Positions 1-27,169 of a stretch of DNA of 27,169 nt are shown here, one piece after another. Position numbers and translations under genes: made by a program. A model generated the notes under the pieces. That model was not told the DNA's origin and made no database searches. It worked only from the letters and a program-made list of their open reading frames with translations. Position 1 is the stretch's first letter. Every line of letters begins with the position of its first letter. Origin of the DNA: a virus; the IMG/VR virus record IMGVR_UViG_3300025082_000055, positions 1 to 27,169 of that record; one strand, written 5' to 3'.

Positions 1-420
1 TTCAACATTTGTATAACAAACAGGACACATCACTTTTGTTTCGTAACCATTTCCATATCCAGTGGATCGAGCTGCAATAATTAAAGCATTTTTATCTCCG
101 ATCAGGATATTGTTGGATCGGACATTTTTGTCGACAAGAAGATTGTCTAACAGGCGGTCAATAGCAATCCCCTTTTTAAGAAGAGAACGGGAAGTCAGAA
201 TATCTTCATCTTTTGCCGTCATGTACCTTATTTCCACGGACTCCACGTTATGCAACGGATGGTTGGGTGGATAAAATACACCTCTTGATGGTAGTTCAAC
301 AAACTCTGTTGGGGTTACAAACGAAAACGGTTCGTTTGATGAGTTATTGAGTTGTTGTGGAGGAGGCGCTGGTGAGTCCACTTTGGCTCCCAGGCGTTCC
401 TCATTATTTCTTTGTGACAT
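1..420 (-). CDS. Baseplate hub subunit, T4 gp26-like (C-terminus beyond window)
   Basis: An open frame of 140 codons runs from an ATG at 420 off the left edge. A Shine-Dalgarno AAGAGG lies just upstream. After a low-complexity, Pro/Gln/Asn-rich start of about 30 residues, the protein reads FVTPTEFVELPSRGVFYPP and then IRYMTAKDEDILTS. I associate these with the T4 baseplate-protein family that includes gp26, a protein of the central baseplate hub. A CPVC pair close to the edge may start a zinc-binding site. It is the next gene after the tail tube, which fits a baseplate role. The family assignment is from memory of these motifs; the missing C-terminus prevents a length check. Confidence 0.68.
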   Translation of the reverse strand, partial: MSQRNNEERLGAKVDSPAPPPQQLNNSSNEPFSFVTPTEFVELPSRGVFYPPNHPLHNVESVEIRYMTAKDEDILTSRSLLKKGIAIDRLLDNLLVDKNVRSNNILIGDKNALIIAARSTGYGNGYETKVMCPVCYTNVE

Positions 421-469
421 ACTAACCTCTTATGTGTATGGAGTATTATACCATTATTATAATTTGATG

Positions 470-994
470 TTAAACTTGATTTGAATGTATGGCATAGTCA
501 TAACGAATTGTTACGTCAACAGTTACCATGGCATCGCTGTTATAATCTAGGCTGCCAAAGTTAACAGATTGAATCCAAGGTGTCTTCAAATCCCAGGTTT
601 CGCCCACGAGGGCTTGGCCGTTGGCTTCAGTCGTATATTGTTTCAAGGTGACGCCGCCGCCGAGAGCTGCGACTGCTTCCTTTTTAGAAAGAGTCACTGG
701 GGTTGGCTGAGTTGGACGAGAATATCCAGAATCAAGCAAAACTCTCATTAATTGCCCGCTAGTACCATTGGCGCCAAAAGGATCAACAAGAGTCATTGCA
801 ACTGACTTCCATGTAAAATGCCCAGGAAACCAGAAAGAGTGTCCAAAATATTTATGCTCAGTTTCCTTGATATCAAATGATGGTTTTGTTGTTTTTGTTA
901 CATAAAAACTTAGATGTCGCGACGGAATAAACAAATTCCATCTATGTTGTCTTTTTGGCTCCAGATTGGAATCTGTCCAGAATTTTGTTGGCAT
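470..994 (-). CDS. Tail tube protein, T4 gp19-like
   Basis: The protein has 174 residues, close to the size of T4 gp19 (163). It would polymerise as hexameric rings forming the inner tube of the contractile tail. The start RHRWNLFIPSRHLSFYVTKTTKPS-like pattern, the following HxYFGHSFWFPGHFTW stretch and the TLVDPFG motif are typical of gp19-type tube proteins. The C-terminus ends in a beta-rich IRYDYA segment, as expected for this fold. The ATG at 994 is preceded by AAAGGGAG. It lies directly downstream of the sheath gene, the same sheath-tube order as T4 18-19. A promoter-like element is 23-32 bases upstream of the start, consistent with high independent expression. Confidence 0.87.
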   Translation of the reverse strand: MPTKFWTDSNLEPKRQHRWNLFIPSRHLSFYVTKTTKPSFDIKETEHKYFGHSFWFPGHFTWKSVAMTLVDPFGANGTSGQLMRVLLDSGYSRPTQPTPVTLSKKEAVAALGGGVTLKQYTTEANGQALVGETWDLKTPWIQSVNFGSLDYNSDAMVTVDVTIRYDYAIHSNQV

Positions 995-1016
995 AATTTA
1001 TGTTCTCCCTTTCAAT

Positions 1017-1026
1017 ATTAAATAGT
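1017..1026 (-). promoter_or_regulatory. Candidate late promoter element before the tail tube gene
   Basis: The coding strand reads ACTATTTAAT here, in the short gap between sheath and tube genes. It matches nine of ten bases of the element found before the sheath and scaffold genes. No -35-like hexamer is obvious. Its role as a promoter is inferred from repetition and position only. Confidence 0.4.
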
Positions 1027-1056
1027 AAGATAAATTAAAATGTTTGTTAATTTTTA

Positions 1057-3993
1057 TCAATCCTCGAACGAAGCTCCAGAGTCTGTAACGATGAAATCCA
1101 AAGCAATAAATTCGATAGCTTTCGTAGGCTTAAGGAAAATCTTAGCGTACATGATATTTCTATCGATAAGCTCATCGGTCGTTGTTGATTTGTCGAGAAC
1201 AACCTTGTAATCATCCAAACCAAAGCCTGATCTAACTCCTTCAAGGAAGTCATCAGCGCGCGACTTGAATCGGGTCCAAGTCAACTCGATGTTCGGCTCG
1301 AATAGAGTTGTTGCAGCAATTCTAGACATTTCCTTCTTCACATGAATTAACAATCTGCGAACATTAATTCTGTCCAGAGCGGATCTTGTCACCTGAAGCG
1401 TCTTTTGGCCAAACACTACGATTCCTTCATTCGGGAACGTCGCAATTGGATTGATATTCGCATCATAAAGTCGATCTCTATCTCTAGAAGAAAGCACTTG
1501 TCGTACTCCAATAATTGGAATGCCGGCTGCGCCATTAGTAATCCCGCCTCTTGTAAAGCCTGCAGGAGCAAACCAAAGAGCCTGTTGTCTTTCACTGTGG
1601 GCCATAGTACCCAAAGCTGCAACTGACGGCGGAAGCCAAACGATTGAGTTTGATTCGGTGTCTCTTCCGAGAACCCATGGGTAGTAAGCACACCCATAGC
1701 TTGTATTAAGCCCGCGTCCTCTAAGATTCGAAACCGCACCGGAAACAGTTCCCACGTTTTCAGAATCATCACTAGTGTTTTCTGTGCCGGGTGTATAATC
1801 GTCCGGGAGGTCGATGATTGCAAGAGCGTCAGCGCGATTTTCACATGTCCTAATCAAATGCTCAGTCAAAGTCGTGTCGGTGAGGCCCGGTATAAGAGCC
1901 AAATTAAATTCAGCCTGCTCTGGATCCGCAAGCGTATCAATCGCTTTCTTGATCGAGTAATGAGCATAATTGTTAATTTCTGTCTTTCCGCTTATCAATG
2001 AATTTCTAAACGGCTCTCTTTCGGTGACATTTAAACCATCATGACCTCCCCACATAACAGTGGTAAATCTGTTGTATTTCTGGTTCTCGAGCATGCTGGA
2101 CCAACCATCTCTTCCTGTTATTGATTGGCTGGCAGCCGAGGTCCCGGGGCCATTTACTCCATTAAATCGACTACCTGACTGATAATAAGCCCCCTTGCCA
2201 TCGTTACTAGAAGAAAGATGATCAAGAGTAAAGACATATGAATCTTCATCATGTGTTCCGGCGCCTTCAACTTCAGCAGGAAGAACTCGAAGAATATCAA
2301 GATTACTCTTATCAAATCTTACACTACCACTCTCATTTAGGTCAACGCCCCAGAAAGCAGTTTGCGGAGAGTTTACATTGCCTTGAAGCCCATCGTGTCG
2401 AAGAGCAATTGTCGGGAAGTGGAAAGATGCAGTGATGTTTAGCGTGCCGCTGACATTATCTGTCGTCGCTCCATTTTTGACTTGCGTGAAGCTAGCCGTG
2501 AAGTGATAACCATTAAAGGTTGTTCCAAGAGCATGCTTGTAACCACCACTAGTAAATGTATCGCCGGCGGCAAGATTACTCGTGGCGCCCGATAGGGCAG
2601 TAGTATCTTTAATTTTTCTCGGTCCATAAAAACCAAATGGAAGATAACGTGCATCCGTTGAGCCTTTGTCAACATCAACATTCATATCAGCTCTTATATA
2701 TCTTGAAGCATTATCAAACCTTCCATGATACTTATATCTTTTTTCAGTCTCATTCCAAGTTGTATACCTGTCTCCAATTTTTCTTGCAACGTAATTTTCA
2801 GAATTTGGATTCAATGTACAACCTGTAAATCTTTCAATATATACCGGAGCATTATCCTGGTCAGATAACTTACGAATTGCCACAGTGAAAGAACCATAGT
2901 CGTCCAAATTGTTGCTGGACGGCTTAATATCCATAATTGAAACTTTGAGATTGTTCTGGTTCCATTCGCCAGAGTCACGCGAAAGCAATCTGAAAAGCTT
3001 TTGCATTTGTGTCGCATCAAAAGTTTCGGCGTTTCCAAGATCCTGGGAAACAAACCATCCAGTTTTTGAGTTCTTGGCTGCAAAATTACGATCAGCCCAA
3101 TCTGTCTGAGTAACGGCGTCACGGAGGCCGATGAGCATGGCTGCATCAAAAGTTGAAGAACCAGTTAAAGGATTGTTTCCAACAGTATCACAACCTTCGA
3201 TAAATCTATCATAGGTCTCACCCAACCAGTAATACTCCCTACTTCCTGTTGCCGTAACAGTTGTGTTAGTCAAAGTAGGATTAGTATTGAATACTTTTCT
3301 AATATAAAAATCGCCATTTCTGTCGAAATTGAATTTATACCTTCTATCAGCATTTAGCGAAGAACTAATTTTCATATAGAAGTAACCGCTAGAAGCTGAG
3401 ATCATGGTCGCGGTGCCTGTGCCAAGACCAACCTCGCCTCCCAAAGTTGTATCATGGGCGAAGGATGAACCCGCTGAAGCTGTCAGACCCACAGTGTTAG
3501 CTCCCCCTTTATTATAGAATACCGCAGCCAAAACACCAGTTGCTGGTGCAGCACTGTTGTGACCGCCAGTGTGTGCTGTATTGAATAAAAACAATCCGTA
3601 GGCGCCGCCGTCAACATCTTCTTTAACATCGCCTGAATCCCAACCAGCTTTACCGGCTGAGACAGCATTTGAATGTTGTTCTCCGAGCAACCTAACAACT
3701 GTTATAGGAGCACTGTTTCTCAACCATGCTTGCGCTGCATATGCGGCATACGTAGGGGCTGTAGTATTTCCATTTCTCCAAACATCTCCACCTCTTCCAC
3801 CCGCTTCGGGGGTACCAAATGTCTCAACAAAATCTGCATATGATTGAACCTTGACCGGCCGCATGGCTGGTCCCTTTTTCAATCGACCAACGACAACAGG
3901 TCCAACGGCATCGGACTGTTTATCAATGTTCGAATTATCGATCTCGTTTAAAAATATTCCGGGCGAGACAAAATTAAATTTTTTAGCTGACAT
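1057..3993 (-). CDS. Contractile tail sheath protein, T4 gp18-like, with large insertion
   Basis: This 978-residue protein forms the contractile outer tail sheath. The N-terminal 110 residues (FVSPGIFLNEIDNS, then VVVGRLKKGPAMRPVKV, then YAAQAWLRNSAPITVVRLLG) and the last 150 residues (from GVRQVLSSRDRDRLYDANIN to the end) carry the conserved sheath core that binds the tube and links neighbouring subunits. T4 gp18 has 659 residues, so the middle (about 115-800) is clearly enlarged and rich in Ser, Thr, Gly and aromatic residues, probably surface domains. The start at 3993 has TAGGAGA nine bases upstream; an out-of-frame ATG lies between. It is followed by the tube gene and preceded by a gp15-like gene. 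Confidence 0.91.
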   Translation of the reverse strand: MSAKKFNFVSPGIFLNEIDNSNIDKQSDAVGPVVVGRLKKGPAMRPVKVQSYADFVETFGTPEAGGRGGDVWRNGNTTAPTYAAYAAQAWLRNSAPITVVRLLGEQHSNAVSAGKAGWDSGDVKEDVDGGAYGLFLFNTAHTGGHNSAAPATGVLAAVFYNKGGANTVGLTASAGSSFAHDTTLGGEVGLGTGTATMISASSGYFYMKISSSLNADRRYKFNFDRNGDFYIRKVFNTNPTLTNTTVTATGSREYYWLGETYDRFIEGCDTVGNNPLTGSSTFDAAMLIGLRDAVTQTDWADRNFAAKNSKTGWFVSQDLGNAETFDATQMQKLFRLLSRDSGEWNQNNLKVSIMDIKPSSNNLDDYGSFTVAIRKLSDQDNAPVYIERFTGCTLNPNSENYVARKIGDRYTTWNETEKRYKYHGRFDNASRYIRADMNVDVDKGSTDARYLPFGFYGPRKIKDTTALSGATSNLAAGDTFTSGGYKHALGTTFNGYHFTASFTQVKNGATTDNVSGTLNITASFHFPTIALRHDGLQGNVNSPQTAFWGVDLNESGSVRFDKSNLDILRVLPAEVEGAGTHDEDSYVFTLDHLSSSNDGKGAYYQSGSRFNGVNGPGTSAASQSITGRDGWSSMLENQKYNRFTTVMWGGHDGLNVTEREPFRNSLISGKTEINNYAHYSIKKAIDTLADPEQAEFNLALIPGLTDTTLTEHLIRTCENRADALAIIDLPDDYTPGTENTSDDSENVGTVSGAVSNLRGRGLNTSYGCAYYPWVLGRDTESNSIVWLPPSVAALGTMAHSERQQALWFAPAGFTRGGITNGAAGIPIIGVRQVLSSRDRDRLYDANINPIATFPNEGIVVFGQKTLQVTRSALDRINVRRLLIHVKKEMSRIAATTLFEPNIELTWTRFKSRADDFLEGVRSGFGLDDYKVVLDKSTTTDELIDRNIMYAKIFLKPTKAIEFIALDFIVTDSGASFED

Positions 3994-4033
3994 ATTCCAT
4001 GTTCTCCTATAAAATGAAAATGATTATTTCTCT

Positions 4034-4043
4034 AATAAATAGT
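4034..4043 (-). promoter_or_regulatory. Candidate late promoter element before the tail sheath gene
   Basis: The coding strand reads ACTATTTATT, identical to the ten bases upstream of the scaffold gene. Both copies also have GAACA immediately or two bases before it. It is 41-50 bases before the sheath ATG, in the 74-base gap after the gp15-like gene. The shared sequence before highly expressed virion genes suggests a phage late promoter; no transcript data support this. Confidence 0.45.
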
Positions 4044-4067
4044 TGTTCACTTTCTTAAAATCCAAAA

Positions 4068-4973
4068 TTATGAACGATAAAATCCCTCTTTACCTAAATG
4101 TTCCATTTCAGCTCTAGATATTACTCTTTCACGAGGTATTTTAACTTCTACCGCGTTTTCTCTAATAATGATTTTTGGATTTTTTTGATTATCTCCTTCC
4201 CCAACAATATAGCCCAAAACATCAATAGTCACTTTTGTTTGATATTTTCTTTCTTCTGCTGCTGCCGAAGTTACATTATGGTCTTGTGTGAAATCCTGCT
4301 GTATCATGGCTTCATATAGATGGCCATCTCTTGTCAAACTAACATAATTAATTCCCCCGGGGCTTGTAACAAAGGGCGTAAGTAACTCATTCATTTGTTG
4401 TTGATATTCTGTTCTTAATGTTATTGTGTATTTTAAACTAAGGTATACAGGCATAGGAATGGAGGCAATGCTATAAACTACTTTTGTGTTAGATCTCGGC
4501 CGATTTTGATCTCTCCTGTCAGCTGAGCCAATAACGGGGTTTCTCGAGGCAGCTGCATTGGCAAAATTCTGTGTCTTGTCCTGATTAATAATTCTTGAAA
4601 TTGTTAATGATCCTCCTTTTGCATCAGGGACCGGAGGAGTGGGGGCCCAAAATATTCCTTTTTTAGTTGGATCCTTTGTAACAGATGTTCTCGTAACTGT
4701 GATAGCAGGAAGTACAAAAGAGCCGGATAAATCTCTTAAATCTTTATCGTTTTTTATTTGATGGGCTCTTTCTGCAGACAGCCAAATGACTGGAGTTTTT
4801 TTCCATCCCTTGTTTGTTGTTGAGTAAATATTCATTTTCTCATCTATAAAAGAAAAGAGCGCTCTATCAATTGTTTCTAGAGTTGATGGCATGAAATGAA
4901 TCTCTTCTACCACTTTAGAAGTAGTCGATCCAGTTAGCGATAATTCCAAACCTGTAGTTAAACTAATCGGCAT
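4068..4973 (-). CDS. Tail completion / sheath stabiliser, T4 gp15-like
   Basis: The product has 301 residues (T4 gp15 has 272). The recognisable core is around residues 170-210: IPMPVYLSLKYTITLRTEYQQQMNELLTPF has the pattern of gp15-type tail terminators, which cap the tube and sheath and mate with the head. (That stretch starts near residue 173 and ends with the Gln/Met-rich helix.) The position between a gp14-like neck gene and the sheath gene is the same as in T4 (14-15-18). The start at 4973 overlaps the upstream gene by 11 bases. The assignment rests on one motif region plus gene order; a generic tail terminator is the alternative label for the same role. Confidence 0.65.
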   Translation of the reverse strand: MPISLTTGLELSLTGSTTSKVVEEIHFMPSTLETIDRALFSFIDEKMNIYSTTNKGWKKTPVIWLSAERAHQIKNDKDLRDLSGSFVLPAITVTRTSVTKDPTKKGIFWAPTPPVPDAKGGSLTISRIINQDKTQNFANAAASRNPVIGSADRRDQNRPRSNTKVVYSIASIPMPVYLSLKYTITLRTEYQQQMNELLTPFVTSPGGINYVSLTRDGHLYEAMIQQDFTQDHNVTSAAAEERKYQTKVTIDVLGYIVGEGDNQKNPKIIIRENAVEVKIPRERVISRAEMEHLGKEGFYRS

Positions 4974-5451
4974 CGAACAATCCCTCGCGTGCTCTTATAC
5001 ATTTGGCTGCAACTTCTAATCTGTGGTCGATTTGCCCGAACAACTGTTTTGGCTCACTCAAAGTTACAATCTCATAATAAATATCACCATACAGAACAAA
5101 ATCACCAACACGAACAAATAAATCTTGGTCCTCTGTCAGTCTTCTTTTATGGAAATGTGCAGTGATAGAACTTTTCTTGTCCAATCCGATATCATTTGTC
5201 CACTCAGTCTCTAGGCCTTCCCAATTAATCAAGGCAAAAACACGCACTGGGGGTAAAAATGTTTTATTTATTGCCTCACCATATAAAGAGTGAAAATTTG
5301 TATGTTGGACGCTTATTGGGTAATATACAATTTGTTGTCCTATAACTCTCTCAATTAGTTCGTCATTTACCTGTTTAACAAAATCTCTTTCTTTTTTCCC
5401 AACGAACAGAGGTGGTGGCGGAGCGGTTGGTTGTGACCATTTAGTAGACAT
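4963..5451 (-). CDS. Neck / head-closure protein, probably T4 gp14-like
   Basis: The protein has 162 residues, shorter than T4 gp14 (256). A short Pro-rich start (APPPPLF) leads to an FVKQVNDELIERVIG helix, then IVYYPIS and a compact beta-rich domain with AHFHKRRLTEDQDLFVRVGDF and GDIYYEIV. This layout is typical of small connector proteins that close the portal channel and bind the tail. Location between the gp13-like and gp15-like genes suggests the gp14 position. A GTGGGGTGA sequence at the end of the upstream gene may serve as ribosome-binding site. The neck role is inferred from order and general pattern rather than an unmistakable signature. Confidence 0.55.
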   Translation of the reverse strand: MSTKWSQPTAPPPPLFVGKKERDFVKQVNDELIERVIGQQIVYYPISVQHTNFHSLYGEAINKTFLPPVRVFALINWEGLETEWTNDIGLDKKSSITAHFHKRRLTEDQDLFVRVGDFVLYGDIYYEIVTLSEPKQLFGQIDHRLEVAAKCIRAREGLFDAD

Positions 5452-5457
5452 TTTTTA

Positions 5458-6768
5458 TCACCCCACGTAAACTGATAATGGAACTGCTTGCTGTGTTTTT
5501 CTAACTGAGTCTGCTATTGCTCCATTTTGCTCTGATAGTTTAGCATAAGTCAACTCGTCTAATGTCTTTTGTAACTCTTCTCTCAAAGAAGTTTTCTCTT
5601 CTTTCGCTTGACTCAATAGTTCAGAATGATTGAGCGTCACGGTTTCTCCTGGTATTGGGATTGTTGAGAACTTTCCCCTAACTTGACCTAGCACTTCTTT
5701 TGTCAGAGCCAGGGCAAACCTTCTAATCCACTGTTTTCCAATAGAGTTTATACTTTCATATGGTAGATTTCCAAATGGAATTGTGTTCATGTTATTAATT
5801 CCATCTGTACCGACCATCTTATCTGATTCTTCTTTCCAGGCATCTTCTTCAACTGTAAACTTAATCCACATCTTAGTTGGTGCTACTGGAGTTGTGTGTG
5901 GGAATATTCTAAGTTTATTATTTTTTATTTCATATGAATGATGAGAAGTTCTAGTCCACATCGCACTCTCAAAAGCCTTTGCTTGTAATTTATTTTGCCA
6001 GACTGGAATAATTTGAAATTGTGAATCATCTGCCCATTGGCCATAATTTTGAAGATTCCCAACAGTATTAAGGCCGCCATAATAACCATAAAATCTCCAC
6101 ATTGCTTGCGGAGTTTTATAATAAACTTGAGTAATGTTAATTCTCTTATTACCAACTTTGTTGAAATGCGGATAACTAGATGTAAGAGCGGAGGATGAAA
6201 TCATTGTTTGTAAGTCGTAATCTTGTACGTCTTCTTCAGTATCAAACGATGCCGAATATTCATTTTTATATCCTCCGACGCCCACTTCCGCAGAAGCTCC
6301 ATGGGCAAATCTGCGGGCATAACTAAATTCAACTTTTGGATATTTTAACCCTACACCTGCTTTTGCATGAACGAATTCTCCACCAACAACAGAGCCAGTT
6401 GACAAGCTGGCTGAAAGTGGCCCATCTTTAAGATTGCCTCTATGGTTAAATGTTCCTGTTGTGTCACCTAACACACTTCCAAGAATATTTTTGGCCTGAT
6501 GAACATTAACAATATATGAATATTCCAGAACAGACTCTTCATAAGCTGCATAAACATTTGACGAAGATAATTCAATATCTACAACATCTCCACCAAGTTT
6601 TTTGTAAGTATAAGCAACTTGATCGGCGGCACCCGATAGAAAATCAACCGATCCTGTATATATCCCAAAGGGTACAACAGTGGACACATGCGAGGTGGTT
6701 CCTGTTGCCGGCAGCCTGATTGCGCTGGTGGTGCTCGCTGGCGTGAGAGTTGGTTGTTTGTGAGCCAT
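5458..6768 (-). CDS. Neck protein, probably T4 gp13-like
   Basis: The product has 436 residues; T4 gp13 has 309. The central part (about residues 210-310) has a YYKTPQAMWRFYGYYGG segment and an ELKNNKLRIFP-like strand. Near residues 340-400, GKQWIRRFALALTKEVLGQVR, a PIPGETVTLNH strand and a SLREELQKTLDEL helix follow. This order resembles gp13-type neck proteins that join the filled head to the tail. The N-terminal extension is Thr/Ser/Gly-rich. The start at 6768 has TAGGAGA nine bases upstream. It is the first gene after the capsid terminator, and no sigma70-like promoter is visible in the gap, so it may depend on readthrough. The family label is inferred from pattern and position. Confidence 0.55.
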   Translation of the reverse strand: MAHKQPTLTPASTTSAIRLPATGTTSHVSTVVPFGIYTGSVDFLSGAADQVAYTYKKLGGDVVDIELSSSNVYAAYEESVLEYSYIVNVHQAKNILGSVLGDTTGTFNHRGNLKDGPLSASLSTGSVVGGEFVHAKAGVGLKYPKVEFSYARRFAHGASAEVGVGGYKNEYSASFDTEEDVQDYDLQTMISSSALTSSYPHFNKVGNKRINITQVYYKTPQAMWRFYGYYGGLNTVGNLQNYGQWADDSQFQIIPVWQNKLQAKAFESAMWTRTSHHSYEIKNNKLRIFPHTTPVAPTKMWIKFTVEEDAWKEESDKMVGTDGINNMNTIPFGNLPYESINSIGKQWIRRFALALTKEVLGQVRGKFSTIPIPGETVTLNHSELLSQAKEEKTSLREELQKTLDELTYAKLSEQNGAIADSVRKTQQAVPLSVYVG

Positions 6769-6804
6769 TCATTAGAGTCTCCTACACACACTAATTAGTT
6801 TTAG

Positions 6805-6849
6805 AAAAAGGAAAACCCCAGTCCAACCGAAGCCAAACTGGGGTTTTCC
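6805..6849 (-). terminator. Intrinsic terminator after the major capsid gene
   Basis: Bases 6810-6822 and 6837-6849 are perfect inverted repeats of 13 bases (GGAAAACCCCAGT and its complement). The 14-base loop can pair further in RNA as UUGGC-UUCG-GUUGG, four G-U wobbles closed by a C(UUCG)G tetraloop. On the minus strand the stem is followed by TTTTTC (6809-6804), the U-tract of a Rho-independent terminator. It begins 28 bases after the capsid stop codon and lies before the gp13-like gene, so it would lower tail-gene transcripts relative to capsid. Confidence 0.88.
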
Positions 6850-6876
6850 AATTAAAAGCGAAAGAAAGGCTAAAAA

Positions 6877-8637
6877 TTAACCTAGCAAGTCTCTCACGAC
6901 TACAAGACCGTACATATCAGGACGTACCATCTTCTTGGCGTAGCGAGTCATGACACCCTTACGGGGCACGAAGTCTTCGATACCAAAGATAGTAGGCGTT
7001 ACCTGGAGAGGTACATACGGGGCATATACAAAGCCGCTTTCAAGGAAAGAGCCTCCCTTACGACCAACAAGAACAACGTTCCTGGGGAAGTAGGGATCGA
7101 CGTATACATCCCATTTCTTGCTAAGAGCACCAGTCTTAACAGTCCCAACTGTGCCTCTTTCAGTGTCACCAGTGACATCGGCACGGAAACCGGAAGTGAA
7201 CTCGAGGATATTAGCAACCTCAGGACCACAAACGATAAAGTTGGCACCGCCGCGAAGGGTCTTACGATGAATCTGAGCAGATACATCATTAATGGTTTCG
7301 ACAAGAGTCTCATACCATTCAGACACAGTACCGGTAAAGTCAGCACCAAGCAAGTCCTCGTTGGCGGAACCGCCAGCAATTGCTTGGCCGCTTGCGCGGT
7401 TAACAAACTTGCCTGGGCGTCGAGACCAGTACTGAGTGCTAGCAGTAGCACCCTTAATAAGATCCTCAAGGATCTCACGGTCAATTTCAAGAGCAATCTG
7501 CTCTGAAAGGATACCGGTAAGCTCGACCTCGGCATCCAGATTATGGTAGGCATTTAGATCCTGACCAAGTTCTGGAGACCACTTAGCCTTAAGCTTCTTG
7601 GTGATTGCCGTGACAGACACACTGTCGACTTTGATGTCGATTTCAGGAATTGCTGTCTGATTTTCAAGGCCCCAAGAGCTTTGACCAACAACAACACCAA
7701 GTGCATTACCTGAAGAAGCAGCACCAGTGCCACCAAAGTCATCAGTTAGAGGATGATTGAACCCTCTATGAGCAATACCGGAAAGACAAAGTGACTCACT
7801 AAGTGAAACAGCGGTAACAGTACCAGTGGCAGCATATACTACCATAAGCTTTGTTTCTGCACCTACAGTCTCCGTGATGTCAAGTCGAGTGAGGCGGCGT
7901 ACATGTACACCATCTAACTCGGTGAGATCTCCCTGAGGTCCAATTGAACCAGTATCTTGAATAGCTACAAGGTTCTTCAGATTAAGCTGATCAAAAGCGC
8001 TAAGTGCAACAGTGCCAACACAATAAGCAGAACCTGAAAGATCCGGATCGAATCTAATAAGTTGCTCACCCTTATTTTTATAAGCAGTTGTACCCGTTGC
8101 ATTATCGGCACCAGCGGTACCTGAAGCAACAATGGTTAGGGTGGTCGCGACACTACCAGTTGGAGAAGCATAACCTTGGTTAAGGTTATAGAAACCTTCT
8201 TCACCAGTAGGATCAGTAAGATTGATACCACCAGTAATCTGTTGGCCAACCTTACCACCACCATAAAGTGATTCCTCGGCTTCCTGACCTAGCTTAGCAG
8301 ATAGAGTCTGGAAATCCAAGAAGAAGATAAGACCTGAGGGTAAGCTCATGGGCTGTACCGACACAAGGTCATTAGCAATTAATCCACCGAATACACGGCG
8401 GACGATTGGAAAAGCAACAGCAGCGAAGCCTTCTACATCAGCACCAGCCATGGTTGAAGCTTCACGAAGAAGCTCACGGGCTTGGTTCTCTAGAAGACGA
8501 GCCATCGTGCTCTTTTTTTGATCGTTTCCGATACCTTCCAAAAGTCCAGTTTTTTCCCACTTATCAAGTAGAGCAGTACCTTCCTTTTGGAGATCTCTAT
8601 CAACGATGCCTTCAGTTAGTTTTTGTAAAACAGACAT
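6877..8637 (-). CDS. Major capsid protein, T4 gp23-like
   Basis: This is the HK97-fold shell protein of the head, 586 residues from the ATG at 8637. That start is chosen because AAAGGAGG lies eight bases upstream; the longer frame from 8676 would overlap the scaffold stop and lacks such a site. After a helical N-terminal region come PIVRRVFGGLIANDLVSVQP (about 77-96) and SGLIFFLDF, hallmarks of gp23. The C-terminus has IFGIEDFVPRKGVMTRYAKK. A candidate maturation site for the prohead protease is L57-R58-E59|A60, near the known position in T4 gp23 (after residue 65). The gene sits directly after the scaffold gene, as in T4 22-23, and is followed by the terminator. Confidence 0.95.
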   Translation of the reverse strand: MSVLQKLTEGIVDRDLQKEGTALLDKWEKTGLLEGIGNDQKKSTMARLLENQARELLREASTMAGADVEGFAAVAFPIVRRVFGGLIANDLVSVQPMSLPSGLIFFLDFQTLSAKLGQEAEESLYGGGKVGQQITGGINLTDPTGEEGFYNLNQGYASPTGSVATTLTIVASGTAGADNATGTTAYKNKGEQLIRFDPDLSGSAYCVGTVALSAFDQLNLKNLVAIQDTGSIGPQGDLTELDGVHVRRLTRLDITETVGAETKLMVVYAATGTVTAVSLSESLCLSGIAHRGFNHPLTDDFGGTGAASSGNALGVVVGQSSWGLENQTAIPEIDIKVDSVSVTAITKKLKAKWSPELGQDLNAYHNLDAEVELTGILSEQIALEIDREILEDLIKGATASTQYWSRRPGKFVNRASGQAIAGGSANEDLLGADFTGTVSEWYETLVETINDVSAQIHRKTLRGGANFIVCGPEVANILEFTSGFRADVTGDTERGTVGTVKTGALSKKWDVYVDPYFPRNVVLVGRKGGSFLESGFVYAPYVPLQVTPTIFGIEDFVPRKGVMTRYAKKMVRPDMYGLVVVRDLLG

Positions 8638-8659
8638 ATTAAAATCCTCCTTTAAAGTT

Positions 8660-9673
8660 TTACGAAATGCCGGCAAGAACTTTCCATCGATCTTGTACCG
8701 GATTTGAAGTATTTGCCTTTTGTCGTTTAGGCAAAGTTGTTGAAGAGCGTCTCACAGCTTCGTTCAGTGATTGCGGAGTTCGCTTACGCTCACTACCCAC
8801 TGTACTTTGAAGTGTTTCGAAAATGACTTTCGCTTCTTCAACTGAACCGGCATTAGACAAGGCTTCGACAATTTTAGTTTTTTGTCGCTCATTCAGGGAG
8901 GTACTGCCCAAAACACGATTCGTGTATAAAAGCCTTGCATTCGAAAGATTAACTTCATGAAGTTTGTCTTTCGAATACAAAAGCAATTCTTTATATTTCT
9001 TATTTTGTTCAAAGAGTTTATTACCCTTTAAGGTTAAAGACTCAACCTTTTTTTCAAGTTCTTTTTCTCTGGCTGTGGGAACGGGTTTATCGTCGGACTT
9101 CTTTAAAACATAATCCGCGTCCTCTTTTTCGCCGCCCTGGGCCAAAAGGATATCTTCCAGCTCATTTTGAAGAGTTTGATTTGATGCGCCTCCAGCCTGA
9201 CCTGTCGGTACGGGCTTAACATCAACTGTTAATTTTTCAAGAATGCCCATTAAAGCTTCTTCATCTAATTCAAATTCTTCGCCTTCTTCAAGCTCTTCTT
9301 CTGAATCTTTTAGCTCTGGAGCGACTTCTTCTTCTCTATCAACCATGTCAGCTGCGTCGACTTCCTCTTCTTCCTCTTCTTCTGCCAGCTCTTCTGCCAG
9401 CTTTCCAAGATCTACTTCGATCTTGCCATCTTCCGACGTTGCCACCCCTTCAATATCTTCTCCATCTAGATCAGCTCTTGGAAGCTTTGGAATTTCCTCT
9501 TCTTCTTCCTCGTCATCAAGGTCTAGATCTTCTTCCGGTTGTTCCAGGATGGTCTTGACGGCTTCTTTGATCTCGCCCGAATATTTCTCGACGATCATTT
9601 TTTCTGCATTTTTCAACGCAGCATCTTTTAATGCTTCTGCATCAACAATAGCTTGTTCTAACATATCAGACAT
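8660..9673 (-). CDS. Prohead core scaffold protein, T4 gp22-like
   Basis: The product (337 residues) is a highly acidic, mostly helical protein, as expected for the internal scaffold on which the prohead shell assembles. Residues about 45-160 hold long Glu/Asp tracts. A coiled coil follows at about 200-255 (EKELEKKVESLTLKGNKLFE), then a conserved-looking RQKTKIVEALSNAGSVEEAK segment. Candidate cleavage sites for the prohead protease are I35-K-E37|A38 and L303-N-E305|A306. The position directly upstream of the capsid gene matches gp22. T4 gp22 is 269 residues, so this one is longer, mainly through the acidic tract. The ATG at 9673 has TAGGAG upstream. Sequence identity with gp22 is not obvious; the call rests on composition and location. 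Confidence 0.75.
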   Translation of the reverse strand: MSDMLEQAIVDAEALKDAALKNAEKMIVEKYSGEIKEAVKTILEQPEEDLDLDDEEEEEEIPKLPRADLDGEDIEGVATSEDGKIEVDLGKLAEELAEEEEEEEVDAADMVDREEEVAPELKDSEEELEEGEEFELDEEALMGILEKLTVDVKPVPTGQAGGASNQTLQNELEDILLAQGGEKEDADYVLKKSDDKPVPTAREKELEKKVESLTLKGNKLFEQNKKYKELLLYSKDKLHEVNLSNARLLYTNRVLGSTSLNERQKTKIVEALSNAGSVEEAKVIFETLQSTVGSERKRTPQSLNEAVRRSSTTLPKRQKANTSNPVQDRWKVLAGIS

Positions 9674-9700
9674 CTAATCTACTCCTAAGAATTATGCATA

Positions 9701-9710
9701 AATAAATAGT
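9701..9710 (-). promoter_or_regulatory. Candidate late promoter element before the scaffold-capsid pair
   Basis: The coding strand reads ACTATTTATT, exactly as upstream of the tail sheath gene, with GAACA slightly upstream in both. It is 28-37 bases before the scaffold ATG, so a transcript from it would cover scaffold and capsid and stop at the terminator at 6805-6849. The promoter role is inferred. Confidence 0.45.
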
Positions 9711-9733
9711 GTGTTCGAGCAGTAAATGACATT

Positions 9734-9784
9734 TTATATTGTTATTCCAATTTTCTCAATTTTTTCTTGCAAATCTTCAATAAT
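9734..9784 (-). other. In-frame 16-codon extension after the amber stop of the fibre-like gene
   Basis: Directly after the TAG that ends the gene at 9785, the same frame continues for 16 sense codons (IIEDLQEKIEKIGITI) to a TAA at 9734-9736. The peptide looks like an amphipathic, coiled-coil-forming tail. It could be a readthrough extension, or a relic of a longer ancestral C-terminus cut by a point mutation. An open run of 16 codons is common by chance, so confidence is low. Confidence 0.25.
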
Positions 9785-10930
9785 CTATATCGCTACCCAA
9801 TTAAAAGTAATGTCGTTGCCGGTGCCAACCTCGCCGCCGGTATAATTCACGGCCGTGAAGAAGAAGCCGCCGTTTTGTACCATGGTTACATTGATAAGAA
9901 AGCCCCCAGTGGAAGAAGCGATAATGGTATCAGTAGCCAAAATTCCAGCGCACGCGACGTTTCCATACGCTGCGCCATCTGCGCCCAATGCGGTGGCGTT
10001 GATGGAGCCAACTACTGTGCCAGCTCGTACATTTCCCATTGCGCCGGTGGTGGAGTTAAACGCGCCACCGTTGTTGTTGTCGGTACCGAAATTTAAAGTA
10101 TTGTTTGTTGTACCTTTTGCGAGCTTGACACCGGGGGAATCTATGTTAACCTCACCTCCGGAGGTAATTTCCAAAGCGGGTGCGGCGCCTAGTGCACCGT
10201 TGCCGTTTTCAATTACGAATTTGTCACTGTCCCCGTCCTCGCAACCTACCGACCATTTAGTAGTTCCTCCGAGTTGAAACTCTACTCTTGGATCTCCATC
10301 AGCGGCAGCGTTGTTGAGTCGGAGATTTGTTCCGTTTGCATGCTCACCGCGAATTGCAAGGCCAGTATCAGCAACGTGTGTTACGGAGATCTCTGAATCG
10401 GTGCCGAAATACATTACAGCTGCATCGTGACCTAGTCCAAGATCTCCTGTAACGTTTCCAAATGAATTTGCGCCGGCGCCAAGAGTCCAATCAATAACCC
10501 CGTCATCGCTGTCGCCACGAATTTCAAAGCCAGTTGTAACAGTGCCATCGTATTCAGCAACGCTCATACGGAGTTTGCCCCTTTCTGTTCCATTAGAGGC
10601 GTCATTGATGAAAGTAGTGATTCTAGCAAACTCTTCTTGCTCTCCAGCATCATTATCGCCATACCAACTTATTGTTCCAATATTATCATCGTCTGCGGCT
10701 GTTCCAGCTGATCTATCTTTCTTGAGCGTCAGCCCGGGGCCGTTACTATCATTGGTGGTGTTCGTTATAGTGACATTTGGCTTGCTAGCAGCTGCAGAAG
10801 AAAGAACTGCACCCTCGCCATTGAGACTTTTACCTGAAATGGTGCCGGCACCAGAGATAGTTGTTTCAGATGTAATTATTGTGGACGTGGTATCGCTTGT
10901 ACCAAAATCTGAACCTTTTCCGAATCCCAT
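9785..10930 (-). CDS. Fibre-like or capsid-decoration virion protein
   Basis: I do not recognise a named family. The 381-residue product is rich in Gly, Ala, Thr, Asn and Asp, with almost no Cys and many short beta-strand-like segments. It contains phrases common in phage fibre proteins: ISGKSLNGEGAVLSS near the start, LRMSVAEYDGTVTTGFEIRG in the middle (an analogue of the TERMRID-type strand), and APALEITSGGEVNI near residue 255. A globular C-terminal domain follows. Its place within the head operon, between another putative surface protein and the scaffold, suggests head fibres or decoration rather than the tail. TAGGAG precedes the ATG at 10930. It ends in TAG followed by an in-frame extension. 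Confidence 0.6.
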   Translation of the reverse strand: MGFGKGSDFGTSDTTSTIITSETTISGAGTISGKSLNGEGAVLSSAAASKPNVTITNTTNDSNGPGLTLKKDRSAGTAADDDNIGTISWYGDNDAGEQEEFARITTFINDASNGTERGKLRMSVAEYDGTVTTGFEIRGDSDDGVIDWTLGAGANSFGNVTGDLGLGHDAAVMYFGTDSEISVTHVADTGLAIRGEHANGTNLRLNNAAADGDPRVEFQLGGTTKWSVGCEDGDSDKFVIENGNGALGAAPALEITSGGEVNIDSPGVKLAKGTTNNTLNFGTDNNNGGAFNSTTGAMGNVRAGTVVGSINATALGADGAAYGNVACAGILATDTIIASSTGGFLINVTMVQNGGFFFTAVNYTGGEVGTGNDITFNWVAI

Positions 10931-10963
10931 CTTTGTTTCTCCTAATTAAGTAAATAATGAATT

Positions 10964-11401
10964 CTAGAAAGAATTCGCTCCGCCGACAGCCGTTAAGCCT
11001 GAACCAGTTAACATGTACATGTCTTCAGCTGGAATCTCGGTTAGTTCTGCATAAAGCTGAAACCCTGAACCTGCATTCAAAGCAGATATATAGATTTCTC
11101 TACACTTTACATTGAATGTAAAACTTTCTTCATCTCCGTCAAGTTGTATAAAGTGCATTTCTGCAATTACGTTTGCGGAGCCACCTTCGACATTTGTACC
11201 GTCTTTTGAGTTAAAGTGTAAGCGAAGTTTGGGAGTTGTGCCAGACCCGGAAGCAATTACTGTAACGGATTTTGCGACTGTTGGAAATCGAACTCTAACT
11301 TCGTTTCCTGATCCTATATCCGCAGATCCGGTAATCCATGGTCGACCTGACACCATATATGCTGCAGAGTGTCCGATTCCGGACCGGTAATTAACGGGCA
11401 T
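10964..11401 (-). CDS. Small putative virion surface protein
   Basis: The product has 145 residues and no family I can name. It is predicted to be all-beta: VRVRFPTVAKSVTVIASGSG and SFTFNVKCREIYISALNAGS form alternating strands, and the C-terminus ends MYMLTGSGLTAVGG. The opening HSAAYMVSGRPWITGS pattern is, as far as I recall, shared by unannotated proteins of aquatic phages in the same place. A jelly-roll or Ig-like decoration protein is plausible. The ATG at 11401 has AGGAG six bases upstream. It lies between the bS21 gene and the larger fibre-like gene, 33 bases before the latter, and is probably transcribed with both. Confidence 0.55.
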   Translation of the reverse strand: MPVNYRSGIGHSAAYMVSGRPWITGSADIGSGNEVRVRFPTVAKSVTVIASGSGTTPKLRLHFNSKDGTNVEGGSANVIAEMHFIQLDGDEESFTFNVKCREIYISALNAGSGFQLYAELTEIPAEDMYMLTGSGLTAVGGANSF

Positions 11402-11438
11402 GACATTCTCCTCGATATATAAAACACATATTCATTTA

Positions 11439-11654
11439 TTAATTAGTTTCTTCCTTATGTTTCAACTTATCTAGCGTGGCTTTTTTTCTCTTTGCTAGTT
11501 TACGTCTAATTTCTGAAGGCTTTTCATAATATTTTCTCTCGCGCAATTCTTCTATAATGCGCTCTTTTTTAATTTTTTTAATAAACCTTTTCAGCATTCT
11601 TTCAAAAGGTTCGTTTTTCTTTGGTGTGACTTCAACATTGATTGTTTTGTTCAT
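11439..11654 (-). CDS. rpsU: Phage-encoded small ribosomal subunit protein bS21
   Basis: The 71-residue product has the size of E. coli bS21 and its two signatures: NEPFERMLKRF (residues 14-24) and RERKYYEKPSEIRR (38-51), followed by a Lys/Arg-rich tail. bS21 sits on the 30S platform next to the 3' end of 16S rRNA, where it influences start-site recognition. Start choice: an in-frame TTG at 11672 exists, but the ATG at 11654 has GGAAGG ten bases upstream and overlaps the preceding stop as ATGA, so it is preferred. The gene is embedded between the core-like gene and virion surface genes, which points to late expression. Phage bS21 genes are known from aquatic phages; swapping into host ribosomes is their proposed role. 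Confidence 0.92.
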   Translation of the reverse strand: MNKTINVEVTPKKNEPFERMLKRFIKKIKKERIIEELRERKYYEKPSEIRRKLAKRKKATLDKLKHKEETN

Positions 11655-12076
11655 TTTATCATCGCCTTCCAAGCTCTGGAGTTTCCCATAAGTGACGAAA
11701 TATCAATACCCGGATCATGAGGTCGAACTCCTGCTAATGGACCCTGAGCAGGTGAATTTGCATTTGGATCTCCGGCCTGGGCTACGGCGGTGGTGCCTTC
11801 AAACAAATCAACTCCATTATAGGAATTCTGCCCAATAGCATCTAACATCTTCTTTCTTGTTTCGAGTAATTTCTGGCTTCTGTTTTGTTTTTCTTCTAGC
11901 TGCATTGTTTCTATATGATCGTCTTGTTTGTTTTCAACAAGCGTTTGTTGATTAACGCCTAAGCCTTTGACAACTTCAGAAACGACACCAGACAAAACAC
12001 CCTCTTCAAAAAGAGCTTCTCTTATACATTCTTTAATTATAGGTTTTAATACTTTCTTGAGTTCAGATTTTTTCAT
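11651..12076 (-). CDS. Unknown protein of the head module, possible prohead core component
   Basis: No family is recognised. The 141-residue product begins with a basic amphipathic helix, KKSELKKVLKPIIKECIREAL (a looser version of the recurrent peptide found in two other genes here), then a GVLSGVVSEVVKGLG segment, a charged helical middle (about 50-85) and a Pro/Gly-rich C-terminus. The start at 12076 overlaps the protease stop as ATGA, with AAGGAG upstream. In T4, small core proteins (gp67, gp68) are made next to gp21, so a core or internal head protein is a reasonable guess from location and helical content. ALFEE|G and similar sites could be protease targets, but this is speculative. Confidence 0.6.
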   Translation of the reverse strand: MKKSELKKVLKPIIKECIREALFEEGVLSGVVSEVVKGLGVNQQTLVENKQDDHIETMQLEEKQNRSQKLLETRKKMLDAIGQNSYNGVDLFEGTTAVAQAGDPNANSPAQGPLAGVRPHDPGIDISSLMGNSRAWKAMIK

Positions 12077-12690
12077 TTACCTGTTCTCCTTAAAATATTA
12101 TTTAATGCGCGATTAATTTTATCTGCTTTTGTAAATACACCTTTCATAGCATTTTCATTAATTTGTTTTGGTGTCATATAAGCACCGGTTGTTGAAGGTT
12201 CTGAAACCATATCAAAACAAATCAGTTGAAAATCATCCTCAACCATGGTGTCTCCATTAGATTCATGAACTGACCCCATTCCTCTTGAAGAAATTCCAAG
12301 TTTTACTCCAGCATTAATTAGTTCTTTTAACACTTGACCCGATGGAGTGTTGAGAACTTGAATCTTGCCCATTACAGCTCCTTGATCCCACCAAACGTCC
12401 GTTACAAGGTGAGAGGCGTTTCTAAGATTGATGACTGAATCATCTGGATGATCCAATTCTCCAAGCGCTCTTCGTTCTTTTACAAGTTTTGAATAATTGT
12501 TCATTTCTCTTTCAAGAATGGCTCCAGGGTAGACACGGCCATTACCGTTTCTTGTATCGGCTCTTTGCATTATGCCACTAAGGAATACATGACCTTCTTT
12601 GACCATTTTCTTTTCGGCTTCAGTTAGGAAGTCTTGACAAACGCCGCCTTCACAAAGTTCATAATATTCTCTTAGTAGTAATTTTGACAT
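12073..12690 (-). CDS. Prohead maturation protease, T4 gp21-like
   Basis: The protein has 205 residues (T4 gp21: 212) and is the serine protease that processes scaffold, capsid and internal proteins during head maturation. The catalytic motifs are visible: GELDHP with His81, and GISSRGMG with the nucleophile at Ser134 or Ser135, followed by FDMVSEPS (about 159-166) of the herpes-assemblin-like fold. The N-terminal NGNGRVYPGAIL stretch is also typical. AAGGGGG precedes the ATG at 12690. The gene lies upstream of the scaffold and capsid genes, like T4 21-22-23, though four genes are inserted. Its expected specificity (L/I-x-E|) fits sites seen in the scaffold, capsid and MKITKS-type proteins. 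Confidence 0.93.
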   Translation of the reverse strand: MSKLLLREYYELCEGGVCQDFLTEAEKKMVKEGHVFLSGIMQRADTRNGNGRVYPGAILEREMNNYSKLVKERRALGELDHPDDSVINLRNASHLVTDVWWDQGAVMGKIQVLNTPSGQVLKELINAGVKLGISSRGMGSVHESNGDTMVEDDFQLICFDMVSEPSTTGAYMTPKQINENAMKGVFTKADKINRALNNILRRTGK

Positions 12691-12737
12691 GTCAGGCCCC
12701 CTTGCAACACCTTCTCACAGGTTGTAGCATCCATTTA

Positions 12738-13034
12738 TTATCTGTCCAAATGTTTAAATTCATGTTTAACTCCGTTATCTCCAAATAGTGTGCATAAAAT
12801 ATAAGATGTGCCAGAACTTAAGCACCCTAATAAAAAATAATTAATAATATTACTATCGAATGTAAATAGTTCTGTGTACCTGTTTATTCCCACTAAAAAT
12901 ATACCAGACCAGAAGCCTATACACATAGGGCAATGAAAAAAATGATGTTTAGGTCTTATTTTGTCGAATACTGAACCATACGCCAAAATTTGCGTTAAAC
13001 CATATGCGCAAAGAATAAAATATATCAATGACAT
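12738..13034 (-). CDS. DUF1360-like small membrane protein
   Basis: The 98-residue product has hydrophobic segments at about 1-19, 38-53 and 63-84 and the motif FHCPMCIGFWSG (33-44), which I associate with the DUF1360 family of membrane proteins found in bacteria and phages. The family has no known function that I can state. A CxxC pair in the motif could bind a metal or be redox active. It begins one base after the stop of the upstream gene (TAATATG) with only a weak ribosome-binding site, suggesting coupling. A membrane protein inside a head-assembly operon is unusual; a role in anchoring proheads, superinfection or host envelope change is possible but unsupported. Confidence 0.72.
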   Translation of the reverse strand: MSLIYFILCAYGLTQILAYGSVFDKIRPKHHFFHCPMCIGFWSGIFLVGINRYTELFTFDSNIINYFLLGCLSSGTSYILCTLFGDNGVKHEFKHLDR

Positions 13035-13035
13035 A

Positions 13036-13575
13036 TTAATACCTATAAAACGTTGTCATGCCATATGGGCCGCGAACATATCCAGGAATAAGAGATCCTT
13101 TCTTTTCTTCGTGTGGGACTTCGCCAAGTTCAGTTGAATCCTCTGCCTCAGGATCTGTCAAGTAGTCAATTTCTTGATCCTCATAATCATCGTATACGCT
13201 ATCATAATATTTTTGTTCTTCATTCAAAAAATTGTAAATAGATAATATGGCGGAGTTAATTGAGCTTACATCTTCTTCAGAAGGTTTATTTAAGGTGGCC
13301 TCCATGGAGCCGTAAACATTGCCGGCTTGAACAGACTCTGCAACTATTATACCCTTCTTTCTTAAAAATTCAAATAACCGATCCTGAGAATTATAAATTT
13401 CATCGCCAAAAGAATCTTTTGCGAATGCAACGACTTTTTTCTTCTCTACAATTACAACTATATCAAGAATTTTATGATCAAAAATCATGATATCCCCGTT
13501 TATTGCCTTTCTAGCATTTAAAGAAATTATTCTTTGTGGCTTGTCGGGTGTTTTTACTGTAATATTAATTGGCAT
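13036..13575 (-). CDS. Unknown phage protein downstream of the portal
   Basis: No family recognised. The 179-residue product has a beta-rich N-terminal half (INITVKTPDKPQRIISLNAR, then KILDIVVIVEKKKVVAFAKD), a helical segment at about 104-126, and an acidic stretch (YDDYEDQEIDYLTDPEAED, about 128-146). It ends in an aromatic GPYGMTTFYRY tail. The N-terminal KTPDKPQRIISLNARKAINGDIMIFDH segment is folded-looking and coding use matches its neighbours. The start overlaps the upstream stop as TAATG. Location between portal and prohead protease suggests a head-assembly role, which is inference only. Confidence 0.7.
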   Translation of the reverse strand: MPINITVKTPDKPQRIISLNARKAINGDIMIFDHKILDIVVIVEKKKVVAFAKDSFGDEIYNSQDRLFEFLRKKGIIVAESVQAGNVYGSMEATLNKPSEEDVSSINSAILSIYNFLNEEQKYYDSVYDDYEDQEIDYLTDPEAEDSTELGEVPHEEKKGSLIPGYVRGPYGMTTFYRY

Positions 13576-14390
13576 TAATTTTTAATCTCTCTTGCTAAGT
13601 CTTGAATTTTCAAAACTTTCTCTACTATACTCTTATTGACCTGTTCATTTTTGAAATCTTCAACAAGGCTCAAAACTTGTTTTGTTTTTTGCACCATTTC
13701 GGGATCTTCTTGTATTTCTTTTAGCTCCAAAGATTCCACCATGACGCTCTTAAGTCTGCCGATCTCTTCGTTCAAATAAACCTTAAGCTCGATTCCGTTG
13801 TCCAAAAATGAAGAAATATATTTAGACAGAAGATCCTTTTGTTCTTGGAGCAGTTTCCCTTCATATTTCTCATTAAATTTTTTAACAAAAGATTTATAAA
13901 CCAAATTGTCAATTGGTTTCAGTTGTTCATCTTTGTTATTTTTTTTAATTAAGCTTTTTAAAACATTCTGTTCTAACAAAATCTTTTCTTTAATTGGAGA
14001 TTCCTCATCAAATATTTGACAAATTGTTGCCAAGCTTTTGTAATTTGGAACAAAATTTGAAAAAACAGATTTAGATACCATGCTCATCTTTTTTATAAGC
14101 GCGCTTTGGTCCTGAAACAATTTTTTCGAATCCAACTGTTTATGTTGCTTCTTGACTTCTTGAATAAGTTTTTCTGCCACATATGGCTCAACACCGCACG
14201 TTTCATACAATGTCTTGTATAATCTGAGTTCTTTAATTAAAATACTATCTTTGCCAAAGTGTTCTTTCATGATCTTGATTAAAGATTCCTTACTCTCGAC
14301 ATTTTTTGATAAGATAGACCTTGTTAACTCTCTTGTAAGAGTTTCATAAAGAAAAGCAGTATTACGCTTTTTGTTGTGCTTTAGTTTCAT
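13575..14390 (-). CDS. Unknown helical protein overlapping the portal gene
   Basis: This 271-residue product is strongly helical and basic. It starts MKLKHNKKRNTAFLYETLTR, a beginning I recall from unannotated genes next to portals of aquatic T4-like phages. Many heptad-like stretches follow, for example KLLQEQKDLLSKYISSFL (about 180-197) and SVMVESLELKEIQEDPEM. No catalytic motif is seen. The start lies inside the portal gene: the two overlap by 29 bases in different frames, so translation is probably coupled. An assembly chaperone or core component acting with the portal is plausible given the fixed neighbourhood, but there is no direct evidence. Confidence 0.75.
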   Translation of the reverse strand: MKLKHNKKRNTAFLYETLTRELTRSILSKNVESKESLIKIMKEHFGKDSILIKELRLYKTLYETCGVEPYVAEKLIQEVKKQHKQLDSKKLFQDQSALIKKMSMVSKSVFSNFVPNYKSLATICQIFDEESPIKEKILLEQNVLKSLIKKNNKDEQLKPIDNLVYKSFVKKFNEKYEGKLLQEQKDLLSKYISSFLDNGIELKVYLNEEIGRLKSVMVESLELKEIQEDPEMVQKTKQVLSLVEDFKNEQVNKSIVEKVLKIQDLAREIKN

Positions 14391-16350
14391 TATCTTTTTG
14401 CTCCAACTCTGTGATTAAATTTCTAACTTCTTGATTGACTTCAAACAGTTTAATTTCTTCGGTATTATAATTAGTATCCTGTTCCTCAGAAACCACTCCT
14501 CGACCCAAGCTTAAATTACTTAAACTTTGTATATCTGCATATCCTTTGTACACATTTCGTTTTGTGTTTTTCCCTGTTTCATCTGAATATTGGCTTTTCC
14601 AATGTCTTTTCCTGGCTCCTCGAGATCGTTTATCATGATCTACAGGTTCATACCACTTGCCTTTTGATTTAGATGTCGTAGTTTTCGGGCGTCCCATTAT
14701 ATCTTTTTCCGTTGTCTTGTACCAATCTTCATCGCGTTTGGCTGGTAAGAGTGCTGTTTCTGCCTCCTCTTCTCCACCAAGTTCCCCTTCTTCGGGGGCC
14801 GGAACTTCAAGTTCTTCGCCTCCAAGGTCTTCACCGCCTAAGTCACCAGCTTCAAGATCTGCAGCAAGTTCGCCTTCGCCGCCGGCGAGGCCTCCCATAG
14901 CTTCTTCTCCAGCTGCAGCTGCTTCAAGAGCTGCCTCAAATTTGCGATCATAATACATTTCACGTTGATTACGAAGGAACTCTTCATCAGACATGTTAAA
15001 GATATGTTGTGCGACCCATCTCTTACTGAAGAAACCTTCTGTTGCTCCGCCTGCCGTATCAAACTTAGTTTTCCAGTTTTCAAGCTCTTGAAGTTCAGCA
15101 ATCTTTGAGGGATTGTTAAGTGAAAGTTTGAAGTTAATCAAGTCTGCACCTCTATATCCAAGAGTAAACAGGTGAACAATCCCAACTTTTTCTAATTCTG
15201 CAATAACAGATCTTTGTAGTCTCTGTATAGTTCTAGCAAAACGAATATCTTTCTGTGCCAAAGTTGTTTTGTCTTCTTCTGCACCCTCGCCTCTGAAAAG
15301 ATATGCTTGAGGTACCTTGAGAGCAGCAAATAATTTATCTTTCAGATATATTACATCATCAATATCATTTGCACGAGTCTGTCCGCCGACTGAATCAATC
15401 TTTGTTGCAGTTTCTCCGCGAACTGGAATAAAATAATCTTCTTCGACACTTAAAGGGTTATAGCGTAAATCAACACGACCAGTATTTGAATCAACAATTT
15501 GATTACGTTTCATTTGTGTCATAATTTTTTGCATATACTGTTCGACATCTTCTGGTGCAATATTACCAACATCGATATAAAACGCTCTTCTTTCAGGTGC
15601 GCGGACAATTCTGTAAGCCATCATGGCATCTTCTAAAAGAACCAGTTGGCGCCAAATTCTTCTGGCTGGCTCTAAAACACTTGTTCCGTATGGGGCATAT
15701 TTATCATTTCCAAGAATACGAAAATGTGCAACCTGCCAATTCTCAAAAGTTATTCCGCCAGAATTCCATTGATATTGAACATAATTTGGATTATCTTGAT
15801 CTAAACCTTCCAGCCTTTCAATTTCAGCATGTGGCAGACCAACAAGACTTCGAACTCCCATTTCTTCATCTATATCCATATATAAGAAAAAATCACCAAA
15901 CTTGCACATCGAACGACACCAACCGAAAAGATTAAATTCAATATTCATCACTTGGTGATAAAGACTATCAAGAAGCCCCTTAATTTCTTCATTCGAACAC
16001 TTAATCTTAAGCAGCGGTGAAATATCACTTGATGTAGACATTTCATCCGCATAAATATCCATAGCAGAGGCAATAATTGGCTCATACTCCATCTGTTCAA
16101 AATCAGCATATCTCTCAATACGATTTTGATTGGACATTATATTGTGTGTTAAGTTTTCAAATGGATCATATGCAGTTTTTTTAAATTGTTTACCGCTTGC
16201 GGACTGAAACTTATATTTATCTAAATTTCTTCTTTTCTCTTTTCGCGGCGCTTGAGTACGTCGGTTAACAATGGGTCCAGATAATAGTTTAGTTAATCTT
16301 TTGAATAATGATGATTGTGGATTTTTTGGGTTATTAGTTTTATCTGCCAT
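14362..16350 (-). CDS. Portal protein, T4 gp20-like, with acidic C-terminal extension
   Basis: The product has 662 residues (T4 gp20: 524) and forms the dodecameric DNA-entry ring at one head vertex. Typical gp20 features are RYADFEQMEYEPIIASAMDIYADE (about 80-103), the clip/stem region with RVDLRYNPLSVEEDYFIPVRG (292-312), and LKVPQAYLFRGEG (344-356). After residue 475 comes an Ala/Gly/Glu-rich acidic stretch (about 476-531, with GGEDLGGEEL) and then a basic tail of some 130 residues. These are absent from T4 gp20 and explain the extra length. The start at 16350 has AAAGGA that overlaps the terminase stop. Its 3' end overlaps the next gene by 29 bases. Confidence 0.93.
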   Translation of the reverse strand: MADKTNNPKNPQSSLFKRLTKLLSGPIVNRRTQAPRKEKRRNLDKYKFQSASGKQFKKTAYDPFENLTHNIMSNQNRIERYADFEQMEYEPIIASAMDIYADEMSTSSDISPLLKIKCSNEEIKGLLDSLYHQVMNIEFNLFGWCRSMCKFGDFFLYMDIDEEMGVRSLVGLPHAEIERLEGLDQDNPNYVQYQWNSGGITFENWQVAHFRILGNDKYAPYGTSVLEPARRIWRQLVLLEDAMMAYRIVRAPERRAFYIDVGNIAPEDVEQYMQKIMTQMKRNQIVDSNTGRVDLRYNPLSVEEDYFIPVRGETATKIDSVGGQTRANDIDDVIYLKDKLFAALKVPQAYLFRGEGAEEDKTTLAQKDIRFARTIQRLQRSVIAELEKVGIVHLFTLGYRGADLINFKLSLNNPSKIAELQELENWKTKFDTAGGATEGFFSKRWVAQHIFNMSDEEFLRNQREMYYDRKFEAALEAAAAGEEAMGGLAGGEGELAADLEAGDLGGEDLGGEELEVPAPEEGELGGEEEAETALLPAKRDEDWYKTTEKDIMGRPKTTTSKSKGKWYEPVDHDKRSRGARKRHWKSQYSDETGKNTKRNVYKGYADIQSLSNLSLGRGVVSEEQDTNYNTEEIKLFEVNQEVRNLITELEQKDNETKAQQKA

Positions 16351-16356
16351 AAATTA

Positions 16357-17931
16357 TTATCCTTTGAGAAGCCACAAAAATTCTTTCGTCTTTTCAATTT
16401 CTTTTGTATTTTTTACCGGGTTGTGTCCGGACATTCCTGGAATGGTTGTATTCATAATACTATCAGATTTATACATGGAAGTTAAGCATGCTTTCTGATG
16501 ATCCATATTTTTCTTATTTTCTACAAAAACAGTATCTTTAATCCAGCATCCAATTGCGAAAGACATTATTAAGTCATCATTTTCTGATCTCATTGCTTGT
16601 GCTTTCCCATTGTACCAAATAAAAGTTTTAAATTCATTGTACAGCCTAGAAGAATACGTTGTAATTAGTTTGTTTCTTACAAACTCTTCCATTTTTGCAA
16701 CAATAATCGGCCTTGTTTTTAAAGAAGTTGTAAATCCGGCTACACTATTCGACTTATATTCTGCAGTTAGTTGATCAATATACTCATGAGTAGACTTAAT
16801 GGAGTAGTAAATATTTGGATAATTTGACTCTTTAAGTTTTTCCAACACCGCGAAGCCAACTGAATTATTCTCGACAACTAGAAGACAATTTCCATATTCT
16901 TTGCCGGCATCAAAAAGTATGTTTGAAAAAACATCTGGTGTTACCTTTCCTTGATATTCTGCGACAATTTCTGCAGTCTCTAATTTGAAAACATGAAAAA
17001 CAGAATAATCTTTCCCATCGCCTCGAGCAACATCTGCAGTGATCATATAGCTGTTTTCGGATCTGTATTCTTCCCAAATCCACAAGTTCCTATCAAAACC
17101 TGTTCTATACTTTGGTTCTTTAATATTTTGTTCAATAAATTTTATATCGTCAGAATGTATAACAGTCTCACCGGAAGCATTAAAACTACATTCTAATTCT
17201 TGTGAAATTTGTCGCGAAGACATATTCTTAGTTTCTTTCTCATACCAGATCTGATCGCGGTCCGGATGGATGTCCCACAATAGCCTTGTTGGATTAAAAT
17301 CGTTTCTTCTTGATTCGGCATCAATATATGTTTTATAAAACCAGCCTCCAACACCATTTGGAGTACTTAGAGCGATGCATCGGCCACCAGTTGAAATTGT
17401 GGGATAAAGACCGGTCCAAAGATCCTCTAGCCCCTCAACGTGTGCTGCCTCATCAACCACCAATAGAGAAAGTGCTTCAGAACGCCCAGCATCACCAGAA
17501 GTTGAAGACGCTTTAATTTGAGATCCGTTACTTAATTCAAAACTGGCTCTATTATCAACAGCGACTGTCGCCATTTGAATGAATGGAGGTAAATGTTTAA
17601 TAATAGATTTCACTTTTTTAACAAGATTGGCGGCTGTATGATATTTAGTTGCTACAACTAATACATTTTTATTGCGATGAAACATCATAAGCCATACAAC
17701 ATAAGCAGCTGTAATTGTTGAAATGCCAAGTTGCCTTGCTTTCAGAATAATGTTGAAACGATAATCGTTAAAATCTTCAATAAGTCCCTCTTGATAATCG
17801 TAAAGCTTGAAAGGGATTAGGCCTTTCATCGGATGAGAAATCTTGCAATAATTATTTATAAAGTAAACTGGGGCCTTTCCACATTTAAGGATTTCTTTTG
17901 TAATTTCTTTTTTTGTTAATTGATAAGACAT
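16357..17931 (-). CDS. Terminase large subunit, T4 gp17-like
   Basis: This 524-residue protein is the ATP-driven packaging motor and nuclease. The ATPase half shows the Q-like LYDYQ (43-47), a deviant Walker A KARQLGIST (64-72) lacking the usual Gly-Lys pair, Walker B LLVVDEAAH (156-164) and the coupling motif STPNG (189-193). The nuclease half has the expected acidic triad: D300 in ITADVARG, E354 in LVVENNSVG, and D453 in SENDDLIMSFA. T4 gp17 is 610 residues; this lacks much of its N- and C-terminal extension. The ATG at 17931 has no clear Shine-Dalgarno. It precedes the portal gene by six bases. The gene for the small subunit is not recognised. Confidence 0.95.
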   Translation of the reverse strand: MSYQLTKKEITKEILKCGKAPVYFINNYCKISHPMKGLIPFKLYDYQEGLIEDFNDYRFNIILKARQLGISTITAAYVVWLMMFHRNKNVLVVATKYHTAANLVKKVKSIIKHLPPFIQMATVAVDNRASFELSNGSQIKASSTSGDAGRSEALSLLVVDEAAHVEGLEDLWTGLYPTISTGGRCIALSTPNGVGGWFYKTYIDAESRRNDFNPTRLLWDIHPDRDQIWYEKETKNMSSRQISQELECSFNASGETVIHSDDIKFIEQNIKEPKYRTGFDRNLWIWEEYRSENSYMITADVARGDGKDYSVFHVFKLETAEIVAEYQGKVTPDVFSNILFDAGKEYGNCLLVVENNSVGFAVLEKLKESNYPNIYYSIKSTHEYIDQLTAEYKSNSVAGFTTSLKTRPIIVAKMEEFVRNKLITTYSSRLYNEFKTFIWYNGKAQAMRSENDDLIMSFAIGCWIKDTVFVENKKNMDHQKACLTSMYKSDSIMNTTIPGMSGHNPVKNTKEIEKTKEFLWLLKG

Positions 17932-17950
17932 TCATTATCGTGACGGCTCA

Positions 17951-18529
17951 TTATTGCTCTTTCTTTCTCGTTACATTTTTGGCATGGTTCTTGCCCTTGC
18001 CAACTTCAAAATTCTTATTATAAGCAAGCCAATCTTTTGTAATTTTTTTAAGTCTCTCCTCGGAAGAAGAATCAGCATTTGATTCAAGTACTCCCGTGAG
18101 GCCACCTACCTTATAAAATTGTTTTGCTGTGACCCAACTACGAATGTTGCTCATGTGCTGAACAAGAATGTCTGCTTCGCCTTCCTTTGTTAAACTTAAA
18201 GGGTTTCCTGTAACGCTCTTATATTCTTTTTTAAGATATTTGGTGATATCGTTGATTCTAGAATTAATGTCGTTCTCAAATCGATTTCTATCATGCACTT
18301 CTTTTAATTTACACTCACTATGATATTCAACACAAATACTGTTTCCATAATATTTAACGTTGAAACCGTCCATAATTCTCGCATCAAGAACAGAGTCCCC
18401 ATCTTCCCTTCTCAGTCCCACCTTTTTTGCTTCACCATTGTGTACATAACGTTCATCATGAGCGCCGTCATAAGCATTAGCCGCAGCTTGGGAAATGCCT
18501 CTAATAATATCTAATACGTTATTTGCCAT
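17951..18529 (-). CDS. Unknown protein upstream of the terminase
   Basis: No named family is recognised. The 192-residue product starts NVLDIIRGISQAAANAYDGA, continues with a beta-rich part (GFNVKYYGNSICVEYHSECK, about 54-74), then a helical region with RINDITKYLKKEY, and has a basic C-terminal tail ending RKKEQ. The first 11 bases overlap the upstream gene. It occupies the place where T4 has the small terminase gene 16, and the helical middle plus basic end could fit DNA binding. However, no helix-turn-helix is evident, and the start resembles unannotated structural proteins of aquatic phages. A small terminase subunit or a virion protein are both open. Confidence 0.65.
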   Translation of the reverse strand: MANNVLDIIRGISQAAANAYDGAHDERYVHNGEAKKVGLRREDGDSVLDARIMDGFNVKYYGNSICVEYHSECKLKEVHDRNRFENDINSRINDITKYLKKEYKSVTGNPLSLTKEGEADILVQHMSNIRSWVTAKQFYKVGGLTGVLESNADSSSEERLKKITKDWLAYNKNFEVGKGKNHAKNVTRKKEQ

Positions 18530-18884
18530 AATTAATCTCCTTTAGAGCCTTTTTAACAATTTGTTTTATTTGTGATTTTGTAATTTTCATTTCGCCCAGA
18601 GACGGGTTGCGGCCGCCTGGATTGGTTTTTTCGGATGAGCGAGCGGCGCCTCGTACAACATCAGGTTCTGCAAACCTGTTTGGCTTCTGTCCAGTGCTCA
18701 TAAAATCATTAAGATCTAATCTTATATCATTCACGTCTTGATTAAGTCTGCGATATTCGCCAAACAGATGAGTTAACCATTGTTGATGCTTCATCAAGTG
18801 ATAGTCAGTTGATTCCGCTTCGGTTCGCGGATCACCAATAGCTTCTTTAATAATCTGCTTTAATTTTGATTTGGTGATTTTCAC
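18519..18884 (-). CDS. Unknown protein with the recurrent MKITKS peptide at both ends
   Basis: The product has 121 residues. It starts MKITKSKLKQIIKEAIGD and, from residue 99, repeats MKITKSQIKQIVKKALKE, ending five residues later. The middle is helical (WLTHLFGEYRRLNQDVNDIR, about 36-55) with a Pro/Gly/Arg-rich linker. The start is GTG at 18884, overlapping the upstream stop as GTGA; the initiator would be methionine. The first copy ends IKE|A, a match to the expected prohead-protease specificity, so an internal head protein carrying a cleavable targeting peptide is possible. The second copy has VKK in place of IKE and would not be cut. It may be a fused remnant of another such gene. Confidence 0.75.
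   Translation of the reverse strand: MKITKSKLKQIIKEAIGDPRTEAESTDYHLMKHQQWLTHLFGEYRRLNQDVNDIRLDLNDFMSTGQKPNRFAEPDVVRGAARSSEKTNPGGRNPSLGEMKITKSQIKQIVKKALKEINYGK
18546..18590 (-). repeat. Recurrent MKITKS peptide, copy 2 (C-terminal copy)
   Basis: Fifteen codons, starting with an ATG at 18590, encode MKITKSQIKQIVKKA inside the gene at 18519-18884. The DNA is clearly related to the copies at 18840-18884 and 27059-27103, with mostly third-position changes. It ends shortly before the gene's stop codon. Confidence 0.85.
18840..18884 (-). repeat. Recurrent MKITKS peptide, copy 1 (N-terminal copy)
   Basis: The first 15 codons of the gene (GTG start) encode MKITKSKLKQIIKEA. It shares the pattern MK[IL]TKSxxKQI[IV]K with two other sites in this window. 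The IKE|A end matches the L/I-x-E specificity known for T4 gp21. Confidence 0.88.
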
Positions 18885-19258
18885 TTATCAGGCCTCCAGC
18901 CAGACTTCCAACGTTCAGGGTTCCTCTCTACATAATTGGTATAACAGTCATAACAACAATCATATTTGCTCATGAACAGATCATCCTTAGAATTGAAAGA
19001 GTAAACACTACAAACAGGGCAAGTCCTACTACTACTCTTTGTAAGTAGTTTTTTGCCAATTAAAAAGCCGTCTTTTTCAACCTTTTCAACTTTCTCTCTT
19101 TTTTTGCGTTCTCGTCTTGTCAGCTCTTTAACTTGCTCAATATATTCTTTCTCTTTTTCTTCATCCCAATTTTTTTTAGGATGTTGTACAGTTTCGTCGC
19201 CATACTTTTTTCTTATGGCTCGTTCTATTTCTGCTATGTGGTTTGGGTCTCTTTTCAT
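18881..19258 (-). CDS. Small zinc-ribbon-like protein of unknown role
   Basis: The 125-residue product has a highly charged helical N-terminal half (Lys/Glu-rich, about 30-62) and a C-terminal cysteine cluster: CPVC (80-83) and CCYDCY (101-106), a likely four-cysteine zinc site. It ends WKSGWRPDK. No nuclease signature such as HNH is evident, because no suitable histidines flank the cysteines. I recall similar short unannotated proteins in aquatic phages but cannot name a family. Its 3' end overlaps the next gene as GTGA. The ribosome-binding site is weak (GGAATGGA, overlapping the end of the upstream gene). It might bind nucleic acid or another protein through the ribbon. Confidence 0.75.
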   Translation of the reverse strand: MKRDPNHIAEIERAIRKKYGDETVQHPKKNWDEEKEKEYIEQVKELTRRERKKREKVEKVEKDGFLIGKKLLTKSSSRTCPVCSVYSFNSKDDLFMSKYDCCYDCYTNYVERNPERWKSGWRPDK

Positions 19259-19267
19259 TTTAGTGAA

Positions 19268-22141
19268 TTAATCCATTCCATAATACTCAATAATAACTGT
19301 TAAGGTGCCGGCTGTTGAATTAGTGTTGCCGTTTCCTGTACCAGCATTACAAATGTATACATACTGATCTGAAGAGCCGTTTCTTACAGTGTCCCTGCAT
19401 ATCCAAACTTCTTTCAGATCGTTCACTAAATCAATATCTGATGCGCTAGCGCTGTCGGTGGAGTCGGTACCGGCGACGCCGTTTCCTAATATTTCAGTTC
19501 CACTAGAGACAGCAGTATCAGCACTGGTCCCAGACGTCGCAGACAATTGAATGTGTACAAGATGCGTTGATAAATTACTTGCAGTTTTTACAACAGCGGC
19601 GACACTAGTTATGATAGCATTTGCTGGAATTTTAACTCCTGGCAACTCAGCAATAACCATGGTGTTACCGGGGTAAGCATATCTAATGTCCTGATCTACG
19701 GAAATGATGTGTTTACCTGTTCCAATTCTAACGGTGCCGGCTGAATCAATTTTCATTCGTTCAGTTAACGTAGTAGAGCCATCGGGAGTTGTCATAAACT
19801 TTATTCTCCCCGGCATATCAGAACCTGGAGCGGAGTCGGCGGCATCACACTCTCCTATTATTGCGGCACCGAAGTCGAAGACGTCACCATCTTCGGTTCC
19901 TCCAAAAAAAATAGCACCATAATTATTACCGGCATCGAAGTCTGTGTCTTCACTCGTTAAAATTAATTCTCCAGAACTGTTGCCGCCGGCGTCTCCATGA
20001 ATATGAATAGATGTGGAATTGGCAGCGTATTTCGTCGCTGACATAGCATCTGTACCTCCAAAAAATCCAGTGGTGGCCAAGGCGGCTCCACTAGATCCTG
20101 TGACAGTTGTAAATATAGTGTCTCCCAGTTCATTGGCGTTGCCTGTGGCGCCGGCCTCCTGGGTTAAAGTTAAAGTTGCGGTAGAACGACTTACAGTAAT
20201 GCTGCTGCCGCCTGCAACGCCGCCATGGCCATTTACATGTTCTATTGCTGTTTCTATTTCTGCAGCAATCTCCACCGGAGTGGTCATCCCGTTTAGTTGG
20301 ATAACAACTTTGCCGCCAATGGCCGCACGGAGATCTTCTCCGCCGGTAAAATCACCTTCGGTCACCTGGCTTATATCGGTAGTAATAGCAGTATTGCCTG
20401 CAGTGCCATAACTGTCTTGTGTTAAAGTTATTGACTGTTCCCCATCATCTTCTGCAGGAACTGCAGAAACATTGATCGTCCCATTGTGACCGTTGGCATG
20501 TTCTATTGCGGCTTTAAGTTGAACGAGAAACTCTCTTTGAGTGTCCTCTGAAGATGCGATATTGATCGAAACCGCAATATCACCGTCGTCTTGCGTGCCG
20601 GGGTTCAGGGCTCCAGTATCGGAGCCACCACCAGTGAAATCAGAGACCGTTACGTTGGTGAGGCCACTCACCATCGGCCCGTTGCCGTTGCCGCCGGCCG
20701 TGTATTGTGTCACAGTCAGCACTCCAGACTCGTTATCAGACACTATAAAATCCGTTCGCTCATCGATACAAGCTTTAAGTGATGTAGCCGCTGCAGCAGC
20801 AGTACCTCCACCAAATTCGCGCGGGTCTGCAGTTAAATCTTGATACGTTTTTTTAACATATGATACATGTATGCCGGTAGTTGATCTGAGGGTGATAATC
20901 TCATCATTACTGGGTATGCCTGTAAAGGTTATTGTCGCTGTTGCGTTATCTGAGGCTTCTAACACATCGCCAGTCGCAACAGTGGTAAGCGTATCATCGC
21001 AGAGCCTATACACTCTTGTTGTACCATTAGTATTTGTGATCGTTATTTTCTCGCATTCAGTCATACCGGTTACGGCGTCACCATCATCAACCGTTATTGT
21101 TGCGGTGGCGGAGCCCCGGATGATTCCAGTGGCATCTCCGCCAGATGTGTTATCAAAAATATAAGTCTTTTCGTATGCACTCTTATCTTCAATTCTTAAA
21201 ATACCAGTATTGTTATATGTTTTATTCGGGAAAGGCGGTTTAGTAAAATCATCTAATGTAGTAGAGCCAACAATTATATATCCAACTGCTGCTCCTTGGG
21301 TTTTTCGTCCAAGACGAAGATCGCCCGAATGGTTAAGAGACATTCGTGTGCGCAATGTAGTAGAACCGGTCTCGCAAGTCTGAAAATATAAATTTGTTGG
21401 GAAATTGCTGCCGGCGTCAATGGCATTTCCGGAAAGTTCAGCTATTATCGCTGCGCCGTAATCCCAGCTGCCATCGTATCCGCCAAAATAAATAGAACCA
21501 AGCCTATCCCCAATATCAAAATCACGGTCTTCGCCTGATAAAATTAATTCTCCGGCTCCGTTGCCGCCTCCGTATTCGGCTTCGAAGCCGTATTCGGGCC
21601 TGGGGCCATCGCCATGGATATGAAGAGATACCCCATGTTTGGTGATGGATTGTGGGTAAGGTGTGCCAATTCCAATGTCACCATCACTCTTAATAGTCAT
21701 TCTCTGCGTCAACATACTAGTGCCGGCAGGAGTAGTCGAGAAGTTTAGCTTACCGGGTACATCAGTAGTTACATCCCAATCTCCATCTCCTTCGGCCCAG
21801 ACACTCGCTCCGAAATCGAAGCCGCCGGAGACGTTGTAACCAACTGGTTTCGGATTCGGGGTGGCGGCAAAATAAATTATACCCATGTTATCGTTGTTAC
21901 CGAAATCGTTATCATAATTTGAAAAGATAAGTTCTGGATCGTTATTTGCGCCGCCACGAGAATGCAGATGCATAGCACATGTCGAATCTGTATTCACTTT
22001 GATTGCCTCATCTGTACCTATTCCAATGACGGCAGTGTTGACCGGCACATCCAAGCGAAAGTGGATATTCATAGTTCGCAGGAACTTTAAAATATAGCCT
22101 CTTAGCTTACCAAGCGACCATTTGGATATATTGCTCGCCAT
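19268..22141 (-). CDS. Large modular fibre-like virion protein
   Basis: The product has 957 residues. Three related modules are present at about 57-160, 172-279 and 711-808. Each runs from an IHIHGD-like start through GELILTSEDTDFD, YGAIFFGG, DFGAAIIGE to a TTLTERMKID-S-G-VRIG end, the pattern of receptor-binding fibre shafts in many phages. Between the second and third modules lie three copies of another beta domain (about 401-505, 520-601, 605-697), each with an LKAAIEHANGH-like helix, an SITLTQ strand and an FTGG end. The last 150 residues form a distinct C-terminal domain. No S74 chaperone motif is seen. The ATG at 22141 follows AGAAGAG. A tail fibre or head fibre role is inferred. Confidence 0.78.
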   Translation of the reverse strand: MASNISKWSLGKLRGYILKFLRTMNIHFRLDVPVNTAVIGIGTDEAIKVNTDSTCAMHLHSRGGANNDPELIFSNYDNDFGNNDNMGIIYFAATPNPKPVGYNVSGGFDFGASVWAEGDGDWDVTTDVPGKLNFSTTPAGTSMLTQRMTIKSDGDIGIGTPYPQSITKHGVSLHIHGDGPRPEYGFEAEYGGGNGAGELILSGEDRDFDIGDRLGSIYFGGYDGSWDYGAAIIAELSGNAIDAGSNFPTNLYFQTCETGSTTLRTRMSLNHSGDLRLGRKTQGAAVGYIIVGSTTLDDFTKPPFPNKTYNNTGILRIEDKSAYEKTYIFDNTSGGDATGIIRGSATATITVDDGDAVTGMTECEKITITNTNGTTRVYRLCDDTLTTVATGDVLEASDNATATITFTGIPSNDEIITLRSTTGIHVSYVKKTYQDLTADPREFGGGTAAAAATSLKACIDERTDFIVSDNESGVLTVTQYTAGGNGNGPMVSGLTNVTVSDFTGGGSDTGALNPGTQDDGDIAVSINIASSEDTQREFLVQLKAAIEHANGHNGTINVSAVPAEDDGEQSITLTQDSYGTAGNTAITTDISQVTEGDFTGGEDLRAAIGGKVVIQLNGMTTPVEIAAEIETAIEHVNGHGGVAGGSSITVSRSTATLTLTQEAGATGNANELGDTIFTTVTGSSGAALATTGFFGGTDAMSATKYAANSTSIHIHGDAGGNSSGELILTSEDTDFDAGNNYGAIFFGGTEDGDVFDFGAAIIGECDAADSAPGSDMPGRIKFMTTPDGSTTLTERMKIDSAGTVRIGTGKHIISVDQDIRYAYPGNTMVIAELPGVKIPANAIITSVAAVVKTASNLSTHLVHIQLSATSGTSADTAVSSGTEILGNGVAGTDSTDSASASDIDLVNDLKEVWICRDTVRNGSSDQYVYICNAGTGNGNTNSTAGTLTVIIEYYGMD

Positions 22142-22147
22142 TCTCTT

Positions 22148-22312
22148 CTAGTCTCCCTCTTCCTCTTCTTTCTTTATCTGTTCTTCCCAAAGTTTGCTAA
22201 TTACTTCCCATGTGTGTTCCTCTCCAATGACATCATACATTTCGTGAAGATTTCTCCAAGCTTCATCCAAAGTTAGTTTATTTTTATTATATTCAACACA
22301 TATTAAACACAT
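22148..22312 (-). CDS. Small acidic protein of 54 residues, unknown function
   Basis: A short frame of 54 codons fills the gap between the lysis-like and fibre-like genes. It starts MCLICVEYNKNKLTLDEAWR, has a helical Trp-rich middle (HTWEVISKLWEEQ) and ends in a Glu-rich tail. The ATG at 22312 is one base after the upstream stop (TAATATG), with GGGAGAG nine bases before it, and its stop is six bases before the fibre-like ATG. Exact packing, a good ribosome-binding site and protein-like composition support it being real. The CxxC near the start could bind metal. No family is recognised. Confidence 0.78.
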   Translation of the reverse strand: MCLICVEYNKNKLTLDEAWRNLHEMYDVIGEEHTWEVISKLWEEQIKKEEEEGD

Positions 22313-22313
22313 A

Positions 22314-22775
22314 TTAATTGCTCTCCCTTATTTCTACTGCCGCATAAAATATTGCAATTGATGTAACAATGCCTGCTACAATCCCTCCAGCGAACCACCA
22401 ATGAGAATTTTTGTTTGGCCTCTCTAAAGCAAATTTCTGGAGCCTGTTGTTTTCCTCATCTTTAATTTTTAAAATTGAATCATATTTTTGTTTCAAAAAG
22501 TCAACTTCAACCTTCACTGTCGAAACCAAAAGATCACATTTTATCTTTTCTTTTTGTTCCATGTGATTAATTCTCAACCTACATTGTTCAGAATTATATT
22601 CTTTCTCTGCAACTGATTGCGCAACTGCAGCAGAATTAAAAAGGACGCCAGCAAAAGGAGCGACTTCTCCTTGGTTCATTGGTTTGATTTTTGGAACATC
22701 ATCAGCAAAAGCTAGAACTGGAAAAGTTACAAGCAAAACAATTGCTACTATTTTATTCAACAATTTCAAAACCAA
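22314..22775 (-). CDS. Exported membrane protein, possible spanin-like lysis component
   Basis: The 153-residue product has a signal peptide (about 1-25: VAIVLLVTFPVLAFA before DD), an external region with NQGEVAPFAGVLFNSAAVAQ (about 34-53), a coiled-coil stretch (about 70-115) and a C-terminal transmembrane segment (WWFAGGIVAGIVTSIAIFYAAV, about 126-147). I recall the APF-GVLF pattern in phage envelope proteins near lysis genes. The start is a TTG (22775, or the in-frame TTG two codons later), with AAGGAG upstream; no ATG exists before residue 33. The gene overlaps the previous one by 23 bases. No lipobox cysteine is seen, so a classic o-spanin is not proven. Confidence 0.6.
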   Translation of the reverse strand: MVLKLLNKIVAIVLLVTFPVLAFADDVPKIKPMNQGEVAPFAGVLFNSAAVAQSVAEKEYNSEQCRLRINHMEQKEKIKCDLLVSTVKVEVDFLKQKYDSILKIKDEENNRLQKFALERPNKNSHWWFAGGIVAGIVTSIAIFYAAVEIRESN

Positions 22776-23157
22776 ACGACTCCTTAACTAACTTTGCCAG
22801 TTCTTCTGGTTCATTTGAATGTTTCTCTACGATCTCTTTAACTCTTTTCTTCTTATCCTTATCGAGAGTTTCATTCTTTTTCTTTAATTCTACCTCAATT
22901 TTTTCAATTGTTTCATTAAAAACTTTATTTAAATTTTCTTTCTCTTTCTTTTCTTGCTCATGTACTCTATTGAGAACATCAATTTGTTTTTTATAACTGT
23001 CGCTCTTTATTTCTAGAACTCCAAGAGCTGCCGCTCCATCTTTTCTAAAAACAAGCCAAAGAACAAGAGTATAGATTACAACTACTGGAAAATACCAATA
23101 AGTTTTTAACCAAAGCCAGCTCTTTTCTACAGAGAGCTTAAAGGCTAGCCAGCTCAT
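22753..23157 (-). CDS. Membrane-anchored coiled-coil protein, i-spanin-like
   Basis: The 134-residue product has one N-terminal transmembrane segment (YWYFPVVVIYTLVLWLVF, about 20-37) followed by a long Lys/Glu-rich coiled coil (about 50-110). This topology resembles inner-membrane spanins, which link inner and outer membrane at the end of lysis, and some phage prohead or injection proteins. Its start overlaps the upstream stop as ATGA, and its end overlaps the next gene by 23 bases. Together with its neighbours it forms a three-gene cluster of small membrane proteins. The sequence does not match a spanin family I can name, so the role is inferred from topology and order. Confidence 0.55.
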   Translation of the reverse strand: MSWLAFKLSVEKSWLWLKTYWYFPVVVIYTLVLWLVFRKDGAAALGVLEIKSDSYKKQIDVLNRVHEQEKKEKENLNKVFNETIEKIEVELKKKNETLDKDKKKRVKEIVEKHSNEPEELAKLVKESFGFEIVE

Positions 23158-23357
23158 TGTTCTTTAAATCCGTGCTTCCAAGCAGTGGCCATATCAACAA
23201 GTGCCTGTGTGCCAATATATGCCAACGTGACAGCGACCCAATTATCACTTGTGACCGAGCCATGAATGGCCAGTCCAGTTGCTGTCATCCATGCCAAAAA
23301 TTTTCTACTTATAAACCTTTCGACGTGCTTATCCATAAAAGCTTTCATTTTAGCCAT
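23154..23357 (-). CDS. Small membrane protein, holin-like
   Basis: The product has 67 residues. A basic amphipathic start (KMKAFMDKHVERFISRKF) precedes two weakly hydrophobic helices, FLAWMTATGLAIHG (about 20-33) and NWVAVTLAYIGTQALVDMAT (39-58), and a charged end. Two helices with a short connecting loop and this size fit small holins that permeabilise the inner membrane. The ATG at 23357 has AAAGGAG seven bases upstream, an excellent site. It is the first gene of the membrane-protein cluster. The holin label is a guess from size, topology and context; a structural membrane protein cannot be ruled out. Confidence 0.55.
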   Translation of the reverse strand: MAKMKAFMDKHVERFISRKFLAWMTATGLAIHGSVTSDNWVAVTLAYIGTQALVDMATAWKHGFKEQ

Positions 23358-23392
23358 AATAATTCTCCTTTAACGCTACACTATATCTAGTT

Positions 23393-23593
23393 TTATTTTT
23401 CTAAAAACATCTCATATTCTTCTAGACTCTCGCCAAGTTTTTCAAGAACATATTCTTTTTCATTATATGAAGCAAATTTATCAATATGTATTTCTTTATA
23501 TTGAGATGCTAATTCGGCAACCCTTTCTAACTTAGCAACCTTCTGTAAAAGTTCTTCTATACTATCGCTGATAAACTGCGTTGCTGCTTGCAT
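23393..23593 (-). CDS. Small helical protein downstream of the recombination nuclease
   Basis: This 66-residue product appears fully helical and acidic, with a heptad-like ISDSIEELLQKVAKLERVAEL stretch early on and a Glu-rich end (EKLGESLEEYEMFLEK). No family is recognised. The ATG at 23593 has AAGGAGG close upstream, one of the strongest ribosome-binding sites in the window, 15 bases after the preceding gene. That placement suggests it is made at higher levels than the nuclease from the same transcript. A regulatory or assembly partner is possible, but nothing in the sequence shows it. Confidence 0.75.
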   Translation of the reverse strand: MQAATQFISDSIEELLQKVAKLERVAELASQYKEIHIDKFASYNEKEYVLEKLGESLEEYEMFLEK

Positions 23594-23607
23594 TATATGT
23601 TTCCTCC

Positions 23608-26600
23608 TTAATAATTAACATAAGCAAAATTACCTTTCTTCTCAATCTCAATGGTCATATCTGCACAATCTTTCAAAGTGTCCAAATGAGAAATAAGAAG
23701 AACAGTTTTAAAATATGATTTAACCATATCTAAAATTCTAATAAACCCTTCCATATTTTCTTCGTCTAAAGCCGTTGCTGGCTCGTCAAGAATAAACAAG
23801 TCTGGCTTTGGAAGACTGGAAACGTTCAGTAGCGCCAGGCGGATGGCCATGGCTGCAATTGTTTTTTCAGAACCTGAACCTAATTCAATTGGCCTCGCGT
23901 CAAATTTGGGATGTTTAATAAAGATTTCAAGCTTCTTATCTTCTGCCTCGAAGAAAACTTCGAAATCAACAATATTCACCAATATTTTTGCCACCTCTGT
24001 ATTGATGATTGGAAGACGCTTTTTGATAATATCGTAAGCAATTCCGTTTGAATGCATGCATCTCATAAATAAATCATAAGCAGCATACTCCGCGCGCAGA
24101 TCATGAAGCTCCTGCTTGTCGTCTTCAAAGTTTTTAAGAACTTGCTCGACTGAACCATGCTCCTTGGAGAGTTCAATAAGGTGGCTTTGACATTCTGATA
24201 AAGTATTTTTTTCTTTTGTTATAGCTCTCAAAAAGTTATCTTTCTCAAAATTTAATGCTTCAAGATTTTCAATTGCCATTTTGTTCTTGTTATATTCTAC
24301 TATCTTTTCGTTTAATTGTTCAATTTCTTTTTTATATGCAACAATTCTTGTTTTATTTTTTTGAATCTCCAACTCATAAGAAGAGTTTTCAGAATTTAAT
24401 ATATTTTGTCTTTCAAGGAGCTTATCATGTTTTTGGATATGTTCTTCGATTTTTTCTGGATTTAATTGAAGAATCTCAGAAGATGTTTTTACCTCTTCTC
24501 CTCGCAAGCCCTCAATCTCTCGCTTTACTTCATCGAGTTGTTTTAGTGCTCCGTAAGCATCTTTAATGAATTGGCAATGAGAAAACTCTTCTCCGCAAGG
24601 AACTTCTTCTAGAAGCGAAGCCTTCCCTTCTTTAACCTTTAGTTTGGTTTCATGTATTTTTATATCGTTACAAATTGCGTTTAGCTGGTTTTGTTTTTCA
24701 ACAACAATAGACTTATTTTTTTTAATGTCCTCGATATCAAAATCGTCGTTTAGAAAACTTTCTATTTTATTCAAAAGCCCGTTGTTGTTTTTAATGTTTT
24801 CAGAAAATTTATTATTTCTTCCAACTAATAAACCTTTTTCTTTTTCATTTTCTTCTAAAGACTTTTCCACTTCGTCTATATTAATAATCTCAACTGGAAT
24901 AATATTTATTCTTTCATTAACTTCTTCGACCTTGCTTCGATATATATCTATATTTTCTGTTATTTGGTCGCAAGAATTTTCTTGCTTTTTAATTTCACAT
25001 TCAATTGCGAAAAGTTTTTCATTTGCCTCCTTGATTTGTTCATCAAATTCTGTACCTTCTAGTCTTTTCAACATCCCTCTCAGATCTGATGCGTCGTCTT
25101 TTGCTAGTTTAAATTTTCTTTCAAACATTTCAAGATCTAGAAATTTAGCAAGGATCTCCTTTCTTCTAGTAGAGCCCTCGCTAATAAACATAAGGGATCC
25201 AAGCTGAGAAGCCATCGATGTGAAAAGAAAGTCATCCATTGTTCCAAACATCTTTCTTATGTTTTTATCAGTATCATTTCTCGATAATCCGTTTAAACTA
25301 ATACTCTCTCCAACGACTTCATCATATTTCGAGAAATTAATATCCGTCTTCGCCTCAACTGTTGTACTACCATGAAGTTTCTTTTCATATTTTTCTGAGA
25401 TTCTTTCTATCTCGTAGACATTGTGCCCGACTGTTATTTCTGCCTTTCCTCGACAATTATCTTTTGTTTGGTTTATTAAATGAAGATTTTTACGATTATT
25501 TTTAGAAGTCGAGTTGTACACAGTGTATAGTAAACTGTCAATAACGCTCGACTTTCCTGAAAAATTCTTTCCAAATATTCCGACAACTCCATTTAAATTC
25601 TCAAAATTAATCTTGTTTTTCTCACCATAATTAAATAAATTATCCCATTCAATGCTTTTAAGTTTCCAGTTGATATTTCTAGCGATCTCTTCGTCCTCTT
25701 CTACAACGGAACTATATTTCGTATTCAAATCTAATACCTTTTCTGATATATCGCCAGTAGGATTATAGTCCTTTAGATAATCCTTAATCAGACTTTTCTG
25801 AACTGCCGAGTCTCTTAAATTTTCTTGAAATATATTATTAATTGAATCAGAGATATCTGTCCTATCTCCAGAAGCTCTATTTAAAAATGTTACACTTTCT
25901 GGTTTAAATCTAGCCTTTGCTACATCGACAGATTTCTTTAATACGTCTAATGAAAGATTATTGTTAGAAACCAGACGAAGGCGGCCGCCTTCGGGAACTT
26001 TTGTTTTGTTCGGGATTCTTCCTTTTGGTGTAAGGTTGACTGTAATAAACGGTTTTGGATTTATAAAAGAAACATGCTCAACGTCAAAATCATTTTGATC
26101 ACGAATGTCCCATATCAACAAACCTTTATCATTAGACTCTCCATGATTTTGCTGAATTGTTGAGCCAGGATAACGAATGGTTCCATCGCGATTTAATATC
26201 TGATTTGTCTTATGTATGTCACCAAGAAAAGCGAAATCAAATTCATCAAAAATTGATATATCATTTTCGCCATGTTCCATTGTCCACCCAAGATCTGTCT
26301 TTACTCCGGAGATGGATCCGTGATAGAGAGCGATGTTAATTTTGTCGATATCAGTTGGTTTGATCCAATCATCTTCATCAAATACTGATAATATGTTTAA
26401 AGTGAATTCATCATTCAACACTGTCTCACCAGAATCCTTCAGGAGGCACAGATTTGGGTGTTCTAGGGCCTCAACGATAGGAGTGATGGCATCCTGCCTA
26501 CTGGAATTTCTAAGGTTCCCATCGTGGTTTCCAGGGATTATATAAGTGGGTGCTATATCCGCCAAATTCTTAAGAAAATTTGACGCCATCTCAAAGTATT

Positions 26601-26763
26601 CAGGACTCAGCTGAGTCTTTGTATGTGCGAGATCTCCACAGTGAATAATGTAATCTACTTTTTCTTCTCGCAGTTTTTTGTATATCTGTTCAAATATTGA
26701 GCGATATTCATAGTGGTATTTTAAGTTGCGGATATGCGTATCCGCAAGATGGGCGAACTTCAT
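23608..26763 (-). CDS. Mre11-Rad50 (SbcD-SbcC; T4 gp47-gp46) fusion recombination nuclease
   Basis: One uninterrupted 1051-residue chain holds both halves of the recombination nuclease that processes DNA ends. The N-terminal phosphodiesterase (about 1-240) has LADTHI (D8, H10), HCGDLAH (D44), PGNHDGNLR (N79, H80), ALYHGS (H148) and FLGDIHK (H184). After a linker, the ABC ATPase starts near 368 with Walker A FGKNFSGKSS (397-406). A long coiled coil follows, with C723 and C730 at its likely apex. The second lobe has signature LGSGSEKT (961-968), Walker B LFILDEPATALD (989-1000) and an H-loop ISHLD (1024-1028). T4 uses two genes (47 and 46; 339 and 560 residues). The ATG has TAGGAGA upstream and its own sigma70-type promoter. 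Confidence 0.95.
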   Translation of the reverse strand: MKFAHLADTHIRNLKYHYEYRSIFEQIYKKLREEKVDYIIHCGDLAHTKTQLSPEYFEMASNFLKNLADIAPTYIIPGNHDGNLRNSSRQDAITPIVEALEHPNLCLLKDSGETVLNDEFTLNILSVFDEDDWIKPTDIDKINIALYHGSISGVKTDLGWTMEHGENDISIFDEFDFAFLGDIHKTNQILNRDGTIRYPGSTIQQNHGESNDKGLLIWDIRDQNDFDVEHVSFINPKPFITVNLTPKGRIPNKTKVPEGGRLRLVSNNNLSLDVLKKSVDVAKARFKPESVTFLNRASGDRTDISDSINNIFQENLRDSAVQKSLIKDYLKDYNPTGDISEKVLDLNTKYSSVVEEDEEIARNINWKLKSIEWDNLFNYGEKNKINFENLNGVVGIFGKNFSGKSSVIDSLLYTVYNSTSKNNRKNLHLINQTKDNCRGKAEITVGHNVYEIERISEKYEKKLHGSTTVEAKTDINFSKYDEVVGESISLNGLSRNDTDKNIRKMFGTMDDFLFTSMASQLGSLMFISEGSTRRKEILAKFLDLEMFERKFKLAKDDASDLRGMLKRLEGTEFDEQIKEANEKLFAIECEIKKQENSCDQITENIDIYRSKVEEVNERINIIPVEIINIDEVEKSLEENEKEKGLLVGRNNKFSENIKNNNGLLNKIESFLNDDFDIEDIKKNKSIVVEKQNQLNAICNDIKIHETKLKVKEGKASLLEEVPCGEEFSHCQFIKDAYGALKQLDEVKREIEGLRGEEVKTSSEILQLNPEKIEEHIQKHDKLLERQNILNSENSSYELEIQKNKTRIVAYKKEIEQLNEKIVEYNKNKMAIENLEALNFEKDNFLRAITKEKNTLSECQSHLIELSKEHGSVEQVLKNFEDDKQELHDLRAEYAAYDLFMRCMHSNGIAYDIIKKRLPIINTEVAKILVNIVDFEVFFEAEDKKLEIFIKHPKFDARPIELGSGSEKTIAAMAIRLALLNVSSLPKPDLFILDEPATALDEENMEGFIRILDMVKSYFKTVLLISHLDTLKDCADMTIEIEKKGNFAYVNY

Positions 26764-26789
26764 GGGTCTCCTATTTTGCCTCTCTTGTT

Positions 26790-26818
26790 ACTATAACACA
26801 AAGCATTTTGCTTGTCAA
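26790..26818 (-). promoter_or_regulatory. Sigma70-type promoter of the recombination nuclease gene
   Basis: On the coding strand, TTGACA (26818-26813) and TATAGT (26795-26790) are separated by 17 bases: a perfect -35, a five-of-six -10 and ideal spacing. Transcription would start near 26783, giving a leader of about 20 bases that contains the Shine-Dalgarno TAGGAGA before the ATG at 26763. It lies in the only gap between the upstream small gene and the nuclease gene. Confidence 0.85.
26801..26813. promoter_or_regulatory. Palindrome inside the promoter spacer, possible operator
   Basis: AAGCA-TTT-TGCTT is a perfect inverted repeat with five-base arms lying between the -35 and -10 boxes. A repressor bound there would block RNA polymerase. 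Short palindromes arise by chance in AT-rich DNA, so this is a weak call. Confidence 0.3.
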
Positions 26819-26821
26819 GAA

Positions 26822-27103
26822 TTATTTTGCAAGCTCATTTAATCTTATTTCAATTTGTTCTATTTTATCTCTAATTTGCTGATCAAGTTCCGTCATCATC
26901 GGTGTGATATCCGCTGAAAGTTGATCAACAAAATCATTATAAAGTAGGCGAAGTTCCGTTGCCTCATTTGGGGCATACATATCTTTAGGCTCAACGTCTC
27001 CCCATGTCCCAAGTCTGCGATATCTTCCGGCAGCTGTCTCTTCCGTAACAGTAGTTAACTCTTCTTTGATAATTTGTTTAAGTTGTGATTTTGTTAGTTT
27101 CAT
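26822..27103 (-). CDS. Unknown protein with N-terminal MKLTKS peptide
   Basis: The 93-residue product starts MKLTKSQLKQIIKEEL, matching 12 of 14 positions of the start of the gene at 18519-18884, then has a short variable linker, a GRYRRLGTWGDVEPKDMYAP segment (about 26-45) and a helical C-terminal half (about 48-93, ELRLLYNDFVDQL and KIEQIEIRLNELAK). The match between otherwise unlike proteins suggests a targeting or docking peptide. The sequence after IIKE is E rather than A, which may be a poorer protease site. GAGGGAG precedes the ATG, and the start overlaps the upstream stop as TAATG. No function is known to me. Confidence 0.8.
   Translation of the reverse strand: MKLTKSQLKQIIKEELTTVTEETAAGRYRRLGTWGDVEPKDMYAPNEATELRLLYNDFVDQLSADITPMMTELDQQIRDKIEQIEIRLNELAK
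27059..27103 (-). repeat. Recurrent MKLTKS peptide, copy 3
   Basis: The first 15 codons of the gene encode MKLTKSQLKQIIKEE. The DNA is similar to the copies at 18840-18884 and 18546-18590 but differs mostly at silent positions, so protein-level selection or old duplication is more likely than recent copying. Confidence 0.88.
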
Positions 27104-27169
27104 TAGAATGCTCCCTCTATAATATTAGCAGTGAATATTACCATAGCCCTGCCGTAATTGGCGGCTTCT
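27103..27169 (-). CDS. C-terminal end of an unknown gene (start beyond window)
   Basis: The last 22 codons before the edge are open in one frame only, ending EAANYGRAMVIFTANIIEGAF and a TAA that overlaps the next ATG as TAATG. The other two minus-strand frames have stops. The overlap fits the coupling seen elsewhere in the window. The fragment is too short to assign. Confidence 0.45.
   Translation of the reverse strand, partial: EAANYGRAMVIFTANIIEGAF

What the first reader, a model, noticed from the sequence alone, without database searches (positions are those of the whole stretch)
18519..27103. Recurrent N-terminal peptide MK[IL]TKSxLKQIIKE: candidate capsid-targeting sequence cleaved by the phage protease
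Two otherwise unlike proteins (18519-18884, 26822-27103) share nearly the same first 14 residues, and a third (11651-12076) starts with a looser version. T4 internal head proteins carry a short N-terminal capsid-targeting peptide of about ten residues, ending in I-A-E and removed by gp21. Here the peptide is an amphipathic helix ending I-K-E, followed by A or E, and this phage encodes a gp21-like protease. The same I-K-E|A occurs in the scaffold. The peptide may therefore mark a set of proteins packaged into the head and injected into the host.
Basis: partly seen in the sequence, partly recalled or inferred. Interest (0 to 1): 0.72.

Follow-up and report, generated by a model that had tools for sequence, protein, structure and literature searches.

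The report
Marine phage head-packaging tag peptide
A short, repeatedly reused protein start (and sometimes end) in marine T4-like phages looks like an address label that loads many unrelated small proteins into the virus head before a viral protease cuts it off, which would mark hundreds of unknown phage proteins as cargo carried in the virion and possibly injected into the host.

Summary
The window (a 27-kb IMG/VR fragment, all genes on the minus strand) has two unlike proteins starting MK[IL]TKSxLKQIIKE. The first has a second, weaker copy at its C-terminus. A third, looser start follows the gp21 protease gene. A 22-residue profile of the peptide finds 293 unrelated protein bodies in uncultured marine T4-like and jumbo phages. 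It is dense around gp21 genes (83 hits in 1.1 Mb) and absent from 1.7 Mb of control viral contigs; one exact match lies in 85,000 cellular genomes, on an apparent phage contig. Conservation stops near residue 22, where a second [LI]-x-E site, the published T4 gp21 motif, occurs in 45% (background 2-5%). Copies also sit inside or at the end of proteins. Three bodies that carry the peptide have homologues among mass-spectrometry-detected virion proteins of cyanophages S-SCSM1 and S-CREM2. In S-CREM2 all five proteins that start with a T4-shaped capsid-targeting peptide are in the virion. Best reading: a diverged capsid-targeting sequence, a new variant of the T4 system, removed by gp21. Cleavage, sufficiency for head entry and injection are inferred, not shown.

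The parts
27038..27103 (-). N-terminal tag (residues 1-22) MKLTKSQLKQIIKEELTTVTEE of the 93-aa protein; core 1-14 at 27062-27103
   Evidence: member of the 30-family N-terminal cluster found without the motif
26822..27037 (-). Body of the first tagged protein (predicted packaged cargo); no family match, no relative in cultured phages
18819..18884 (-). N-terminal tag (residues 1-22) [V/M]KITKSKLKQIIKEAIGDPRTEA, GTG start; only strict [LI]xE near the N-terminus is IKE14|A
18591..18818 (-). Body of the second tagged protein (predicted packaged cargo); no convincing family match
18522..18590 (-). C-terminal second, weaker copy of the tag, MKITKSQIKQIVKKALKEINYGK
   Evidence: profile hit iE 0.02 in identical relative L125
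11651..12076 (-). Probable prohead core protein directly after gp21; looser tag MKKSELKKVLKPIIKECIREALFEEG; 7 [LI]xE sites against 1.8 expected
   Evidence: the gene at this position has the canonical tag in relatives L130-L142 and L152
12073..12690 (-). gp21-type prohead protease, proposed processing enzyme; own FLTE|A site at residue 24
   Evidence: phrog_207 E=1.3e-54; relatives in 2531 phage records; site
8660..9673 (-). Scaffold/core protein (gp22 position), proposed partner of the tag; IKE|A at residue 37
   Evidence: Position and composition; no PHROG match; site
6877..8637 (-). Major capsid protein gp23; conserved start is ATG at 8637; four conserved [LI]xE sites in its propeptide, the last LLRE|A
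   Evidence: phrog_138; alignment of 24 relatives

Best explanation
The peptide is a diverged capsid-targeting sequence (propeptide) of marine T4-like phages. Proposed steps: (1) tagged proteins are made with the other head proteins; (2) the ~22-residue helix binds the scaffold core (gp22-like) of the growing prohead, so any attached protein is enclosed [inferred from T4]; (3) when gp21 becomes active it cuts after [LI]-x-E, at IKE14 and/or the second site near residue 22, freeing the body and releasing the core's grip [cleavage inferred; matching sites shown]; (4) the freed bodies stay in the DNA-filled head and may be injected with the genome [inferred]. Internal and C-terminal copies would let one polypeptide be held and cut at several places. 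Shown: reuse on hundreds of unrelated bodies, link to gp21-bearing phages, cleavage-motif enrichment, and virion presence of homologous bodies in cultured cyanophages.
For: Motif-blind N-terminal recurrence: 30 of 260 families near gp21. Profile hits 83/1.11 Mb near gp21, 0/0.68 Mb pelagic podoviruses, 0/1.06 Mb random viral contigs (Poisson). Tag genes on the gp21 strand in all 19 gp21-bearing records, often 9-16 kb upstream. 293 unrelated bodies; second [LI]xE at 20-24 in 45%, against 2-5% background and 10% shuffled. Tagged gene immediately after or before gp21. Bodies are not replication, metabolism or tail proteins. gp21 specificity L/I-X-E and CTS biology: PMC9026906, PMC3012670. Virion links: DUF3008 body under tag MKLTKSKLKQIIKEEL is 57% identical over 54 aa to S-SCSM1 gp93, annotated virion protein, itself ending RTFKEFLEYIE; bodies of tagged L101 and L023 match virion ORFs S-CREM2 160, S-SCSM1 gp29 and S-CREM2 137. 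All five S-CREM2 ORFs with a T4-shaped CTS are in its 52-of-219 virion proteome (p=6e-4).
Against: No direct proteomics on any MKITK-type phage. 11 of 30 long K-tag and 8 of 12 R-tag records show no gp21; none of these has a T4-type sheath either and some end at the terminase, so they look truncated, but another protease type is not excluded. Bodies acidic. No late-promoter enrichment, though gp23 shows it. P1' after E14 is mostly E, whereas conserved capsid sites have G/N/A. Hydrophobic moment not significant. S-SCSM1 gp30 starts MKTFKQFMSE but is not in the virion list. The virion homologues carry other tags, the T4-shape test on S-CREM2 was framed after seeing its virion list, and virion presence does not separate head from tail.
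Confidence: 0.8

Rival explanations
1. The tag is a structural docking or oligomerisation helix for another virion part (tail, baseplate or neck) or for a phage-made complex in the cell, and is never removed.
For: Virion detection of homologous bodies does not separate head from tail; helix-like heptad of hydrophobic residues; internal copies.
Against: Conservation stops at an enriched [LI]xE site; tagged genes flank gp21 and the head genes; no tagged protein matches a tail family.
Confidence: 0.1
2. A DNA-level gene-start cassette (ribosome site plus start codons) copied between genes by recombination; the peptide itself has no role.
For: Within one record identical residues use identical codons more often than expected (0.68 against 0.44).
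Against: Upstream DNA is conserved only at the Shine-Dalgarno site; the same peptide is spelled with many codons and with K or R; internal and C-terminal copies cannot act as gene starts.
Confidence: 0.04
3. A membrane- or host-targeting N-terminal helix acting inside the infected cell (not packaging).
For: Cationic start with a hydrophobic face; bodies include DnaJ, pentapeptide and LRR domains that could act on the host.
Against: Copies at C-termini; restriction to gp21-bearing phages; homologous bodies in virions.
Confidence: 0.05

Closest known systems
T4 capsid-targeting sequence of internal proteins IPI/IPII/IPIII (MKTYQEFIAE|A), removed by gp21
   Same: Short N-terminal peptide shared by otherwise unrelated small proteins, starts MK, ends [LI]-x-E, encoded with a gp21 protease (T4 sequences read; PMC9026906, PMC3012670).
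   Different: Different sequence and about twice the length; two candidate cut sites; reused on hundreds of bodies; internal and C-terminal copies; acidic rather than basic bodies; genes near the head cluster rather than scattered.
T4-shaped tags on virion-associated proteins of cyanophages S-CREM2, S-SCSM1, S-CRM01, P-SSM2 (e.g. MKNFSSFLTE|A on cytidylyltransferase)
   Same: Recurrent N- or C-terminal tags ending [LIF]-x-E on proteins of unlike function; some bodies homologous to MKITK-tagged bodies.
   Different: 10 residues, T4 spacing (aromatic/L at 4, F at 7, L/F at 8, E at 10) instead of the KxxLKQIIKEE helix.
phiKZ/SPN3US giant-phage ejection-protein propeptides
   Same: N-terminal propeptides on many packaged proteins, cut after Glu by a gp21 homologue (PMC5694885).
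   Different: Propeptides mostly over 100 residues and not one shared short peptide.

Membership tests
T4-type capsid-targeting sequence (CTS) | Same short terminal peptide on otherwise unrelated proteins | tested here: met
   293 unrelated bodies; motif-blind clustering of 30 families
T4-type capsid-targeting sequence (CTS) | Peptide ends at a gp21 cleavage motif L/I-x-E | tested here: met
   E14 site in 96% (partly built into the search), independent second site at 20-24 in 45% against 2-5%
T4-type capsid-targeting sequence (CTS) | Encoded by a phage with a gp21-type prohead protease | tested here: met
   Window; 19 of 30 long records, rest look truncated; zero hits in control viral contigs
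T4-type capsid-targeting sequence (CTS) | Tagged proteins are present in the virion head | tested here: inconclusive
   Only through homologous bodies with other tags in S-SCSM1 and S-CREM2 virions; no proteome of an MKITK phage
T4-type capsid-targeting sequence (CTS) | Peptide is removed by gp21 | not testable with these tools
   Needs mature N-termini from virions
T4-type capsid-targeting sequence (CTS) | Peptide alone is enough to carry a foreign protein into the prohead | not testable with these tools
   Needs a fusion experiment
T4 internal proteins IPI-III | MKTYQEFIAE-like sequence with aromatic at 4, F at 7 | tested here: not met
   Sequence is MK[IL]TKSxLKQIIKEEL; so it works like a CTS but is not this peptide
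T4 internal proteins IPI-III | Small basic proteins | tested here: not met
   Bodies small but acidic, about -6 charges per 100 residues

The most novel reading that the evidence does not exclude
Marine T4-like and jumbo phages use a portable head-import tag, placed at the start, middle or end of proteins, to load a large and fast-changing set of proteins (many per genome) that gp21 releases inside the head and that are injected as host-takeover or anti-defence effectors; the tag makes this hidden effector repertoire readable from sequence alone, and the class extends to sister tags such as WRxFLxE and FDLKKFLxENKLT.
Probability: 0.55. Interest if true: 0.82.

Novelty: new variant of a known kind. 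Interest (0 to 1): 0.68.

Why it matters
In T4 a handful of tagged proteins are known, and at least one (IPI) blocks a host restriction enzyme. If this tag does the same job, hundreds of otherwise unknown proteins of abundant uncultured ocean phages gain a predicted place (inside the head) and a likely moment of action (the first seconds of infection). The tag gives a sequence rule for finding injected phage proteins and a short candidate peptide for loading proteins into phage heads. I found no paper in the held open-access library that describes it.

Tried and rejected
Search of the 22-aa peptide against cultured phages gave nothing, probably because of low-complexity masking; both window bodies have no relatives there. 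ADP-ribosyltransferase family in tag-bearing records: none. A 461-aa protein of L423 looked ADP-ribosyltransferase-like by eye, but no family, no PDB sequence match and a useless single-sequence model (pLDDT 32), so the idea is dropped as evidence. Virion NMNAT/cytidylyltransferase is absent from tag-bearing records, so that orthology bridge failed; the DUF3008 and cysteine-domain bridges replaced it. Late-promoter enrichment: none. Hydrophobic-moment test: not significant. PADLOC: only weak hits. No virion proteome paper found for phage immuto.

Full report
OBSERVATION. The record is a 27,169-base IMG/VR fragment of a T4-like myovirus with its annotated phage genes on the minus strand: protease phrog_207, portal phrog_213, terminase, capsid phrog_138, sheath phrog_23. 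The two proteins at 26822-27103 and 18519-18884 share the start MK[IL]TKSxLKQIIKE and nothing else. Exact KQIIKE-coding DNA occurs only there. The second protein ends with another, weaker copy, MKITKSQIKQIVKKALKEINYGK. The third protein (11651-12076) lies directly after the protease gene and starts with a looser form.

HOW COMMON. To avoid motif bias I took the 80 nearest gp21 loci, called genes and collapsed related bodies: among 260 families the first 16 residues gave 409 matching pairs, against 0-1 at four other offsets, and the dominant cluster (30 families) is this peptide. A 22-residue profile gives 83 hits in 1.11 Mb around gp21 and none in 0.68 Mb of HTVC010P-like podoviruses or 1.06 Mb of random viral contigs. 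Across all loci 293 unrelated bodies carry it. A second class uses arginine (MKITRRQLRRIIRE), in loci of somewhat higher G+C.

LINK TO gp21. Of 30 long tag-bearing records, 19 have gp21 and in all 19 the tag genes lie on the gp21 strand, often 9-16 kb upstream. The other 11 lack a T4-type sheath as well, and three have a T4-like terminase within about 6 kb of a contig end, so they look like fragments. Eight of 12 R-tag records also lack gp21; G039 reads as a jumbo-phage fragment that ends soon after its terminase. A different protease in some of them is not excluded. In relatives the gene directly after gp21 (L130-L142, L152), and sometimes the one before it, carries the canonical tag.

ANATOMY. 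Information content is high to residue 16, moderate to 22, then drops to background. An independent second [LI]-x-E site sits at residues 20-24 in 45% of bodies (61% if any hydrophobic residue is allowed), against 2-5% elsewhere and 10% after local shuffling. P1' residues at the second site (G, E, A, N, D) resemble the conserved capsid sites (G, G, N, A) more than the E that follows E14, so I favour cutting near residue 22 in many proteins. In the two window proteins only IKE14 fits strictly. gp23 of 24 relatives has four conserved [LI]xE sites in its propeptide, the last LLRE|A. About 17 distinct ORFs carry two copies, with the second internal or C-terminal; the 1071-aa L174 protein shows about five by eye. 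Bodies are small (median about 108 aa) and acidic. Their few recognised domains are DUF3008, DnaJ, pentapeptide and leucine-rich repeats; none is a replication or tail protein.

WHAT IS KNOWN. T4 gp21 cuts after L/I-x-E. The first ten residues of IPIII suffice to bring foreign proteins into the head, with targeting at positions 4 and 7 and processing at 8 and 10; T-even internal proteins are diverse anti-host proteins that share only the CTS; T4 Alt is also cut at its C-terminus (PMC9026906; PMC3012670; PMC9958956). T4 sequences were read here: IPII/IPIII MKTYQEFIAE|A, IPI MKTFKEF...ITE|A.

EXPERIMENTAL BRIDGE. Cyanophage S-CREM2 has a published virion proteome (52 of 219 ORFs; PMC10665884). 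Its ORFs with annotated starts of T4-CTS shape are 6 (SAM hydrolase), 13, 14 (kinase), 136 and 154 (cytidylyltransferase); all five are in the virion (p=6e-4). The shape was taken from T4, but I had already seen the virion list, so the p-value is indicative only. The paper mentions neither targeting nor propeptides. The S-SCSM1 virion NMNAT, checked afterwards as a prediction, starts MKSFLQFLKE|A; P-SSM2 and S-CRM01 homologues start MKSFSQFLTE and MKLFNQFFKE. S-SCSM1 gp30 has such a start but is not listed as virion. Comparing 454 bodies that carry the MKITK tag with both cyanophage genomes, every match below E 1e-4 falls in an unknown ORF detected in the virion, although such ORFs are only 17% and 8% of the two genomes: S-SCSM1 gp93 (DUF3008, 57% and 48% identity to tagged L008 and L019), S-CREM2 160 and S-SCSM1 gp29 (cysteine-rich domain, tagged L101), S-CREM2 137 (tagged L023). 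gp93 itself ends RTFKEFLEYIE, a T4-like tag at the C-terminus. Homologous cargo under a different tag is what an exchangeable address label predicts.

VERDICT. It works like a T4 capsid-targeting propeptide (0.8). It is not the T4 peptide itself (sequence tested, not met), so it is filed as a new variant. Targeting, cleavage and injection remain to be shown; the isolate immuto offers a direct test.

Noticed in passing
L179, L183, L164, L166 (just after gp21) and others: Other recurrent N-terminal peptides also ending hydrophobic-x-E: M[SN]DWSSFxxDKxxMDSWRKFLxE (6 families) and M[SP]EMKLIMExWR / MKKMLNEWKQFLNE forms; the first occupies the same position after gp21 as the MKITK tag does in other phages.
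   Followed up: partly
L423 (PBSV01000031.1, Opitutia MAG): A contig binned as Opitutia looks like phage: several adjacent proteins start MKLLIENWRQYLKE, MRLLLENWRRFLAE, MEKFIEDWRRYLVE and MKITKSKLMKIIKEEL; one 461-aa protein resembles ADP-ribosyltransferases by eye only.
   Followed up: partly
L426/L427 (Synechococcus phage S-CREM2): Virion-detected enzymes (SAM hydrolase, kinase, cytidylyltransferase, Cas9-annotated nuclease) carry T4-like tags; the Cas9-annotated protein has ...LRFASFMAE|A near its start and ends KTFRDFLN.
   Followed up: yes
L123, L424 (Flavobacterium phage immuto): Three proteins start with FDLKKFLxENKLTxNSxxL-like sequence (333, 99, 182 aa) and one has EQFRRMQKLAGIITE: possible further tag classes in an isolate.
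   Followed up: no
L174:6343-9555, L135:2229-4112: Large proteins near gp21 with repeated tag copies between domains, polyprotein-like.
   Followed up: partly
window 11439-11672 (-): By eye a ribosomal protein bS21-like gene in the head cluster; Microcystis phage Mel-JY01 has an annotated RpsU in the same place.
   Followed up: no
window 8637-8676 (-): The listed TTG start of the major capsid gene is probably wrong; nearly all aligned relatives begin at the position of the internal ATG at 8637.
   Followed up: yes
window 23608-26763 (-): A single 1051-aa ORF looks like fused gp47/gp46 (SbcD/SbcC-type) recombination proteins.
   Followed up: no
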